Below, piece by piece: positions 1 to 64,000 of a stretch of DNA of 64,000 nucleotides; position 1 is the first letter of the stretch; each line of letters starts with the position of its first letter. A program made the position numbers and the translations under genes. This DNA comes from Clostridia bacterium (GTDB lineage: Bacteria; Bacillota; Clostridia; Oscillospirales; Acutalibacteraceae). Location of the stretch: contig JAFWZR010000030.1 in the NCBI GenBank assembly GCA_017522225.1, forward strand, positions 46,016 to 110,015, given 5' to 3'. Below the pieces are notes generated by a model. It was not told the origin of the DNA. It saw only the letters and a list, made by a program, of their open reading frames with translations, and made no database searches.

Positions 1-1277
1 GCCGTTCTGACAGGAACTGCAAAAATATCGCAGAGCATCTGTCTCCAGAATTCACTCTTGCCTCCGCCACCGCAGACGAGCATCTCCTTCGGGGTGATGT
101 TCATTGAATTGAGCACGCAGATGCAATCGTAAAGTGAATAGCTGACACCCTCAAGCACGGCACGGATAAAATGTCTCTTTGTGTGCATTGCGGAAATGCC
201 GAAGAACACACCGCGGCAATCAGGGTCAAGGTGAGGTGTTCTTTCGCCCATAAGATACGGAAGATAGATAAGTCTGTCACAGCCTACGGGAATCTTATCT
301 GCCTCAGCTGTCATAGAGTCATAGGTTGCTTCCTGTCCGCAGAACTCGCGTCTGAACCACTGTAAAGAAAGTCCCGCACCCTGAGTAACACCCATAACGT
401 GCCATTTACCCGGCACCGCACAGCAGAAGGTATGCACTCTGCCGTCCTTATCAATAACAGGAGAATCCGTATGTGCAAAAACAACGCCCGATGTGCCTAT
501 TGTGGTAAACGCCTTGCCCTCATAGACAACACCCATTCCGACTGCAGCCGCAGCATTGTCACCCGCTCCGCCTACAACAAGAGTAGACTCGGGAAGGCCT
601 GTCTTTTCTGCAGTTTCTTTATTGATTCTGCCCGTAACCTCGGGGGATTCGTATACCTTCGGAAGATATTCCTCCTTAATGGAAAGAGCATCAATCATAA
701 CCTGTGACCAGCATCTGTTCGGCACATCGAGGATCTGCATTCCCGATGCATCGGAAACCTCTGTCGCAAAGTCGCCCGTGAGTCTGAAGCGAAGATAATC
801 CTTCGGCAGAAGGATGTGTCTGCACTTTTCAAAAATCTCAGGCTCGTTGTTCTTCACCCAAAGAATTTTTGAGGCGGTAAAGCCTGTAAGTGCAGGGTTT
901 GCCGTTATTTCAATCAGTTTTTCGCGTGTGAGCTTTTCAGTGAGCTCCTCACATTCCTTGCCTGTTCTCTGGTCACACCAGATGATTGACGGACGAAGCA
1001 CCTCGCAGTTTTCGTCAAGCATAACAAGGCCGTGCATCTGACCTGAAATACCGAGAGAAACAATATCCTCTTTTTTAACACCGCTGTTTTTCACAACGTC
1101 TGCAATGGTTTCAATTCCTGCATTATACCAATCGGCAGGGTCCTGTTGAGCCCAACCGTTTTTGGGCTGATAGAGCGGATATTCACGGCTTGACGAACAG
1201 ACTGCATTACCCTTTTCATCAAAAAGCACCGTCTTTGTGGCAGATGTGCCGAGGTCAATTCCCAAAACATATTTCAT
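1..1277 (-). CDS. xylB: Xylulokinase, 3' part missing (runs off left edge)
   Basis: Phosphorylates D-xylulose to xylulose 5-phosphate, the step after xylose isomerase and the entry into the pentose phosphate pathway. About 425 codons are present, against a usual length near 490-500, so the C-terminus lies beyond position 1. The N-terminus MKYVLGIDLGTSATKTVLFD is the FGGY phosphate-1 motif, followed by a GWAQQDPADWY stretch typical of xylulokinases. Near the left edge a GGGGKSEFWRQM motif matches the conserved adenosine-binding loop of the family. The start is the ATG at 1277, 2 bp after the xylA stop, so the two genes are co-transcribed and probably translationally coupled. Assignment is strong from the motifs plus the xylA neighbour. 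Confidence 0.93.
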   Translation of the reverse strand, partial: MKYVLGIDLGTSATKTVLFDEKGNAVCSSSREYPLYQPKNGWAQQDPADWYNAGIETIADVVKNSGVKKEDIVSLGISGQMHGLVMLDENCEVLRPSIIWCDQRTGKECEELTEKLTREKLIEITANPALTGFTASKILWVKNNEPEIFEKCRHILLPKDYLRFRLTGDFATEVSDASGMQILDVPNRCWSQVMIDALSIKEEYLPKVYESPEVTGRINKETAEKTGLPESTLVVGGAGDNAAAAVGMGVVYEGKAFTTIGTSGVVFAHTDSPVIDKDGRVHTFCCAVPGKWHVMGVTQGAGLSLQWFRREFCGQEATYDSMTAEADKIPVGCDRLIYLPYLMGERTPHLDPDCRGVFFGISAMHTKRHFIRAVLEGVSYSLYDCICVLNSMNITPKEMLVCGGGGKSEFWRQMLCDIFAVPVRT

Positions 1278-1279
1278 AA

Positions 1280-2596
1280 TCATTCACCAAAGAAAATCTG
1301 ATTTATAACACCCTCAAGGTATTCCTGTCTGCCCGAGCCGGGATCTGCACAGGTGCCGAGCTTTGCAGCATTCTCTGCAAGAGACTCAAGTGTTGCTGTA
1401 CCGTCAAGGATTGTCTTGCCGATACCCTCGTTGAAGGATGAATATTTCTTTTCGATAAACTTGTCAATTCTGCCGTCCTCGATAAGCTTTGCAGCCTTTA
1501 TAAGGCCGAGTGCAAAAGCATCCATACCGAGAATGAATGCGTGTACCATATCTTCCTTTGTGTTGCTCGGACGACGGTTTTTAGCGTCGAAGTTGAAGCC
1601 GCCGTTTTTCATTCCGCCTGCCTTGAGAACCTCGTACATACACATTGTAGTCTCGTAAACATCAAACGGGAATTCGTCAGTATCCCAGCCGAGGAGATAG
1701 TCACCCTGGTTGGCATCAATTGAGCCGAGCATACCGTTGATTGCGGAAATGCGAAGCTCGTGCTGGAAGGTATGACCCGCAAGTGTTGCGTGGTTTGCCT
1801 CGATGTTCATCTTGAAGTCCTTATCAAGACCGTACTGACGAAGGAATCCGATTGCTGTTGCAGCGTCAAAATCGTACTGATGCTTCATCGGCTCTTTCGG
1901 CTTCGGCTCGATGAAGAAATCACCTGTGAAGCCGATCTTGCGACCGTAATCAACTGCAAGGTGCATAAGGCGTGCAATGTTTTCCTGCTCGAACTTAACA
2001 TCTGTGTTAAGAAGTGACTCGTAGCCCTCACGGCCGCCCCAGAAAACATAACCCTTACCGCCGAGCTTCACTGTAAGCTCAAGCGCTTTTTTAATCTGTG
2101 CTGCAGCAAAGCAATAAACATCTGCACTGTTTGTACTGCCTGCACCGTTCATAAAACGGGGGTTTGAGAACATATTTGCAGTACCCCAGAGACATCTGAT
2201 GCCCGTTTGATGCATTTTCACAAGAATATAATCTGTGATTTCGTCAAGTCTGCGGTTTGTTTCGTTGATGTCCTCTGCTTCGGGAACGAGATCAACATCG
2301 TGGAAGCAGAAATACTCAACACCGAGCTTCTGCATAAACTCAAAGCCTGCATCAACCTTTGACTTTGCGTGCTCCATTGTCGCCTCTGCCGCACCGAAGG
2401 ACTTATCAGCCGTGCCTCTGCCGAACATATCAACACCGTTAGCACCGAGATTGTGCCACCATGCCATTGCAAAGGGAAGATGCTCCTTCATCGGCTTGCC
2501 GAGGATTACACGGTCAGCATCATAGAACTTGAATGCAAAGGGATTGTCACTCTTTGCACCCTCAAATTTTACCTTGTCAATAAAATCAAAATACAT
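1280..2596 (-). CDS. xylA: Xylose isomerase
   Basis: Converts D-xylose to D-xylulose in the cytoplasm. The 438-residue length is typical of class II (longer N-terminus) xylose isomerases. Visible catalytic and metal-binding elements are H99 and D102 in [11 protein letters not shown], the signature FWGGREGYE around 185-193, E230 and K232 in [11 protein letters not shown]266 and H269 in [10 protein letters not shown]294, and D305/D307 in GWDTDEFP. An AAGGAG ribosome site lies upstream of the ATG. It is the middle gene of a GH3 glycosidase-xylA-xylB run, with a 34-bp gap to the gene before it and 2 bp to xylB. This links release of sugars from xylosides to xylose catabolism. Confidence 0.97.
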
Positions 2597-2630
2597 AACA
2601 ACTACTCCTTTTTAACTGCTGAAAAAGCGT

Positions 2631-4883
2631 TCAGTTTATTGTAACAGTTTCCTTAAGTCTTATATCATTTGAAGCGGCACCGACCATAATTTCAAAATCA
2701 CCGTCTTCAACCACCCATTCGTATTCCTTGTTAAGAAGTCTGAATGCGTTGTATCCCAATTTAAATTCAACAGTCTTTGATTCGCCTGCTTTAAGCGAAA
2801 TTCTCTCAAAACCCTGAAGAAGCCTGAGCGGTGTTACAACAGACGAAACAACATCGTTGACATAAAGCTGAACAACCTCGTCACCGTCAACATCACCGAT
2901 GTTTTTAACAGTCACCTTAACCGTGAAATCTGTCTTGCCTGTCTTTTCAATAACGAGATTTGAATATTCAAACTCTGTGTAAGAAAGTCCGAATCCGAAG
3001 GGATAGCGCGCGCCTCTGCTGCCCTCAAACATATCCTCAAAGTAGTTCGGGAGAATTGAATAATAACACGGAATACGGTTGGAATCCTGCGGGAAAGAAA
3101 CAGGAAGTCGGCCTGCAGGATTGTTGTCACCAAGGAGTGTTTCAACAATTGCCTTTGCGCCGAATTCACCGCCGAACCACGAAAGAAGAATTGCGTTCGC
3201 AACCTTGCATTCCTCGTAAAGGTCAACGCTTCTGCCGTTTTCAAGCACGATAACAAGAGGTTTGCCCGTCTTTGCAAGTTCAAGGATAAGCTCACGCTGT
3301 CTGCCTGCAAGTCGCAGATCAGAACGGTCGTGACCCTCACTGCTTGTGAAGGTATTGTCACCGCCGACAAAGATAATTACATCACTGTTTTCGGCTGCAG
3401 CGATTGCTTCCTCAAAGTTCGCGTTCTCGTCCTCGTCATAAACGTCAACAAGGTGGAACTGTCCGTCCTCTTCTGTGATAGCCTGAATTCCCTTGGGGAT
3501 TCCGCAGCCTGAAGCCTGCGTGATTTCATAGTCCTCGCCGAGTGCTTCTTTAAGTTCATCGTAAACACTCTTGAGTTCATATCCGTACGGTGTGGAAGAA
3601 TAACCGCCGACACGCTGTCTTGCCGACGACGGGCCGACAAGTGCGATTTTTTTGTATTTTTTACCGAGGGGAAGTATGCCGTCGTTTTCGATAAGAGTCA
3701 TACCCTGTCTTGCACCTTCAAGACCGATAGCCTTATGCTCGTCACAACGGATAACAGACTTGTATTTTTCTTCATCTGTGAACGGATTTTCAAAAAGACC
3801 GAGTATAAACTTGAGACGAAGCACGCTGTATACAGCCTCATCAAGACGTTCCTGTGAGATGTTGCCGCTTTTAACGTGGTCAATAATTGTTTTCTGGCGG
3901 AACTCGTGGGGATATGAGCAGCAGCCCTGAACATCCATTCCTGCGTTGATAACGTCACGAATTGCATCAACGTGATTTGCGGCTGTACGGTGAGCCTCTA
4001 CAAGACGCTCAATTGCACCCCAGTCAGCACGGACATAACCTTTCATACCGTATCTTCCACGCAGAATATCATAAAGATAATATCTTGAGCTTATTACAAC
4101 CTCGGAGTCGATTGCGTTGTAACAAGCCATTACATTGTTTGCACCTGCTTCGGTGATTGCCTTTTCAAAAACGGGAAGATAGCACTGCTCCACCTCGCGC
4201 TTACCTGCCCTTGCCTGTGCACAGTTTATACCGTTTTCTGCAATACCGTGAACGCAGTAATGCTTCGGCTCGGTAAGGACTGCATCATCACGCCTGAAAT
4301 CACCGTTGCGCTGTTCACCCGTGATAATCTGATAACCCATTTCCGAGCAGAGATATGTATCTTCACCAAAAGTTTCCTCAACTCTGCCCCAACGCGGCTC
4401 ACGTGCAACATCGAGGTTCGGAGCAAGGATTTCGTGCATACCGAGAGAACGTGTTTCCGCAGCAATTGCCTTACCCGTGCGATGAACAAGGTCGCGGTTA
4501 AAGGATGCCGCAAGGCAAAGCGGAACAGGAAAAATCATAGCACCCGGCCAGCTTATGCCGTGCAGAGCCTCGCCCGTGAAAATACACGGAATACCGAAAC
4601 GGCTCTTCGACATAATATATTTCTGATATTTGTTAAAAACCGCCGGAACGGAATACGCGTCGTGCATAAAGCCGATGCCGTTGTTACCGAGCACCTTGTC
4701 GAGATTTTCGTAATCGGGCTCTGCGTTGTCGTCAAGCGAGCAATTATGTATTTTATGAGGAATCGTTGTAAACTCGACACCTCTGAGAATATCAATCTGT
4801 GCAACTTTTTCCGCAAGAGTCATTCGTGAAAGCAGGTCCTCTGCCCTCTCTTCGGGAGAAAGTAACGCGTCCAAATATTTCAT
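2631..4883 (-). CDS. Glycoside hydrolase family 3 beta-glucosidase or beta-xylosidase
   Basis: A GH3 retaining glycosidase of 750 residues with no signal peptide, so probably a cytoplasmic enzyme acting on imported oligosaccharides. The N-terminal TIM-barrel carries the KH motif (about 208) and the nucleophile Asp in KGYVRADWG (about 288; most relatives have SDW, here ADW). Next come the alpha/beta sandwich domain and a C-terminal fibronectin type III-like domain (about 640-750). Two ATG codons are adjacent; the second (4883) is preferred because it sits 7 nt from a GGAGG site, the first only 4. It is the first gene of an operon with xylA and xylB, which favours xylosides as substrate. GH3 beta-glucosidases and beta-xylosidases are not separable from motifs alone. 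Confidence 0.9.
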   Translation of the reverse strand: MKYLDALLSPEERAEDLLSRMTLAEKVAQIDILRGVEFTTIPHKIHNCSLDDNAEPDYENLDKVLGNNGIGFMHDAYSVPAVFNKYQKYIMSKSRFGIPCIFTGEALHGISWPGAMIFPVPLCLAASFNRDLVHRTGKAIAAETRSLGMHEILAPNLDVAREPRWGRVEETFGEDTYLCSEMGYQIITGEQRNGDFRRDDAVLTEPKHYCVHGIAENGINCAQARAGKREVEQCYLPVFEKAITEAGANNVMACYNAIDSEVVISSRYYLYDILRGRYGMKGYVRADWGAIERLVEAHRTAANHVDAIRDVINAGMDVQGCCSYPHEFRQKTIIDHVKSGNISQERLDEAVYSVLRLKFILGLFENPFTDEEKYKSVIRCDEHKAIGLEGARQGMTLIENDGILPLGKKYKKIALVGPSSARQRVGGYSSTPYGYELKSVYDELKEALGEDYEITQASGCGIPKGIQAITEEDGQFHLVDVYDEDENANFEEAIAAAENSDVIIFVGGDNTFTSSEGHDRSDLRLAGRQRELILELAKTGKPLVIVLENGRSVDLYEECKVANAILLSWFGGEFGAKAIVETLLGDNNPAGRLPVSFPQDSNRIPCYYSILPNYFEDMFEGSRGARYPFGFGLSYTEFEYSNLVIEKTGKTDFTVKVTVKNIGDVDGDEVVQLYVNDVVSSVVTPLRLLQGFERISLKAGESKTVEFKLGYNAFRLLNKEYEWVVEDGDFEIMVGAASNDIRLKETVTIN

Positions 4884-4911
4884 CATATCACCTCCGTAAG
4901 TATATAGAAAA

Positions 4912-4940
4912 ATTATAGCATTCTGCTAAATCTAAGTCAA
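4912..4940 (-). promoter_or_regulatory. Promoter of the GH3-xylA-xylB operon
   Basis: Read on the minus strand: TTGACT (4940-4935), a 17-bp spacer, then TATAAT (4917-4912), about 30 bp before the GH3 start. It is a near-consensus housekeeping promoter. No clear xylose-repressor palindrome was found next to it. Confidence 0.75.
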
Positions 4941-4952
4941 CAACAGCACAAA

Positions 4953-4985
4953 AAAAACGCTCCGATTGTTAATCGGAGCGTTTTT
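4953..4985 (-). terminator. Intrinsic terminator after the GH2 gene
   Basis: A perfect 15-bp stem (4953-4967 with 4971-4985) around a 3-nt loop, with a T-run on the minus strand. It sits directly after the beta-galactosidase stop codon and separates that operon from the xyl promoter. Confidence 0.85.
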
Positions 4986-4992
4986 GAGTTTA

Positions 4993-7254
4993 TTACTTTT
5001 TCTTTACCTTATTAAGGATTGCGTTGATTTCGAGAATCTGCTCCTTTGTGAACTTACCGCCGCCAATCATTGAGAATACACGCTTAACGGTAAAGCCCGA
5101 AGCCATATCGTAAAGACCCTTGAGCATTGACTTGCTGACCTTTATTCCGCCGAGGTCAAAGCCTGCAACATCCTTTCTGCCCTCTCCCGATGACATTGCC
5201 TTCTTAACCTTAAGTGCAATCTTGACAGCAGCAATCTTACCGCCTGTTGTTGCAAGGATATCACCGATTGTATCGTTGATTGAGAAGCGTCCGTCAGGTG
5301 TGTTAATCTCAAACCAGTTGATAACCTGACCTTCCTCTTTCATAATATATGCTTCGTTAGGCGTATCCACCTTGCGGATTGTTCCGCTGTCTTCAAGATC
5401 ACCTGCTTTGACAACAAGAGCTGTTTCGCCCTCGTTCTTGACATTAAAGTAGAAGAACGGATACTTGCCCTTTGTCTGCTTGCCAACGCTGACACCGTTT
5501 GCAAAAAGCTCAACCTCGTCGCAGTTAGAGTAAACTGTTACCTTTGTAACATCCTCAACACGGTCGATGTAACGCTTGCCGCAGAGATGTACCATCGGCT
5601 TCTTTGAAAGCCATGCCTGATATGCGTAGAAGGAATCCTTCTTATACTTTCTGTCAAAGGTAACAAGACCCTTGTGATTCATACCGTTTTCGCCGCCCTC
5701 TGCACGGGCATCGGCAGCAAAGTCAAACATATTCCACACGTGAGTTGCCCAGAGATACGGTCTTTCGGCAATCTGCTTGATAAGCTCCTCGTGGTAGTAT
5801 GCCTGGTACTCCTCGGTATAGTCACCCTGGACAGGGTTTGATGTATGCCAGTCGAGAGCCTCACAGCCGTATTCACTAAGACCGATAGCCTTGTTCGGAT
5901 ACTTGCTGTGGAAATTATCGAACCAAGGACCGTTCATTTCTGTTGAACCGCCGTACCAGCCGAAATAGTGGTTGTAGGAAAGCACGTCACTGATGTGTAC
6001 ATATTCAGAATCGATAGAACACATTGTAACAGATGCAATTGTTGTAAGACGTGTTTTGTCCATCTTATGACAGAGGTCGTTAAGGTCCTTGTGGTTTTTG
6101 ATAAGGTGCGGATCGGTTGCACCTGCAATCGTAATCTCGTTGGAAAGACCCCAGACAACAATTGACGGATGGTTGTAGTTCTGCGACACAAGCTCCTTCA
6201 TCTGAGTAATTGTGTTGTCATAGCCGTTTGCCATATGTCTTGAGATGTAGGGAATTTCTGCCCAGAGAACAAGACCTGCCTCGTCGCAAAGGTCATAGAA
6301 AACCTGTGAGTGCTGATAGTGAGCAAGACGGATTGTATTTGCACCCATTTCAAGAATAAGCTCAATATCCTCCTTATGATGCTCGGGAAGAAGTGCATTA
6401 CCGATATCAGGTCTGTCCTGATGGCGTGAAACACCGCGGAGAGGATACTCTCTGCCGTTGAGGATAAAGCCCTTTTCGGGATCAATTTTGAATTCACGGC
6501 AGCCGAAGCGTGTTGAAATCTCGTCAACCTCTTCACCCTTATAGATAAGAGTTGCTTTTGCAGTATAGAGGTACGGGTCATCAAGACCGTCCCAGAGATG
6601 AACGTTTTTGATTTCAAAATCTACATCGTCATCGTCGTCAATCTTTGAAGCTATAACCTCACCGTCTGCGATAATCTCATACTTGATCTTGCAGTCATCA
6701 TCGTCCTTGATGAAGGTCTTGATTTCGATTTCGGCATCCTTACCTTTGATTTCGGGAGTAACCATAATTCCGGGTGCTCCGTAATAGTCAAGGTCAAAGT
6801 GCTTTTCAGCCACACCGATAACACTTACATCACGGTAGATACCGCCGTAGAATGTAAAGTCTGCATTCTGAGGATAAACTCTGTCGTTCGGGGAGTTATC
6901 AACAGCAACCGTGAGAAGGTTTTCGTCCTTGATATCGTCAATCTTAACGCGGAAGGTAGAATAACCGCCATCGTGCTTTGCTACACTCTTGCCGTTCCAG
7001 AAAACCTCACAGGAGGAGTTTACACCGTCAAACTGAAGATATCTGACAGCACCCTCGGGGAGCTCGTCTGCCTTAAGAGTTTTTGCAAAATAGCAGGTGC
7101 CTCGGTAGTAGTCATTACCGCCGTCCTGACCGTCCTTGCCGTTCCATGTGTAAGGCAGGTCAAGCTGAGTCCAGTCAGCAGGATAAGATGCCGGTACGCT
7201 TTTTGCCTGAGAAGAAAAAGCCCAGCCCGCATTGATTTTTTTAATGCTTCTCAT
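4993..7254 (-). CDS. Glycoside hydrolase family 2 beta-galactosidase-type enzyme
   Basis: A GH2 enzyme of 753 residues with no signal peptide. The order is an N-terminal jelly-roll sugar-binding domain (about 1-150), an immunoglobulin-like domain (about 160-250), the TIM barrel (about 265-560), and a further sandwich domain (to about 640). The acid/base Glu is E373 in WGLSNE and the nucleophile is E461 in GLSEYG. The last ~90 residues are unusual: a basic, helical segment (with KVKKAMSSGEGRK, and GGGKFTKEQILEINAIL near the end) that I do not recognise as a GH2 domain. A GGAGGAAG site precedes the ATG. It lies 15 bp after the gene for a secreted protein. Beta-galactosidase is most likely; beta-glucuronidase or another GH2 specificity is possible. 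Confidence 0.88.
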   Translation of the reverse strand: MRSIKKINAGWAFSSQAKSVPASYPADWTQLDLPYTWNGKDGQDGGNDYYRGTCYFAKTLKADELPEGAVRYLQFDGVNSSCEVFWNGKSVAKHDGGYSTFRVKIDDIKDENLLTVAVDNSPNDRVYPQNADFTFYGGIYRDVSVIGVAEKHFDLDYYGAPGIMVTPEIKGKDAEIEIKTFIKDDDDCKIKYEIIADGEVIASKIDDDDDVDFEIKNVHLWDGLDDPYLYTAKATLIYKGEEVDEISTRFGCREFKIDPEKGFILNGREYPLRGVSRHQDRPDIGNALLPEHHKEDIELILEMGANTIRLAHYQHSQVFYDLCDEAGLVLWAEIPYISRHMANGYDNTITQMKELVSQNYNHPSIVVWGLSNEITIAGATDPHLIKNHKDLNDLCHKMDKTRLTTIASVTMCSIDSEYVHISDVLSYNHYFGWYGGSTEMNGPWFDNFHSKYPNKAIGLSEYGCEALDWHTSNPVQGDYTEEYQAYYHEELIKQIAERPYLWATHVWNMFDFAADARAEGGENGMNHKGLVTFDRKYKKDSFYAYQAWLSKKPMVHLCGKRYIDRVEDVTKVTVYSNCDEVELFANGVSVGKQTKGKYPFFYFNVKNEGETALVVKAGDLEDSGTIRKVDTPNEAYIMKEEGQVINWFEINTPDGRFSINDTIGDILATTGGKIAAVKIALKVKKAMSSGEGRKDVAGFDLGGIKVSKSMLKGLYDMASGFTVKRVFSMIGGGKFTKEQILEINAILNKVKKK

Positions 7255-7269
7255 AGTTCTTCCTCCAAT

Positions 7270-8238
7270 TTATTTTTTGATATATGACACTAAATTAAAA
7301 TCCTTTATTTCAACCGTACAATCGTAATTGCCGTGTATTTCAAAACCGATGTTTGTGCCTCCGATATAAAAATCCTCAGCAGACACCTTTTCACCGAAAA
7401 CATTATCATCGTTGGCTCTTTTAAGTGCTTTTATTATATGCGGCTTAAGGTCGATTTCAACCTCAGTCCACTCATCGGAAACAAACGGCTTACCGTGTCT
7501 GAACAGTGATTCCGACTTTCTGCCGTAGGTATCCTTTGTTGAAAGACAATAAATCATATTTCCGCTGACCGTATCTGCCGCCCAGTTTGTATCGTTATAT
7601 CCGCGGCTATCAAAAAGATCCGCTCCGAACCAGATAAAATTATGCCCGTCGGTATCCTTAAGATAAAAATAGGCAAGGTATTGTACCGCATTTATTCCTT
7701 CGGTATTGGTTGTATCTTTGAAATCCGTCATACGGATTTTCAGTCTGAGAATTATCCTGTCAGCCGCACAGCTGTAAAAAGCCTTCTCTTCCGCAGGTAA
7801 AGCTGCATAATCACAAAGCGGTGACTGTTCGAGCAAAAGATGCGGCCACCATGCTTCTCCCGCTGCTTCTCCGCCATAAACAGCTGATGCATTCAGGCGC
7901 ATCGATACACTTTTTTCTTCAGGATTGTATATGACAGTTTTTGTTGTTCCGTCCGTAATTTCGTACCTGTCACCTGCAACGCGTTCGTTCCACAGACAAG
8001 GACCCGAATTCCATTGAGCTATCATCCATTCAGGCTTTTCCTGATTATCTGTGTAATTAAAAGCACCCAGAGGTATTCCGACTCCGTCAACGGTTTCCTG
8101 CGACATAACCGTGAAACCGTTTTCAAATCCGCTGTCTTTTAAAAGCGTCTGAGCAGAATATCCGGGCAGCTGAATTCCGAGCAGAGAACTAATCGACAGC
8201 AGCAGCATAAAAATAAATGACGCTATTCTGTAAAACAT
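7270..8238 (-). CDS. Secreted protein of unknown function
   Basis: 322 residues. The N-terminus (MFYRIASFIFMLLLSISSLL) is a hydrophobic signal peptide, ending near GYSA; the mature start LLKDSGFENGFTVMSQ resembles the opening of jelly-roll domains. The rest is rich in aromatic residues and predicted beta strands (for example HNFIWFGADLFDSRGYND and SFYIGGTNIGFEIHG-like stretches near the end), consistent with a carbohydrate-binding or laminarinase-like fold, but I cannot name a family. The start has an AGGTGATG ribosome site. It is the promoter-proximal gene of a two-gene unit with the GH2 enzyme, suggesting a role in capturing the glycan whose galactosides are then split inside the cell. That role is inference. 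Confidence 0.75.
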   Translation of the reverse strand: MFYRIASFIFMLLLSISSLLGIQLPGYSAQTLLKDSGFENGFTVMSQETVDGVGIPLGAFNYTDNQEKPEWMIAQWNSGPCLWNERVAGDRYEITDGTTKTVIYNPEEKSVSMRLNASAVYGGEAAGEAWWPHLLLEQSPLCDYAALPAEEKAFYSCAADRIILRLKIRMTDFKDTTNTEGINAVQYLAYFYLKDTDGHNFIWFGADLFDSRGYNDTNWAADTVSGNMIYCLSTKDTYGRKSESLFRHGKPFVSDEWTEVEIDLKPHIIKALKRANDDNVFGEKVSAEDFYIGGTNIGFEIHGNYDCTVEIKDFNLVSYIKK

Positions 8239-8254
8239 TACATCACCTTATATT

Positions 8255-8283
8255 ATAATAACTGATTTTTGCTGAAAAATCAA
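8255..8283 (-). promoter_or_regulatory. Promoter of the secreted protein-GH2 unit
   Basis: Minus strand: TTGATT (8283-8278), 17-bp spacer, TATTAT (8260-8255), ending about 16 bp before the start codon, so the leader would be very short. Confidence 0.55.
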
Positions 8284-8286
8284 TAA

Positions 8287-8318
8287 AAAACTGTGCCGAC
8301 ACAAGCCGACACAGTTTT
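8287..8318 (-). terminator. Intrinsic terminator after lysC
   Basis: 14-bp arms (8287-8300 and 8305-8318) around a 4-nt loop. On the minus strand the two imperfect positions become G-U pairs and the stem is followed by a T-run, so it works for lysC. It directly abuts the next gene's promoter. Confidence 0.8.
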
Positions 8319-8330
8319 GAAAGTCACAGA

Positions 8331-8804
8331 TTAAACGTTGCCGAAGAAAGCCTCGTGAACAGCAGCAACTGCTCTGTCAGCATCCTTACGGTCGATAAGA
8401 ACTGAGATTTTGATTTCACTTGTAGAAATCATCTGGATGTTGATATCCTGATTGAAGAGAGCCTCGAACATTGTTGAAGCTGTGCCCGGATGTGTTTCCA
8501 TACCTGCACCGACAACAGAAATCTTAGCAATTGTATCGTCACGAACAACCTTAGCATCACCGATGAACGGAAGGCTGTTTATCGCCATAACTGCATCGTC
8601 AGCATGTGCTTCGCTTACTGTGAAAGCGATATCCTTTGTGCCGTCACGGCCGACTGACTGAAGAATGATATCAACATTGATATTCTTTGCAGCAAGACTT
8701 GCAAAAATTTTGAATGCAACACCGGGAACATCGTTGAGTCCTGTAATTGAAATTCTTGATGCATCTGCATCTTTAGTTACGCCTCTTACTAACATTTTTT
8801 CCAT
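8331..8804 (-). CDS. Probable internal-start product of lysC (ACT-domain beta subunit)
   Basis: Inside lysC an AAAGGAG sequence (8820-8814 on the minus strand) stands 9 nt before an in-frame ATG at 8804 (residue 246, MEKMLVRGVT). Starting there gives a 157-residue protein made only of the two ACT domains. In Bacillus subtilis the lysC gene makes an alpha subunit and an internally initiated beta subunit of about the same size; that is established for Bacillus. That it happens here is inferred from the strong in-frame ribosome site placed exactly at the domain border. Confidence 0.6.
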   Translation of the reverse strand: MEKMLVRGVTKDADASRISITGLNDVPGVAFKIFASLAAKNINVDIILQSVGRDGTKDIAFTVSEAHADDAVMAINSLPFIGDAKVVRDDTIAKISVVGAGMETHPGTASTMFEALFNQDINIQMISTSEIKISVLIDRKDADRAVAAVHEAFFGNV

Positions 8805-9539
8805 TTTAGCTGTCTCCTTTACCATTGTGCCCGGAATCGGGTTAAGACTTGAAATAACCTCAAGCTGTACATTATATTTTTTCGCCATTTCAACCGAACG
8901 GTTGTTGAGAACCTGTGCACCGAGTGTTGCAAGCTCAAGCATCTCGTCATAGGTTATCTCGGAAAGTCTCTGTGCATTCTTGACCTTACGGGGGTCAGCG
9001 GTGTAAACACCGTCAACGTCTGTATAAATCTGGCACTTGTCAGCGTGAAGAGCTGCTGCGATTGCAACTGCACTTGTATCAGATCCGCCGCGGCCGAGAG
9101 TTGTAACATCGTCATACTTGTTAATACCCTGGAAGCCTGCTACAACAACAATCTTCTTGTTGCCGAGCTCTGTCTTAAGGCGCTTTGTATCTACCTTCTT
9201 GATTCTTGCTGCAGAATACACTGAATCAGTGCTGAAGCCTGCCTGCCAGCCGAGAAGTGACACTGCGTGATAGCCAAGCTTTTCGATAGCCATAGCAAGA
9301 AGAGAGATTGAAATCTGCTCACCTGCTGCCATAAGCATATCCATTTCACGCTTAGGAGCGCCGGGGTTGATTTCCTTTGCTTTTGCGATAAGGTCGTCTG
9401 TTGTGTCACCCTGAGCGGAAACAACAACTACAACATCGTTACCCTTTTTGTATGTGTCAGTAACGATTTTTGCGACATTCATCACACGCTCGGCATTAGC
9501 AACTGAGCTGCCGCCGAATTTCTGAACGATAAGTCCCAT
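8331..9539 (-). CDS. lysC: Aspartate kinase
   Basis: Phosphorylates aspartate, the first step towards lysine, threonine and methionine. 402 residues, the size of the single-function Bacillus-type enzyme. The N-terminus has the KFGGSSVA nucleotide/aspartate motif; FTDVDGVYTADPR-like residues (seen as IYTDVDGVYTADP) follow near 175-185; two ACT regulatory domains occupy about 260-402, with the effector-binding stretch SITGLNDVPGVA. The catalytic domain ends just before residue 246, where a second ribosome site and ATG occur in frame (separate entry). hom lies 20 bp upstream, so the two form an operon. No lysine riboswitch or T-box was seen in front of the pair. Confidence 0.97.
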   Translation of the reverse strand: MGLIVQKFGGSSVANAERVMNVAKIVTDTYKKGNDVVVVVSAQGDTTDDLIAKAKEINPGAPKREMDMLMAAGEQISISLLAMAIEKLGYHAVSLLGWQAGFSTDSVYSAARIKKVDTKRLKTELGNKKIVVVAGFQGINKYDDVTTLGRGGSDTSAVAIAAALHADKCQIYTDVDGVYTADPRKVKNAQRLSEITYDEMLELATLGAQVLNNRSVEMAKKYNVQLEVISSLNPIPGTMVKETAKMEKMLVRGVTKDADASRISITGLNDVPGVAFKIFASLAAKNINVDIILQSVGRDGTKDIAFTVSEAHADDAVMAINSLPFIGDAKVVRDDTIAKISVVGAGMETHPGTASTMFEALFNQDINIQMISTSEIKISVLIDRKDADRAVAAVHEAFFGNV

Positions 9540-9559
9540 AATTAATTCACCACTTTATA

Positions 9560-10792
9560 TCAATAATTTTCTACTCTGATTTTTGAAAGGATTTCAACAT
9601 CCTCAAGCTTTGCGAGCATACTGTCAAGCTCACCCTCTGCCCTTACGGGAGTTACAAACGCAAACTCATTCTCGGGTGCGTTGTCACGGGTAAGAATGCT
9701 GATGTCACCAAAGATTTCCTCTGCTTTTTTAAGTGCGAAAACCTTATCTCCCTTTGCACGGACATAGAATGAGGTTTCAACATCCTTATGGTTAACAACG
9801 TAATTTTCAACTGCATCGCCCCAGCCGAAGGCCTTACGCTTTTCGATATGACGTGCACAATCGATAACGTCAGCCACAACTGCACTTGCTGTTGCAAGCT
9901 TACCTGCGCCTCTGCCGTAGAATGCACAGTCACCAACTGCATTGCCGCGAACGAAAACTGCATTGAAAACATCGTTAACGCCTGAAAGAATACTCTCGTT
10001 CTTAACAAAAGCAGGGCTTACCATTGCTGATATCTTATCGCCCACGCGCTTTGCTCTGCCGAGAAGCTTGATAATGCCGCCCCATGAGCGTGCGTACTCA
10101 ACATCCTCAAGAGTGATTTTTGTAATACCCTCAGTATAAACACTTTCGGGGAAAACGTGCTTGCCGAAAGCAAGTGAAGCAAGGATACAGATCTTGCGGC
10201 AGGCATCGAAGCCTTCGATGTCAGCTGTCGGATCCTTTTCCGCATAGCCGTTATCCTGTGCAAGCTTGAGTGCATCCTCAAAGCTCATTGAATTGTAAAT
10301 CATCATTGTAAGGATGAAGTTTGTTGTACCGTTGAGGATACCTGCAACCTCGTCAACTCTGTTTGCTGCAAGGCATTGTGCAAGAGGACGGATTACGGGA
10401 ATACCGCCGCCGACGCTTGCCTCAAACATAAAGTTTGCGTTATTCTCCTCAGCAAGCTTAAGAAGAATGTCGCCCTTTGCGGCAACAAGCTCCTTGTTTG
10501 ATGTGGCAACGCTCTTACCTGCCTTAAGACAAGCTGAAACAAAGTCAAACGCAGGGTTAAGACCGCCCATTGCCTCAACCACGATTTTAACCTCGGGGTC
10601 ATTGAGAATGATATTGAAGTCTTTTACAAGCTTGCTTTCGTTCTCGTCACCCGGGAAATCTCTGAGGTCAAGTATGTATTTAACGCTTACGCTGTCCTGC
10701 AGACTTTTTTCGGCAATGCTTTGGTTATTCATTGAAATAACCTGTGCAACACCTGAACCTACAACACCGTAGCCCATAATAGCTATTTCCAT
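9560..10792 (-). CDS. hom: Homoserine dehydrogenase
   Basis: NAD(P)H-dependent reduction of aspartate semialdehyde to homoserine, for threonine and methionine. 410 residues. The N-terminal Rossmann motif is GYGVVGSGV; the catalytic region has GILNGTTNFIL and AYAEKDPTADIEGFDA-type residues (NGYAEKDPTADIEG) around 175-205 with the conserved Lys/Asp; a C-terminal ACT domain follows (about 330-410). The start at 10792 is preferred to an upstream in-frame codon because AAGGAG lies 8 nt before it and the family begins with this Rossmann strand. First gene of the hom-lysC operon. Confidence 0.95.
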   Translation of the reverse strand: MEIAIMGYGVVGSGVAQVISMNNQSIAEKSLQDSVSVKYILDLRDFPGDENESKLVKDFNIILNDPEVKIVVEAMGGLNPAFDFVSACLKAGKSVATSNKELVAAKGDILLKLAEENNANFMFEASVGGGIPVIRPLAQCLAANRVDEVAGILNGTTNFILTMMIYNSMSFEDALKLAQDNGYAEKDPTADIEGFDACRKICILASLAFGKHVFPESVYTEGITKITLEDVEYARSWGGIIKLLGRAKRVGDKISAMVSPAFVKNESILSGVNDVFNAVFVRGNAVGDCAFYGRGAGKLATASAVVADVIDCARHIEKRKAFGWGDAVENYVVNHKDVETSFYVRAKGDKVFALKKAEEIFGDISILTRDNAPENEFAFVTPVRAEGELDSMLAKLEDVEILSKIRVENY

Positions 10793-10902
10793 ATTTTTCA
10801 CTCCTTGTTCACACATAGGTAGTGTAACATAAATACAGAAAATAATAAAGAGTAAATTTGAAAAAAACTTGTGATTTTTCAAAAAAATTCATATCTTTTT
10901 AA

Positions 10903-10929
10903 TTGAAATGATACAGCGTTTGTTATAAT
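10903..10929 (+). promoter_or_regulatory. Putative promoter of the GT32-ytvI operon
   Basis: TTGAAA (10903-10908) and a perfect TATAAT (10924-10929), with a short 15-bp spacer, about 34 bp before the glycosyltransferase start. The spacer length lowers confidence in the -35 part. Confidence 0.5.
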
Positions 10930-10962
10930 ATAAATATATACGAAAATTAAGGAGTTGTCCTT

Positions 10963-11679
10963 ATGAAAAAAACGATACATTACTGTTGGTTCGGCAGAGG
11001 CGAAAAGCCGAAGCTTGTTACCAAATGTATAGAAAGCTGGAAACATAATCTGCCTGACTACAGACTTGTTGAATGGAACGAGGATAATTTTGACATTTCT
11101 AAGAACCAGTTTGTTGCCGAGGCTTACAGCGACAGAAACTTTGCCTTTGTCAGCGACTATGTCCGAGCGTATGTCCTTTACAACTACGGCGGCATTTATC
11201 TGGATACAGACGTTGAAGTGCTGGGAAGCTTTGACCGTTTTCTTGATGATAAGGTTTTTCTCGGATTTGAAGAGGGCAACTTTGTCGGCACCTGTGTGAT
11301 GGGTGTTGAAAAGGGTCACGAGCTGATGAAAAATTATCTCGACCACTACGAGAGTATGACATATTTCAATGAAGACGGCACAAAATATACCGACACGAAT
11401 GTTGTTCTTCTGACAAAGCTTCTTGACGAAAGAGGTCTTGTAAGAAACAACGAATATCAGACAGTCGGTGACATTTCGATCTACCCGAGAACCTTCTTCA
11501 GCCCTTACGATTACATTAACGGAATCAACTACATCACCGATAACAGCGTTGCAATCCATCATTTTGCACAGCTGTGGCTGCCGACAAACGTCCGCCTCAA
11601 GACTGAGGCAAAACGCGCACTTATAAAAATTATCGGCGGAGAAAAAATGAAAAAATTACGCAAACTTACCAAAAGATGA
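10963..11679 (+). CDS. DXD-motif glycosyltransferase (GT32-like)
   Basis: 238 residues. The N-terminus IHYCWFGRGEKP and the core YVLYNYGGIYLDTDVEVL are characteristic of the Gly_transf_sug (capsular polysaccharide/OCH1-like, GT32) family; the DTD (about 84-86) is the metal- and sugar-nucleotide-binding DXD motif. The C-terminal half holds the conserved HH near AIHHFAQLW. It has no signal or membrane segment, so it acts in the cytoplasm, transferring a sugar to a surface glycan precursor; donor and acceptor cannot be told. AAGGAG precedes the ATG. It is 10 bp upstream of the next gene. Confidence 0.88.
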   Translation: MKKTIHYCWFGRGEKPKLVTKCIESWKHNLPDYRLVEWNEDNFDISKNQFVAEAYSDRNFAFVSDYVRAYVLYNYGGIYLDTDVEVLGSFDRFLDDKVFLGFEEGNFVGTCVMGVEKGHELMKNYLDHYESMTYFNEDGTKYTDTNVVLLTKLLDERGLVRNNEYQTVGDISIYPRTFFSPYDYINGINYITDNSVAIHHFAQLWLPTNVRLKTEAKRALIKIIGGEKMKKLRKLTKR

Positions 11680-11689
11680 GGTATAGCTA

Positions 11690-12856
11690 ATGGAAAAAAT
11701 TGAAATAAGACGCAAAAGAATAATCAATGCCGTCTATATTGCAATGATTCTCGGACTCTCCTTTTTGTTTGTCAAATACTGCTTCTGGATTTTCTTCCCG
11801 TTTTTACTTGCATTCCTGTTGGCGGTTGCCGTACAGAAGCCTGCTGACTTTCTTGTAAGAAAAACAAAAATCAAAAAAGGTATTTCGTCAACCATTCTTG
11901 TGTTGCTTCTTTTCGCAGCTGTCGCGGGAATAGTCTCACTGCTCGGAATGAAGCTTGTCGACCTTATCAAAAACACGGTAGATTTTGTTACCGCACAGCT
12001 CAATGACCTGCCCTCACTGATTGACGATATCAAGCATTGGGTGATAAACACGGCGGGTATTCTGCCCGATAAGCTCGAAACAAGATTTGTTGCAACCGCA
12101 AGCAACTGGTTTGATATGATACGCGACAAGAGTGCTTCGGAAATTGCTGCAACCATTGTCGGCTCGGCATCGGGAGATGAAGGCTTTTCAATGTCCTCGC
12201 TTGCAACTCCGCTGAGCGGCTTGTGGACAACGGCAAAACGCATCCCGTCAGTTTTTGTTGCGATTGTTATTCTTATTCTTTCATCGTGCTTTATGGCTGC
12301 GGATTACGACTGGATATCGAACTTTATTAAAAAGCAGCTGTCTCCTGAGCATAAGCGTAAGCTTTCAATCAGCAAGCGTGTTGTTTTTCAGTCACTCGGC
12401 AAGCTTATACGCTCGTACATCCTGATAATTCTTATAACGGGTACTGAAATATTCATTGGTCTAAACATCCTGTCCCTTGTCGGTCTTTATGATAGCGGAA
12501 ACATCTTTGCAATATCGATTATTGTTGCCCTGCTAGATATTCTGCCTGTACTGGGCACAGGTACATTTATGGTGCCGTGGGCATTGTACAACCTTATCAC
12601 AGGCAACATCGGCCTTGCAATCGGTCTGTTTATTCTTTACGCAATCATCTATGTTGTGCGTCAGGTAATTGAGCCGAAAATTGTCGGAGGTACGGTTGGT
12701 CTTCCGCCGTTCATCACCCTTATGGGTATGTATGTCGGCTCACAATTATTCGGATTTATCGGTATTTTCCTTGTTCCGATTATGATAATTATTGTAAAGC
12801 TCCTCAATGACGAGGGCGTTATTCACATTTGGGAGCCTGTTGATCAGGAACCGTAA
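11690..12856 (+). CDS. ytvI: AI-2E family transporter, YtvI-like sporulation membrane protein
   Basis: 388 residues with the layout of the AI-2E/PerM permease family: two N-terminal membrane helices (about 12-55), another near 62-85, a large extracytoplasmic part (about 90-175), then a C-terminal cluster of four to five helices with the conserved DILPVLGTGTFMVPWAL motif (about 280-297) and VVRQVIEPKIVGGTVGLPP. In Firmicutes this size class includes YtvI, named from sporulation genetics. The substrate is not established. It lies between the glycosyltransferase and the kinase-like gene, 15 bp from the latter. Confidence 0.85.
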   Translation: MEKIEIRRKRIINAVYIAMILGLSFLFVKYCFWIFFPFLLAFLLAVAVQKPADFLVRKTKIKKGISSTILVLLLFAAVAGIVSLLGMKLVDLIKNTVDFVTAQLNDLPSLIDDIKHWVINTAGILPDKLETRFVATASNWFDMIRDKSASEIAATIVGSASGDEGFSMSSLATPLSGLWTTAKRIPSVFVAIVILILSSCFMAADYDWISNFIKKQLSPEHKRKLSISKRVVFQSLGKLIRSYILIILITGTEIFIGLNILSLVGLYDSGNIFAISIIVALLDILPVLGTGTFMVPWALYNLITGNIGLAIGLFILYAIIYVVRQVIEPKIVGGTVGLPPFITLMGMYVGSQLFGFIGIFLVPIMIIIVKLLNDEGVIHIWEPVDQEP

Positions 12857-12871
12857 ACGGAGGTGTTCTTT

Positions 12872-13489
12872 ATGGCAAAAATCATCACAATCAGCCGTGA
12901 ATTCGGAAGCGGAGGCAGAGAGGTCGGCAAAAGACTTGCAGATGAGCTCGGCTTCGAATACTACGACAGAGAGATTATTGAGCAGGTGGCAAAGGAAAGT
13001 CAGTTTGACGAGACCTATGTTGAGAATATGCTCAGCGGCAGCTTTTCAGTCAGTCTGCCCGTAACCTTCGGCAGAACATTTATCTACACCGATGTTGTTC
13101 AGCAGAATATGACAAATCTGCTTGTCACCGAGCAAAAAATCATAAAAGCTCTTGCAGACAAAGGCAAGGATATAGTGATTGTCGGCAGAAGCGCAGACGT
13201 GCTTCTTAAAGAGTATAAGCCGCTCAATATTTTTGTTTATGCCGATATGCAATCAAAGGTTCAGCGTTGCCGCGACCGTGCTGCCAAGGACGAAAAGCTG
13301 ACCGACAAAGAGCTTGTAAGAAAAATCAGGCAGGTTGACTCGGGCAGAAAGAAACAGCGTAAGCTCATCACTGACAGTGAATGGGGCGAAAAGGAAAGCT
13401 ATCACCTTTGTCTGAACACAACAGGAATGAACATCAAGGCTTTTATCCCTCCCCTTGCTGAGTTTGTAAAAAGCTATTTTAACAAATAA
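12872..13489 (+). CDS. Cytidylate kinase-like family protein
   Basis: 205 residues. The N-terminus IITISREFGSGGREVGKRLADEL is a P-loop of the cytidylate kinase-like family (Walker A replaced by the variant GSGGREVG); YYDREIIEQVA follows as in true Cmk, and DIVIVGRSAD is the Walker B region. The role of this family is not settled; the adjacent permease gives no direct clue. The ATG at 12872 is chosen over an upstream in-frame codon because GGAGGTG (12859-12865) sits 6 nt before it. It ends at a bidirectional terminator. Confidence 0.85.
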   Translation: MAKIITISREFGSGGREVGKRLADELGFEYYDREIIEQVAKESQFDETYVENMLSGSFSVSLPVTFGRTFIYTDVVQQNMTNLLVTEQKIIKALADKGKDIVIVGRSADVLLKEYKPLNIFVYADMQSKVQRCRDRAAKDEKLTDKELVRKIRQVDSGRKKQRKLITDSEWGEKESYHLCLNTTGMNIKAFIPPLAEFVKSYFNK

Positions 13490-13501
13490 AACAAAACAGA
13501 A

Positions 13502-13527
13502 AAGGCACTCTCCGAAGAGAGTGCCTT
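13502..13527. terminator. Bidirectional intrinsic terminator
   Basis: 11-bp perfect stem (13502-13512 with 13517-13527); the loop reads TTCG on the minus strand, a very stable tetraloop. Short T-runs on both sides. It separates two convergent genes. Confidence 0.85.
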
Positions 13528-13542
13528 GAATTTTACTCTGAA

Positions 13543-14718
13543 TTATGCACCGAGGATCTGATCCCAGAGGAAACCGGGAATGATAAACTTAAGGATCTTG
13601 CCGAGTGTTGTTACAATTGCGGGTGAGAAGAGGTCAAGGAAATAGAAAGGAATATCCAATACCTTCTCGTTGAATGTAACCTCGTAAGTATCATAGTTTG
13701 CAGGATCTTTTTCGTCGATTTCAAAAATTCTTACTGAACGGTCGCCGCCTCTGCCGTATGAGCTGAAGCCTGTGCCGCCGTTGTAACCCATCATAATACC
13801 GTCATCTGTTACACCGTAGAAGCTGTTAACGTGGTCGTGACCGAACCATGCACCAACGATGTCGCCCTTTTCAACCCAAGCCTGATACTGGCCTGTATGG
13901 CTCTCAAGAGGCTCTGAACAGGGAACCTCACCAAGAACACCGCCGATAGCCTTATCGTTGAGCTTGAACCACTTGAACTCGTCAATACTGAATACAGCAT
14001 CGTCACCGGCCTCGCTGAATGAAACCTCGTCAAGGAACTGATATGTTTCCTTAACAGGAATGTGCTGGAAGAGAAGTGACGGAACAACCTTGCCGCCGTT
14101 TGCAGCCTTGAGTTCATCACTTGTCTGCTTGTACCACTCAACCTGATTCGGTCTTACGCCTTCGTAGCCTGTAAGAAGGTCACTGTCAGCACGCTTGTTG
14201 TTTGTATCCATCATATAAATGTTGAAAGCAATCTTGTCGCCTTTTGAAGACATAATCGGAACATTGTATGTACCGGGATCACATCCGTTGTCGGGAACGA
14301 TGCAGTTTTCGTACTGCTTGTAGAAAGCCATCTGCTCTTCAAGTGTGAAGAAATCCTCGTAGTCGTGGTCGTGGTTACCAAAAGTAAGAATAAAAGGAAT
14401 ATCCTTACTGTCGATAATATCGAAAAGATTTGAAAGACACTTCTTAAGACCGTCCTCTGTTGCACCGGGGAAGAAGTCTGTAAGCTGGTCACCGTTGAAT
14501 ACAAGAAGATCAGGCTCTTCCTGTGCGATTGCAGCTTCAATAAGCTTAACCTCTGCAACGTCCTTGAGTATCATATCCTGTGTGTCGTTAAGCTGCATAA
14601 TCTTGAACTTGCCGTCTGCGCCGAACTTGAGATCGCTTGTTGTGTTAGCTGCAAAAGCAGGAACTGCAACAAGAAGGCACATAGCAATTGCAAGAAAAAC
14701 ACTTAATACTTTTTTCAT
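13543..14718 (-). CDS. Secreted metallophosphoesterase
   Basis: 391 residues with a signal peptide (MKKVLSVFLAIAMCLLVAVPAFA). Calcineurin-like phosphoesterase motifs are visible in order: QLNDTQDM (first metal site, variant of DxH), FNGDQLTD, FGNHDHD around 115-121, and AWFGHDHVNS near 305. This matches the Icc/DUF purple-acid-like group acting outside the cell; the substrate (phosphate ester, nucleotide or lipid head group) is not evident. The last 35 residues are a hydrophobic amphipathic stretch (VTTLGKILKFIIPGFLWDQI) unlike the catalytic domain, perhaps a membrane-contact tail. Confidence 0.88.
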   Translation of the reverse strand: MKKVLSVFLAIAMCLLVAVPAFAANTTSDLKFGADGKFKIMQLNDTQDMILKDVAEVKLIEAAIAQEEPDLLVFNGDQLTDFFPGATEDGLKKCLSNLFDIIDSKDIPFILTFGNHDHDYEDFFTLEEQMAFYKQYENCIVPDNGCDPGTYNVPIMSSKGDKIAFNIYMMDTNNKRADSDLLTGYEGVRPNQVEWYKQTSDELKAANGGKVVPSLLFQHIPVKETYQFLDEVSFSEAGDDAVFSIDEFKWFKLNDKAIGGVLGEVPCSEPLESHTGQYQAWVEKGDIVGAWFGHDHVNSFYGVTDDGIMMGYNGGTGFSSYGRGGDRSVRIFEIDEKDPANYDTYEVTFNEKVLDIPFYFLDLFSPAIVTTLGKILKFIIPGFLWDQILGA

Positions 14719-14854
14719 AGCAAAGCCTCCAAAAAAAATTTATTTTGCCCTGTAATTATATAGCAAATGCGGTTTAAAGTCAATAAACCATCTTTTAATA
14801 CTACATATTTTTCTTGTTATGACTAAAAATACAAATACAATAAATATTTTTCGG

Positions 14855-14883
14855 TTGACAATAAAAGTAAAATGTGAGACAAT
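14855..14883 (+). promoter_or_regulatory. Promoter of the radical SAM gene
   Basis: Consensus TTGACA (14855-14860), 17-bp spacer, and a weaker GACAAT (14878-14883), about 32 bp before the chosen TTG start. Confidence 0.55.
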
Positions 14884-14915
14884 ATGTTTTACTAAAAAGT
14901 CGGGAGGTGACGGAA

Positions 14916-16346
14916 TTGAATAAAGAAAAAGCCCTGAGATTCGCAACAGGTCTTGTGCTTGACAGAACACTTAAGTACATCGACAAGGATCCTGCCACAA
15001 ATATCATCAAGCTTGTTAATATGGCTGAAAAGCTTTCAGGCAAAACCTTCCCGAAAAAAGTTTTCGATTCATTCCGCACTGCCCTGAGAGACGAGAACAA
15101 TGTGTGGTTTGATTACGCGATGAAATTCGTTAACGATGTTGACCGCGAAAACCTCAAGAAAATGTTCCTCTCTTTTGCACTCGGTGCAGGCTACCACGGT
15201 ACAAAAGCTGTACGCGAAAACCGTGAAAAGTACAAGTGTAACATTCCGTTCATTATTCTGCTCGACCCCACAAGCGCTTGTAACCTTAAGTGTAAGGGCT
15301 GTTGGTCGGCTGAATACGGTCACAAGTTCAACCTCAGCTATGAGGAGCTTGACAGCATAGTTTCACAGGGTGTTGAGCTTGGCACTCATCTTTATATGTT
15401 CACGGGCGGTGAACCGCTTATCCGTAAGAACGATATTCTCAAGCTCTGCCGTAAGCATCCTAACTGCACATTCCTTGCTTACACAAACGCAACGCTTGTT
15501 GACCAGAAATTCTGCGACGATATGAAGGATGTCGGCAACCTCGCTCTTGCAATCAGCATTGAAGGCTCGGAGGAGACCAACGACTACCGCCGTGGTGACG
15601 GTGCTTATGAAACATCCGTCAAGGCACTCGACCTTCTTCAGAAAAACGGTTGCCTTTACGGCATTTCCGTTTGCTATACTGCAAAAAATATTGATGAAGT
15701 TACAAGTGACGAATTCCTAGACCTTATGATTTCCAAGGGAGTTAAATTCGGTCTTTACTTTAACTATATGCCTGTCGGCACGAACGCCGATGTGGAGCTT
15801 ATTCCCTCACCTGAGCAGAGAACATTTATGTACAACTGGCTCAAAACTGTCCGCAACAGCAAAACAGGTAAGCCGATGTTTGTTATGGACTTCCAGAATG
15901 ACGGTGAGTATGTCGGCGGCTGCATCGCAGGCGGACGAAACTATTTCCACATCAACTCTGCAGGTGATATGGAGCCGTGCGTATTTGTTCACTTCTCTGA
16001 CGCAAATATCCGTACGCACACTCTTCTTGAGGCGCTTAAGAGTCCGTTGTTTATAGCTTTCCATCACAATCAGCCGTTTAACGACAACCATCTGCGTCCT
16101 TGCCCGATGCTTGAGAATCCTGACTATCTGCGTAAAATTATTAAGGTTACGGGTGCAAAGTCAACTGACCTTGTAAATCAGGAGGGCGTTGAGAACCTTT
16201 GTGCAAAATGTGACAAATTCTCAAAAGAGTGGCAGCCTGTTGCTGACAAGCTCTGGGCAGAAAACAAGCATCCGAACCCAAAAACTCAGTACTACCGCGA
16301 CACAGCGGAGGCTATGAAAGAAAAACTTGACGATCTTGTGAGATAA
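14916..16346 (+). CDS. Radical SAM protein with SPASM-like C-terminus
   Basis: 476 residues. The radical SAM cluster motif CNLKCKGC (C-x3-C-x2-C) is at about 117-124 after an N-terminal helical domain of ~100 residues; GGEP (FTGGEPLIRK) follows as in the family. The C-terminal third has further cysteines (GGCIAGGRNYFHINSAGD, MEPCVFVHF, RPCPML, LCAKCDKF) suited to auxiliary iron-sulfur clusters. Start: a TTG at 14916, 7 nt after GGGAGGTGA, is much better supported than the ATG at 14874, which has no ribosome site and falls in the promoter. It has its own promoter and terminator. Substrate unknown; it could modify a peptide, a lipid or a tRNA. A 39-residue peptide gene follows. Confidence 0.85.
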   Translation: MNKEKALRFATGLVLDRTLKYIDKDPATNIIKLVNMAEKLSGKTFPKKVFDSFRTALRDENNVWFDYAMKFVNDVDRENLKKMFLSFALGAGYHGTKAVRENREKYKCNIPFIILLDPTSACNLKCKGCWSAEYGHKFNLSYEELDSIVSQGVELGTHLYMFTGGEPLIRKNDILKLCRKHPNCTFLAYTNATLVDQKFCDDMKDVGNLALAISIEGSEETNDYRRGDGAYETSVKALDLLQKNGCLYGISVCYTAKNIDEVTSDEFLDLMISKGVKFGLYFNYMPVGTNADVELIPSPEQRTFMYNWLKTVRNSKTGKPMFVMDFQNDGEYVGGCIAGGRNYFHINSAGDMEPCVFVHFSDANIRTHTLLEALKSPLFIAFHHNQPFNDNHLRPCPMLENPDYLRKIIKVTGAKSTDLVNQEGVENLCAKCDKFSKEWQPVADKLWAENKHPNPKTQYYRDTAEAMKEKLDDLVR

Positions 16347-16378
16347 CGATAGACAGAATTGCTATTTTGTCTGTCGTT
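16345..16378 (+). terminator. Intrinsic terminator after the radical SAM gene
   Basis: 11-bp stem with one G-T pair (16345-16355 with 16368-16378), overlapping the stop codon, followed by TATTTTTGTTTTTTC. It uncouples the radical SAM gene from the small peptide gene. Confidence 0.7.
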
Positions 16379-16407
16379 TATTTTTGTTTTTTCTGTGATT
16401 ATGTGCA

Positions 16408-16437
16408 TTGATTGTGACATAACATTCATGGTATTAT
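16408..16437 (+). promoter_or_regulatory. Putative promoter of the 39-residue peptide gene
   Basis: TTGATT (16408-16413), 18-bp spacer, TATTAT (16432-16437). It would start transcription about 55 bp before the peptide's ATG. Confidence 0.5.
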
Positions 16438-16497
16438 CTAGTTGCGGACAGGTTGTATATTCATCCTTTTCCGACAATTAAAAGGAGGAACACAATA

Positions 16498-16617
16498 ATG
16501 GATTTCGTAGCAGAGATTTTGGCAATGGTAGAAGAGCTTCTTGCTTACCTTGGCGAGTTTGATGCAGCAGGCATCATTGAGATCATCAAGGAATTCTTCG
16601 CAGGTTTCGCAGCATAA
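16498..16617 (+). CDS. 39-residue amphipathic peptide, unknown function
   Basis: A short gene that a size cut-off would miss. It has an excellent ribosome site (AAAAGGAGG, 7-8 nt before the ATG), an upstream promoter-like sequence and an intrinsic terminator 16 bp after the stop, so it is a complete stand-alone transcription unit. The product begins MDFVAEILAMVEELLAYLG and ends EIIKEFFAGFAA: acidic, with hydrophobic residues spaced every three to four positions, as in an amphipathic helix pair. It has no Cys or Trp and no GG leader-cleavage site. It lies 151 bp after a radical SAM gene, but the terminator between them argues against an operon. Function not known; options include a membrane-active or protein-binding helical peptide. 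Confidence 0.7.
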   Translation: MDFVAEILAMVEELLAYLGEFDAAGIIEIIKEFFAGFAA

Positions 16618-16633
16618 GTTCAGGCAAAACATA

Positions 16634-16663
16634 AAAAGACCACCTTTGAGAAGGTGGTCTTTT
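16634..16663. terminator. Bidirectional intrinsic terminator
   Basis: 13-bp perfect stem (16634-16646 with 16651-16663), loop TGAG, T-run on the plus strand and A-run before it, serving the small peptide gene and the convergent membrane-anchored protein. Confidence 0.85.
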
Positions 16664-16673
16664 GCTTTTCTTA

Positions 16674-17612
16674 TCAGTATGAGAATGTTGCTGTTTTTTT
16701 CATCGAGCCGGAAACCTCAGCACCGCCTTTGATACCGATAAAGTTTCCGCCGCCTGCACCGGCAAGGGGCATATAAACCTCAGCGTATTTTACATATCCG
16801 TCCGCACCTACGGTTGCCTTTATTTTTGTACCCTCATAGGTAAAGTCCGCCTGTGTAATGTTCAGTCCGAACAAATCTATCGAGCCGAGATCAAGAGGGA
16901 ACGAGCACTGTCTGTTATAAACGGGGAACTTTGTGAGTGTTGCATCCTCAGGCACAACAAGAATATTGATTTCGTAATCATTACCCTTCTTTGTGACTGT
17001 TGCGGCCTTTGCACCCTTGGGATCAAGATTAGCAGGGAACACGTGATCCGCCGCCTTACCCTTTCCGTCATCCGTCGCAATTCCCTTTGCAAAGCTTCGT
17101 GTGCTTTCCGTTGTCTTTGCATATGCCTCGACTATTTTTTTTGCAAGCTTTTCAGCTGCCTTGGGATACATTGAATCAACGCTGATTGCAATAGTCTGTG
17201 TCGTCTTGATTGTAGTTTTGGGCGCGTTGAAGGATTTTTTCATGCTGTCGGTATAATATTTAACCGCCTGATCCTTTGTGTACGCTGTAGGGTCATTCTT
17301 CTGTGTATCTGCAGACGGAGCGGTCGTACCCTCATCAGCATCCGGGACTGCGGTAGTCTCGTTCTGCTCCGCTGCCGTCGTCTTTTCATCCGACGGGATA
17401 TCGGTCACATCCTCCGAAGGAATACCTGCTGTATCGTCTGACGGTATATCAGCATCATCGCTTGTATTATCCGTAACAGGAGAGGATGAACCCGCAAGCT
17501 TTGCCGAATCCAGAAGCGAGTCGCAATATTTATTCACCGCAACCCACGAAGTGATGCACAAAGCAACAACGCAGACAACAGCTATTGCCGACTTGATTAT
17601 TGTATATTTCAT
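16674..17612 (-). CDS. Membrane-anchored protein with acidic Pro/Ser/Thr stalk (paralog A)
   Basis: 312 residues. The N-terminus MKYTIIKSAIAVVCVVALCI is a signal anchor; then a low-complexity stalk with repeats of the form D-I-P-S-D/E-D-T (about 45-110), then a C-terminal domain (about 115-312) with predicted strands. The same N-terminal anchor and stalk pattern occurs in the protein at 18485-19468, so the two are paralogs with diverged outer domains. The start at 17612 is chosen because GGAGG stands 8 nt before it. A histidine phosphatase gene lies between the paralogs. Function unknown; probably exposed on the cell surface. Confidence 0.8.
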   Translation of the reverse strand: MKYTIIKSAIAVVCVVALCITSWVAVNKYCDSLLDSAKLAGSSSPVTDNTSDDADIPSDDTAGIPSEDVTDIPSDEKTTAAEQNETTAVPDADEGTTAPSADTQKNDPTAYTKDQAVKYYTDSMKKSFNAPKTTIKTTQTIAISVDSMYPKAAEKLAKKIVEAYAKTTESTRSFAKGIATDDGKGKAADHVFPANLDPKGAKAATVTKKGNDYEINILVVPEDATLTKFPVYNRQCSFPLDLGSIDLFGLNITQADFTYEGTKIKATVGADGYVKYAEVYMPLAGAGGGNFIGIKGGAEVSGSMKKTATFSY

Positions 17613-17715
17613 TGTCACTGCCTCCATCGATTTATTATATTTAAATCATACCACATTTTTGGCAAAACAACACATCTTTTTTAAATTTTTTGTTGAATAA
17701 ATTTTAATATCACTG

Positions 17716-18423
17716 TCACATCTGTGAAATATCATTCACAGCAGATTCAATACCTGCGGCATAAAGATGTGAGGTGTCTGCATAAGTCAGACATTTTGGC
17801 GCAGTTACACCGTTTTCATTATTCTGAAACTCAATAACCGTAACACCCGTGTAATCGTAATCAAAGCCTGCCCACATAATGTGAAGAGGAATGTGAAGAA
17901 GCACGGACACCCACGCTCTTGAAAAAGCCGCGTGGCAGAAAAGTGCAACCTTATCGTCATTCGGACGGACAATGCGGTAAATTCCGTTTTCTTCCTTATA
18001 GCCGAGTCTCTCGAGAAAATCGTTGCCGTTTTTCTCAATGTAATCAACAGCCTTTTTCATATCGGACTGCTTTATGCCTTCGCACTCGTAAGCCTCATCA
18101 AATGAAAGATTGATATTTCCGTTATGTCTGAAATATGTATTCTGAACAAAAGAAATTGATTTCAACTCGCCGTCAGGGAAGGTTGTAAGACGCTCATCCC
18201 CTATTTCGTGAGACCACTCTTCCGTTTCTTTGGTAAGACCGAGCATTCTGCAAGCAGGCTCAGCGGTCTGCTGTGCGCGCAGTATCGGTGAAGCAAAAAT
18301 TTTGTTGACCTTAAGCTCTGCCATTCTTTTGCCCACTGCCTCTGCCTGAAGCCAGCCTTTTTCTGTCAGTGCACCTGTACCGTTATAGTCAGGCTCACCG
18401 TGTCGGATTATATAAAGAACCAT
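17716..18423 (-). CDS. Histidine phosphatase family protein
   Basis: 235 residues. The N-terminal LYIIRHGEPDYN carries the RHG catalytic motif (phospho-accepting His about 8), followed by LTEKGWLQAEAVG and FASPILRAQQTAE, the phosphate-pocket Arg, as in the phosphoglycerate-mutase-like (PhoE/GpmB) family; the second catalytic His is in ALFCHAAFSRAW (about 165). A broad-specificity phosphatase in the cytoplasm is likely; true phosphoglycerate mutase is less likely given the low similarity of the substrate loop. It sits between two paralogous anchored proteins, without an obvious functional link. Confidence 0.88.
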   Translation of the reverse strand: MVLYIIRHGEPDYNGTGALTEKGWLQAEAVGKRMAELKVNKIFASPILRAQQTAEPACRMLGLTKETEEWSHEIGDERLTTFPDGELKSISFVQNTYFRHNGNINLSFDEAYECEGIKQSDMKKAVDYIEKNGNDFLERLGYKEENGIYRIVRPNDDKVALFCHAAFSRAWVSVLLHIPLHIMWAGFDYDYTGVTVIEFQNNENGVTAPKCLTYADTSHLYAAGIESAVNDISQM

Positions 18424-18442
18424 AGTTTAACCTCGCAGAGAA

Positions 18443-18468
18443 AAGGCACCATCTTTCGATGATGCCTT
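18443..18468 (-). terminator. Intrinsic terminator after paralog B
   Basis: 11-bp arms (18443-18453 and 18458-18468) around TTTC; the single mismatch becomes a G-U pair on the minus strand. Located 17 bp after the stop of the 18485-19468 gene. Confidence 0.75.
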
Positions 18469-18484
18469 GATTTTTAAGTATAGA

Positions 18485-19468
18485 TTAATACTTGATGCCT
18501 GTGAACTTGTTTGAGATAGAAGCTGAGCCTGTACCTGTTGCAGGGATCACTGCAAGCTTAAGCTTAAGTGTTGCATCAAATGTGTATGAATACTCAAGAG
18601 CTGTCAGCTTACCGTCAACGATTGTTGCTGTGAATGTAATCTTCTTGTAGTTAGCTGATGACTCGTTTTCAACAACCTTAACTGCGTTACCAACCTCGTT
18701 AGCAATGCTCTTGTTAACTTCGGGGAATGTGATGTAGTCGTTTGTTGCGTGAGCCATTGCACTTGAAGCGTTCGGATTTGTGCAATCCTTAACTGTGAAT
18801 GTGTACTTGTTGCCGTTAACTGAGAAAGATGTAACATCAGCCTCTGTAAGTGTCATAGCCTTGATCATATACTTACCGTCGAAGCCTTCACCCTTACCTG
18901 CCTTAACTGTGCCTGTGATCGGCTTATCCTTAACGCCGATGAAACCGCCGACAACTGAGTCAAGAGAAGCGTTTTCGTCAACACCGTGGATAATCTTGTT
19001 AAGAGCATCTGTAGCAGAACCAACGTTGATGGGGTCAATAAACTTACCTGTTCTTGTGAAGCTGTATGTACCCTTAGCTGCCTTAGCTGTCTCAGCGTTG
19101 ATGAGCTTGATGAAGTCAGCCTTTGTGAGAGCTGACGGAGCCTTGTTTGCGCCTGCATCCGGCTTAGCTGCATCTGTTGTGCCTGCGTCAGGTGTTGCAG
19201 CATCTGTTGTGTCTGCATCAGGTGTTGTTGCATCGTCTGCAGGAACATCAGCTGTGCCGTCTGAAGGAACGTCTGCTGTGTCATCTGAAGGAACGTCTGC
19301 ATCGTCGTTTGAACCGGCATTGCTGCTGCCGCCTACTGTTGCAACCGGAGCAAGCTTTGCTGCTTCCTTAACAGCGTCGCAGTAATTGCCGACTGCTACT
19401 GAAGATGTGATGCAAAGAACTACAACACAGATAATAGCAGTGACTGACTTGATAATTGTGTCTTTCAT
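18485..19468 (-). CDS. Membrane-anchored protein with DVPSDDTA-repeat stalk (paralog B)
   Basis: 327 residues. N-terminal anchor MKDTIIKSVTAIICVVVLCI, almost the same as in the paralog at 16674-17612. A stalk of near-perfect short repeats follows: DVPSDDTA, DVPSDGTA, DVPADDAT, then PDA-D/G-TTDAA units (about 55-110). The C-terminal domain (about 120-327) has several predicted beta strands and ends NKFTGIKY. The ATG at 19468 is preceded by GGGGG at 8 nt, while an upstream in-frame ATG has none. A palindrome covers its promoter region (separate entry). Likely surface-exposed; no function can be named. The repeated stalk codons make the locus prone to copy-number change. Confidence 0.82.
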   Translation of the reverse strand: MKDTIIKSVTAIICVVVLCITSSVAVGNYCDAVKEAAKLAPVATVGGSSNAGSNDDADVPSDDTADVPSDGTADVPADDATTPDADTTDAATPDAGTTDAAKPDAGANKAPSALTKADFIKLINAETAKAAKGTYSFTRTGKFIDPINVGSATDALNKIIHGVDENASLDSVVGGFIGVKDKPITGTVKAGKGEGFDGKYMIKAMTLTEADVTSFSVNGNKYTFTVKDCTNPNASSAMAHATNDYITFPEVNKSIANEVGNAVKVVENESSANYKKITFTATIVDGKLTALEYSYTFDATLKLKLAVIPATGTGSASISNKFTGIKY

Positions 19469-19497
19469 TGGAAATACCCCCATTAATTTTTTATTTT

Positions 19498-19521
19498 AAG
19501 GTGACTATATCATATCACCTT
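19498..19521 (-). promoter_or_regulatory. Operator-like inverted repeat over the promoter of paralog B
   Basis: AAGGTGA (19498-19504) and TCACCTT (19515-19521) are perfect inverted arms separated by 10 bp; the centre, read on the minus strand, contains TATGATATAG, which resembles a -10 element. The position, 30-53 bp before the start codon, fits a repressor site or a 5' hairpin. Confidence 0.4.
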
Positions 19522-19555
19522 TTTTACAATAAATCTATAGTTTATCAAAAAAACA

Positions 19556-19846
19556 TTACATTCCTATAACTACCATTGCACAAATCACGCAAAGGATTGC
19601 CATAATAAAGTTGATGTTACCCGAAATGTAGTTCTGCTTTTTCTTATGAATACCGTCAAGAAATACAGCGGTAGCAATTACAAGAAGAAAAATTGCAAAG
19701 AAAACAGCTGTGTGGAACTGGAAAAACATCGCAATGAGAAATGCCATAAAGGACACCATTGATGCGATTGAAATAATAAGCCACGGAAGGGTCAGCTTCT
19801 GCTTGCTTTCAACATTATCGGTATTAGGTTTGTTGTTTTTGCTCAT
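19556..19846 (-). CDS. Small membrane protein, three predicted helices
   Basis: 96 residues. After a polar N-terminus (MSKNNKPNTDNVESKQKLT) come three hydrophobic segments: about 22-45 (LPWLIISIASMVSFMAFL), 49-68 (AVFFAIFLLVIATAVFL) and 79-96 (INFIMAILCVICAMVVIGM), with KKK in the loop. No family recognised. The start at 19846 is set by GGAGGGAT 6 nt upstream; an upstream in-frame start lacks one. Single-gene unit on the minus strand. Confidence 0.75.
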   Translation of the reverse strand: MSKNNKPNTDNVESKQKLTLPWLIISIASMVSFMAFLIAMFFQFHTAVFFAIFLLVIATAVFLDGIHKKKQNYISGNINFIMAILCVICAMVVIGM

Positions 19847-19992
19847 AGCTATCCCTCCATACAGAAATAGCATACCAAAATTATGCCCGTTAGTCAAGAT
19901 TGATTTCGTCATTTTTTTGCATCAATAGACATTTTACATAAATGTCACCTGAAAATTATGTGCAATTTTTAATATCAAATTTCACAAATTAA

Positions 19993-20021
19993 ATGACAAG
20001 TTGCAAGATATATGTTATAAT
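19993..20021 (+). promoter_or_regulatory. Promoter of the phoH-ybeY-era operon
   Basis: ATGACA (19993-19998), 17-bp spacer, TATAAT (20016-20021). The predicted transcript would begin near 20028, which rules out a TTG at 20027 as the phoH start and supports the start at 20090. Confidence 0.65.
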
Positions 20022-20089
20022 CACAGTTGGTGAAGATTAGTTTTAAAAATCCGCCTTTTAAATATTCCCGACAAAGCGAGGTTGTCTTT

Positions 20090-21055
20090 TTGTTTGAACA
20101 GATAATCAATTTTGACCGTATGGAACAGGCTGTCAGTCTGTTCGGCAGTTTTGACGAAAATATAAAGCTCATCGAGAAAAAATATTCCGTTAACGTTGTC
20201 TGCCGCGGCACTGATCTTAAGGTAAGCGGAGAAGCGGAAAACGTTGCTCTTGCCGTCAGGGCAATCAACGGATTGCTCGGTCTTATCAACAAAGGTGAGG
20301 CACTCAACGAACAGAATGTGCGCTACGTCACAAGTCTTGTTGACGACGGTGCTGAGGATAAGCTCAAGCAGATGAGCGGTGACTGCATCTGCATTACCGC
20401 AAAGGGTAAGCCCGTCAAGCCGAAGACTATCGGTCAGGAAAAGTATGTCCGTGCAATTGACGAAAATACAATCACTATCGGTGTCGGTCCCGCAGGCACA
20501 GGTAAAACCTACCTTGCCGTTGCAATGGCGGTAAGTGCTTTCCGTGCAAAGGAAATCAACCGTATTATCCTCACCCGCCCCGCAGTTGAAGCCGGTGAAA
20601 AATTAGGCTTTCTTCCCGGTGACCTGCAGCAGAAGGTTGACCCGTACCTCCGTCCGCTTTACGATGCGCTTTTTGATATGCTCGGTGCAGAGAATTTTCA
20701 GCGCTATCAGGAGAGAGGCAGCATCGAGGTTGCACCCCTTGCATATATGCGAGGAAGAACGCTGGACGACAGCTTTGTTATCCTTGACGAGGCACAGAAC
20801 ACCACTCCCGAACAGATGAAGATGTTCCTTACGCGTCTCGGCTTCAATTCAAAAATGGTTGTTACAGGTGACATCACCCAGATCGACCTGCCTGACGGTA
20901 AACGTTCGGGACTTATCGAAGCGACAAGGATACTGAAAAATATTGAAGATGTTAAAATCGTACATTTCTCTGAGAAAGACGTAGTACGCCATAAGCTTGT
21001 GCAGGATATTATCAAGGCGTACGAAAAGTATGAGGAGGCAAGGAAAAGAAAATGA
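20090..21055 (+). CDS. phoH: PhoH family ATPase
   Basis: A P-loop ATPase/putative RNA helicase-like protein linked to YbeY-dependent RNA processing. 321 residues, the usual length. Walker A is GPAGTGKTYLA (about 131-138) and Walker B VILDEAQN (about 235-242); the N-terminal ~100 residues form the KH-like domain with FGSFDENIKLIEKKY. The start is taken as the TTG at 20090, 8 nt after GAGG and aligning with the family N-terminus; translation from a TTG at 20027 would begin before the predicted transcript start. Its stop overlaps ybeY by 4 nt (ATGA). Confidence 0.94.
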   Translation: MFEQIINFDRMEQAVSLFGSFDENIKLIEKKYSVNVVCRGTDLKVSGEAENVALAVRAINGLLGLINKGEALNEQNVRYVTSLVDDGAEDKLKQMSGDCICITAKGKPVKPKTIGQEKYVRAIDENTITIGVGPAGTGKTYLAVAMAVSAFRAKEINRIILTRPAVEAGEKLGFLPGDLQQKVDPYLRPLYDALFDMLGAENFQRYQERGSIEVAPLAYMRGRTLDDSFVILDEAQNTTPEQMKMFLTRLGFNSKMVVTGDITQIDLPDGKRSGLIEATRILKNIEDVKIVHFSEKDVVRHKLVQDIIKAYEKYEEARKRK

Positions 21056-21558
21056 CAGACAAAATCAAGGTGATCATCACAAACGATCAGAAAGACATCC
21101 GTATTCCCACAGGTGTAAGAATGCTCGTCAGGCGCTGCTGTAACGCAGTGCTTGTCAATGAGAATTTTGAGGGCTCGGCAGAAATCAGCGTAAGATTTGT
21201 AAATGACGAAATCATCCACGCACTCAACAAGGAATTCCGCAACGTTGACAACAGTACAGACGTGCTTTCATTCCCTCTCGGTGAAAACGGAGTTTACGAT
21301 ATAAACCACGACACAGGCGCAAAGATGCTCGGTGATATTGTTATTTCAATCGAACACGCTATTATGCAGTCAAAGCTCTACGACCATTCCCTTCAGCGTG
21401 AGATCGCATTCCTGACTGTTCATTCAATGTTCCACCTTCTCGGTTATGACCACGAAAACGGCGGACTTGAAATGGTGCGTATGAGAGAAAAGGAAGAGGC
21501 AGTGCTTACACAGCTCGGCCTTAAGAGAAGCGACAGCTATTATACGGAGGAAATCTGA
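21052..21558 (+). CDS. ybeY: rRNA maturation endoribonuclease YbeY
   Basis: 168 residues. The zinc signature H-x3-H-x5-H is seen as HSMFHLLGYDH (about 121-131), with DVLSFPLGE (about 67-75) also typical. YbeY takes part in 16S rRNA 3' end maturation and ribosome quality control. It overlaps phoH by 4 nt and era by 1 nt, an arrangement conserved in Firmicutes. Confidence 0.96.
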   Translation: MTDKIKVIITNDQKDIRIPTGVRMLVRRCCNAVLVNENFEGSAEISVRFVNDEIIHALNKEFRNVDNSTDVLSFPLGENGVYDINHDTGAKMLGDIVISIEHAIMQSKLYDHSLQREIAFLTVHSMFHLLGYDHENGGLEMVRMREKEEAVLTQLGLKRSDSYYTEEI

Positions 21559-22445
21559 TGACTAAAACCGCATTTATTGCGATTGTGGGTTGCCCGAATG
21601 TAGGCAAATCCTCGATACTTAACCGTCTGCTCGGTCAGAAAATTGCAATTGTTTCCGAAAAGCCGCAGACAACACGTACAAAGATTATGGGTGTGCTGAC
21701 CGAAGGCGATACACAGCTTGTTTTTACCGACACTCCCGGCTTCCACAGGCCGAAAACAAAGCTCGGTGAAAAGATGGTTCAGGCAGTCAGCGACAGCGTT
21801 GCAGGTGTTGACGCTTGTCTGTTTGTTGTTGAGCCTCAGGGTGAGCTGCGCCCTGCTGAGCTTGAGCTTATTGAAAAATTCAAAAAGCTTAAAATGCCTG
21901 TAATTCTTGCAATCAACAAGGTCGATACACTTCCCGATAAGGAAGTTCTTATGACAAGAATTGCCGAGCTTTCACAGGTATATAATTTTGAGGCAATTGT
22001 GCCTGTTTCCGCAATGAGAGGCATCAATATGGATGCACTTCTCGGTGAGCTTTCAAAGCTCGCGGAGGAAAGTGTTTTCTTCTTCCCTGAGGACACACTC
22101 ACAGACCAGCCCGAAAGAGTTATTGCAGCAGAGATGATAAGAGAAAAGCTTCTTCGCAACCTCGACCGTGAAATTCCCCACGGTGTTGCGGTCAGCATCG
22201 AAAAAATGCGTGAGCGTGAAGACAGCGACATTATGGATGTTGAAGCAATTATCTATTGCGAAAAGGACAGCCATAAGGGAATTATCATCGGTAAAGGCGG
22301 AGCAATGCTCAAGCGTGTTTCCACAAGAGCGCGTGAGGATATGGAAAAATTCTTTATGTGCAAAATCAACCTTCGTTGCTGGGTAAAGGTAAAAGAGGGT
22401 TGGAGAAACCGCGAAGGATTAATTCATAATTTTGGTCTTGATTAA
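21558..22445 (+). CDS. era: GTPase Era
   Basis: 295 residues. G1 is GCPNVGKSS (Cys in place of the usual Arg), G2 TTRTK, G3 DTPGF, G4 NKVD, G5 SAM; the C-terminal KH domain has IIIGKGGAMLK (about 243-253). Era binds 16S rRNA near its 3' end and helps assemble the 30S subunit. It begins on the last base of the ybeY stop codon. Confidence 0.97.
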   Translation: MTKTAFIAIVGCPNVGKSSILNRLLGQKIAIVSEKPQTTRTKIMGVLTEGDTQLVFTDTPGFHRPKTKLGEKMVQAVSDSVAGVDACLFVVEPQGELRPAELELIEKFKKLKMPVILAINKVDTLPDKEVLMTRIAELSQVYNFEAIVPVSAMRGINMDALLGELSKLAEESVFFFPEDTLTDQPERVIAAEMIREKLLRNLDREIPHGVAVSIEKMREREDSDIMDVEAIIYCEKDSHKGIIIGKGGAMLKRVSTRAREDMEKFFMCKINLRCWVKVKEGWRNREGLIHNFGLD

Positions 22446-22458
22446 AATCTAATAAAAA

Positions 22459-22492
22459 ATCCCTCCCTGCAAATAATGATGTTTGGAGGGAT
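22459..22492 (+). promoter_or_regulatory. Hairpin that would hide the yqzL ribosome site
   Basis: ATCCCTCC (22459-22466) is perfectly complementary to GGAGGGAT (22485-22492), and the latter is the yqzL ribosome site 6 nt before its ATG. The loop is 18 nt. There is no T-run, so it is not a terminator. It could lower yqzL (and downstream recO) translation. Confidence 0.45.
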
Positions 22493-22497
22493 ATTTT

Positions 22498-22656
22498 ATG
22501 AATACAAACTTTAAAGAGCTTGCCGCCTGGGATAAATTTGCACAAAGCGGTAAGATTTGTGACTATCTGCAATATAAACACATTTCACGGGAGACGGCCA
22601 ATGAAACTGAGCACGGACGGATTGATAATAAGGGAGCAGCAGACGGGCGAGGATGA
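22498..22656 (+). CDS. yqzL: YqzL-family small protein
   Basis: A 52-residue gene. The N-terminus (MNTNFKELAAWDKFAQSGKI then CDYLQYK) shows the W-x2-F-x2-(S/T)G-x-I-x2-YL-x2-K pattern of the YqzL family, whose genes lie between era and recO in many Firmicutes, exactly as here. Function is unknown. GGAGGG lies 6 nt before the ATG, inside a hairpin. The last 56 bases overlap the recO start in another frame, so the two are translationally linked. Confidence 0.75.
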   Translation: MNTNFKELAAWDKFAQSGKICDYLQYKHISRETANETEHGRIDNKGAADGRG

Positions 22657-23341
22657 CCGTCTTGTTACCCTGCTCACACGTGACTACGGTGTGCTCCGTG
22701 CATTCGTCCGCGGAGCAAAACGCATCAAAAGCAAGTCACAGAGCGCTACTCAGCTTTTTGCCTACGGTAAGTTTTCAATCTACCGCGGCAAGGATGCCTA
22801 TGCTATTGACGAGGCACAGCCGATAGAAATTTTCTTTGACCTGCGAAATGACATTGAGGCACTTTCACTTGCACAGTATTTCTGTGAGCTTGCAAGTGAA
22901 CTTGCACCCGTTGAGGACGACGCTGACGACTACCTTAAACTCGTTCTCAACGCGTTACATATGCTTTCAAAAAACAAGCGCCCCCAGGCACAGCTCAAGG
23001 CCATAGTTGAGCTTCGGATGATGAGTCTTTCGGGTTATATGCCCGACCTTGTTGCCTGCGGTGACTGCGGAGAATTTTCCGACGGCGGAATGTTCTTCAG
23101 TCCGGTTGAGGGTCAGATTTTCTGTGGCAACTGTTTGCATGACCACACCTGCATATCACTTCCGAACGGTGTGCTGAGTGCGATGCGACACATCTGTTAT
23201 GTTGAAAATGCAAAACTTTTTTCTTTCACGCTTCCCGATGAAAGTATGCAGTTCCTTGCAGAGGTGACAGAGAATTTTCTGCTGACACAGACAGGCAAAA
23301 AATTCAAAACACTTGATTTTTATAAAGTTATGAAAGGATAA
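22601..23341 (+). CDS. recO: DNA repair protein RecO
   Basis: 246 residues. An N-terminal OB fold begins MKLSTDGLIIREQQTGEDDR; a central helical domain follows; the zinc-binding module has four cysteines in CGDCG (about 150-154) and CGNC (about 173-176). RecO helps load RecA at gaps coated with SSB. The ATG at 22601 is preferred over an upstream in-frame start because it aligns with the family start and has GGGAG about 8 nt before it. Confidence 0.94.
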   Translation: MKLSTDGLIIREQQTGEDDRLVTLLTRDYGVLRAFVRGAKRIKSKSQSATQLFAYGKFSIYRGKDAYAIDEAQPIEIFFDLRNDIEALSLAQYFCELASELAPVEDDADDYLKLVLNALHMLSKNKRPQAQLKAIVELRMMSLSGYMPDLVACGDCGEFSDGGMFFSPVEGQIFCGNCLHDHTCISLPNGVLSAMRHICYVENAKLFSFTLPDESMQFLAEVTENFLLTQTGKKFKTLDFYKVMKG

Positions 23342-23346
23342 GCGAG

Positions 23347-25737
23347 ATGAACAGACATCACAAATCGCTTGAACTTGATAAGGTTCTTGAAATGCTTGCA
23401 GGTCACACCTCTTGTGAGGATGCCCGACTTGCGGCTCTCGAGCTTGTGCCCGTGACCGAGCTTGACGGTGCACAGGCACTTATGAATCAGACAAAGGATG
23501 CACATATGCTCCTTGCCCGTTTCGGCGGTCCGTCTTTCGGCGGATTGACAAATGTCAACAATGCCCTCTTCAGAGCAGATGCGGGAAGCACGCTGAGTCT
23601 GCGTGAGCTTCTCGACATCGCAGGTGTTCTGCGTGTTATAAGAAACATCATCAACTGGAGAAGCACCAACGAGGGTGTTGCAACAATTCTCGATATTTAT
23701 TTTTCTGCGCTTGTGCCGAATAAATTTCTTGAAGAGACTATCACAAACGCAATTATTTCCGAAGAGGAGATTTCCGACAACGCCTCTCCCCTGCTTGCAG
23801 ACATCAGAAGAAAAATCAAGGTGCAGGAAAACAGAGTAAGAGAGCAGCTCGGCAAATTCACACACAATTCCAATTATTCAAAATATCTTCAGGACAACAT
23901 CATCACCATGCGTAACGGCAGATACGTTGTCCCCGTCAAGAACGAGTACCGCAGTGAGATTCCGGGTCTTGTTCACGATTCATCCGCAAGCGGAGCAACA
24001 ATCTTTATTGAACCGATGCCGATTGTTGAAGCAAACAATCAGATAAAGCTTCTCAAAAATCAGGAGGAGGACGAGATTGACCGCATTCTTGCCGAGCTTT
24101 CGGCAACAGTCGGCAGCTTTGCCAACGCTATCAAGAGTAGCTACGAATGTGCAGTTGAGCTTAACCTCATCTTTGCAAAGGCACAGCTTGCATACGCAAT
24201 GAACGCCTCCGTGCCCGAGATAAACGAGGACGGGATAATCGAGCTGCGCCGTGCCAGGCATCCGCTTATCGACAAGAAAAAGGTTGTCCCGGTTGACATT
24301 CAGCTCGGCAAGGACTTTGATACAATTGTTATCACAGGTCCGAATACGGGCGGTAAAACTGTTTCTATCAAAACCATTGGTCTTCTGTCGCTTATGGCGA
24401 TGTGCGGTCTTATGCTTCCCGTCGATGACAGAAGTAAGATTTCTGTTTTTTCAAAGGTTCTTGCTGACATCGGTGACGAGCAGAGCATCGAGCAGTCGCT
24501 TTCAACCTTCTCGTCGCATATGACAAATATTATCCGTATTCTTGACGAAGCGGATTACAACAGCCTTGTGCTTATAGATGAGCTCGGTGCAGGTACCGAC
24601 CCTGTTGAGGGTGCGGCACTTGCGATTGCGATACTCGAGCAGCTCCGCAATCAGGGTGCAAAGATAGCAGCCACAACTCACTATGCCGAGCTTAAGGCTT
24701 ACGCTTTACAGACACACGGCGTTACAAACGGAAGCTGTGAGTTTGATGTGCACTCACTTCGTCCTACATACCGTCTGCTTATCGGTGTACCGGGACGCTC
24801 AAACGCTTTTGCAATTTCACAAAGGCTCGGACTTTCCGACGATGTTATAGAACACGCGCAGGAGCTTGTTTCGACCGAAAACACACGCTTCGAGGATGTT
24901 GTTGACCGTCTTGAACAAAGCCGTAAAAAGATGGAAGAAGAGCATAATGAAGCACTTAAAATCCGTGCCGCTGCCGACAGAGAGCTTGAAAAAGCAAAGC
25001 AGATGAAGGCAGAAATTCAGACAATGCGAGAAAAGGAAATGGAAAACGCAAAGGCTCAGGCGTTGCGTATAACCGAACAGGCGAAAAGAGAGGCCTACCA
25101 GCTTCTCAACGAGCTTGAGGAGCTGCGTAAACAGCAGGCAAAGGAAAGGGATGCCGCTGAAATGGCACGCCGTGCAAGAGCAGCAGTCAAGAAAGGTATT
25201 GATGCGATTGACTCTGCCGCTGACCCGATTATCGGCACACTTGACAGTGACGAGGATTATGTCCTTCCCCGCCCGCTGAAGGTCGGAGACGCTGTTATTA
25301 TTGCAGATATCGGCAATGAGGCAACAGTTGTTACTCTTGCAGATAAAAAAGGACTTGTCACCGTGCAGATGGGCACAATGAAAACCCGTGTTAAGGAAAA
25401 GACTCTCCGTCTTATTGAAAAGCAGAAAAAAAATCCCGCAGTCGGCAAACGCACCGTTGCAACAGGCAGAATGGAAAGCAAAATGAATATGTCTGCACAG
25501 ACAAGCCTTGACCTGCGCGGAATGACGGTTGACGAGGGTCTGCTTGAGCTTGACCGTTTTATTGACCACGCTCTTCGTATGGGCATCGGTGAATTTACGG
25601 TTATTCACGGTAAGGGCACAGGTGTTCTGCGTGCAGCAGTACGCGATTATCTTAAGAAAAGCACATTTGTTAAATCTCACCGCCTCGGCACTTTCGGCGA
25701 GGGAGAGGATGGAGTAAGTATTGTTACGCTCAGATAA
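23347..25737 (+). CDS. mutS2: Endonuclease MutS2 / ribosome collision factor
   Basis: 796 residues, the usual length. MutS core and clamp helices occupy about 1-310; Walker A is GPNTGGKT (about 332-339), signature STFSSHM, Walker B LVLIDELGAGTDP; a long coiled coil (about 510-640) precedes a KOW-like stretch and the C-terminal Smr nuclease domain with LDLRGM and HGKGTGVLR (about 725-796). MutS2 suppresses recombination in some bacteria and rescues stalled ribosomes in Bacillus. It starts 5 bp after recO. Confidence 0.96.
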   Translation: MNRHHKSLELDKVLEMLAGHTSCEDARLAALELVPVTELDGAQALMNQTKDAHMLLARFGGPSFGGLTNVNNALFRADAGSTLSLRELLDIAGVLRVIRNIINWRSTNEGVATILDIYFSALVPNKFLEETITNAIISEEEISDNASPLLADIRRKIKVQENRVREQLGKFTHNSNYSKYLQDNIITMRNGRYVVPVKNEYRSEIPGLVHDSSASGATIFIEPMPIVEANNQIKLLKNQEEDEIDRILAELSATVGSFANAIKSSYECAVELNLIFAKAQLAYAMNASVPEINEDGIIELRRARHPLIDKKKVVPVDIQLGKDFDTIVITGPNTGGKTVSIKTIGLLSLMAMCGLMLPVDDRSKISVFSKVLADIGDEQSIEQSLSTFSSHMTNIIRILDEADYNSLVLIDELGAGTDPVEGAALAIAILEQLRNQGAKIAATTHYAELKAYALQTHGVTNGSCEFDVHSLRPTYRLLIGVPGRSNAFAISQRLGLSDDVIEHAQELVSTENTRFEDVVDRLEQSRKKMEEEHNEALKIRAAADRELEKAKQMKAEIQTMREKEMENAKAQALRITEQAKREAYQLLNELEELRKQQAKERDAAEMARRARAAVKKGIDAIDSAADPIIGTLDSDEDYVLPRPLKVGDAVIIADIGNEATVVTLADKKGLVTVQMGTMKTRVKEKTLRLIEKQKKNPAVGKRTVATGRMESKMNMSAQTSLDLRGMTVDEGLLELDRFIDHALRMGIGEFTVIHGKGTGVLRAAVRDYLKKSTFVKSHRLGTFGEGEDGVSIVTLR

Positions 25738-26616
25738 CAAAAACAAAATAATGAACATCATTGCGATGTTAATTTTCGGCACGCTCGGTATTTTTATTTC
25801 AAAAATTGATCTTCCGAGCTCGGTTATCGCAATGTTCCGTTCACTGATCGGTACGGTGTCCATCGGCTTGTTTATGCTTATAAAAAAGCAAAAGCCCGAT
25901 CTGAATGCAATCAGAAAAAACGCACCGTATCTGCTGATTTCGGGAATCGCCCTGGGCTTTAACTGGATACTTCTTTTTGAAGCTTATCGGTATACATCCA
26001 TACCCGTGGCAACGCTTTGCTACTATATGGCACCCGTTTTTGTTATCATTCTTTCGCCGCTTGTTCTCAAGAAAAGCTGACACCTACAATGGCAATCTGC
26101 TCGGTTGTCGCAATCATCGGTGCAGTGCTTATTTCAGGTGCAACAATCAGCGAGGGACAGAGTCCGAAAGGAATTCTGTTCGGACTTTCCGCTGCTGTGC
26201 TTTATTGCGGAATCGTTCTGACAAATAAATTTATCAAAAACCAATCTGCAACGGAAACAACCTTCTTGCAACTTTCCGTCTCAGGTGTTATAATGGTTAT
26301 ATATGTTGCATTTAACGAAAAAATCACGCTTAATGATATGAAGCCTGCGGTACTTGTTCCGATTCTTATTGTCGGCATTGTTCATACAGGCATCGCTTAT
26401 GTGCTTTATTTCGGCTCCGTGCAACGCATTCCTGCCCAGACAGCGGCAGTTTTCAGTTACATAGATCCCGTTTCTTCAATCATTCTGTCAGCACTTGTTC
26501 TGAATCAGCATATGACAGCCATACAGATTGCAGGAACAGTCCTTATTCTCGGCGCTACTTTATTTAACGAGCTTTCACCTTATCTGAAACTAAAAAACAA
26601 CGGAGGCACAAAATGA
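25721..26616 (+). pseudogene. EamA/DMT-family transporter broken by a frameshift
   Basis: Two reading frames together make one ten-helix drug/metabolite transporter. The first (25721-26080; TTG start 6 nt after GGAG, overlapping mutS2) covers five helices and ends ILSPLVLKKS-stop. The second continues the same family alignment in the next frame from EKLTPTMAICSVVAIIGAVL to 26616. The join is at about 26066-26074, in CTCAAGAAAAGCTGA; one extra base (for example CTCAAGGAAAAG) would restore one frame of about 298 codons. The site is not a good slippery heptamer. So it is a recent inactivating deletion or a sequencing error; the downstream gene still overlaps its stop by 4 nt. Confidence 0.8.
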
Positions 26617-27269
26617 AAGATCTGATCATCATCGGTGCAGGTGGATTGGGAAGAGAAACCGCTTGGATGGTCGAGAGAATCAACGCAGTAAATCCCGAAT
26701 GGAATCTGCTCGGATTCATCGATGACAAGCCGAATCTTAAAGATAAAATTATTGACGGATACCGTGTGCTGGGTAATTCCGTTGACGTTGCAACCTATCC
26801 CGACGCACACTTTATCTGTGCTGTAGGTAACGCGAAAATCAGAAAATCCGCGGTTGCAAAAATCAAAAAGATATATCCCGTAAAATTTGCCACTCTGATT
26901 GACCCTGCCTGTGTTTATTGCAAGGAGCGTACCACCTTCGGAGAGGGGTGCATCATCTGTGCCAACACATATATAACCATTGATGTCAAGGTCGGTAATC
27001 ACGTTTACTTCGGTGCAGACGGCACAATCGGTCACGATACAAGAGTCGGTGATTTTGTAACCTGCTACCCCGGCGTTAACCTTTCAGGCTCAACGCGTGT
27101 CGGTAACGAAAGTGAGCTTGGTGCAGGTACCGTTGTTATTCAGGGTCTCTCGGTCGGTGAAAAAGCTATTGTCGGTGCAGGGTCTGTTGTTATACGCGAT
27201 CTGCCTAATGACTGTACTGCAGTCGGTGCACCCGCAAGACCGATAAAAATCCACGGTGAAAAGATTTGA
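26613..27269 (+). CDS. NeuD/PglD-type sugar O-acyltransferase
   Basis: 218 residues. An N-terminal Rossmann-like domain (LIIIGAGGLGRETAWMV, GFIDD at about 34-38) binds the sugar nucleotide, followed by a left-handed beta-helix of hexapeptide repeats (about 95-205: IGHDTRVGDFVTCYPGVNLS, VGAGSVVIRDLPNDCTAVGAPA). The catalytic His is expected in IGHDT. The family acetylates bacillosamine-type or sialic sugars for surface glycans. It overlaps the broken transporter by 4 nt, which is positional only. Confidence 0.88.
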   Translation: MKDLIIIGAGGLGRETAWMVERINAVNPEWNLLGFIDDKPNLKDKIIDGYRVLGNSVDVATYPDAHFICAVGNAKIRKSAVAKIKKIYPVKFATLIDPACVYCKERTTFGEGCIICANTYITIDVKVGNHVYFGADGTIGHDTRVGDFVTCYPGVNLSGSTRVGNESELGAGTVVIQGLSVGEKAIVGAGSVVIRDLPNDCTAVGAPARPIKIHGEKI

Positions 27270-27284
27270 AATACTGAAAATAAG

Positions 27285-27312
27285 AAGGACTTGTTCAGTT
27301 GAACAAGTCCTT
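27285..27312. terminator. Bidirectional intrinsic terminator
   Basis: 13-bp perfect arms (27285-27297 with 27300-27312), T-rich on the plus side, between two convergent genes. Confidence 0.85.
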
Positions 27313-27327
27313 TGCTTTTATCCTGTT

Positions 27328-29235
27328 TTAAAATGCGATCAACATATCGTACCAATAGAATATGATGTTATACAGCATAGCCACAAGCTCTCTGAAGCCG
27401 AATTTTTTGAGAATAGCATTGATGTTGTTATCCGCAATTCCGTCAAAAGGTGTTGTTGGTTCAAGGTCTTCAAAACCTTCCTGAGTCTCGACAGCTTCAC
27501 CGTTCATAATTCTGAAGGTCTGTGTTCTGTAGCCGATCGGTGTAATGGTATCCATAGCATAATAAACCGTAACGCTTGCCGTTGTGCCTGAAACCTCGGG
27601 GATGTCTCCCGTGAAGGGAATTTCGATTGTCGCACCCGGTGCGATATCTGCAAACGGGTCAATGTCAAACACAAGGTCAAGTCCGTCACATTCAATTGCA
27701 GCAATTCTGACAGTGCTGTTTGCACAGGTGTTCATAACAACAAGCTTATCTGCACCGCCAGAAACAAAGCCCTCACGGCATCCGCCGAAGGAAGCATGTA
27801 CGGTATGCGAAGCGTTTGTTGAATACTTGAACTGCGGGAATTCGGGAGCCGAATAAACATCTGTGATGTCATCTGTAAGAAGAAGATTCATCATCAGCAC
27901 TCTTGTGTAGTTATCCTTGTATGTCATACCGTGGAAAAGTCCGTCAACAAACCAGGTGTTATCGGGAAGGTATGCCGTTGACGCATCAATATCCATTGCG
28001 GGCGAAACCTTATCCTTGCCGCCGCAGGGATTTATCTGCTTGTATCCGTCAGCAAAGCGCTGACCGTAAGGTGCACAGGTTGCACCTGTTGAAGCCGCAG
28101 TTGTGATAATCCCGTCCGAATTCTCGGGCATACCTGATACAATTCGGTTGCCTGTACCTGCGATAATCGAAATGTTCATTCCGTTTTCGATACACTTTGC
28201 AAATTTTTCGGGCATTGAGGGAAGAATCTCGTAATGGAAGCGGTCGCTGATAGCAATAAGTCTTGCACTCTCTTCACTGTCAAGGAGTGTTGCCTTTGCC
28301 TTTTCGTATTTATCAACCGTGATGAAATCCCACAGACTGCCCCAATAGCCGATAGCGGGTAAAATCTTCGGGAACAATGTGTTGAGAAGAGTGTCAACAA
28401 ATCCGAGCTGATGTGCCTTAACAAGCCAGTTATAGTTTTCCTCGGTCATTGTACCGTTTTCAACAAAGCGTACAAGACATTCCTCATCAAACTCAACACA
28501 AGCCATCATCGCATCATAAGCGATGCCTGCACCGCCGATTGCAGGAATTGTAAGCACGGCATTGTCAACATCACCCTTGTGACCGTAAAGTGCAAGATAT
28601 GTTGCAGAAACCTGTCCGCCGTGGCTGACAGCAAAAAGATTAACCTTGTCCTTACCACTGTGCTTCTTTACAGACTGAACAAACTCGTCAAGCTGACCTG
28701 CGCAGAATTCTGCACCCATTCTGAAATCACAGCTGAAATTGTAGATATTCTCGTGACCGATGTAGGATGCGATTTCCTCTGCAATCTCAACCTCCTGACG
28801 GTAAATGGTTGTATCAAAGCGTTCCATAAGAACAGCGTTATTCTTGTCCTCAGCTTCAGTATAGTCCTGATGAAGCTCATAAGCACTTGTTCCGTCAGGA
28901 TTGCAGCGCAGTTTCTCAAAAAGAACGAGCATCTCCTCTGCCACAACATCTGTGATATACTCAGCGTTATCAAAGGCAAAAAGTCCGAGACCGATGCCAA
29001 GCTCCGCAATACGTGCAAGAACGCGGTCAAGCACGTGGTCAAAATCAAGTCCCCATACTGCTTCACCTGTTTCAAGGCTGTCACCGTAGTACAGATTGGT
29101 TGAGCTGTAACCCGGAACGATAATTACGGGATATTCTGTCAGATCACCTTTAACCTCACCTGCTGCCGATGCAAATGTGGTGCAGGGCAGAATCAGCATT
29201 ATCATCGTAAGCATTACACATAAAAGCTTTTTCAT
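27328..29235 (-). CDS. Secreted alpha/beta hydrolase (lipase/PGAP1-like)
   Basis: 635 residues with a signal peptide (MKKLLCVMLTMIMLILPCTT to FASAAG). An alpha/beta hydrolase core starts YPVIIVPGYSSTN (about 36-48, oxyanion region) and has the nucleophile elbow AVSHGGQ (about 205-211), a G/A-x-S-x-G form with His next to Ser, as in lipases and LCAT/PGAP1-like acyltransferases. The probable acid and His come later (HGMTYKDN near 440). A C-terminal beta-sandwich-like part (about 490-600) is followed by an amphipathic helix near FRELVAMLYNIIFYWYDMLI at the very end. Probably acts on lipids or esters outside the cell. Strong signal; substrate inferred only from family. Confidence 0.8.
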   Translation of the reverse strand: MKKLLCVMLTMIMLILPCTTFASAAGEVKGDLTEYPVIIVPGYSSTNLYYGDSLETGEAVWGLDFDHVLDRVLARIAELGIGLGLFAFDNAEYITDVVAEEMLVLFEKLRCNPDGTSAYELHQDYTEAEDKNNAVLMERFDTTIYRQEVEIAEEIASYIGHENIYNFSCDFRMGAEFCAGQLDEFVQSVKKHSGKDKVNLFAVSHGGQVSATYLALYGHKGDVDNAVLTIPAIGGAGIAYDAMMACVEFDEECLVRFVENGTMTEENYNWLVKAHQLGFVDTLLNTLFPKILPAIGYWGSLWDFITVDKYEKAKATLLDSEESARLIAISDRFHYEILPSMPEKFAKCIENGMNISIIAGTGNRIVSGMPENSDGIITTAASTGATCAPYGQRFADGYKQINPCGGKDKVSPAMDIDASTAYLPDNTWFVDGLFHGMTYKDNYTRVLMMNLLLTDDITDVYSAPEFPQFKYSTNASHTVHASFGGCREGFVSGGADKLVVMNTCANSTVRIAAIECDGLDLVFDIDPFADIAPGATIEIPFTGDIPEVSGTTASVTVYYAMDTITPIGYRTQTFRIMNGEAVETQEGFEDLEPTTPFDGIADNNINAILKKFGFRELVAMLYNIIFYWYDMLIAF

Positions 29236-29311
29236 AAAGTCGCCTCCCCTTAAGATAAAAATATTCTATCACTCTTTATTGTCAATGTAAATTGTCAAAA
29301 GTACATAAAAA

Positions 29312-29340
29312 AGGTCTGCTCCGTTTGACGGAACAGACCT
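29312..29340 (-). terminator. Intrinsic terminator after the repeat lipoprotein gene
   Basis: 12-bp arms (29312-29323 and 29329-29340) with a loop TTTGA; the mismatch becomes a G-U pair on the minus strand, followed by a T-run. Confidence 0.8.
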
Positions 29341-29356
29341 CTGCTTTTATATAATG

Positions 29357-31159
29357 CTATTCTGTTGCGATTGTGTACTTTGTAACATATCCCTTGCTCA
29401 TCTTGTCTGCACCGGAATCCTTGAAATTCTTCTTGTGAGACTTTGTCCAGCCTGAAATAACAAATGCGCCGTCATTAAGAACGCAAAGACCTGTTGCACT
29501 GTCTGTTGACTCACCATCAAGGAAGAACTTAACAACTGTGTTGCCCTTTTCGTTAAGAACCATAACAAAGCCGTCTTCCTCACCGCCCGGCTGCTCACCT
29601 GCGAAGTCAAGGTTGCCTGATGTTGTCTGGCCGACAACAACAAAGCCGCCGTCGATTTCAACGATATCGTTAATGTAGTCAACACCTGAACCGCCTACGA
29701 TTCTTGCCCAGCAAACGTCACCCTTTTCTGTGTAACGGATAACATAGCCGTCGGATTTACCGTATGTGTTGCTGTAGATACCGTCTGCCTTCTTGCTGAC
29801 TGTGAATGAACCGCCAACAACGCATCCGCCGTCAGAGGTTGCATAAACTGCGTTGTATTCGCTGTTGCCTGAACCCTCAAGGTAGTGAGACCACTCGAGA
29901 TTGCCCTTCTTGTCAAGCTTGAGAAGGACTGTATTTGTTGTAAGCTGTGAGAAATATGTGATACCTGCAAAATCGCCGTCTGTTGAAACAGTTACGCAAG
30001 TTGCATAGATGTCGCCCTTTTCGTTAACATCAAGTGCTGTTATGTTGTTTGACTTTGAGCCTGCAAGAACTTTACGCCACTTAAGGTTGCAGTTTTTATC
30101 AAACTTAAAGATAAATGCCTTGATAGAATCTTTTTCTGTTTTAAAGAAGCCCTTGTTGGAGTTAGCCTTACCACCGACAACAAATCCGCCGTCGGGAGTT
30201 GCAGCAACGCTCTGCAAGAATTCACCGTTCTGTGTCTCGTCACCGGGGAAGGAGTACATCCAGATAAGCTTGCCGTTCTTGTCAATGCGTACAATCAACG
30301 CTGAAAGACCCTGTGACTGAAGCGGTGCATCAATATCTGTTGCCATTGTGTGACCGACTGCAACAACGGACTCATCCTTAAGCTCTGCAACATCAACAAA
30401 TGTAACCTCAGAGTCACCGCCGAGAGTATACTTCCAGAGGAGCTTGCCGTCTGCACTGTATTTTACAACTGCACCGTGACCTGCCCACTCCTTGCTTGTG
30501 CCTGCAAAATCACCGTCAAAGGACTGTGAGTAACCAACTGTTACAAATCCGCCGTCCTCACAGCTGTCAGTATTATAGAGAAGGTCCATTTTGCTGCCGC
30601 CGAAATACTGGATAAAATCACGCTTAACATCTGCGATTTTGATTTCACTTTCTGTCTTGACACCGACAGTTGTTGTGGTTGTTGTTGTCTGATTCTGCTT
30701 ATTGGGTTTTTCGTTAGTTGTGTAATCAGGCTTCTCGGTTGACGGAACAAGCACGAGTGTACCGTTTGAGTTGTACTTGCCTGTGTAATAAATCAACTCA
30801 CCGAAAGAGTCGAGATTGTTCTTAGTGTAAAGAACCTCACCCTTTGAGTCCACCTTACCTGTTGTATAGATAAGCTGGCCTGCCTTGTCCTTCTGACCTG
30901 TTGAATAAATCTTATGACCAAGCTTATCGGTTATGCCTTCCTTGTCAACAACATTACCGTCAAGGTCTGTTGCGCCTGTGATGGCAGTAACATCCTCAGC
31001 CTTAACAAGGTCATCATCTGTTACAATACCGAGTGATTCGGGAGCTTTTTCAATTTCATCATCATTCTTTACACCCGGTGTGCCCGAGTTGCTGCAAGCG
31101 GCAAATGTCGAGAGAATCAACACAAGTGCAAGAAGAGAAGCAATAATCTTTTTACTCAT
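29357..31159 (-). CDS. Lipoprotein with TG-x-D-x-G-x-IY repeats and a propeller-like domain
   Basis: 600 residues. The signal peptide ends in a lipobox (LILSTFAAC), so it is a surface lipoprotein. Residues ~65-140 hold six tandem copies of a ~13-residue unit like TGKVDSKGEVLYT and TGQKDKAGQLIYT. A Thr-only linker (TTTTTTT) follows, then ~420 residues with blades of the form DGGFVVVGQT, DGGFVVGGKA, DGGCVVGGSF, typical of a beta-propeller. The start at 31159 has GGAGG 7 nt upstream. No family name is certain; binding of a protein or glycan partner is a guess. Confidence 0.8.
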   Translation of the reverse strand: MSKKIIASLLALVLILSTFAACSNSGTPGVKNDDEIEKAPESLGIVTDDDLVKAEDVTAITGATDLDGNVVDKEGITDKLGHKIYSTGQKDKAGQLIYTTGKVDSKGEVLYTKNNLDSFGELIYYTGKYNSNGTLVLVPSTEKPDYTTNEKPNKQNQTTTTTTTVGVKTESEIKIADVKRDFIQYFGGSKMDLLYNTDSCEDGGFVTVGYSQSFDGDFAGTSKEWAGHGAVVKYSADGKLLWKYTLGGDSEVTFVDVAELKDESVVAVGHTMATDIDAPLQSQGLSALIVRIDKNGKLIWMYSFPGDETQNGEFLQSVAATPDGGFVVGGKANSNKGFFKTEKDSIKAFIFKFDKNCNLKWRKVLAGSKSNNITALDVNEKGDIYATCVTVSTDGDFAGITYFSQLTTNTVLLKLDKKGNLEWSHYLEGSGNSEYNAVYATSDGGCVVGGSFTVSKKADGIYSNTYGKSDGYVIRYTEKGDVCWARIVGGSGVDYINDIVEIDGGFVVVGQTTSGNLDFAGEQPGGEEDGFVMVLNEKGNTVVKFFLDGESTDSATGLCVLNDGAFVISGWTKSHKKNFKDSGADKMSKGYVTKYTIATE

Positions 31160-31276
31160 CTTTATACCTCCAATAGGTTTATACAGATATAATAACATAG
31201 TGCGGCTTGTTTTTCAATATTATTATTGAAGTTAAATAAAAGCAATTCCGTGACGAAAGGATAAAATTTACAAATA

Positions 31277-31302
31277 AAAACCGCCCTCGAAAGGACGGTT
31301 TT
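31277..31302 (-). terminator. Intrinsic terminator after the M23 peptidase gene
   Basis: 11-bp arms (31277-31287, 31292-31302); loop TTCG on the minus strand and a T-run after the stem. Confidence 0.8.
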
Positions 31303-31306
31303 AATC

Positions 31307-32608
31307 TTATTTGGAAACGTAATGTGACGGGTTCTGCTTTTCGCCGTTGTAACGGATTTCAAAGTGGACGTGAGGTCCTGTTGAATAACCTGTAGAACCG
31401 ATGTAAGCAATAACCTGATTCTGTGCCACCTTGTCGCCAACCTTAACTGCAAGCTTACTGCAGTGTGCATAAAGTGACGAGAATCCGCCGCCGTGATCAA
31501 TCAAAACATAGTTGCCGTAACCTGAACTGCTGTGAACTGCTCTGATAACAGTACCTGCCTTGGTTGCAACAAGCTTTTTGCCGTGTGCACCCGCCATCGA
31601 GATATCAATACCGCTATGGAATTTGTAAACGCCCGAAATGGGGTCATTTCTGTATCCGTACGGTGAAGTGATATACGAATTGGAGTACGGTACGGGCCAT
31701 GCCCAGCCTTTTTTGCTGATATTGGACGGAGCTGAGCCTGCATTTGAGGAGCCACCCGAGGAAGCCTGCTGCTGTTTGAGGAAGGCTTCGATTTCGTCCT
31801 CAATTTTATCCATTTCCTTGTTGTACTTATCAAGGCTGATTTCAAGCTGTTTTGTCTGATAATTGAGTGCTGCCAACTTCTTGTTTACTTCAGTTGACTT
31901 TGCAATTATCGTTGCCTGAGTTGAGTTAAGCTCGTTTTCCGCAGACTGAAGATCGTACTTTTTAACCTCAAGTGCTGCCTTTTCTGCTTCAACAGACTGC
32001 TTCTTTTCCTGAAGCTTTTTCTGCATTTCCTCAATCTCTGCAATCTCTTCATTGAGCTTGTTTACAAGTGCCTGATCGTTCTGAGTAACTCTGCGGAACA
32101 GCTCAAGACGGTTAAGGAAATTGCCGAGTGACGATGACGCTGTAAACATCTCGAGCACGGATGTCTCACCCGCCATATAGTTCGCCCTTATACGCTCACA
32201 GAAGATATCGATTGTATCCTCGATTTCTTTATCCTTTTCAAGAATCTGTTCGTCAAGGTCCTTGATTTCTTCATCGAGATCTGCAATTTTCTTTTCAATA
32301 TCCTTGATATCACCGTTGATAATTGTCTGCTGACTGCGTACATTATCAAGCTGATCGTTGAGCTTTGCAATCTGATTGTTAAGCTCTGATATAATTTCTT
32401 CCTGCTGAGCCTGCTGTTTTTCAAGCTCTTTGATTTTCTTTTCGCTTTCTTCTACCTTGTCCTTGATCTGTGCCTGCTCGCTTTTAAGTGAAGAAAGGTT
32501 CTTTTTTGCTGCGTAAACGTCGGGAGTAAATGCAGCAAAGGACACAAATACCAAAGTAAAACAAAGGAAGAAGGCTATTACTTTTGTTGCAATGTTATTC
32601 TGCTTCAT
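31307..32608 (-). CDS. EnvC-like murein hydrolase/activator, M23 peptidase with coiled coil
   Basis: 433 residues. A signal peptide (about 1-33, ending VYAA) leads to a long coiled coil (about 35-270, rich in E/K/Q/I heptads), a Ser/Gly linker, and a C-terminal M23 domain with the zinc motif HSGIDIS (H-x3-D) and VHFEIRYNG. Both metal-binding motifs are intact, so it may be a real D,D-endopeptidase and not only an activator. It overlaps the ftsX end by 14 nt. In other bacteria FtsEX works across the membrane on coiled-coil partners of this type (EnvC, PcsB, CwlO) to drive cell wall cleavage at division; the order ftsE-ftsX-this gene strongly supports that. Confidence 0.93.
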   Translation of the reverse strand: MKQNNIATKVIAFFLCFTLVFVSFAAFTPDVYAAKKNLSSLKSEQAQIKDKVEESEKKIKELEKQQAQQEEIISELNNQIAKLNDQLDNVRSQQTIINGDIKDIEKKIADLDEEIKDLDEQILEKDKEIEDTIDIFCERIRANYMAGETSVLEMFTASSSLGNFLNRLELFRRVTQNDQALVNKLNEEIAEIEEMQKKLQEKKQSVEAEKAALEVKKYDLQSAENELNSTQATIIAKSTEVNKKLAALNYQTKQLEISLDKYNKEMDKIEDEIEAFLKQQQASSGGSSNAGSAPSNISKKGWAWPVPYSNSYITSPYGYRNDPISGVYKFHSGIDISMAGAHGKKLVATKAGTVIRAVHSSSGYGNYVLIDHGGGFSSLYAHCSKLAVKVGDKVAQNQVIAYIGSTGYSTGPHVHFEIRYNGEKQNPSHYVSK

Positions 32609-33521
32609 CGTAAACTGTTCCTCCATGTTCCTTAAGATATTTCTGAATAGAAATAAGGCTTCCTATTCCGCCCGAAAGAATACCGATTACCACAAACGCT
32701 GCGAGGATATAAGGTGCGTAACCGATAAACTCTGCCACAACAAAATTCTTGCTTATCATATTGAGCAACGAATCAACCGTCGGCTCAAGCAAAGCATAAA
32801 TACCCCATACAACACCGAGAGACACAAATGCCGAGATGACACCAAGAAGCATACCTTCAACAACGAAAGGCCAACGGATGAACCAATTGGTTGCACCGAC
32901 GGACTTCATAATGTTAATTTCAAGTCTTCTGTTGAACATCGTAATACGGATTGTGTTCGAGATAATGAACAACGAAATTATAAGCAATACGGCAATAACA
33001 CCGACACTGACATAAGAAATTGATGAACGGATCTGAACAAGAACGTCTGCAATCTCCTTATTGTCACGCACAATGTCAACATTCTCGATCTGCTCAAGAG
33101 CAGTGACAGTGCTGTCAAACTTTGCCATATCTGAAATTGAAACCTCAAAAAGATCGGGCAACGGATTTTCGACACCCTCAAAGTAAGTCGCGTCCGTTTC
33201 AAGATCCTTGATTGCTTCGTTGAATGCGGATTCCTTGCTTGTATATTTGCAGCGCAGAACATTCGGTGTTTCGAGAATTTCCTGCTCTACCCTTTTTACT
33301 TCGGAATCGGTTGCATCCATATCGAGGTAAACCATAACAACATTTTCTGCCTCGATTTCCTGCATAACGCCCTCAACATTGACAAGTACCATAAAAGCGG
33401 AACCCATCATAACAAGACACGCCATAAGAACGGCAATTGACGCAACAGACATAAGACGGTTTGTCCACACATTGCGGAAGCCCTCTTTTGTAAGATAGCT
33501 TAAACTTCCTCGCTTTTTCAC
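32595..33521 (-). CDS. ftsX: Cell division protein FtsX
   Basis: 308 residues. An N-terminal cytoplasmic tail and one helix (about 22-45), a large extracytoplasmic domain (about 46-180), then three helices in the C-terminal half (around 185-208, 228-255 and 277-298), the normal FtsX layout. GINLFRRLEINIMKSVGATNWFIRWPFVVEG-type residues mark the family (seen as LEINIMKSVGATNWFIRWPF). It is the membrane part of FtsEX. It overlaps ftsE by 4 nt and the M23 gene by 14 nt. Confidence 0.94.
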   Translation of the reverse strand: MKKRGSLSYLTKEGFRNVWTNRLMSVASIAVLMACLVMMGSAFMVLVNVEGVMQEIEAENVVMVYLDMDATDSEVKRVEQEILETPNVLRCKYTSKESAFNEAIKDLETDATYFEGVENPLPDLFEVSISDMAKFDSTVTALEQIENVDIVRDNKEIADVLVQIRSSISYVSVGVIAVLLIISLFIISNTIRITMFNRRLEINIMKSVGATNWFIRWPFVVEGMLLGVISAFVSLGVVWGIYALLEPTVDSLLNMISKNFVVAEFIGYAPYILAAFVVIGILSGGIGSLISIQKYLKEHGGTVYDEAE

Positions 33522-34468
33522 TGTGCGTCACCACCTTCCGTATCTTCGGCAGTGCCGGCTGCTTCTTCGGGAGCTTCAGCTGTCTGCTCCTGTCCCTCTG
33601 CTTCGAGGTAAACACGGTATGAATCCGTGTCGGAAATTATAGCATTGAGGAATTCCTCGTCAGGCTCTCTATCGTCTTTGCCTTCCTGCACAGGCTCTTC
33701 CTTCTTCTGCTTTTTACCGAATTTTTTTGAAAACTTTTCTTTGATTTTGCCCTTTGTTTCGTGATTGAGGTGTGATGAAGAATGAATCGGAATCTCTCCG
33801 TCTTCAACCATACCGTCAGAAACAACCTCGCCGCCTTCAAGCACGATAACACGGTTATCGAACTTTTTGACAAGGTCGTGGGCGTGGGTTACCATAATAA
33901 CGGTCGTGCCCGTTTCATTAAGACGCTTTAAAAGCTCAACGATTTCAAGCGACATCTGCGGGTCAACGTTACCTGTCGGCTCGTCGGCAATGATAATGTC
34001 AGCGTTGTTTACAAGCGCTCTTGCAAGGGCAACACGCTGCTGTTCACCGCCCGAAAGCTCGTTCGGGTAGCTGTTTGCCTTCTGCGGAAGACCGACAATT
34101 TTGATAACATAAGGAACCCTTTTGCGGATATCCTTTTCTCTTGCACCGACAACGCGCATTGCAAACGCAACATTGTCGTAAACCGTCATATTGGGAATAA
34201 GGCGAAAGTCCTGAAAAACGATACCCATATTTCGTCTGAAATATGGGATTTTACGCTTTTTCATTTCGCCGAGGTTGTAATCTTTGATTCTGATTGTGCC
34301 CGAGGACGGTACCTCTTCCCGCATCATAAGCTTGAGGAAGGTACTCTTACCTGCACCCGATGCACCGACAACAAAAACAAACTCGCCTTTATCAATATGT
34401 ATATTGACGTTACTGAGAGCCTTCGTGCCGTTGTCATACACCTTTGACACGTTTTTAAAGTCAATCAT
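33518..34468 (-). CDS. ftsE: Cell division ATP-binding protein FtsE with a long C-terminal tail
   Basis: 316 residues. Residues 1-225 are a normal FtsE: Walker A GASGAGKST (about 36-44), LSGGEQQR signature (about 138-145), Walker B ADIIIADEPTGNVD. The usual protein ends near 228; here another ~90 residues follow: a basic part (KGKIKEKFSKKFGKKQKK) and then an acidic Glu/Ala-rich end (VQEGKDDREPDEEF, EGQEQTAEAPEEAAG). The tail is low complexity and probably flexible. FtsE powers FtsX to activate peptidoglycan hydrolases. Confidence 0.93.
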   Translation of the reverse strand: MIDFKNVSKVYDNGTKALSNVNIHIDKGEFVFVVGASGAGKSTFLKLMMREEVPSSGTIRIKDYNLGEMKKRKIPYFRRNMGIVFQDFRLIPNMTVYDNVAFAMRVVGAREKDIRKRVPYVIKIVGLPQKANSYPNELSGGEQQRVALARALVNNADIIIADEPTGNVDPQMSLEIVELLKRLNETGTTVIMVTHAHDLVKKFDNRVIVLEGGEVVSDGMVEDGEIPIHSSSHLNHETKGKIKEKFSKKFGKKQKKEEPVQEGKDDREPDEEFLNAIISDTDSYRVYLEAEGQEQTAEAPEEAAGTAEDTEGGDAQ

Positions 34469-34486
34469 ACTTATTGCCTCTGAAAA

Positions 34487-35572
34487 TTAATATTTGATTG
34501 GATTGGCATCAAGATATTTCTTAACCATAAGTGCTACTTTGAACACGATAGCATCGTCAAACTCGCGAAGGTCAAGACCTGTGAGCTTCTTGATTTTCTC
34601 AAGACGGTAGACGAGAGTGTTACGGTGAACAAAGAGTTTTCTTGATGTCTCGCTGACGTTGAGGTTGTTCTCAAAGAACTTCTGAATTGTGAACAATGTC
34701 TCCTGGTCAAGACTTTCAATCGAGCCGCGCTTGAACACCTCGTGAAGGAACATCTCGCAGAGTGTTGTAGGCAGCTGATAGATAAGACGTGCAATACCGA
34801 GACTGTCATATCTTACAATGGACTTTTCTGTATCAAACACCTTGCCGACCTCAAGAGAAACCTGAGCTTCCTTGAATGAACGTGCAAGCTCCTTTATGCC
34901 GACCACTGCAGTACCGATACCGATCTGAGCGTGAACATAAAGCTCTGTTGAAAGCGAATCAACAATTGAACGCGAAAGCTTTTCAAGATCTTTTGATTCA
35001 ATGTTGCTCTTGACTTCCTTGATAAGAGCGATATCAGTTTCGCTGACATTGACAATGAAATCCTTTGACTTGTCAGGGAAGAGGTTCTGAATAACATCGT
35101 AAGCGGATGCATCTGACTGCTCGGGGATTCTGATAAGAAGAACCACTCTTGAAGCATCGTTATTGAAGCGAAGCTCACGAGCCTTGAGATAGATGTCACC
35201 GGGAAGGATGTTGTCGAGAATAACATTCTTTATAAAGTTATTTCTGTCATACTTCTCGTCAAAATACTGCTTGAGGTTGCTCAGAGCAACTGCGCTGATG
35301 TTGACGTACTTTTCTGCAAGCTCATCGTCACCGTCAACAAAAACCGCATACTCGGGGTGAACCTGATTGCCGAAAGTTTTGTATGTACAGCCACTTACAA
35401 CACAAACATCGGAATCCATAAAGGTTGTAGCCGCCGCAATGGAATTAACCTCACCGATTCTTCCGAGCTCACTGCACGAGATAATTGTACCTGACTCATC
35501 TATAATGCCGATTGTTCTGTCAATGGCGCTCTTCATCTGATGTATAACGCCCTGGAAAAGTCTGTTTGACAT
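34487..35572 (-). CDS. PucR/CdaR-family transcriptional regulator
   Basis: 361 residues. The N-terminus (NRLFQGVIHQMKSAIDRTIG then IIDESG) resembles a CdaR-type sugar-diacid sensor; a GGDEF-like central part lies about 120-280; the C-terminal helix-turn-helix is the PucR type (FENNLNVSETSRKLFVHRNT, LVYRLEKIKKLTGLDLREFD, about 300-345). The ATG at 35572 is set by GAGGAG 7 nt upstream. It lies 18 bp before ftsE on the same strand, so probably co-transcribed with ftsEX and the M23 gene. The signal it senses is unknown. Confidence 0.85.
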   Translation of the reverse strand: MSNRLFQGVIHQMKSAIDRTIGIIDESGTIISCSELGRIGEVNSIAAATTFMDSDVCVVSGCTYKTFGNQVHPEYAVFVDGDDELAEKYVNISAVALSNLKQYFDEKYDRNNFIKNVILDNILPGDIYLKARELRFNNDASRVVLLIRIPEQSDASAYDVIQNLFPDKSKDFIVNVSETDIALIKEVKSNIESKDLEKLSRSIVDSLSTELYVHAQIGIGTAVVGIKELARSFKEAQVSLEVGKVFDTEKSIVRYDSLGIARLIYQLPTTLCEMFLHEVFKRGSIESLDQETLFTIQKFFENNLNVSETSRKLFVHRNTLVYRLEKIKKLTGLDLREFDDAIVFKVALMVKKYLDANPIKY

Positions 35573-36018
35573 ATAAAAACTCCTCACTTATGAAAAATTA
35601 ACATTTCTGATTTGCTGACGCTTGTCCAAAACGACGAAGCCTTCAGCCATTTATACAAAATGCCAATCTAAACATAGACATTTTACACAATTTCAAGCCT
35701 TTTTGCAAGTCTTTTGAGGGTATTTTTGAAAAATTTTTTCAAAAATCGGCTTTTTAGGCGTTGATTTTATAAAAAAGTTACAAATATTACCTGTGTTTTC
35801 CGTTCATTTTTATTTGTGTAAATTTACCATTTGTTGTGAGTTTTTCGGTGGAAAACCCGTTTCAGGCACAATATTTTGTTTTTTTGTAAACAAAAATGTC
35901 AAAAATATCTAAATCTCGTTATTTTTAAATTTTTCATTTTAAGTTAACAAAAAATTAAACAAAATCTTGAAAATGAATGGTAAAATTTAGCCTGTAAACC
36001 GCACGAGAGGAGTTTGTT
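35573..36018. other. AT-rich 446-bp divergent intergenic region
   Basis: Between divergent genes. It holds a long inverted repeat near 35730-35752 (TTTTTGAAAAA against TTTTTTCAAAAA), a second small hairpin around TTTTTGTAAACAAAAA near 35880-35898, and many A/T tracts. A minus-strand promoter for the regulator (TTGAAA, 18 bp, TTTAGA near 35665-35695) is possible. No small gene or known riboswitch could be recognised. Confidence 0.5.
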
Positions 36019-37602
36019 ATGAAAAAAATTCTTGCTTTGATCACACTTTTATCTCTGGTGACAGGTGTTTTTTACGGCTGTTCGGATAAAAAAAACGAAA
36101 CGGTTGACGGTACAAAAATCGCACTTTCCGATTCGGGTATAACCGTTGACGGAAAAGACATCACGAATGATACTCTTCAGGCAGTCTATTCTGCCAATGA
36201 CATTGTTTATTATGAAGAAGGTCACGATTTCACTTACGGTGAGGGTGACGAAAACGACTCTCACTCGGAGTCCGCTGCCAAAGCTCACACGGTTGTGCAC
36301 ATCACAAAGGCAGGCAACTACATAATAAGCGGTAAGCTGTCGAAGGGACAGATTGCCGTTGACCTTGGCGAAGACGCAAAAGAAAGCCCCGATGCAGTTG
36401 TCACGCTCACACTCGACAACGCCGACATCACCTGCGAGGTTGCACCTGCCGTTATTTTTTACAGCGTGTACGAATGCGGCACAACGGATGAAGACAGCGC
36501 AACAAAGGATGTTGACACAAGCAAAGCAGGAGCAAACATAATTATCGCAGACGGATCTGAAAATAACATCACCGGCTCGTATGTCGCAAAAATCTACAAG
36601 CCTGACAGCATTGTTTTCAACGAAGACAAAACTGAGGTTGAGGATGCGAAGAAGCTTCACAAATATGACGGTGCGTTTTATTCAAAAATGTCTATGAACA
36701 TAAACGGCGGTGAAAAGGGTGACGGAAGGCTCAACCTCACCGCTGAAAACGAAGGTCTTGATTCAGAGCTTCACCTGACAATCAACTCAGGCAATATAAA
36801 TATTGTTTCGGGCAATGACGGCATCAACACAAATGAAGATAACATTTCTGTCACCACTATAAATGGCGGTACTGTCAGCATCCTTGCTGACGGAGGCACA
36901 GGCGAGGGTGACGGCATCGACTCTAACGGATGGCTCGTTATCAACGGCGGTACGGTTTTCGCGCAAGGCTGCGGTATCAGCGGTGACGCGGGCATCGACT
37001 CGGACAAGGGAATTCATCTGAACGGCGGTACGGTTTTTGCAACAGGCAATATGCTCGACCGCATTTCGGAAAGCAAGCAGAATTTTACAGTATTCAGCTT
37101 TGCACAGGCGCAGGATAAAGGAACATACACCCTTAAAAACAGTAAGAATGCGATTATTTCCGAAAACTCAGTTGAGAATAAGTTTACTTATCTTGTTCTT
37201 TCAAGCCCCGAGCTAACCGAGGGAGATTATACATTATGGAACGGTGAAACACAGCTTCAGGGCACGAAAGGTCAGTCCGGTATGGGCGGAGGCCATCCGA
37301 TGCAGGAGCCGTCCGAGGGATTTTCAAGACCTGAGGATTTTTCAAGACCCGAAGGCTTCACCTTACCCGAAGGAATGATCCGCCCCGAAAAACCCGATGA
37401 CAGGACATTCCCCGAGGGTACAACACCGCCCGACGATATGCCGGCAAGAGGTGAGCGTCCCGAGGGCGAAGAGCCTCCTTCAACGCCTGACGGGGTTCAG
37501 CCGCCCGACGGAAATCCGCAGGATTTTACAGGCAAGATCTCTGAAACATTCACAATCACAGACGGTGCAAACTATTTTTCTTCAGTCTCTGCAATAAAAT
37601 AA
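36019..37602 (+). CDS. Lipoprotein with Cthe_2159-type carbohydrate-binding beta-helix
   Basis: 527 residues. The signal peptide ends in a lipobox-like VFYGC (Cys about 21). Residues ~45-410 match the Cthe_2159 carbohydrate-binding domain: ITKAGNYIISGKLSKGQIAV, LTLDNADITC, then parallel beta-helix rungs with repeated NINGG, TINGG, VINGG and HLNGG turns. A Pro/Glu-rich tail follows (about 415-510) with repeats such as FSRPEDFSRPEGF and PPD. Family members bind acidic plant polysaccharides such as pectin. GAGAGGAG precedes the ATG. Probably anchors the cell to plant material; the proline tail is unusual as it lies at the C-terminus. Confidence 0.85.
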   Translation: MKKILALITLLSLVTGVFYGCSDKKNETVDGTKIALSDSGITVDGKDITNDTLQAVYSANDIVYYEEGHDFTYGEGDENDSHSESAAKAHTVVHITKAGNYIISGKLSKGQIAVDLGEDAKESPDAVVTLTLDNADITCEVAPAVIFYSVYECGTTDEDSATKDVDTSKAGANIIIADGSENNITGSYVAKIYKPDSIVFNEDKTEVEDAKKLHKYDGAFYSKMSMNINGGEKGDGRLNLTAENEGLDSELHLTINSGNINIVSGNDGINTNEDNISVTTINGGTVSILADGGTGEGDGIDSNGWLVINGGTVFAQGCGISGDAGIDSDKGIHLNGGTVFATGNMLDRISESKQNFTVFSFAQAQDKGTYTLKNSKNAIISENSVENKFTYLVLSSPELTEGDYTLWNGETQLQGTKGQSGMGGGHPMQEPSEGFSRPEDFSRPEGFTLPEGMIRPEKPDDRTFPEGTTPPDDMPARGERPEGEEPPSTPDGVQPPDGNPQDFTGKISETFTITDGANYFSSVSAIK

Positions 37603-37607
37603 AAATT

Positions 37608-37639
37608 AATGCTCAGCCGAACCTGATCGGCTGAGCATT
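37608..37639. terminator. Intrinsic terminator between convergent genes
   Basis: 13-bp perfect arms (37608-37620, 37627-37639), loop ACCTGA, T-run on the plus strand. Confidence 0.85.
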
Positions 37640-37650
37640 TTTACTGCAAA

Positions 37651-37860
37651 TCACTGCAGATCCTTCTTTTTAAGCGGGTTTTTGTTTCCCTTGTCATCCA
37701 CAACACGTACACTTTCAAGTGCGGCAACGAGGTTGCGCTTGTATGCGGCAATGTATTCCGCACGAAGCTGTGCTCTTTCCTCGGTTTCTTCAGGTGTCAG
37801 CTCCTGCACCTTAGCCTTTCTTGCAAGCTCGTTGATTCTGTCAATTTTTTTCTGATCCAT
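37651..37860 (-). CDS. DUF896 (YnzC-like) small protein
   Basis: 69 residues, the full family length. The sequence pattern I-x-R-I-N-E-L-A-(R/K)-K (DRINELARKAK), then LTPEEEE-type (ELTPEETEERAQLR) and YIAAYKRNL is typical of DUF896, small helical proteins of unknown function. The start overlaps the end of the QueG-like gene by 20 nt, so it is in the same transcription unit. Confidence 0.88.
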   Translation of the reverse strand: MDQKKIDRINELARKAKVQELTPEETEERAQLRAEYIAAYKRNLVAALESVRVVDDKGNKNPLKKKDLQ

Positions 37861-38530
37861 TATTCTTTCCTCCGATCGGACAAGCCTTCATACATATTCC
37901 GCAGACTGCGCCTCTGCCGATGTGCTTAAATTTCTTTTTCATATATTCGCTGCATTTTTCAGGGTCAAAGACATCTTCTCTCTCCATACCCTCCTGCCAC
38001 AGTGTGCCGTTTATTGCACCTGACGGACATCTTTCAACACACAGATTGCACTGTGTGCAGGGTGAGGTGTACGGCTTGTTTTCACACTCAAACGGACAGT
38101 CGGTGAACAGTGTGCCGAGCCTTACTCTCGGCCCGTACTCCCTGTGCAGAAAAAGGCTGTTTTTTCCAATACCGCCAAGTCCTGCAAGCGAAGCCACCTT
38201 TTTGTGTGAATATCTGCCGTTATAATTCCAGCCGTCCTTGTTGATGCTCTGCGACGCACCGACAGGAATATATCGGTACCCTTTTGTCTCCAGCAAAAAG
38301 CCTGCCTGAAGAATCACGCGGTCGATAAATGCATTAACCGTTCTGTAGTGGTGAAAATAAGTGTGGGTCGGCTCGTTGGTTATTTCGTCAACAACCGCAT
38401 CCGACAGCTTTACAACTATACTGACGGCATAGGTTCTGTTGCCGAACGGACCGTCATCAACTGCCGTAAAGCCGACATCGGCAACTCCGTTTTCTTTAAA
38501 AAGTTTTATAAGCTCTTCCTGAATTCTCAT
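37841..38530 (-). CDS. QueG-like 4Fe-4S double-cluster protein
   Basis: 229 residues. The C-terminal half carries two cysteine sets: CTQCNLCVERCP (about 155-166) and CGICMKACP (about 210-218), the 4Fe-4S double-cluster arrangement found in epoxyqueuosine reductase. It is shorter than QueG (about 340-380) and lacks the C-terminal HEAT-like repeats, so it is a QueG-like redox protein and true queuosine function is uncertain. It overlaps the ROK gene by 4 nt and DUF896 by 20 nt. Confidence 0.82.
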   Translation of the reverse strand: MRIQEELIKLFKENGVADVGFTAVDDGPFGNRTYAVSIVVKLSDAVVDEITNEPTHTYFHHYRTVNAFIDRVILQAGFLLETKGYRYIPVGASQSINKDGWNYNGRYSHKKVASLAGLGGIGKNSLFLHREYGPRVRLGTLFTDCPFECENKPYTSPCTQCNLCVERCPSGAINGTLWQEGMEREDVFDPEKCSEYMKKKFKHIGRGAVCGICMKACPIGGKNNGSEKN

Positions 38531-39426
38531 AGATTAACTCCGTAAACCGCAGTCATAAGTGCGGCATAATCACCTATTTCGTCACCGAGCAAAGCGGGAC
38601 GCACATCCAGACACCTCGAAGTGTAGATGAGTGCTTCTTTCTCAAGCTCCTGCTGCATCGCCGGCCGAAGAAGCTCCTCGCTTCTTGCAAATACACTTCC
38701 GATAACCACACATTCGGGGTTGAGTATGTCAGCTAAAACCGCAAGTGTTCTGCCGAGGAATTTACCGCTTGTTCTGTAAATTTCAAGTGCGGCTTCGTCA
38801 CCCATACGAGCATCCTGAGCAAGCTCCTTTGCGCTCTTGTCGAGTCCGTGAAGTCTGCCGATATTCCTTATTCCGCCGCCCGAACAGTAGCCTTCAGCCG
38901 AGCCGTGCTTACCGTAGCCCTCGGGGCCGTCATCGGTCAGTCGGATATGTCCGACCTCACCTGCCATATCCGTTGTGCCGACATAAAGTCTACCGTCAAG
39001 GATAAGACCTGCACCGAAGCCTGTGCCGAAGGTAAGAAAAATCATATTGCGTGTACCCTTACCTGCACCCAGCTTCCATTCCGCAAGTGCGCAGGCATTG
39101 GCATCGTTCTGCAAAAATACGGGCACACCGAAACGCTCGGAAAGTATTTCCGTAATCGGAACATTTATCCATTTCGGGAGATTCGGCGGACATAGCACAA
39201 CACCTGTTTTGCTGTCAAGCGGACCTCCGCAGGAAATACCGATAGCCTCAAAATCCTTTTCTGCCGATATTATTTCACAGAATATTTCAATTATATCCGT
39301 CGGTTCTTCGTTTGTATCTGTATCAAAGGCCGTACGGGAAATAATTTTGATTTCATCATTTTCGTATTCGCCGACAATCACGGCACACTTTGTACCGCCG
39401 ATGTCGATACCGATGTATTTTTTCAT
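38527..39426 (-). CDS. ROK family sugar kinase
   Basis: 299 residues. MKKYIGIDIGGTKCAVIVGE is the ATP phosphate loop; LTFGTGFGAGLILDG (about 130-144) is the second phosphate-binding motif; QNDANACALAEW (about 108-119) has the catalytic Asp region. The canonical ROK zinc cysteine cluster (CxCGxxGC) is not present; the equivalent stretch reads GYGKHGSAEGYCSGGG. Glucokinase or a related hexose kinase is likely; the sugar is uncertain. The start at 39426 is the family start and has a GGTGATG site; an upstream in-frame extension has no support. Confidence 0.85.
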   Translation of the reverse strand: MKKYIGIDIGGTKCAVIVGEYENDEIKIISRTAFDTDTNEEPTDIIEIFCEIISAEKDFEAIGISCGGPLDSKTGVVLCPPNLPKWINVPITEILSERFGVPVFLQNDANACALAEWKLGAGKGTRNMIFLTFGTGFGAGLILDGRLYVGTTDMAGEVGHIRLTDDGPEGYGKHGSAEGYCSGGGIRNIGRLHGLDKSAKELAQDARMGDEAALEIYRTSGKFLGRTLAVLADILNPECVVIGSVFARSEELLRPAMQQELEKEALIYTSRCLDVRPALLGDEIGDYAALMTAVYGVNL

Positions 39427-39531
39427 AACATCACCGCCAATGATTATATCATAAGTTTTTTTAAAAGTAAATTCGTGCCGTATAACTTTCTGCAAAATAC
39501 AGATACTAACATCACAATTTGAAAAATTTAT

Positions 39532-39597
39532 GTAGGATGGTGCCTTGGTGCCGCCGAATCTCGCACAAAAAACGGCGGGAGCAAGCCCCCGCCCTAC
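39532..39597. repeat. Imperfect palindromic GC-rich repeat unit
   Basis: Two 25-bp arms (39532-39556 and 39573-39597) in inverted orientation, 19 of 25 positions matching, separated by 16 bp. Arm ends read GTAGG and CCTAC. It is much richer in GC than its surroundings (GGCGGGAGCAAGCCCCCGCC). Its shape fits a dispersed intergenic REP/MITE-like unit. It lies 31 bp before spoVT and could also form a long hairpin in the spoVT leader. Confidence 0.55.
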
Positions 39598-39627
39598 GAT
39601 ATATTTGTTAATAAGGAGAAGGTATAT

Positions 39628-40161
39628 ATGAAAGCAACAGGAATAGTTCGTAGAATCGACGACCTCGGCAGGGTCGTTATTCCCAAAGAAATCAGAAGAA
39701 CGATGCACATCCGTGAGGGTGCACCGCTCGAAATTTTTACAGACACACAGGGCGGTGTCATCTTTAAAAAATATTCCCCCGTCGGCGAGCTTTCCGATGT
39801 GACGGAGCATTATGCCGATGTGCTTTACAGAAGTGTGAACACACCCGTGCTTATCTGTGACCGTGACCATGTTATTTCCTGTGCAGGTGTTTCAAAAAAG
39901 GATTTTATGGACAGACACATCAGCACTGAGCTTGAAAACGTGATGGAGGAAAGAAAAATCTTCACCGGCGATACGGATAATATGCTCTATCCGATCGAGG
40001 GTATTTCCTATGCCGCATCAATCGTTGCTCCGATTATCAGCAACGGTGATATCCTCGGTGCTGTGGTTTTCCTTTTCAGCGACGGAACAAAAATCTCGCC
40101 GACAGAAACAAAGCTTGCTCAGGTAGCTGCATCCTTTCTCGGCAGACAGATGGAAGAATAA
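39628..40161 (+). CDS. spoVT: Stage V sporulation protein T
   Basis: 177 residues, as in Bacillus (178). The N-terminal AbrB-type swapped-hairpin DNA-binding domain is MKATGIVRRIDDLGRVVIPK then EIRRTMHIREGAPLEIF (1-50); the C-terminal part (about 56-177) is the GAF-like domain. SpoVT regulates late forespore genes under sigma-G. AAGGAGAAGG precedes the ATG. Its presence, with ytvI, says the organism or its recent ancestor forms spores. It is followed by a strong terminator. Confidence 0.95.
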   Translation: MKATGIVRRIDDLGRVVIPKEIRRTMHIREGAPLEIFTDTQGGVIFKKYSPVGELSDVTEHYADVLYRSVNTPVLICDRDHVISCAGVSKKDFMDRHISTELENVMEERKIFTGDTDNMLYPIEGISYAASIVAPIISNGDILGAVVFLFSDGTKISPTETKLAQVAASFLGRQMEE

Positions 40162-40164
40162 TTG

Positions 40165-40192
40165 ACGGCTTGCAGAGTTTTCTGCAAGCCGT
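40165..40192. terminator. Intrinsic terminator after spoVT
   Basis: 12-bp perfect arms (40165-40176, 40181-40192), loop GTTT, followed by TCATTTTA; convergent with the dockerin gene, for which it may also serve. Confidence 0.8.
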
Positions 40193-40197
40193 TCATT

Positions 40198-40890
40198 TTA
40201 GCTTTCTGTTGTTACGCTTTCAAAGGCAAGATCTTCCGCACTCTTTACAATAACACCGCAGACACCTACTGTCTCTGTGGGGATTGCTTCACCCTCGATT
40301 ACGATTGTTTTATCCTTTACTACGCATTCGCAGTCCCAGCTCTTGGATTTTTCAAGCATATCATCCGCAACAATTGTTGTCTTCCAACCCTTAAGACGTG
40401 AATCCTTGAGGTTTCGTACGCTGATATTAAGCTGATAAGAATATGTGCCGTCACCATTCGACCAGCTGTTAACAACCTTGACTGTTGTCTCCGCATCCGC
40501 TGACTTGTGGCGGATAAGCTTATCGTTATTCGAAATCGGAGCATTCACATCTCCGTCACCTGTTACGGGAAGCTTTCTGATGAGTCCTGTTGTGTACTTA
40601 AGAATCCATTCAGCATCTGTTCTGTCAATTTTGCCGTCGAGGTTTACGTCGGCATTTTTCTGCTGAGTTTCAAAGAGTTCGATGTCAGACTTTGAAAACT
40701 TTTCAATAATGAGTGCATCTTCAGTGTTGATAAAGCCGTCACCGTTGATATCACCCACTGCACAGTTTGCGTAAGATTCGTTTGTCAGCTTTGTTGCCTG
40801 ACTGATAATTATTGCAACAACGGCACAGATAACCGCAACCGCAACAAGACCGATTATGATAAATTTTTTGTTCTTCTTTGTCAACTTCAT
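40198..40890 (-). CDS. Membrane-anchored dockerin protein with a CBM2-like domain
   Basis: 230 residues. MKLTKKNKKFIIIGLVAVAV is a positive-inside signal anchor (helix about 9-32). Residues ~42-105 form a type I dockerin: two calcium loops, VGDINGDGFINTEDAL and ADVNLDGKIDRTDAEW, about 28 residues apart. Residues ~125-230 (VVNSWSNGDGTYSYQLNISV, RLKGWKTTI, KSWDCE, VGVCGVIV) show the spaced Trp pattern of a CBM2-type cellulose-binding domain. Dockerins normally hang enzymes on cohesins; here a membrane-tethered dockerin with no enzyme could recruit a cohesin protein to the cell. The arrangement (anchor, dockerin, CBM) is unusual. The CBM call is tentative; the dockerin is firm. Confidence 0.83.
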   Translation of the reverse strand: MKLTKKNKKFIIIGLVAVAVICAVVAIIISQATKLTNESYANCAVGDINGDGFINTEDALIIEKFSKSDIELFETQQKNADVNLDGKIDRTDAEWILKYTTGLIRKLPVTGDGDVNAPISNNDKLIRHKSADAETTVKVVNSWSNGDGTYSYQLNISVRNLKDSRLKGWKTTIVADDMLEKSKSWDCECVVKDKTIVIEGEAIPTETVGVCGVIVKSAEDLAFESVTTES

Positions 40891-40961
40891 TTTGAAACAT
40901 CCTCTTGTTTTATTTATTGTACAACATTATATCAAAAAAGAATCTTTTTTTCAACCTTATA

Positions 40962-41663
40962 TCATATAGGAAACGGCAATGCATTAAAAAGCATACACAC
41001 AAGCGGAGCAAGGATTATTGCAGGCATAAAGTTTGCTACCTTGAATTTTGAAATGCCGACCAGATTCAGTCCGAGCGCAATAATGATAACCGAGCCTACA
41101 CAGGTCATTTCGTTAATTGCAGGAGTAGTAAGCACACCGCTGAGAAGCTCAGCAAGAAGGACTATTCCGCCCTGGAAAACAAGAATCGGTATTGCGGAAA
41201 AAACCACACCGATACCGCAGCTTGCCGCTATCATTGTACCTGAAATAAGGTCGAGCAGGGATTTTGTGTAAAGCATCTGATTGTCACCAAGCAGACCTGC
41301 ATTGAGTGAGCCGACAACCGTCATTGAGCCGACACAGAAAAGAAGAGTGGAGGTCACAAAGCCTTCGGCAATTGACACCTTCTTTTCACCTTTATTGAAC
41401 TTGCCTTCAACCCATTGTCCGAGCCTGTTTATTTTATCGTCAATGTCAATAAGTGAGCCGATTGCCGTGCCGACAAGCATTGAAATAATAAGCACAAGAG
41501 TATTTTCGCCCTTGAGCGCTCCGTCAATGCCGATGTAAACCACGCACAGGCCGACAGCTACCATAATTCCGTTTGTAATCTTTTCGGGTATACCTTTTTT
41601 GAAAAGCGTACCAATCGTTCCGCCGACGATTGCCGCCACCATATTAACAATAACTCCGAGCAT
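40962..41663 (-). CDS. DUF554 (YdfK/YqgA-like) membrane protein
   Basis: 233 residues with about six to seven membrane helices. The N-terminus MLGVIVNMVAAIVGGTIGTL and the loops GLCVVYIGIDGAL, SLIDIDDKINRLGQW and CVGSMTVVGSLNAGL match the DUF554 family of possible transporters, no substrate known. Two candidate ATG codons are 6 bp apart; 41663 is used because GGA stands 8 nt before it. Single-gene unit. Confidence 0.87.
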   Translation of the reverse strand: MLGVIVNMVAAIVGGTIGTLFKKGIPEKITNGIMVAVGLCVVYIGIDGALKGENTLVLIISMLVGTAIGSLIDIDDKINRLGQWVEGKFNKGEKKVSIAEGFVTSTLLFCVGSMTVVGSLNAGLLGDNQMLYTKSLLDLISGTMIAASCGIGVVFSAIPILVFQGGIVLLAELLSGVLTTPAINEMTCVGSVIIIALGLNLVGISKFKVANFMPAIILAPLVCMLFNALPFPI

Positions 41664-41742
41664 ATTCATCTTCCTTTTTTGATAAGATAATCGACATTTT
41701 ATCACCACTGTCTGCAAGTGTCAAACCAAATTGGTAAAAATC

Positions 41743-41771
41743 TTGATTTGTTGCAGCTTTTATGCTAAAAT
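41743..41771 (+). promoter_or_regulatory. Promoter of the alpha-galactosidase gene
   Basis: TTGATT (41743-41748), 17-bp spacer, TAAAAT (41766-41771). Just upstream, ACCAAATTGGT (about 41725-41735) is a perfect palindrome, possibly a repressor or activator site. Confidence 0.6.
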
Positions 41772-41807
41772 ATCAGGTGTAAAAATTTGCGTCAAAGGAG
41801 TTAAATT

Positions 41808-43475
41808 ATGTTTAAGTTTGAACCCTATGTCAAATACAAGGTAAACGGTAAGGTCTGCAAGAGCGACGACCTCGAAACCAAGCACTATTCACTCGACCTT
41901 GAGGTAAGCGAAAATGCCGTAAAGTGCGTTATCCGTCCGAAGGTAAAAATGGAGATGCTCAAGTTCCGTCTCGATGCTGACAAGAAGCTCGGCAAAAACG
42001 AGGTTTTCTTTGCAAACGGCTTCCAGTCATGGACAAAGTGCTACGAGTGCCACGCTGATGATACAATCATCGGTCTCGGTAAAATCACTCAGATCAGCGA
42101 CTTTACAAAATTCTTTGCAGGTGTACAGGGCGACTACCATTTCACCGAGTACGAAAAGAAGGGTAACTTCCACTCCTATACATATACCTACTTCAGAGAC
42201 GGTGAGGATCTTGAGCTCTTCGGTTCACGCAGTGAGCGCGAGGGATACACAATCTTTGAAATGGATTGCGACGACAAGCGCTTCAGCATCACAAAGGACA
42301 TCGAAGGCTGTACTCTTGACAGTGAGACAGTGCTTGTTGACGTTGTCAGCTTCAAGGGTGAGTATGACGAGGTTTTCGACAAGTATTTCGGTTCAATGAC
42401 TCTCAGAAAGCCGAAGATCAATTATCTTGCAGGCTACACATCATGGTATAACTATTATCAGAAGATCAACGAGGAAATCATTCTCCGTGACCTTGACGGA
42501 CTCGACAGAGCAAAGGACAGCGTTTCCATCTTCCAGATTGATGACGGTTACGAGACCTTTGTCGGTGACTGGCTTGACCCGAACCCCGCAAAATTCCCCC
42601 ACGGTATGAAATACATTGCCGACAAGGTGCACGATAAGGGCTACCTTGCAGGTATCTGGATTGCTCCGTTCAGCGTTCAGCGCGTTTCAAGAATTGCTAA
42701 AGAGCATCCCGACTGGCTCATCAAGGATAAGAAGGGCAAGCCTCTTCTCGGCTGTCAGGGCTGGGGCGGCGCTTACACACTCGACTTCTACCATCCCGAG
42801 GCAAGAGAATACATCAGACATTTCTTTGATGTTATTGTAAACGAATGGGGATTCGATATGGTTAAGCTCGACTTCCTTTATTCTGAGGCAATGTTCCCGA
42901 GACACGGCAAGACACGCGGTACAATTATGTGTGAGGCTATGGACTTCCTTCGTGAATGTGTCGGTGAGGAAAAGCTCATCCTCGGCTGCGGTGTGCCTCT
43001 CGGACCGTCATTCGGTGTTGTTGATGCCTGCCGTATCGGCTGTGACGTTTCTCCGCACTTCGAATTCAACTTTATCGATAAGCTTCTTCTTAATATGGAA
43101 ATCGTTAACACAAGACACGCGATGAACAACACATTCCTTCGCCGTCATCTTGACCAGAGAGTTTTCTGTAACGACCCTGACGTTTTCTTCCTTCGTGATA
43201 ATAATCTTAAGTTCACGCTCGACCAGAAGCTCCTTCTTGCAAAAATCAACAATCTCTTCGGCAGCGTTCTTTTTGTTTCTGACAATGCAGGCGACTATGA
43301 CGACGAGACTATGGAATATCTCAAGCTCTTCTTCAAGCCCAGCGAAGCAAAAATCCTCTCCGCTGAGTATGTTACACCCGAGGATGTCAAGATCTGTTAC
43401 ATCGAGGACGACAAGAAAAAGACTCTTCGCTTCAACATAAAAACAGGTAAGAGCAATCTTCGTAATCTTTTATAA
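41808..43475 (+). CDS. Glycoside hydrolase family 36 alpha-galactosidase
   Basis: 555 residues, no signal peptide, so cytoplasmic. An N-terminal beta-sandwich (about 1-200) is followed by the (beta/alpha)8 barrel. The nucleophile Asp lies in MVKLDFLYSEAM (about 349), and the acid/base Asp in CRIGCDVSPH (about 411); SIFQIDDGYE and GIWIAPF (about 285-291) are other family strands. It hydrolyses alpha-1,6-galactosides such as melibiose and raffinose. Shorter than the ~730-residue GH36 enzymes, resembling the compact clan-D group. It has its own promoter and AAGGAG site. Confidence 0.93.
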   Translation: MFKFEPYVKYKVNGKVCKSDDLETKHYSLDLEVSENAVKCVIRPKVKMEMLKFRLDADKKLGKNEVFFANGFQSWTKCYECHADDTIIGLGKITQISDFTKFFAGVQGDYHFTEYEKKGNFHSYTYTYFRDGEDLELFGSRSEREGYTIFEMDCDDKRFSITKDIEGCTLDSETVLVDVVSFKGEYDEVFDKYFGSMTLRKPKINYLAGYTSWYNYYQKINEEIILRDLDGLDRAKDSVSIFQIDDGYETFVGDWLDPNPAKFPHGMKYIADKVHDKGYLAGIWIAPFSVQRVSRIAKEHPDWLIKDKKGKPLLGCQGWGGAYTLDFYHPEAREYIRHFFDVIVNEWGFDMVKLDFLYSEAMFPRHGKTRGTIMCEAMDFLRECVGEEKLILGCGVPLGPSFGVVDACRIGCDVSPHFEFNFIDKLLLNMEIVNTRHAMNNTFLRRHLDQRVFCNDPDVFFLRDNNLKFTLDQKLLLAKINNLFGSVLFVSDNAGDYDDETMEYLKLFFKPSEAKILSAEYVTPEDVKICYIEDDKKKTLRFNIKTGKSNLRNLL

Positions 43476-43492
43476 AAATTTTTAAAAAGTTG

Positions 43493-43521
43493 TTGACAAC
43501 GCTTTTGGGCGGTGTTATAAT
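43493..43521 (+). promoter_or_regulatory. Consensus promoter of the aromatic amino acid operon
   Basis: TTGACA (43493-43498), 17-bp spacer, TATAAT (43516-43521): both hexamers match the consensus fully and the spacing is ideal. It lies 28 bp before the leader peptide and about 190 bp before aroF. Such a strong promoter suits control by attenuation after initiation. Confidence 0.9.
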
Positions 43522-43548
43522 TAGTCAAAACTTTAGGAGATTAAAGCA

Positions 43549-43608
43549 ATGAAGCACATCAATCTTGCAGCTGAATACTTTTACTTTTTCTTTATTAACA
43601 AAAGTTAA
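43549..43608 (+). CDS. Phe/Tyr-rich leader peptide of the aro operon
   Basis: 19 codons, MKHINLAAEYFYFFFINKS. It has an AGGAG site (43535-43539) 9 nt before the ATG and starts about 22 nt after the predicted transcript start. Codons 10-15 are Tyr-Phe-Tyr-Phe-Phe-Phe (43576-43593), the two end products of the operon it precedes. An intrinsic terminator follows 46 bp after its stop and 22 bp before the aroF start. This is the layout of pheA-, pheST- and trp-type ribosome-mediated attenuators. It is one of the strongest non-protein signals in the window; only experiments could prove it. Confidence 0.82.
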   Translation: MKHINLAAEYFYFFFINKS

Positions 43609-43620
43609 TAGAGATAGTTG

Positions 43621-43670
43621 GTTTTGCTGTAAAGTTGATTGATAAAGGATTTTTAGTTCCGCAGTAAAAT
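43621..43670 (+). promoter_or_regulatory. Possible antiterminator of the aro attenuator
   Basis: 43621-43630 (GTTTTGCTGT) can pair with 43661-43670 (GCAGTAAAAT) over 10 positions, three of them G-U. This would take up the 5' arm of the terminator. A ribosome stalled at the Tyr/Phe codons would leave 43621-43630 free; one that finishes the leader would approach it. The competing structure is inferred from complementarity only. Confidence 0.45.
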
Positions 43671-43687
43671 GAACTGCGGAACTTTTT
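43655..43687 (+). terminator. Intrinsic terminator (attenuator) before aroF
   Basis: Perfect 11-bp stem (43655-43665 with 43673-43683), loop AAAATGA, then a T-run (43683-43687). It lies between the leader peptide and aroF, so unregulated read-through would be low; strong evidence for conditional termination. Confidence 0.88.
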
Positions 43688-43709
43688 ATTTGTTATTGGA
43701 GGTTTTATT

Positions 43710-44726
43710 ATGGTAGTAGTAATTAAAAACGGTGTTGATAAGATTCAGCAGGACAGACTTGTTGAATGGCTCAAGTCAATGAACATTGATGTTCACGAGA
43801 CTGTCGGTGAATTCCAGACAATTCTCGGTCTTATCGGTGACACAAGCCACGTTGATATCGATCTTATCACCGGCCTTGATATTGTTGAACGCGTTACACG
43901 AATCAGTGAGCCGTTCAAAAACGCAAACAGAAAATTCCATCCCGATGACACGGTTATCGACATCGGCGGCTTAAAAATAGGCGGAGGAAACTTCCAATAC
44001 ATTGCAGGTCCCTGCTCTGTTGAGTCACCCGATCAGATCTGCTCAATCGCAAAGGATGTAAAGCAGGCAGGCGCTATGCTTCTTCGCGGCGGCGCCTTCA
44101 AGCCAAGAACATCTCCCTACGCTTTCCAGGGTATGCGTGCAGAGGGACTCAGACTTCTTGAGGAAGCAAAAAAGCAGACCGGTATGCCGATCGTTACGGA
44201 GATTATGGACCTTTCACACCTTGACCTTTTCGAGAATGTTGACGTAATTCAGGTCGGTGCAAGAAATATGCAGAACTTCGAGCTTCTCAAGGAGCTCGGT
44301 CACACAGATAAGCCGATTCTTCTCAAACGCGGTCTTTCAAGCACAATGGAAGAGCTTCTGATGAGTGCCGAATACATTATGGCAGGCGGTAACGAAAAGG
44401 TTATCCTTTGTGAACGCGGTATCCGTACCTTCGAGAAGTATACAAGAAACACTATGGACGTTTCTGCAATCGCTCTTCTTAAGGAAAAATCACATCTTCC
44501 CGTTATTGCTGACCCGAGCCACGCAGCAGGTCTTTCAAGACTTGTTCGTCCGCTTGCACTTTCCGCAGTTGCAGCAGGTGCAGACGGTCTTATGATCGAG
44601 GTTCACAACGATCCCGCACACGCACTTTGCGACGGACCTCAGGCTCTTACACCTGACCAGTTCGCACAGGTTGTCAGGGAAGCGGAGGTTGTCCGTAAAG
44701 TTTTACACGGCATTGAAACCGAATAA
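43710..44726 (+). CDS. aroF: 3-deoxy-7-phosphoheptulonate synthase (type I beta)
   Basis: 338 residues; condenses PEP and erythrose 4-phosphate, the first step to chorismate. The N-terminal ~75 residues are a ferredoxin-like regulatory domain, as in Thermotoga-type enzymes where it mediates Phe/Tyr inhibition. The barrel has AGPCSVES (about 98-105), RGGAFKPRTSPYAFQG (about 127-142), the metal Cys and PSHAAG (His about 273). GGAGG is 7 nt before the ATG. First gene of an eight-gene operon preceded by the attenuator. Confidence 0.96.
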   Translation: MVVVIKNGVDKIQQDRLVEWLKSMNIDVHETVGEFQTILGLIGDTSHVDIDLITGLDIVERVTRISEPFKNANRKFHPDDTVIDIGGLKIGGGNFQYIAGPCSVESPDQICSIAKDVKQAGAMLLRGGAFKPRTSPYAFQGMRAEGLRLLEEAKKQTGMPIVTEIMDLSHLDLFENVDVIQVGARNMQNFELLKELGHTDKPILLKRGLSSTMEELLMSAEYIMAGGNEKVILCERGIRTFEKYTRNTMDVSAIALLKEKSHLPVIADPSHAAGLSRLVRPLALSAVAAGADGLMIEVHNDPAHALCDGPQALTPDQFAQVVREAEVVRKVLHGIETE

Positions 44727-44759
44727 AAATAGTTATATAATATGAAAGGAAATGATAAC

Positions 44760-45587
44760 ATGAATATCGGAATAATCGGGCTCGGTCTTATAGGCGGTTC
44801 AATGGCAAAGGCAATTAAGGAATCGACGTCGCATAAGGTCTACGGTTATGACATTCTTGAAAGCACTGTACTTGCCGCACAGCTGACAAAATCCGTTGAC
44901 GGCATACTTGACACAGAGACGCTCAGGGAATGTGACATTGTTATCGTTTCACTTTACCCCCAGGCAACAGTTGATTATGTGGTAAGCAATGCGTCCGTAT
45001 TCAAAAAGGACTGCGTGGTAATTGATTGCAGCGGTGTAAAGCGAAGCGTTTGCACAAAGCTCGAATCCGTTGCACAAAAAAACGGCTTTACCTTCATCGG
45101 AGGTCATCCGATGGCAGGTACACAGTTCTGGGGATTTGACTATTCCCGTTCAAGTCTTTTTAAGGGTGCGTCAATGATTCTCACCCCTCACAGCACAGAC
45201 ATTGCCGTGCTTGAGAAGGTCAAGGAGCTGTTTATTGCAATCGGCTTTGCCGACATCACCTTTACCACACCTGAGGAGCACGACAGAATTATTGCTTACA
45301 CCTCGCAGCTTGCACACGTTGTTTCAAACGCTTATGTCAAAAGTCCGACAGCACTTGACCGTAAGGGTTTTTCGGCAGGCAGTTATAAGGATATGACAAG
45401 AGTTGCGAAGCTCAACGAAAATATGTGGACAGAGCTTTTCCTTGAAAACAGAGATTATCTTGCAGAAGAAATTGATCTGCTGATTAAAAATCTCTCACAA
45501 TACAAAAATGCTCTTGAAAACAATGATGAGGCTGAATTAAGAAAACTGCTCAAGGATGGCAGAGACACTAAAAAACAGGCGGGATGA
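44760..45587 (+). CDS. tyrA: Prephenate dehydrogenase
   Basis: 275 residues. The Rossmann motif GLGLIGGSMAKAI opens the protein; GGHPMAGTQFWGFDYS (about 118-133) has the catalytic His, and the HxxxS/N part is seen in SQLAHVVSNAY (about 184-194). It makes 4-hydroxyphenylpyruvate for tyrosine. No ACT domain is present, so regulation would be by the operon attenuator or another site. The ATG at 44760 is 9 nt from AAGGA; an earlier in-frame ATG has no site. Confidence 0.93.
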   Translation: MNIGIIGLGLIGGSMAKAIKESTSHKVYGYDILESTVLAAQLTKSVDGILDTETLRECDIVIVSLYPQATVDYVVSNASVFKKDCVVIDCSGVKRSVCTKLESVAQKNGFTFIGGHPMAGTQFWGFDYSRSSLFKGASMILTPHSTDIAVLEKVKELFIAIGFADITFTTPEEHDRIIAYTSQLAHVVSNAYVKSPTALDRKGFSAGSYKDMTRVAKLNENMWTELFLENRDYLAEEIDLLIKNLSQYKNALENNDEAELRKLLKDGRDTKKQAG

Positions 45588-45591
45588 TTAT

Positions 45592-46635
45592 ATGAACATT
45601 GTTAAGGTTAACGCTTCAAAAAAATATGATGTTATCATCGGCAGTAAAACGGCATCGCTTCTGCCCGAAAAAATCAACGAACTTTTCGGCAATGTGAAGG
45701 TGTGCATTGTTACGGACGACACAGTTGCAGGACTTCACCTTGACAGCCTGAAGAATGAGCTTAACCGCAATCACATCATAAACGAGGCTTTTGTTTTCCC
45801 TCACGGTGAAAATTCAAAATGTCCCGAGGTGCTTTTTGAGCTGCTCGAATTCCTTGCAACAAAGCATTTTTCACGCAAGGATGTGATTGTCGCACTCGGC
45901 GGAGGTGTTACAGGTGACCTGACCGGTCTTGCTGCCGCACTTTATATGAGAGGTATGCATCTTGTACAAATGCCGACAACACTTCTTGCAATGGTCGATT
46001 CTTCCGTCGGGGGTAAGACAGCCGTCAACCTGAAAGCGGGCAAAAATCTTGCAGGTGTGTTCAATCAGCCTGAACTTGTACTTTGTGACACCGATATGCT
46101 CTCTACCCTCCCTGCCGAATATTTTGCAGAAGGTATGGCTGAGGTTATCAAGTACGGTGTGATTGCCGACAAGGAGCTTTTTGACGTTGTGAAAAACGGC
46201 AGTATTGAAGAAAATCTTGAAGCGATTATCACCCGCTGTGTTGCAATCAAGCGTGATGTTGTGGGTGAAGATGAGTTTGACACAGGTAAAAGACAGCTTC
46301 TGAATTTTGGCCACACACTTGCACATTCAATTGAAAAAGAAAGCAACTTCACAATCTCTCACGGCAACGCGGTTGCAATGGGTATGGTTATAATTTCTGA
46401 AATTGCGTGGAAAAACGGAATGTCCGTGGAGCGTTGTCAGGACGAAATTGTTGACGCTCTGCTCGAAAACAATCTTCCGATTGCCTGTCCGTACAAAAAC
46501 AGTGAGCTTTATTATGCGACAGAAAATGACAAAAAGAGTGCTTCGGGCAGAATTTCGATTGTTGTACCCGAAAAAATCGGCTCCTGCAACATTATTGACA
46601 TACCTCTTGCTGAATTCAGGGAGTTGCTTAAATAA
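45592..46635 (+). CDS. aroB: 3-dehydroquinate synthase
   Basis: 347 residues. NAD-binding and catalytic motifs include GGGVTGDLTGLAAALYMRG (about 101-119), VDSSVGGKTAVN (about 137-148), and the metal ligands in the GHTLAHSIE (about 241-249) stretch and E in EGMAEVIKYG. Second step of the shikimate path. The start at 45592 follows the tyrA stop by 4 nt and fits the family; an upstream start would overlap tyrA. Confidence 0.96.
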   Translation: MNIVKVNASKKYDVIIGSKTASLLPEKINELFGNVKVCIVTDDTVAGLHLDSLKNELNRNHIINEAFVFPHGENSKCPEVLFELLEFLATKHFSRKDVIVALGGGVTGDLTGLAAALYMRGMHLVQMPTTLLAMVDSSVGGKTAVNLKAGKNLAGVFNQPELVLCDTDMLSTLPAEYFAEGMAEVIKYGVIADKELFDVVKNGSIEENLEAIITRCVAIKRDVVGEDEFDTGKRQLLNFGHTLAHSIEKESNFTISHGNAVAMGMVIISEIAWKNGMSVERCQDEIVDALLENNLPIACPYKNSELYYATENDKKSASGRISIVVPEKIGSCNIIDIPLAEFRELLK

Positions 46636-47867
46636 TGGACATTAAGATTACACCCTCTGTGCTTTCCGGCACGGCAGAAGCACCTGCTTCAAAGTCCGTT
46701 GCACACAGAATGCTCATCTGTGCCGCACTTGCCGGAGGTAAAAGCAGAATTAAAATAAACAAAACCTCCGAGGATATTGAGGCAACAGCAAGCTGTCTTG
46801 CCTCACTCGGTGTTAAAATAGAAAAAGACGGAGCAACGTGGACGGTTACCCCGCCCGACGCTTTCCCGAAAGAGGCTACCCTCGACTGCGGTGAAAGCGG
46901 CTCAACACTCCGTTTTATGCTGCCCGTTGTTTCCGCTCTCGGAATAACGGCGACCCTGACAGGTCACGGCAGATTACCCGAAAGACCGATTGCACCGCTT
47001 CTTGACGAAATGAAAAAACACGGTATCAGCTGCGGTGACGGCTTCCCCATAAAGGTATCGGGCAGACTTACGGGCGGTAAATATAAAATCGCAGGTAACA
47101 TCAGCTCACAGTTTATAACCGGCTTGCTGCTTGCACTCCCCCTTTGTGACGGTGAAAGTGTGATTGAGGTTATTCCTCCCGTAGAATCGAAGCCTTACAT
47201 CGACATCACAACATCCGTGCTTGCGGATTTTGGTGTTAAGGTTAAGGAATCAGGAAACATTTACACCGTTTCAGAAGCACTTCCCGTCGGCGGTGCTTTT
47301 ATCGCAGAGGGTGATTGGTCAAATGCCGCATTCCTGCTTGCACTCGGTGCAAGGGTCAGCGGACTTAATCCCTACTCTGTTCAGGGAGACCGAAAAATCC
47401 TCGATGTGCTCACCTCGTTCGGTGCGAAAATCAAAAACGAAAACGGCACTATTCAGGCTGATATATCCGATTTGCATTCAACAGATGTTGACGCATCGGA
47501 TATCCCCGACCTTGTCCCTGTTATTTCTGCACTTGCTGCCTCGGCGGACGGTGAAACAAAAATATACAATGCGGCACGGCTTCGTCTGAAGGAAAGCGAC
47601 CGCATCGAAACTACGGTTCAGATGGTCAATTCACTCGGCGGTGAGGCTGCAGCAACGCAGGACGGCCTTATTATAAAAGGAAAGCCTCAGCTTGCAGGCG
47701 GTACGGTTGACGGATGCGGTGACCACAGAATTGTTATGTCGGCTGCCGTTATGGCTCCGAAGTGCGAAAATCCCGTTGTCATCACGGGTGCACAGGCGGT
47801 TAACAAATCGTATCCCGAATTTTTTAACGAATACACTTCACTCGGAGGTAAGATAAATGTCTTGTAG
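46635..47867 (+). CDS. aroA: 3-phosphoshikimate 1-carboxyvinyltransferase (EPSP synthase)
   Basis: 410 residues. APASKSVAHRML (about 16-27) and the PEP-binding GESGSTLRFMLPV (about 86-98, the GNAGT-like loop here reads GESGST) fit the family, and RLKESDRIETT (about 315-325) is the second signature. Resembling class II (glyphosate-insensitive-type) by the loop form; that is only a suggestion. It starts on the last base of the aroB stop codon. Confidence 0.95.
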   Translation: MDIKITPSVLSGTAEAPASKSVAHRMLICAALAGGKSRIKINKTSEDIEATASCLASLGVKIEKDGATWTVTPPDAFPKEATLDCGESGSTLRFMLPVVSALGITATLTGHGRLPERPIAPLLDEMKKHGISCGDGFPIKVSGRLTGGKYKIAGNISSQFITGLLLALPLCDGESVIEVIPPVESKPYIDITTSVLADFGVKVKESGNIYTVSEALPVGGAFIAEGDWSNAAFLLALGARVSGLNPYSVQGDRKILDVLTSFGAKIKNENGTIQADISDLHSTDVDASDIPDLVPVISALAASADGETKIYNAARLRLKESDRIETTVQMVNSLGGEAAATQDGLIIKGKPQLAGGTVDGCGDHRIVMSAAVMAPKCENPVVITGAQAVNKSYPEFFNEYTSLGGKINVL

Positions 47868-48918
47868 CTTTGGTGAAAAATTTAAAATAACAATTTTCGG
47901 TCAATCCCATTCCGAGGCTATCGGTGTTGTGATTGACGGTGTGCCTGCAGGCATCACGCTTGACAATGAAAGAATTGCAGACTTTATGGCACGTCGCGCT
48001 CCGGGTAAGACTGCATACTCCACCAAAAGAAACGAGAGCGACACACCCGAAATTATTTCGGGTATTGTCGACGGAGTAACCTGCGGTACTCCGATTTGTG
48101 CGATTATAAAAAACAGCGATCAGCACTCAAAGGATTATTCAAAGCTCAGACTCCTTCCCCGTCCGTCGCATTCCGACTTCCCTGCTTTTTTAAAGCATAA
48201 CGGCTTCAACGACATCAGAGGCGGCGGAAACTTCTCAGGCAGAATGACGGCACCGATGTGCTTTGCAGGTGCGGTTGCTATGCAGATTCTTGAGGAAAAC
48301 GGAATAAAAATCGGTGCACATATCGAAAAAATTGCAGGTGTGTGCGACAGTCGTTTTAACCCCGTATATCCCGAGCTTTCGTTGCTTGACGGCAAGGATT
48401 TTCCGCTGATTGATGACGGTGCAAAGGGAAAAATGCTTCAGGCAATCGAAGCAGCACGTCTTGACTGCGATTCCGTCGGCGGTGTTATCGAATGTGCCGT
48501 AACAGGTCTTCCCGTCGGCGCAGGTGAGCCGATGTTCGACGGTGTTGAAAATGTAATGGCTCGGGCAATGTTTGCAATCCCTGCAATCAAGGGTATCGAA
48601 TTCGGCAACGGCTTTGACTGTGCTGACCTTAAGGGAAGCGAAAACAATGACGAATTTGTTGTGACAGACGGTAAAATCACAACCAAGACAAATAATCACG
48701 GCGGTATACTCGGCGGACTCACATCAGGAATGCCTGTTATTTTCCGCGTTGCGGTAAAGCCGACACCGTCAATCTCAAAGCCGCAGATGACGGTCAATCT
48801 TGAAACCAAGACAGCCGAAGAGCTTGTTATCGGCGGCAGGCACGACCCGTGTATTGTTCCGCGTGCCGTTCCCTGTGTTGAGGCTGCAACGGCAATAGCA
48901 ATTTTGAATCTGATTTAA
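47857..48918 (+). CDS. aroC: Chorismate synthase
   Basis: 353 residues. The N-terminal GEKFKITIFGQSHSEAIGVV carries the first signature, with RRAPGKTAYSTKRNE (about 45-58) and the FMN/EPSP loops RPSHSDFPAF and RGGGNFSGR (about 115-123). It needs reduced FMN and makes chorismate, the branch point. It overlaps aroA by 11 nt. Confidence 0.96.
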   Translation: MSCSFGEKFKITIFGQSHSEAIGVVIDGVPAGITLDNERIADFMARRAPGKTAYSTKRNESDTPEIISGIVDGVTCGTPICAIIKNSDQHSKDYSKLRLLPRPSHSDFPAFLKHNGFNDIRGGGNFSGRMTAPMCFAGAVAMQILEENGIKIGAHIEKIAGVCDSRFNPVYPELSLLDGKDFPLIDDGAKGKMLQAIEAARLDCDSVGGVIECAVTGLPVGAGEPMFDGVENVMARAMFAIPAIKGIEFGNGFDCADLKGSENNDEFVVTDGKITTKTNNHGGILGGLTSGMPVIFRVAVKPTPSISKPQMTVNLETKTAEELVIGGRHDPCIVPRAVPCVEAATAIAILNLI

Positions 48919-48928
48919 GGTGTTTTTT

Positions 48929-50065
48929 ATGAATATAAATGATTTGCGTAAAGAAATAGATTCAATCGACAACGAGTTGGTTGAGCTTTTTGAAAAACGT
49001 ATGCGCACAGCTTCTGCGATTGCAGATTATAAACGCAAAAACGGTCTGCCGATTTCTGACAAGGGCAGAGAGCGTGAGGTTATAAACACGGTTACATCAA
49101 AGGTAAGTCCCGAATTCAGCGGATACACAAAGGTGCTTTATCAGACTATCTTTGATGTCAGCTGCTCCTATCAGCGCAGCATAAATTCTAAGGAGTCAAG
49201 CCTTATTGATAAAATCAATAAAGTTACGGCAGAAACTCCTAAGGTGCGTCCCGACCGTGCAGTTGTTGCGTGTCAGGGTGTTGAGGGTGCTTATTCTCAG
49301 CACGCTTGCGAAAAAATGTTCACTTATCCGAGCATTATGTACTTCAGCGGCTTTGAGGATGTTTTCAAGGCTGTTGACACAGGTCTTTGCCGTTACGGTA
49401 TACTGCCCGTTGAAAACAGCTCGGCAGGTTCTGTAAATCAGGTTTATGACCTTATGTCAAAATACAACTTCTACATCACCCAGAGTCTTAAGCTTTGCAT
49501 TGAGCACAAGCTTCTTGCAAACAGCGGTGCAAGCATCAGCTCGATAAAAGAGATTTATTCTCACGAGCAGGCGCTTAACCAGTGCTCTGCATTCATACGC
49601 GAGCTCGGTGTTAAAGCTCACGTGTGCAAAAACACCGCCGAGGCTGCAAAAATTGTTGCAGAGTCAGGCAGAACAGATATAGCTGCGATAGGCTCAAAGG
49701 ACTGCACCGATCTTTACGGCTTGCGTGTGCTTTCGGGCAACATTCAGAACACGCAGAATAACTACACAAGATTTATCTGTATTGCTAAAAATCCCGAGAT
49801 TTACCCCGGTGCAAAAAAGACCAGCCTTATGCTCACTGTTCAGCATAAGCCGGGTTCACTTTATAATATCATCGCACGCTTTGCCGCACTCGGTCTTAAC
49901 CTTACTAAGCTTGAAAGCCGACCGATTACAGGCAGTGACTTTGAATTCAGATTCTATTTTGATATCGAGGCTTCCGTTTACTCTGACGAATTAAAGGAGA
50001 TTATTGCGGAGCTTGAAAACGACTGCGAGGAGTTCACCTATCTCGGCAGTTACACGGAGGATTAA
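48929..50065 (+). CDS. pheA: Bifunctional chorismate mutase / prephenate dehydratase
   Basis: 378 residues in three parts: an AroQ chorismate mutase (about 1-90, LRKEIDSIDNELVELFEKRM with active-site Arg and Lys), a prephenate dehydratase (about 110-285, with GVEGAYSQHA and the NTRF-like NYTRF), and a C-terminal ACT domain (about 298-378, including the ESRP motif seen as LESRPI) that senses Phe. It makes phenylpyruvate. The ATG at 48929 follows AAGG at about 8 nt and is the family start. Confidence 0.94.
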   Translation: MNINDLRKEIDSIDNELVELFEKRMRTASAIADYKRKNGLPISDKGREREVINTVTSKVSPEFSGYTKVLYQTIFDVSCSYQRSINSKESSLIDKINKVTAETPKVRPDRAVVACQGVEGAYSQHACEKMFTYPSIMYFSGFEDVFKAVDTGLCRYGILPVENSSAGSVNQVYDLMSKYNFYITQSLKLCIEHKLLANSGASISSIKEIYSHEQALNQCSAFIRELGVKAHVCKNTAEAAKIVAESGRTDIAAIGSKDCTDLYGLRVLSGNIQNTQNNYTRFICIAKNPEIYPGAKKTSLMLTVQHKPGSLYNIIARFAALGLNLTKLESRPITGSDFEFRFYFDIEASVYSDELKEIIAELENDCEEFTYLGSYTED

Positions 50066-50067
50066 CA

Positions 50068-51288
50068 ATGTACGGTTTACTCGGAAGGAAGCTTTCGCAC
50101 AGTCTTTCCCCGCAGATTCACGCACTTTTCGGTGATTATCCCTACGAGCTTTTTTGCCGTGAGCCCGAAGAGCTTGACGCTTTTTTTGCGGACACAAGTC
50201 TGAAAGCCTTCAATGTTACAATTCCATATAAGGTTGATGCTTACAGGCATTGCGACATCCTTTCCGACACGGCAAAAAAAATCGGCAGTGTAAACACGGT
50301 TGTCCGCCGTGCTGACGGTACGCTTTACGGCGACAATACCGACTATTTCGGCTTTGACTATATGTCAAAAAGCAGCGGTGCCGATTACCGTGGCAAAAAG
50401 GTGCTCGTCCTCGGCAGCGGCGGTGCAAGTCTTACGGTTTGCGAGGTTGCAAAGGATTGCGGTGCAAGGGAGGTTATAGTTGTCAGCCGAAGCGGTGAAA
50501 ACAACTACGACAACATCTCAAAGCACTTTGATGCGGACATCATTGTCAACACCACCCCTGTCGGAATGTATCCGAATAACGGTGAAAGACTTGTTGACCT
50601 TTCCGCCTTCAATCATCTTGAATGTGCGCTCGACCTGATTTATAACCCTTGTCGGACACGATTTCTGCTTGATGCACAAGAGCTTGGTATTCCCTGTGCA
50701 AACGGTCTGACCATGCTTGTGGCACAGGCTCTGCGTTCAGCCGAGCAGTTCATTGACTGCAACTTTGACGACGGAACAATCGAGCGGGTTTATAACACCA
50801 TACTCAACGAGCAGAAAAACATTGTGCTTATCGGTATGCCCGGCTGCGGTAAATCGACTGTCGGCAAGCTCCTTGAGGAAAAGCTCGGCAGAGAGCTTCT
50901 TGATACAGACAGTGAAATTGTAAAGGCTGACGGACGCACAATTCCCGAAATTTTCAGCACCGAGGGTGAACCGTTTTTCCGCTCACTTGAAACCGAGGCG
51001 TGTAAAAGCACGGGCAAATGTCTTGCAAAAATTATTGCAACAGGCGGCGGTGCTGTGATGAAAAAAGAAAACCGTGACGCATTAAGACAAAACGGCACGG
51101 TAATATATCTAAAAAAAGACCTGTCTCTTCTTGCTCTTGACGGCAGACCGCTTTCCAAGGATGAGGATGCCGTGAAAAAGATTTACGAGGCAAGAAAAGA
51201 TACTTATGAAGCATTTGCAGATTTCACGGTTGAGGTAAGTCCCGATGCCGCAATCACTGCAGAAAGGGTGATAAAATGCATATTTTAG
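50068..51288 (+). CDS. aroEK: Fused shikimate dehydrogenase-shikimate kinase
   Basis: 406 residues. The first ~245 are shikimate dehydrogenase: LGRKLSHSLSPQIH (shikimate-binding Ser pair), NVTIPYK with the catalytic Lys (about 53), GDNTDYFGF and the NADP motif VLVLGSGGASLTV. After a short link (TILNEQ) a kinase starts: VLIGMPGCGKSTVGK (Walker A, about 254-262), LLDTDSEIVK, then GEPFFRSLE with the shikimate-binding Arg and ATGGGAV, to the end. Thus steps four and five of the pathway are in one chain. The dehydrogenase domain is slightly short, lacking little. It begins 3 nt after the pheA stop and overlaps aroQ by 13 nt. Confidence 0.93.
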   Translation: MYGLLGRKLSHSLSPQIHALFGDYPYELFCREPEELDAFFADTSLKAFNVTIPYKVDAYRHCDILSDTAKKIGSVNTVVRRADGTLYGDNTDYFGFDYMSKSSGADYRGKKVLVLGSGGASLTVCEVAKDCGAREVIVVSRSGENNYDNISKHFDADIIVNTTPVGMYPNNGERLVDLSAFNHLECALDLIYNPCRTRFLLDAQELGIPCANGLTMLVAQALRSAEQFIDCNFDDGTIERVYNTILNEQKNIVLIGMPGCGKSTVGKLLEEKLGRELLDTDSEIVKADGRTIPEIFSTEGEPFFRSLETEACKSTGKCLAKIIATGGGAVMKKENRDALRQNGTVIYLKKDLSLLALDGRPLSKDEDAVKKIYEARKDTYEAFADFTVEVSPDAAITAERVIKCIF

Positions 51289-51710
51289 TAATCAACGGAC
51301 CGAACATCAATATGCTCGGTATAAGAGAGCCTGATATCTACGGCAAGAGCACTTACGCTGACCTTTGCGATGTGATTAAAAATAAAGCTGACGAAATGAA
51401 CATAACAGTTGAGCTTTTTCAGTCAAATCACGAGGGCTCGATTGTTGACAAGATCCAGGAAGCACTCGGCAAGGCTGACGGCATTGTTATCAACCCTGCG
51501 GCATACACTCACACAAGCGTAGCCATTCTTGATGCGCTGAAGGCTGTGCAGATACCCACCTGCGAGGTGCATATTTCAGATGTTAATACCCGCGAGGATT
51601 TCCGCAAGATTTCCTATGTCGGAATGTATGCAGAAAAAACCATTGCAGGCTACGGCTTCGACGGTTACATTATGGCTATGGAATATCTGAAAGAAAAATA
51701 CGGTAAATAA
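51276..51710 (+). CDS. aroQ: 3-dehydroquinate dehydratase, type II
   Basis: 144 residues, the type II dodecameric enzyme. NGPNINMLGIREPDIYG (about 7-23) carries the catalytic Tyr and Arg, NPAAYTHTSVA (about 75-85) the Asn, and CEVHISDVNTREDFR (about 97-111) the His. It catalyses the third step. Last gene of the operon; no clear terminator follows, the next sequence being an IS remnant. Confidence 0.95.
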   Translation: MHILVINGPNINMLGIREPDIYGKSTYADLCDVIKNKADEMNITVELFQSNHEGSIVDKIQEALGKADGIVINPAAYTHTSVAILDALKAVQIPTCEVHISDVNTREDFRKISYVGMYAEKTIAGYGFDGYIMAMEYLKEKYGK

Positions 51711-51764
51711 GCAACAGGGTCTTTGCAGTGAACCCTAAAGTTTAGACAAAACAAAACCTTAAAT

Positions 51765-51920
51765 TTACATTGAATGAGTTCGGTATTGTACCGGACTCAT
51801 TACTTTTAACTTTATAGAAATTCTACCATTGTTGTAATAATGAACATAACGCTTCAAATCATCAATGAAAGCATTAACACTTTCAATTTTTCGCCATAAA
51901 AATATGCACTCCAAAAGTGT
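51765..51920 (-). pseudogene. IS3-family transposase, C-terminal remnant
   Basis: 51 codons in frame without a start. The segments FIDDLKRYVHYYNNGRISIK and LKVMSPVQYRT match the conserved end of IS150-type OrfB integrases (YINYYNxxRIKxKLKGLSPVxYR). The DDE catalytic residues lie upstream and are lost. Confidence 0.8.
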
Positions 51921-51937
51921 CTAACTTTTGGAGTGCA
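51905..51937. repeat. Long perfect hairpin at the IS end
   Basis: TGCACTCCAAAAG (51905-51917) and CTTTTGGAGTGCA (51925-51937) are perfect 13-bp arms around TGTCTAA. It contains the IS terminal repeat and could also act as a weak terminator for the aro operon. Confidence 0.6.
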
Positions 51938-52216
51938 TTCCGGAAATACCTGGTTAAAACTGTCTTGTAAAAGTCGGCAACAAGTACCACTATCGACATA
52001 GCAGAAATATCACTTAATACTCGTACATTGTTGTCAAGCCAAAAAGTCCTCGGAAGAAACCACCGATTTTATCAAAGAAACCAGCTTTTGAACGTAACTC
52101 AACACTATCTGTGTTGACAGAACAATTACTCTCATTTGTCGAAATCATTCTCGCAATTCACGCACCCCGTCGGAGCTGAATAGAACCAATGACAACAAGA
52201 GGGATTTTTTATAAGC
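51938..52216. other. Decayed sequence between the IS remnant and the ceramidase gene
   Basis: Apart from the fragment at 52014-52148 nothing can be supported in this 279-bp stretch. No promoter or structured RNA was recognised. With the IS remnant it makes a ~500-bp gene-free region after aroQ. Confidence 0.6.
52014..52148 (-). pseudogene. C-terminal fragment of a secreted protein
   Basis: 44 codons ending in a stop, with an ATG but no ribosome site; a stop codon lies in frame just upstream. The second half, SVELRSKAGFFDKIGGFFRG then LFGLTTMYEY, is an amphipathic, Phe-rich end. I recall this FF-x-KI-x2-FF-x2-LFG pattern at the end of many surface proteins of gut Clostridia, but cannot check it here. 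Likely the tail of a gene destroyed by the nearby IS event. Confidence 0.5.
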
Positions 52217-54085
52217 TTATCTTACGCTGTCAACAAGTGAAACAAACTCGCCTGCAACAGTTGATGCTGTATGCTCACCGAAGGAGATAAGGCACCATGT
52301 ATCTGTATCGTACTCGTCGTTCTCTTCAGAATACTTCATACCTGCCATTACGAACTCAGGATCGGGCTCGATGTAACCGATAGCGTCGTTCATAAGATCA
52401 AAGATGATTACATCCTCACCGAACATATCACGGTATGAATCGTACTGGAAGCCTTCAAGTCCGTCACCGCCGTTGAGGATTTCACCGTAGTGCTCACCGG
52501 GTGAAACAAGTACCTTGAGTGAATCGCCGATTTCCATGTAAGCGCACTCTGTTACTTCGTAATACTTACCTGTTGTGTTGTCGTAAAGGAAGAAGTAGTC
52601 TGTGATACCAACCTTACCGATAATGTCAAGAAGAACATTTGAAACCTCGATAACGTACTGCTTGTTCTTGATGTTGAGAAGCGGTTTAACCTCTTCCTCT
52701 TCAACAGGAACCCAGCCCTCGTACCATACTGTGTAGTTCTCCTGACCCTCGTACTCTGCTACGCCGAGGTAGTCACCGTACATAAAGTTGAGAGCCTTAC
52801 ACTCTTCTTCTGTCTTTGTCATACCAAGAAGCATATAGCCGATTTCGTAACCGTAGCGAACAGCTTCCTCATATCTTGAAAGGTCAAGTCCGTCGTTAGA
52901 ATAGTGACGGTCATAAGTAATTGTACCAACTGCACCCTGAATGAAGATGAAGTTGTAGCCTGCATCGTTAAGTACCATTTCTGTGTACGGGATAAAGTCT
53001 GCAGAAATTACTGTGTGGCCGAAGCCTGAGTTTTCGGGATGAACGCCGAATGTTGTGATGATTGTGGGAGTTGCACCCTTCTGGTCAGGTGTGAACTCAA
53101 GACGGTACATATTGCCGTCGTAGTTGTACGGAGCTGTTCTGTCGCGAAGGTAATCGTCACCGATATCCATCTTAGCAAGCTCAAGCTTACCTGCCTTCAT
53201 ATCTGCGTAAGCATCCTTGATTGACTTTGCAGTCTGATCAATGATTGTGTTGAGGAACTTACGGTCAACACCGCTCTTGAGGTCTGAAAGACCGAGAACA
53301 CCGAGTGTAAGGTTGCTGAGAACATTGCCTACTGTATTGTCCCATACGCCCTGAAGGTCGATACCTGAGTGTGTATGAGTAACACCAACGTTAATGCTTA
53401 CGATGTCGTTAGCTTCTGCAAAATCTGCAACAGCTTCACGGATAAGTCTTACGTCTGCGTTTGCAATACCGATAGCGTCAAGAACACAGAAAACAACGTT
53501 ACCTCTGCCTGAGCCGTCGTTCATAATAATTGTACGAACCCAGAGACCGTCAAATGTCTCTGTTGTTTCTGCCATAAGGCCGTAACCACCCATTGTGTAG
53601 GGAACCTCGCCGAAATCGTCGGGAAGGATTGATTCCTGAGCGTAGCCGAGATGCCACTTTGCACCCGCTGCAGGCTCGTCAAGGAATTCTTCCATACCCG
53701 GAAGGAAGTTGCCGTACTCGTCAAGGTTGAAATCCTTGTAAGAATTCAACGCAGGAGTTGCGGGAATTACAAGGTTAAGTGCCTTACCGATTACTGTGAT
53801 AAGCACGTTTGAAAGTGTGTTAACAATCTTTGCAAGGAAGTTCATAAAGAGAACCTTGAAGCTTGTTGATGAAAGTGACTCGAAGGACTCGCCGAGGTCT
53901 GCAGCTACATCTCCGAGACCGCTCAGATCAACATTTGCAAAAATGTCTTCCAAACCGCCTGTGGTTGAGTCTTCAACAATGACTGTATCATCGGCAGGAG
54001 CTTCTGCAAAAGCTGTAACTCCGACAGGAATCATAAGGCTTAAGCAAAGGATAACCGAGATAACAGAAAGAAGTACTTTTTTCAT
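52217..54085 (-). CDS. Secreted neutral ceramidase-like protein
   Basis: 622 residues. Signal peptide MKKVLLSVISVILCLSLMIP to about 29 (TAFA). After an acidic, Ser-rich stretch there is a hydrophobic segment (about 80-105, LFMNFLAKIVNTLSNVLITV). The catalytic domain (about 140-600) has NVGVTHTHSGID (about 258-269) with zinc-binding His residues, TFGVHPENSG (about 375-384) and FIQGAVGTITYD (about 405-416), the motifs of the neutral/alkaline non-lysosomal ceramidase N-terminal family. These enzymes remove the acyl chain of ceramide; sphingolipids occur in host and diet. The C-terminal immunoglobulin-like domain of the family is not obvious. AAAGGAGAT precedes the ATG. Ceramide as true substrate is inferred. 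Confidence 0.83.
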   Translation of the reverse strand: MKKVLLSVISVILCLSLMIPVGVTAFAEAPADDTVIVEDSTTGGLEDIFANVDLSGLGDVAADLGESFESLSSTSFKVLFMNFLAKIVNTLSNVLITVIGKALNLVIPATPALNSYKDFNLDEYGNFLPGMEEFLDEPAAGAKWHLGYAQESILPDDFGEVPYTMGGYGLMAETTETFDGLWVRTIIMNDGSGRGNVVFCVLDAIGIANADVRLIREAVADFAEANDIVSINVGVTHTHSGIDLQGVWDNTVGNVLSNLTLGVLGLSDLKSGVDRKFLNTIIDQTAKSIKDAYADMKAGKLELAKMDIGDDYLRDRTAPYNYDGNMYRLEFTPDQKGATPTIITTFGVHPENSGFGHTVISADFIPYTEMVLNDAGYNFIFIQGAVGTITYDRHYSNDGLDLSRYEEAVRYGYEIGYMLLGMTKTEEECKALNFMYGDYLGVAEYEGQENYTVWYEGWVPVEEEEVKPLLNIKNKQYVIEVSNVLLDIIGKVGITDYFFLYDNTTGKYYEVTECAYMEIGDSLKVLVSPGEHYGEILNGGDGLEGFQYDSYRDMFGEDVIIFDLMNDAIGYIEPDPEFVMAGMKYSEENDEYDTDTWCLISFGEHTASTVAGEFVSLVDSVR

Positions 54086-54176
54086 AATTTTATCTCCTTT
54101 CAATCGGTGCATGTACACACGCATCCATATTAAAGTAATTATATCACAAAATTACAATTTTACAATATAAAAACAG

Positions 54177-54214
54177 AGACTTCTTTTTTGTGTAAAATCA
54201 CGAAAAAGAAGTCT
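54177..54214 (-). terminator. Intrinsic terminator after the GT2 gene
   Basis: 16-bp arms (54177-54192, 54199-54214) with one G-U on the minus strand, then CTGTTTTTAT. Directly after the glycosyltransferase stop. Confidence 0.75.
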
Positions 54215-54222
54215 TGGCTATT

Positions 54223-55266
54223 TTATTTACCTATAAGCATCTGTATTGCATTCAGTAGAATGTATACACCCGTTGCGCATCTTACCCTGCACATCAGGAA
54301 GAATATTTTCCAATGAATCGGGAAAAAGCCGAATTCAAGATTTTTGTACGCCCTTACGTACGGCTCGGATTCAAGAATGCTTTTAAGATTCTTAATCCTT
54401 ACCGAATGAGAGCTTTTATTACACAGCTCGTTAAGTCCGAGCCCTATCATACTAAGACAGATTCGGTTATCAAGTGCCGTACGGAAGTCTGCACCGAGAC
54501 TGTTTTCTTCAATATAAGTGCGTATTCTTGAATAAAGCTCCGACCACTGTACAAAAAGCTGTGACTTGTAGCTTCTTGTGAGTGAGGACTCGTTATCCTT
54601 ACGATAGTGATTGAACGGCTTATCGATAAATGCACTGCTCTTCACAAATCCGAAGTAGTGCATATTGAAAAGCAAATCCTCCGTGCCGATAATTTTTGTA
54701 TCAACAAAGCTGAGCTTGTTTTCTTTTATAATATCCGTGCGGTATAGCTTACCCCACGCAGTAACGAGGGCATCCGTGTCTTCGGGATGTGAAAGCTCCG
54801 CGCCCGAAAGTCCTGTAAGTCTGCGGTGAATGTCACGCGATTCCGCCTCGCCGAAAATTCTGTCACCGTCAAAAATCTTCTTTTCAACCGACTTGTCTGC
54901 AAACTCACGGGTGTATCCCCACATCACAGCATCACAGCTGTTTTTCTGCATAACAGACACGGCTTCCTCAATCGCCTGTGTGTCAAGCCAATCGTCAGCG
55001 TCAACAAAAACGGTGTACTCCCCCGTTGCGTGGGATATTCCCGTATTTCTTGCGCCCGAAAGGCCTTGATTGGTCTGATTTATAATTTTAATTCTGCTGT
55101 CCTTTTGTGCATAGCCTTCAAGGATATCGGCAGAGTTATCGAGTGAACCGTCGTTAACGCAGATTATTTCAAGGTCTGCGTAGGTCTGCCCGATTACGGA
55201 ATCAACGCATTTCGGCAGGTATTTTTCAACATTATAAACGGGAATAATAACACTTACCGTATTCAT
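54223..55266 (-). CDS. Glycosyltransferase family 2
   Basis: 347 residues. The GT-A fold N-terminus has VSVIIPVYNVEKYLPKCVDS, EIICVNDGSLDNS, LSGARNTG and VFVDADDWLD (DXD about 87-89). The C-terminal half is helical and basic, with an amphipathic end that could touch the membrane. This matches EpsJ/WcaA-type transferases for surface polysaccharide. It follows the GtrA gene by 18 bp. Confidence 0.92.
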   Translation of the reverse strand: MNTVSVIIPVYNVEKYLPKCVDSVIGQTYADLEIICVNDGSLDNSADILEGYAQKDSRIKIINQTNQGLSGARNTGISHATGEYTVFVDADDWLDTQAIEEAVSVMQKNSCDAVMWGYTREFADKSVEKKIFDGDRIFGEAESRDIHRRLTGLSGAELSHPEDTDALVTAWGKLYRTDIIKENKLSFVDTKIIGTEDLLFNMHYFGFVKSSAFIDKPFNHYRKDNESSLTRSYKSQLFVQWSELYSRIRTYIEENSLGADFRTALDNRICLSMIGLGLNELCNKSSHSVRIKNLKSILESEPYVRAYKNLEFGFFPIHWKIFFLMCRVRCATGVYILLNAIQMLIGK

Positions 55267-55284
55267 ACGCCTGACCTCCGCAAT

Positions 55285-55779
55285 TTATTTTTTCTTAAAA
55301 ATCAACAATTTGCTGAAAACATAGTTAAGCAGCACAACTATGACCGCAAGTATGCCCTTGATAATGATTTCACCGCCGACAGGTCCGATTGTGAGGGGTA
55401 CATCAAGATGAAGCCACTTTATCATAACAAGAAGCCCCAGCTCCTCAATACCGAGCGTCAGCACTCTTGCACCTGCAAAAGACGGAATTTCTTTTATGAT
55501 TACATCAGGCTTCCAGCTTTTGCTTTCAAACACAAAAAGCTTGTTGGTAACGTAAGCAAAAACAACTGCCGCCACCCACGCAATAATGTTTGAAATCATA
55601 ATATCAACAAATTTGTTAAAAAACGCAAGTGTCACAAGGTTCACAACCGTTGTCAGCACACCGAAAAGCAGGTAGAAAAACACCTCTCGGGAGATAACCT
55701 TACGGATGATATCCATCAATTTTTCATTTTTTATAAACTTCGCACAGATTGTGTGAATCTTTTCAAAAAGCTTGTCCAT
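55285..55779 (-). CDS. GtrA family membrane protein
   Basis: 164 residues with four predicted helices (about 36-55, 61-80, 105-125, 133-155). FYLLFGVLTTVVNL and VFAYVTNKLFVFESKSW are the GtrA signatures; the family is thought to move lipid-linked sugars across the membrane. The start at 55779 is 8 nt from AAGGA. Adjacent to the GT2, a common pairing: the GT2 could make the polyprenyl-linked sugar and GtrA flip it. Confidence 0.88.
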   Translation of the reverse strand: MDKLFEKIHTICAKFIKNEKLMDIIRKVISREVFFYLLFGVLTTVVNLVTLAFFNKFVDIMISNIIAWVAAVVFAYVTNKLFVFESKSWKPDVIIKEIPSFAGARVLTLGIEELGLLVMIKWLHLDVPLTIGPVGGEIIIKGILAVIVVLLNYVFSKLLIFKKK

Positions 55780-55913
55780 AAACATATTCCTTCAAAATAA
55801 ATACTGCACTAATTATAATATCCATCGACAGTTGTGTCAAGCAAATAAAGGCTTGCATTTTTTCCGCAGTATGATAAAATATTATATTGGATTTGTATAA
55901 AGGAGGCGAAACT

Positions 55914-56360
55914 ATGTCCGAAAGAGTTGAAAGAGCTGTTGAGCTATTTAAAAGCGGATTCAACTGCTCACAGTCTGTTTTTGCAGCCTTTGCAGGTGAA
56001 TTCGGTATGGACGAGGAGACTGCACTCAAGGTTTCTGCAGGTCTCGGCGGAGGTGTCGGCAGATCAAGAGAGGTCTGCGGTGCTGTCAGCGCAGCGGCAA
56101 TGCTTGTAGGCTTTAAATACGGCGCAACTGACGGTGACGATGCCGAAGCAAAGCAGCGTTGCTATCAGGTTGTTCAGCAGATAATTGCTGAGTTCAGGCA
56201 AGACAATCCGTCAATCGTCTGCCGCGAGCTTCTTGAACTTAACGAGGGTGCGCATACCGACCCGAAGCCCGAGGCAAGAACACAGCAGTATTATCAGAAA
56301 AGGCCTTGCGTTCAGCTTGTTGAAGATGCTGCAAGGGCAGTAGAAAAAATATTATTTTAA
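55914..56360 (+). CDS. C_GCAxxG_C_C family protein
   Basis: 148 residues. The family cysteine pattern is seen: FNCSQSVFAAFA (Cys about 18), then GLGGGVGRSREVCGAVSAAA (Cys about 55), RCY (about 84), VCRELL (about 103) and RPCVQLV (about 130). Probably a redox or metal-binding protein of unknown role. AAAGGAGG is 7 nt before the ATG at 55914. Lies 18 bp before the Mrp gene, so perhaps the two work with iron-sulfur clusters, but this is only a guess. Confidence 0.9.
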   Translation: MSERVERAVELFKSGFNCSQSVFAAFAGEFGMDEETALKVSAGLGGGVGRSREVCGAVSAAAMLVGFKYGATDGDDAEAKQRCYQVVQQIIAEFRQDNPSIVCRELLELNEGAHTDPKPEARTQQYYQKRPCVQLVEDAARAVEKILF

Positions 56361-56378
56361 TTTTAAGGAGATGTAACT

Positions 56379-57197
56379 ATGGGTTGCACAGGAGATTGCT
56401 CAAGCTGTTCATCAAGCTGCAGCGAAAAGAAGGATTTGCACGTACCGTGTAATGAATACAGTAAGGTAAAAAAGGTTATCGGTGTCGTAAGCGGTAAGGG
56501 TGGCGTAGGTAAGTCACTTGTTACCTCTATGCTCACAACAGCAATGCAGGTTAAGGGTAACGCTTGCGGTATCCTTGACGCTGATATCACAGGCCCGTCA
56601 ATTCCGAAGGCTTTCGGCGCCAAGGGACCTGCTATGCAGAATGAAATGGGTCTGCTTCCCGCTCAGACAAAGACAGGCATCAAGCTTATGTCCATAAACC
56701 TTCTTCTTGAAAAAGAGGACCAGCCCGTTATCTGGAGAGGCCCTGTTATTTCAGGCGTTATCCAGCAGTTCTGGCAGGAGGTTTTCTGGGGTGATGTAGA
56801 CTATATGTTTGTCGATATGCCTCCGGGAACAGGCGACGTTGCTCTCACAGTGTTCCAGTCACTCCCCGTTGACGGTATCGTTATTGTTACAACTCCGCAG
56901 GATCTTGTTACAATGATCGTTAAGAAGGCTGTCAATATGGCAAATATGATGAACGTGCCGATTCTCGGTATTGTTGAGAATATGAGCTACCTCGAGTGTC
57001 CCGATTGCGGCAAGAAGATTTCCGTATTCGGTGAGAGTAAAATTGACGAGGTTGCAAAGGAAATGAACATCCCTGTTCTTGCAAAGCTTCCCATCAGAAG
57101 CGAATTTGCAGGTCTTGTTGACAAGGGTGCAGTTGAGCTTGCAGAAATCAGTGAGCTTTACGACGCTGCAGACAAGATAAAGGAACTGCTTAACTAA
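56379..57197 (+). CDS. Mrp/NBP35-type iron-sulfur carrier ATPase
   Basis: 272 residues. A short N-terminal Cys-rich head (GCTGDCSSCSSSC) precedes the deviant Walker A VSGKGGVGKS (about 37-46), then GILDADITGPS, the Mrp signature DYMFVDMPPGTGDVALTV (about 147-164), and a CPDC (about 207-210) that binds a bridging 4Fe-4S cluster in the dimer. It carries or assembles iron-sulfur clusters in the cytoplasm. The head resembles that of eukaryotic NBP35. Confidence 0.93.
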   Translation: MGCTGDCSSCSSSCSEKKDLHVPCNEYSKVKKVIGVVSGKGGVGKSLVTSMLTTAMQVKGNACGILDADITGPSIPKAFGAKGPAMQNEMGLLPAQTKTGIKLMSINLLLEKEDQPVIWRGPVISGVIQQFWQEVFWGDVDYMFVDMPPGTGDVALTVFQSLPVDGIVIVTTPQDLVTMIVKKAVNMANMMNVPILGIVENMSYLECPDCGKKISVFGESKIDEVAKEMNIPVLAKLPIRSEFAGLVDKGAVELAEISELYDAADKIKELLN

Positions 57198-57215
57198 CTT
57201 TCGGGAGTGTTCGGA

Positions 57216-58253
57216 ATGACAGAAATTTTCTCAAAAATCACGGCATTGCTTATGTCGGTTGTTACTGCGATTTCTCTTTTACCCGTTAACCTTGTAAAGA
57301 CTGTCACAAGTGACAGCGGTCTGATTGAAAAAATCGCTTTTTCAGCTTACAACAAAGAGGCTGAAAAATTCTGCGAAAATCCCGACACGGATTCGGATTT
57401 TGTTCCTCAGGGTCTTGCTTACAGCGATTATCTTGACAAGCTGCTCATCTGCGGTTATATGAACACACAGGGCAACTCAAGAATTTATGTTGTTGACCCC
57501 GAAAGCGGCGAAACCGAAAAGTATGTTTCACTTATCGAGGTTGACGGTGACGATTACACAGGTCACTGCGGCGGCATCGCAACCTTCGAGAAGAATGCCT
57601 GGGTTGTTTCGGGCAAGTATGCACGCAGAATTTCACTTGACACCCTCAAGGATGCAGAAAACGAAGCAGCTGTTCAGTTTATCGATCAGTTCAACACAGG
57701 AACAAGAGCCTCCTATGCGAACTGTTCAAACGGTATCCTCTGGGTTGGTGAATACCATAAGGACGGTGACGACTACGTAACCGAGGACAGTCACCACCTT
57801 ACCTCACCCAACGGTGAGACGATGTCAGCATGGACTTGCGGTTATGTGCTCGACAGTGCAAATCCGCAGGGCTTTACCTACAACGGAAAGTCAAAGGAAA
57901 TTGTTGCACCCGATTTCATTCTTGAAACAGAATCAATGTGTCAGGGCTTTACACAGCTTGCCGACGGCAGGTTTGTGACAAGCATTTCGGGTAAAATCAT
58001 AAAATCCGAGCTCAATTTCTACAAAAACGTTCTTGACGGTGAGGCAGACGGCACGGTTGATGTTGCAGGAAAAGATGTTGACATTTATTTCCTCGATTCA
58101 ACGGCAATGGTCGATTCACTTAAGGCTCTCCCCCGATCCGAGGGTGTTGATATGTACGACGGCAAGCTCCTTGTTCTGTACGAATCAGGATGCAGAAAAA
58201 TGCTTGCGGCACAGATCGTAAGAACAGACTACGTATGGAGCGTTAACGTTTAA
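57216..58253 (+). CDS. Secreted protein, possible beta-propeller
   Basis: 345 residues. A hydrophobic N-terminus (MTEIFSKITALLMSVVTAIS and on) acts as a signal or anchor. The rest shows a spaced pattern of Trp/Gly-rich strand motifs: FVPQGLAYSDYLDKLLICGY, GHCGGIATFEKNAWVVSG, ILWVGEYHKDG, GFTQLADGRFVTS, as in propeller proteins. I know no exact family. The ATG at 57216 is 8 nt from GGGAG; an upstream GTG (57207) is less suited. It is 18 bp after the Mrp gene but a separate function is likely. Confidence 0.78.
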   Translation: MTEIFSKITALLMSVVTAISLLPVNLVKTVTSDSGLIEKIAFSAYNKEAEKFCENPDTDSDFVPQGLAYSDYLDKLLICGYMNTQGNSRIYVVDPESGETEKYVSLIEVDGDDYTGHCGGIATFEKNAWVVSGKYARRISLDTLKDAENEAAVQFIDQFNTGTRASYANCSNGILWVGEYHKDGDDYVTEDSHHLTSPNGETMSAWTCGYVLDSANPQGFTYNGKSKEIVAPDFILETESMCQGFTQLADGRFVTSISGKIIKSELNFYKNVLDGEADGTVDVAGKDVDIYFLDSTAMVDSLKALPRSEGVDMYDGKLLVLYESGCRKMLAAQIVRTDYVWSVNV

Positions 58254-58264
58254 CAAGCAAGCAG

Positions 58265-58287
58265 ACAGCACGGCAGAACCGTGCTGT
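58265..58287 (+). terminator. Intrinsic terminator
   Basis: 9-bp perfect arms (58265-58273, 58279-58287) around CAGAA, then a T-run. It ends the 55914-58253 gene cluster. Confidence 0.8.
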
Positions 58288-58358
58288 TTTTTATTGCAAA
58301 AAGATCTGATGTGTGATAAAATACCGACTTGTAAAAACAAACGAAAGGATGTTTATAA

Positions 58359-58790
58359 ATGAAAAAGACAATAAGTACAATTTCAGCTTTTCTTCTTGCA
58401 TTCATTTTTGTGTTCTCATTCGCATCCTGTGCAGAGAAGACAGCTGAAGCCGACATCTGGACAGACGCAATCTACCTTGAGGACAAAGAATTCGGAAACG
58501 GAGCCAAAACCGTACAGGTTAAGGTTGTTGCGGAAGAAAAATCTGTCACCTTTACATTACACACCGACAAAGATAACCTCGGTGATGCACTGATTGAGCA
58601 CAATCTTATAACAGGAGAAGACGGACCTTACGGCCTTTACATCAAGACCGTTAACGGAATTCTTGCGGATTATGATGTCAACCAGACATACTGGGCACTT
58701 AACAAAAACGGTGAAGCTTCAATGACGGGTGTTGACGGCACACCGATTGCCGACGGCGAACACTACGAGCTTGTTTGTACAAATGGCTAA
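58359..58790 (+). CDS. DUF4430-domain lipoprotein
   Basis: 143 residues. Signal peptide with a lipobox (FVFSFASC, Cys about 24). The mature part (about 45-143) has the DUF4430/transcobalamin C-terminal-like pattern, with NLGDALIEHNLI, GPYGLYIKTVNGILADY and YWALNKNGEASMTGVD, which in other proteins forms a corrinoid-binding beta domain. Possibly a surface protein that binds a cofactor or a peptide. AAAGGATG precedes the ATG. Followed 38 bp later by a YgjV gene. Confidence 0.85.
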   Translation: MKKTISTISAFLLAFIFVFSFASCAEKTAEADIWTDAIYLEDKEFGNGAKTVQVKVVAEEKSVTFTLHTDKDNLGDALIEHNLITGEDGPYGLYIKTVNGILADYDVNQTYWALNKNGEASMTGVDGTPIADGEHYELVCTNG

Positions 58791-58828
58791 TCGTAAAAAC
58801 TGACTTTGATTAAAAGAAAGGGAAGGCT

Positions 58829-59347
58829 ATGTTGATTATCGCTTCGCAGATTATAGGGTTTGCCGCGGTCGGGCTCTATCTTCTGAGCTATCAGCTGAAA
58901 AAAAGAAAACAGATAGTCTGGATAACCTGCGTTTCCAACGCGCTTTATGTTTTGCAGTATCTGTTGCTCGGTGCCTTCTCCGGAGCGGTTATGGACATTA
59001 TGTCAACTGTGTCCTCTTTTTTAGCCGCCAAGAAAAACGATGCGCCGTTCAAGCGTTATTCCCGTGCCCTTGTATGGTCAAATATGATTATCATTGCAGC
59101 AGTCGGTCTTATTTCCGCTTATGTTCAGGGCGAATGGATTGAGCTTCTGCCTATAGCGGGGGCACTTTTCCAGACAGGCGGGCTCTGGTGCGACAACGAA
59201 CAGACTATCCGCAAATTCGGGCTTTGCAGTGCACCCTTCTGGCTGGTATATAATTTCATTTCCCGGGCATACGGCCCCGCCCTCGGCTCACTGATTGCGA
59301 TTATATCTATAATAGTTGCAATGATTCGCTATCGAAAAAAAGCATAA
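58829..59347 (+). CDS. YgjV-family membrane protein
   Basis: 172 residues with five predicted helices and the N-terminal SQIIGFAAVGLYLLSYQLKK, plus WITCVSNALYVLQYLLLGAF and GLWCDNEQTIRKFGL, matching the YgjV inner-membrane family of unknown function. AAGGGAAGG precedes the ATG. Possibly co-transcribed with the DUF4430 gene, then a terminator. Confidence 0.85.
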   Translation: MLIIASQIIGFAAVGLYLLSYQLKKRKQIVWITCVSNALYVLQYLLLGAFSGAVMDIMSTVSSFLAAKKNDAPFKRYSRALVWSNMIIIAAVGLISAYVQGEWIELLPIAGALFQTGGLWCDNEQTIRKFGLCSAPFWLVYNFISRAYGPALGSLIAIISIIVAMIRYRKKA

Positions 59348-59351
59348 AAAC

Positions 59352-59385
59352 AAAATTTCCTCTGTTGTGATAACAGAGGAATTTT
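59352..59385 (+). terminator. Intrinsic terminator after the YgjV gene
   Basis: 14-15-bp arms (59352-59366, 59372-59385) with one bulged T, followed by CTTTTAC. Confidence 0.8.
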
Positions 59386-59553
59386 CTTTTACAGGTATAA
59401 ATGACAATGCGAATTTGCTGTTTAGTATTGCAAAGTAATATTCCCCCACCCGTAAGAGCGGATTCAAATAAAAATCATCTTATATCATTGATAAATTAAT
59501 TGCACTCAAAATCTGTAACCTTAGTTTTGGATAAAGGGCTGTCAGAAATAAAC

Positions 59554-59599
59554 AAAAAATCCGAACGTCTTACCAATCGGTAAAATGTTCGGATTTTTT
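59554..59599 (-). terminator. Intrinsic terminator for the DUF4838 unit
   Basis: 13-bp arms (59554-59566 with 59587-59599) plus an inner TTACC/GGTAA stem, T-run on the minus strand. Confidence 0.75.
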
Positions 59600-59602
59600 G
59601 CT

Positions 59603-59628
59603 GGCTGTTCCGAACCATTTAGATGCCA
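59603..59628. repeat. 26-bp direct repeat, copy 1
   Basis: Matches 61115-61140 at 24 of 26 positions (begins GGCTGTT, ends TTAGATGCCA). Both copies sit next to a long terminator hairpin and just before the stop end of a minus-strand gene. The two copies enclose the DUF4838 unit. Confidence 0.75.
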
Positions 59629-59631
59629 CTA

Positions 59632-59757
59632 TTATTTTTTGGATTTCATTCTTTTAAGAACAACAAACCAAAGAAAAATTGAAACAAAAATTAAAACAGT
59701 AGCGATTATTGAAATTGCAATATGTACGTCAATAAATAATATTATATTTTTCTGTTT
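59632..59757 (-). pseudogene. Membrane protein tail without a start codon
   Basis: 41 codons open in frame, no ATG, GTG or TTG before the coding helix. It reads as a clear membrane helix (VHIAISIIATVLIFVSIFLW) then a basic tail ending KRMKSKK, as in a real C-terminus. It overlaps the end of the DUF4838 gene in another frame. Either a gene remnant or one starting with a rare codon (ATT/ATA). Confidence 0.4.
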
Positions 59758-60695
59758 TTAATTGCAGAAAAATCAGGTTCGCCAAAAAGTTGAGCATATT
59801 CATCGCAAAGATTACATGCAAATGAAGAAAAGGTTTCAAATCCTAAATCTTTATAAAATTCAAGGTCTGCTTTAATTTGCTCATTATTTGGAGTAAACGG
59901 AACAAGCTTATTGCCTGCACGGCGGTAGTAAATTGAGTTATCGTACCAATATTCAAGAATTTTTGAATTTTTCGTGCCGAAAAAGTTTATTATTTTTTTA
60001 ACGAGTTCTAAGTATTCACCTTCAAAAGCAAATGTTTCAGGTTTTATATAGCGTTCAAATGGTGCATATTCAAGAAATACACCATTTTTCGGTGAAATAT
60101 CTTCTGGGATGGCAACACCTTCGTAATAGGCAAGATAACATATTTTCGCATCGGGGATTTCTTTTTGCAATTCAGTAACAATTTCGTTCATAAGGTTAAG
60201 CTGATGGTGTGCAAACGAATGCTTCTTGCATTCGTCACAGTTACATGCGAGGTGCATCGCGTCATCTAACCAAAAATAATATTCATTGCAACTTCCGTAC
60301 AACTCTTTAGCTAACTTTATAGCATTTATACATATGATTTTGCGTGCTTGTGGATTAGAAAAACAAAAATTGCCATGAGTTGTTCTTTTACCGGTGGTAT
60401 CTTGGCGGAAGTATTCGGGATGCTCTGAAAACAATTCTCTCGGCAGTAGATAACTGAGAGCGTGAAACTCATAACCTATTTCTATACCACTGTTTGTGAG
60501 CTTGTCAATTTGGGCACGGAAATTTTCATCTTTAAGAGTTTTAAGTAATTCTTGCAATGTTTCATGTGCGTTCATGCCGCCAATAGGATGTATGCTGACC
60601 CTGTCGAGCTTGAGTTCTTTTGCAAGAGCTATCCAGCGATCGGTAAGTTCATGAGGATGAATAATTAATTCCATTTTATTTTTTGCATTTCTCAT
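59742..60695 (-). CDS. DUF4838-type protein (glycoside-hydrolase-like)
   Basis: 317 residues, no signal peptide. GNFCFSNPQARKII and EYYFWLDDAMHLACNCDECK (about 160-180) are typical of DUF4838, a TIM-barrel family often found among polysaccharide-use genes. The Cys-x-Cys-x2-Cys group could bind a metal. Full-length family members usually carry more domains; this one is short. The start at 60695 is 7 nt after AAGGAG. Composition is AT-rich compared with the genes to the left, suggesting transfer. It is 1 nt after the stop of a small membrane protein frame. Confidence 0.7.
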   Translation of the reverse strand: MRNAKNKMELIIHPHELTDRWIALAKELKLDRVSIHPIGGMNAHETLQELLKTLKDENFRAQIDKLTNSGIEIGYEFHALSYLLPRELFSEHPEYFRQDTTGKRTTHGNFCFSNPQARKIICINAIKLAKELYGSCNEYYFWLDDAMHLACNCDECKKHSFAHHQLNLMNEIVTELQKEIPDAKICYLAYYEGVAIPEDISPKNGVFLEYAPFERYIKPETFAFEGEYLELVKKIINFFGTKNSKILEYWYDNSIYYRRAGNKLVPFTPNNEQIKADLEFYKDLGFETFSSFACNLCDEYAQLFGEPDFSAIKNRKI

Positions 60696-60696
60696 A

Positions 60697-60813
60697 TTAA
60701 AACTCCTTATACTTAAAAGGATTGCGTAAAATGAGGTACAGGCCATATATTATGAGAGCAAGAGCACTTAATAATAAAACTGGCACAAGGGATATAAGAA
60801 AGTATACCGACAT
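60697..60813 (-). CDS. Possible 38-residue single-helix membrane protein
   Basis: ATG at 60813; one strong hydrophobic helix (MSVYFLISLVPVLLLSALAL, continuing IIYGLYLIL) and a basic end (RNPFKYKEF). The stop is 1 nt before the DUF4838 start and contains its ribosome site, as in coupled genes. The frame stays open a little upstream (KKKQLYVY) without a better start. It could also be the tail of a lost gene. Confidence 0.4.
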   Translation of the reverse strand: MSVYFLISLVPVLLLSALALIIYGLYLILRNPFKYKEF

Positions 60814-60919
60814 ATACACATATAACTGCTTCTTTTTTATTTTTAATTAAATGTTGATGCAGTTTCACAATTCTTGCTACAAAAGCGATAGATTTATCTA
60901 TAAGCAAGTTTTCTTTCAT
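60713..60919 (-). pseudogene. Four-helix-bundle protein, N-terminal piece only
   Basis: The start MKENLLIDKSIAFVARIVKL then HQHLIKNKKEAV is the N-terminus of the four-helix bundle family (S23/IVP-like; the usual protein is ~120 residues with SKQLLRSGTSIGAN next). After about residue 30 the frame loses the family pattern (CVYVGILSYIPCASF) and overlaps a membrane helix in another frame. A broken or chimeric gene. AAGGCGGTG before the ATG at 60919 serves as ribosome site. Confidence 0.6.
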
Positions 60920-60970
60920 TAAATACACCGCCTTTTTCAATATTATAGCAGAAACTTTAGGTTAAATCAA

Positions 60971-61065
60971 TTATTCATTATTCATCAGCGAAGCGCCTTC
61001 ATCATTCACTATTCATTGAAAATCCTGTCGAATGAATAATGAATATTGAATAATGAAAAATGAAT
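60971..61065. repeat. ATTATTCAT-rich inverted repeat
   Basis: ATTATTCATTATTCAT (60971-60986) against several ATGAATAATGAAT units at 61030-61065, with TTCACTATTCATTG in between: an imperfect AT-rich inverted repeat. Short repeats of this type are intergenic in many gut Clostridia (recalled, not checked). It separates the DUF4838 unit from the next gene. Confidence 0.55.
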
Positions 61066-61070
61066 AATAC

Positions 61071-61114
61071 AAAACGAAAATCCTGCCGACAAGAATCGAC
61101 AGGATTTTCGTTTT
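61071..61114 (-). terminator. Long intrinsic terminator
   Basis: 15-bp perfect arms (61071-61085 with 61100-61114); on the minus strand it follows the 61143-61319 gene. Confidence 0.8.
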
Positions 61115-61140
61115 GGCTGTTACGAACTATTTAGATGCCA
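61115..61140. repeat. 26-bp direct repeat, copy 2
   Basis: See copy 1 at 59603-59628. This copy lies between the terminator hairpin and the stop codon of the 61143 gene. Confidence 0.75.
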
Positions 61141-61142
61141 AG

Positions 61143-61319
61143 TTAAAGTTGGTCTTTTGCAAGGTCAATAAGCCGTAAGAGTTCATTTTGTTTTTCTCGA
61201 AGTTTGGGTATCAACTCTAAACCTCGTTTGTTCTTTTTTAGAAAAGTATAGAGGTCAAAGTATCTGTACCAAAGTCCGTATAAAAACCGTATTTCTTCTT
61301 GTAATTCTTCTTTGTTCAT
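61143..61319 (-). CDS. Small helical hypothetical protein
   Basis: 58 residues (MNKEELQEEIRFLYGLWYRY, then a KKNKRG turn and LREKQNELLRLIDLAKDQL), probably two helices forming a coiled-coil hairpin. AAAGGTGG lies 7 nt before the ATG at 61319. No family recognised. In the accessory region near the recombinase. Confidence 0.65.
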   Translation of the reverse strand: MNKEELQEEIRFLYGLWYRYFDLYTFLKKNKRGLELIPKLREKQNELLRLIDLAKDQL

Positions 61320-61421
61320 ATTACTGCCACCTTTCTTTTTTGGTAACAGCAATTATATCCGAAAAGTTTTAAAAGTCCAGATCTATTTTCTGATTTCTAA
61401 CAAGAGTTATAAAATCAAAAA

Positions 61422-61949
61422 TTACCACCTCACGCGTATGTGCAGTTCATATTGCATTGTTCGATCGAAGAGCTTTTTTGAAAACTTTTTCTTTTCGAAG
61501 CAGATATCATACGATAAGCCATCATTGTCAAACTTTTTTGATACACAATTAATAATATCTTGTGAATCTGCTGCATCAAGCCAACTATCCTTTTGGTCAG
61601 TGGTGGATTCTTTACCAAAAATCTCAAACTTATCATACTTATCATACGGCAACACGGCTTTATCTTTCCAGGATTCCCAGGAAGATAGGTATTTAAAAGT
61701 CACTCGTATTTTGTTGCTACACACATCGCTCCATTCACGAACTATATAAGGATAGAAAGAACACTCGCGTTTACCCTCATTGGCAGCATTTCTACAAAAC
61801 AGTTTGGTTTGCTGATATATATAATCACAAACTCTTTCTATATACCTATCTCTACTTTCCATAAAATGTTTTTGTTTTTCTGTTTGGATATTAGATTGGT
61901 AGGTACCAGAATTGCTTGTGCGCTGTTTTAATTCATCAGAGAAATTCAT
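61422..61949 (-). CDS. Hypothetical protein
   Basis: 175 residues, polar, rich in aromatic, Ser and Lys residues; no signal peptide or membrane segment. Four cysteines are spread out (VCDYIY, LFCRNAANEGKREC, DVCSN). I do not recognise a family. AGGAGGTC stands 7 nt before the ATG. A terminator separates it from the recombinase gene upstream, so it has probably its own promoter or read-through. Confidence 0.65.
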   Translation of the reverse strand: MNFSDELKQRTSNSGTYQSNIQTEKQKHFMESRDRYIERVCDYIYQQTKLFCRNAANEGKRECSFYPYIVREWSDVCSNKIRVTFKYLSSWESWKDKAVLPYDKYDKFEIFGKESTTDQKDSWLDAADSQDIINCVSKKFDNDGLSYDICFEKKKFSKKLFDRTMQYELHIRVRW

Positions 61950-61972
61950 ACTATTAGACCTCCTAAAAAGTG

Positions 61973-62000
61973 AAGAAGCCTTGCGAATGCAAGGCTTCTT
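61973..62000 (-). terminator. Intrinsic terminator after the recombinase gene
   Basis: 12-bp perfect arms (61973-61984, 61989-62000), loop of 4; on the minus strand followed by CACTTTTTAGG. Confidence 0.75.
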
Positions 62001-62018
62001 TTGTTACCCGGCATCTTT

Positions 62019-63491
62019 TTAGACCGGAATACTTGGTGGGAGACTAATACTTATATCCGAACATTTTATTATTTCTACAGGGACGGTGTCTGCACCGTCC
62101 CTGTAATTGAATACAATCAAAAGTTTATCGTCATAAACTATAACTGAATTTATAAAAATGTCTATCAAACGCTTTCTTCCTGAAAGACTCTCTATATTGA
62201 GGTTTCTGAGGTCATTAAACCAACGGATGATATCTTCTTTTGAAAGTGTCGGTTTGCTGAGTTCTTCTTTAGCAATAAGAATTTCTGTTTCATTCCTCTC
62301 AGCTTCAAGTTGTTGCAATCTTTCTTTAGTTGAAGAAGTATACAGACCGTCTTCAATCGCAGCAACAAGATTATTTATCTTCTTGACAATTTCTTTCAAT
62401 TGGGCTTTGAGTGTTGGCAATACAACATTTTCAGTTTTCTGTTCTTTAAGAATATAGTCTGCTCTATTACCTATCACCTCATCACTCAAGAGAAAATTCT
62501 TAATCTTTTCAATTACTAAATCCTCAAGCTCTTCTTTCTTGAGTCCTTTCCTCTTTGTACAGCCTTTCTTACGCTTTGCGTTGATGCATTTATAATAGCG
62601 GTACTTGTTGCCGTTACGGCTTGTCCCTATTTCTCCTACCCACAGAGAGCCACAGTCATTACAAATAAGTTTTGTTGTAAGCAGGTAGTCATCACTTGCT
62701 TTATGTCTTGCTGTTGCTTTTTTATTTCGGGCAAAAGTCTTCTGAACTTCATTGAATAACTCTTCGGGAACAATTTGAGGTATTTCTCCTTTATTCACAA
62801 CATCACCGTATCTGTACTCACCTAAATACTTCCTGTTTTTAAGCAGATTAGTCATTGTTGTTATTGACATTTTCGTTCCGAGAGTGTTTCTCATTCCTTT
62901 GTTGTTTAAAATCTGCACAATTTCTTTGATGGTGTTTCCTTCGCGATATAACTTAAAAGCTTCAACAACAAACGGTGCCGTTTCAGGGTCTACAACATAT
63001 TTTCTGTTTGCATCAATCTTGTAACCGATAGTCAGCGTTCCGCCGTTAAACTTACTCTTAAGTGCATTTTCATGATGACCTCTTTTAACTTTCTGAGCAA
63101 GTTCTTTGGAATAATACTCAGCCATACCCACAAGCACCGACTCCAAAATAACACCGTTGGGTTCATCTGAAATATATTCGGTCGCAGAAAGAACTCTAAC
63201 CCCATTATTGCTCAGTATGGCTTTGTATATTGCACTATCATATCTGTCACGAGAAAATCTGTCGAGCTTCCACACAATAACATAGTCGAAGTTTTTACTT
63301 GAACTATCTCTAATCATTCTTTGAAAATCAGGTCGATTGTCTGTTCGTGCTGAACGTGCCCTATCAATATATGTACCTACAATATTGAGGTTGTTCTTAT
63401 CAGCATAAGCTTTACACTCACGCAGCTGACCTTCGATTGATTCTTCACGCTGAGAACTGCTCGAATATCTTGCATATATGACTGCATTCAT
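62019..63491 (-). CDS. Large serine recombinase
   Basis: 490 residues. The N-terminal resolvase domain has IYARYSSSSQREESIEGQLR with the catalytic Ser (about 10), and VIVWKLDRFSRDRYD (about 71-85) with the conserved Arg residues. A recombinase domain (about 150-250), a zinc ribbon with CNDCG (about 275) and C-x-N-KRKKGC, and a coiled-coil C-terminus follow. It integrates or excises a mobile element at att sites. The ATG at 63491 is 7 nt after GGAGG; the earlier ATG at 63497 is too close to it. It likely belongs to an integrated element at the right end of the window. Confidence 0.95.
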   Translation of the reverse strand: MNAVIYARYSSSSQREESIEGQLRECKAYADKNNLNIVGTYIDRARSARTDNRPDFQRMIRDSSSKNFDYVIVWKLDRFSRDRYDSAIYKAILSNNGVRVLSATEYISDEPNGVILESVLVGMAEYYSKELAQKVKRGHHENALKSKFNGGTLTIGYKIDANRKYVVDPETAPFVVEAFKLYREGNTIKEIVQILNNKGMRNTLGTKMSITTMTNLLKNRKYLGEYRYGDVVNKGEIPQIVPEELFNEVQKTFARNKKATARHKASDDYLLTTKLICNDCGSLWVGEIGTSRNGNKYRYYKCINAKRKKGCTKRKGLKKEELEDLVIEKIKNFLLSDEVIGNRADYILKEQKTENVVLPTLKAQLKEIVKKINNLVAAIEDGLYTSSTKERLQQLEAERNETEILIAKEELSKPTLSKEDIIRWFNDLRNLNIESLSGRKRLIDIFINSVIVYDDKLLIVFNYRDGADTVPVEIIKCSDISISLPPSIPV

Positions 63492-63562
63492 TTTCATTCC
63501 TCCATTCTGGATTTAATATAGCGCGCAAAAACGCGTTTGTAAAGGCCATAAGCTTTACTTTT

Positions 63563-63751
63563 TTAAGATAATAATTTAAGAGTGTTTTCATTTTCTGAAT
63601 TCCTTTCTTGTTTTTCATAATAAGCGAGAATTTCCGGCAAGAAGTATCTCGCCAATTCTTCATATGCACTTTTCGGAATGTTTTCCGTTCCTTCCTTAAT
63701 TTCAACTTTCATAACCTCCCCAACCTTTCCTTTCGTTGGGTTCTTTGACAT
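63563..63751 (-). CDS. Small recombinase-associated protein
   Basis: 62 residues. MSKNPTKGKVGEVMKVEIKE and the C-terminal SAYEELARYFLPEILAYYEK suggest one helical segment; small proteins of this type are often encoded before serine recombinases of integrative elements. AAAGGAGG precedes the ATG at 63751. A 71-bp gap separates it from the recombinase start, so they are probably co-transcribed. Confidence 0.7.
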   Translation of the reverse strand: MSKNPTKGKVGEVMKVEIKEGTENIPKSAYEELARYFLPEILAYYEKQERNSENENTLKLLS

Positions 63752-63781
63752 TAACACACCTCCTTTCGTAGGATTTTCTTT

Positions 63782-64000
63782 TTAATTTGCTAACAGATAA
63801 TTTGAAACAGTCACATCGACGCGCCAATGCGAAAGATGAAAAATTGAAACGGCCATCAAAGCCGTTTTGTCATAAACCAACGGCAAGCCTTTCTTTTTGG
63901 CGAGCTCTTTATTCTTACCGCGGATGTGATATTGTCCACGGATTTCATTCTTATCAAACGGTTTTGGCTTCTTTGTTTGCTTGTCGATGTTTTTTAACTT
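63782..64000 (-). CDS. Hypothetical protein, 5' part missing (runs off right edge)
   Basis: 72 codons and a stop, open to the right edge. The visible C-terminus is basic (RGQYHIRGKNKELAKKKGLP) and ends IFHLSHWRVDVTVSNYLLAN. No family can be named. It is on the same strand and 30 bp before the small protein, so it is part of the same mobile-element operon. Confidence 0.6.
   Translation of the reverse strand, partial: KLKNIDKQTKKPKPFDKNEIRGQYHIRGKNKELAKKKGLPLVYDKTALMAVSIFHLSHWRVDVTVSNYLLAN

Follow-up and report, generated by a model that had tools for sequence, protein, structure and literature searches.

A probable phenylalanine- and tyrosine-sensing leader-peptide attenuator upstream of aroF, with a codon mix that follows gene content across the Clostridia

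In the pheL-pheA and pheST leaders of enteric bacteria, transcription is attenuated by way of Phe codons in a short reading frame and of alternative RNA structures known as 1:2, 2:3 and 3:4, and in the thr and ilv leaders of Escherichia coli the codons of a single leader stand for two or three of a pathway's end products. T-box riboswitches likewise sense tRNA charging and switch a terminator, but they do so by binding the uncharged tRNA directly, without translation. In Firmicutes, T-box or TRAP control is the usual account given of aromatic amino-acid genes (in part PMC2494555). At the same time, reports on related bacteria describe a histidine leader peptide before hisS paralogs in bacilli (PMC2965389) and a Leu-rich attenuator of ilv-leu in Staphylococcus aureus (PMC5794164). 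The closest described system is the uORFC-13-1 motif, a short uORF upstream of aroF in Acholeplasma and in unassigned environmental sequences, with 24 representatives, for which control by the speed of Phe incorporation was proposed (PMC8632094). Because of these reports on hisS, ilv-leu and the aroF of Acholeplasma, the general kind of attenuator must be regarded as already known, and the view that Firmicutes mostly rely on T-box or TRAP control for such genes, put forward in an earlier sequence-only reading of the DNA considered here, needs qualifying for bacilli, Staphylococcus and Acholeplasma.

Here we report an analysis of the leader of an aromatic operon in a 64,000-nucleotide stretch of DNA from a gut Clostridia bacterium (contig JAFWZR010000030.1; hereafter the window). 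As judged from sequence comparison, this leader is very probably a ribosome-mediated (leader-peptide) transcription attenuator that senses the charging of both Phe-tRNA and Tyr-tRNA. The data also suggest that the same kind of switch, in which ribosome stalling senses a shortage of either amino acid, is present in many relatives.

All features of the locus lie on the forward strand. A promoter-like element at 43493..43521 matches TTGACA-17-TATAAT at 12 of 12 positions in a box scan and carries a TG before the -10 box; since sequence shuffles average 1.0 promoter-like site (and 0.2 terminator-like sites), the promoter scan gives no significance by count, although the boxes themselves are perfect. 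It is followed by a Shine-Dalgarno (SD) sequence, AGGAG (43535..43539), and by an ORF of 19 codons (43549..43608) with the product MKHINLAAEYFYFFFINKS, in which the run Tyr-Phe-Tyr-Phe-Phe-Phe at 43576..43593 is the proposed stall site. When the 250 nt before aroF were dinucleotide-shuffled 20000 times, an SD-led ORF with at least six Phe/Tyr per eight residues arose only 29 times, and a chance ORF in AT-rich DNA was rejected on the ground of such shuffles. Between this ORF and aroF stands an intrinsic terminator, an 11-pair stem-loop (43655..43683) with a T-rich tail at 43684-43691, the stem being followed by TTTTATTT. The ATG of aroF at 43710 is 26 nt past the stem and 22 nt past the first four Ts.

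The genes that follow, all assigned by NCBIfam, are aroF (DAHP synthase, 43710..44726), tyrA (prephenate dehydrogenase, 44742..45587), aroB (3-dehydroquinate synthase, 45556..46635), aroA (EPSP synthase, 46635..47867), aroC (chorismate synthase, 47857..48918), pheA (chorismate mutase/prephenate dehydratase, 48920..50065), an aroE-aroK fusion in a single ORF (shikimate dehydrogenase/shikimate kinase, 50068..51288) and aroQ (type II dehydroquinate dehydratase, 51276..51710); for tyrA, pheA and aroE-K the best models score under their curated cut-offs. Together they comprise the common pathway to chorismate and both the Phe and the Tyr branch, without the last transaminase and without trp genes, so that the codons clustered in the short SD-led ORF name the end products of the operon. 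The sequence-only reading had listed a consensus promoter, a 19-codon leader with a ribosome site and the Tyr/Phe run, a perfect 11-bp terminator 22 bp before aroF (a distance that holds when counted from the first four Ts) and eight genes making Phe and Tyr, and all of these are borne out. Upstream of the operon, the gene at 41808-43475 scores a weak 34.5 bits with a beta-L-arabinopyranosidase model whose cut-off is 1100, and perhaps encodes a sugar hydrolase. No match to pheS was found in the window's own assembly, which is 69% complete.

Folding of the leader allows three mutually competing structures to be drawn: a 1:2 structure, a 2:3 antiterminator and the 3:4 terminator. Segment 1 (43555..43576), which overlaps the codons just 5' of the Tyr/Phe run, and segment 2 (43621..43641), a partner of either segment 1 or segment 3, are placed by folding and covariation. 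Segment 3 (43655..43670) consists of the 5' arm and loop of the terminator, and its positions 43661-43670 pair with 43621-43630 in the antiterminator. This helix, which had been pointed out as a possible antiterminator, is indeed drawable with ten pairs, three G-U pairs among them. Its rival, a long 1:2 hairpin (43555-43641) that encloses the Tyr/Phe codons, was absent from the earlier reading; it contains an inner hairpin at 43589..43614 that overlaps the end of the leader ORF and shows both-side changes in 3 of 10 pairs. The terminator has a predicted energy of -17.6 kcal/mol, and the antiterminator-based fold one of -10.2 kcal/mol when, as beneath a stalled ribosome, RNA upstream of 43600 is omitted and synthesis has yet to reach the terminator's 3' arm.

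From the observed ORF, promoter-like and terminator-like sites, alternative pairings, conservation and link between codons and gene content, we infer that the leader is translated, that ribosomes stall in it and that it responds to tRNA charging. Transcription would start near 43528, and a ribosome would translate the 19-codon leader. With both amino acids plentiful, it would pass the Tyr/Phe codons and be released, upon which segment 1 would pair with segment 2, leaving segment 3 free, and the 3:4 terminator would form before aroF. With either amino acid short, the ribosome would stall within the Tyr/Phe run. Segment 1 adjoins these codons on their 5' side, so a ribosome stalled there would cover segment 1 and, with it, the inner hairpin; segment 2 would then pair with segment 3, no terminator would form, and the eight-gene operon would be transcribed.

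The elements of this model are conserved in close relatives. An aroF of the window's kind is present in 14 of 18 genomes of the genus, and a leader ORF with a Tyr/Phe run precedes it at 13 of the 14 loci, in keeping with the expectation that relatives would retain the Phe/Tyr codons; in 10 close leaders the six regulatory codons vary only between Tyr and Phe. In an alignment of 15 close leaders, the terminator has 95.8% standard pairs and both-side changes in 7 of 11 pairs; the outer stem and inner hairpin of the 1:2 structure together have 93.6% and 5 of 17, one outer-stem position being seen as G-U, A-U, G-C and U-A. The terminator's values on four measures (cells paired, pairs, cells and score) were reached by 0 of 500 shuffles, and those of the 1:2 structure by 0 to 6 of 500. 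For the antiterminator, standard pairing stands at 94.0%, and its single both-side change among ten pairs is matched by 124 of 500 shuffles, variation here being too slight for a test. Paired-cell and covariation scores were reached by 0 (terminator), 0 (1:2) and 4 (antiterminator) of 500 shuffles, and the count of further pair types by 340, 194 and 124, respectively. Thus, the covariation anticipated for the terminator/antiterminator pairing is seen in the terminator (7/11 pairs), whereas the antiterminator (94% paired, 1/10) is too invariant to tell.

The one genus leader of 14 without Phe/Tyr codons (L009, genome G001) keeps the terminator and segments 1 and 2, and its ORF ends after MEKR. 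In this genome, no tyrA lies between aroF and aroB, none was matched anywhere in the assembly, and direct comparison over a 12-kb stretch gave none; as the assembly is 79% complete, absence of the gene elsewhere is likely though uncertain. The pheA of G001 is a chorismate mutase of 92 residues without the dehydratase domain, which aligns to pheA residues 1-92 only, and aroF, aroB, aroA, aroC, aroE-K and aroQ are full length or nearly so by direct comparison. Loss of the codons with the terminator kept had been named as a finding that would refute attenuation. It occurs only in L009, where it fits the attenuator model, since this genome has no tyrA match and a pheA cut to its chorismate mutase domain: joint loss of the sensing codons and of both branches is what the model predicts. 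As an observation in its own right, G001 (L210:1145-7360) retains the pathway to chorismate together with a chorismate mutase that stands alone (92 aa), but has neither a prephenate dehydratase domain nor a tyrA match. Elsewhere in the genus, G006 also lacks a tyrA match, yet its aroF sits at a contig end, and three genomes without a match to this aroF (G002, G014 and G015) have distant tyrA and pheA genes (33-37% identical), which lie near each other in G014 and G015 and perhaps belong to a second aromatic gene set.

To model the competition between structures, we took the fraction of the terminator 5' arm and loop that is paired upstream, with a stalled ribosome and in free RNA. A terminator scan finds a terminator after the leader in 81 of the 85 leaders of our genus, family and named sets, and these 81 loci were modelled; L052, L095, L111 and L128, without a terminator by the scan rule, were left out, and the terminators picked in L028 and L073, among the 81, look weak. 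The median sequestered fraction is 0.72 with a stalled ribosome, against 0.475 in free RNA, 0.46 for the stalled value in shuffles of the stretch beyond the stall and 0.32 with a ribosome at the stop codon; free RNA thus sequesters the arm about as much as shuffles do. The stalled value exceeds the free one in 74 loci and fails to in seven, and it beats shuffles at p<=0.05 in 45 and not in 36. A sharp switch (stalled >0.3, free <0.15) is seen in only 5 of the 81, and the modelled effect is a shift rather than a clean switch.

For the window the model gives 0.74 stalled, 0.43 free and 0.40 in shuffles. With the ribosome at the stop codon, 0.71 of the arm is still predicted to be sequestered, as against 0.74 when stalled, and most close relatives behave alike; termination in the window and in most close relatives would therefore have to rest on ribosome release and 1:2 pairing. 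The position of the window's ORF, which ends about 12 nt before segment 2, likewise leaves this work to release and 1:2 pairing. The ORF ends at most 30 nt from the terminator in 35 of the 81 loci; where it ends so near, a finishing ribosome could mask segment 2, and in relatives whose ORF reaches or crosses segment 2 it could do so directly. The model accordingly predicts, for the window, a mutually exclusive antiterminator that a stalled ribosome would free and a 1:2 structure that would allow the terminator to form after completed translation, a ribosome at the stop codon alone being insufficient.

The leader is not confined to the genus. By the rule of an SD-led ORF with at least five Phe/Tyr in eight residues upstream of aroF, it was found within 250 nt at 13 of 14 genus loci (shuffles expect 0.14), at 21 of 27 further loci of the family (0.26 expected) and at 41 of 74 named loci (0.38 expected), the last drawn from 80 named loci, of which 76 are distinct and 74 have enough sequence. 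Within 400 nt, it was present at 31 of 40 loci at the order level, representing 18 of 20 families (0.30 expected), and at 21 of 40 at the class level, representing 20 of 36 families (0.37 expected); the loci at these two levels were hand-picked from match lists so as to be spread over families. With all sets taken at 400 nt and duplicates removed (four of 121 loci and three more across sets; two named loci were too short), 135 of 194 loci carry a leader, and the 133 distinct peptides have a common composition but not a common sequence. Named isolates with leaders include Angelakisella massiliensis and Yanshouia hominis, both placed in Oscillospiraceae by the NCBI taxonomy, Aminicella lysinilytica, placed in Peptostreptococcales, and Emergencia sp.

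No leader was found by this rule in the 400 nt upstream of aroF at 59 of the 194 loci. At nine of 27 leaderless named loci a different ORF stands closer than 90 nt upstream of aroF, several other leaderless loci carry Phe/Tyr ORFs excluded by the SD or the density requirement alone, and some have nothing of the kind. Among the variants, three leaders (L034, L039 and L041) are divergent, for example RFIGFAYPRFMAWGFCACRKTG, with spaced aromatic codons and Trp in two of the three, possibly reflecting another specificity. In six others (L110, L168, L182, L186, L187 and L193; for instance FSWGFYFSTGSFCC in L110) a Trp codon lies within or adjoins the Phe/Tyr run and could add Trp sensing. Eight records titled Treponema, Treponemataceae, Oligosphaeraceae, Lentisphaerae or Victivallales (L063, L070, L076, L096, L106, L119, L123 and L127) carry a Clostridia-like aroF at 65-71% identity, some of them with Phe/Tyr ORFs, which points to mislabelled bins or transfer.

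Which amino acids would such a leader sense? Classical pheA leaders are Phe-only, and TTT is the commonest codon in the runs (222 of 519 in the 81 modelled loci), so that a sensor of Phe alone, its Tyr codons being bystanders of AT-rich sequence or of pairing needs, has something to recommend it. We nevertheless consider it quite unlikely. The densest eight-residue windows of the 135 leaders hold 440 Phe, 411 Tyr and 2 Trp, Phe and Tyr being about equally frequent, and both occur in 131 of the leaders; few Ile, Leu, Asn or Lys residues appear in the runs. Moreover, the Tyr share tracks the position of tyrA: it averages 0.53 where tyrA is next after aroF (66 loci) and 0.36 where aroB is next (11 loci). 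In phylogenetic regression on the aroF tree the difference is 0.14, with p=0.007 for the densest window and 0.001 for the whole peptide (0.018 and 0.029 under full Brownian covariance), in an exploratory test confined to the 77 of 85 leaders whose aroF is followed by tyrA or aroB. In 9 of the 11 genomes with the aroF-aroB order tyrA lies elsewhere, and in three it is directly behind a second aroF.

Separate tyrA transcripts with Tyr-rich leaders also argue against sensing of Phe alone. Six such leaders were found, four before stand-alone tyrA genes (L211, L212, L221 and L222) and two before a second aroF-tyrA pair, L213 (8 Tyr, 2 Phe) and L214 (7 Tyr, without any Phe, and satisfying only a looser density rule of 4 Phe/Tyr in 8). 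They hold 44 Tyr to 12 Phe, whereas the main aroF leaders in these genomes hold 23 Tyr to 40 Phe; the shift towards Tyr is present in 6 of 6 genomes (p=0.03 by sign test; p=6e-6 by Fisher's test if residues count as independent), and for all six, folding gives both a hairpin in the leader and a terminator hairpin followed by a T-rich tail. They perhaps represent three lineages, because L212 and L221 belong to a single genus (in coordinates and score, the L212 match is identical to that of G291) and a YYYGFAY core is common to L211, L213 and L222. Such a leader was absent before 28 of the 34 separate tyrA genes read (23 of 25 in one set, and L215-L219), including L215, which has a second aroF-tyrA pair, yet no Tyr-rich leader was found there. 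Before pheA genes away from aroF, where Phe-only leaders had been expected, a Phe/Tyr leader was found in 0 of 9. A gene counts here as separate if the match lists do not place it beside the main aroF; the upstream gene was no criterion for the 25 tyrA and 9 pheA stretches. In two of the genomes with two aroF genes (L213 and L214, with L087 and L069), the main aroF leader is Phe-rich and that of the aroF adjoining tyrA Tyr-rich, as if the first enzyme had been divided into one form under Phe control and one under Tyr control.

The suggestion that one leader could sense both amino acids thus gains support from codon composition and from its link to gene content. It seems to us rather likely that selection has tuned the Phe:Tyr codon mix of a class-wide, fast-evolving switch of the Clostridia to the genes under its control, with both codons for the joint operon, more Phe when tyrA leaves, a Tyr-rich mix where tyrA stands alone or follows a second aroF, and a leader devoid of Phe/Tyr codons once both branches are gone. 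If so, the leader of the joint operon would act as an OR gate, in which either shortage opens the whole shikimate pathway, and in genomes with two aroF copies one would respond chiefly to Phe and its counterpart chiefly to Tyr.

Control of the terminator by other means (a T-box, an RNA-binding protein or a small-molecule riboswitch), with the ORF incidental, is very improbable. T-boxes do occur in the window's own genome (L042-L049, G000), where nine matches, three of them above the cut-off, lie on contigs other than that of the leader, so that this lineage uses both systems. At gathering scores, on the other hand, neither the window nor any of 40 further loci that were scanned matches an Rfam family, the T-box family (RF00230) has no match in the window's leader, and a lax scan of 43480-43760 gave two weak matches only, to unrelated families. 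Leader sequences are also too variable for a fixed binding site, and their Phe/Tyr content is constant. To our knowledge, arrest peptides require fixed residues. An arrest peptide, in which the nascent chain would bind free Phe or Tyr inside the ribosome much as TnaC, a short leader peptide reported to act in this way (PMC8429421), does with Trp, is scarcely credible here, because the 133 distinct peptides retain composition, not order or flanking residues.

Six leaders other than the window's, scanned against Pfam and NCBIfam, match no known leader-peptide family. A tie to the enteric pheL family through a shared MKHI start looks like chance, as MKHI occurs in none of the other genus leaders. 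The attenuator interpretation of the earlier reading is supported as far as genome comparison can speak to it.

In relation to known systems, the leader shares with enteric pheL-pheA and pheST the principle of leader-peptide attenuation, Phe codons and 1:2, 2:3 and 3:4 structures, but those leaders respond to Phe only and precede a single biosynthetic gene or synthetase genes, not the common pathway with both branches. It resembles the thr and ilv leaders of Escherichia coli in naming more than one product, and differs from them in pathway and phylum. The open-licence literature searched, a scope outside which most subscription papers fall, yielded no account of a Phe/Tyr leader ahead of aroF in Clostridia; as far as that literature shows, the Phe/Tyr version and its spread through the Clostridia are undescribed. 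Its presence in 18 of the 20 families sampled from one order and in 20 of the 36 sampled from the rest of the class alters the T-box/TRAP picture for many gut anaerobes, and the natural series of joint operon, split tyrA, doubled aroF and lost branches makes the evolution of attenuator specificity testable. The leaders of hisS in bacilli and ilv-leu in Staphylococcus aureus are, in the published accounts, transcription attenuators of Firmicutes too, for other amino acids and operons (PMC2965389, PMC5794164). Nearest of all, uORFC-13-1 likewise consists of a short uORF with SD, Phe codon(s) and promoter-like boxes, directly before an intrinsic terminator and upstream of aroF; the section devoted to it speaks of 'at least one' Phe codon and names no Tyr codons (PMC8632094), and it is from this description of the motif that the Clostridia leader is set apart by its runs of both Phe and Tyr and by its occurrence in many families.
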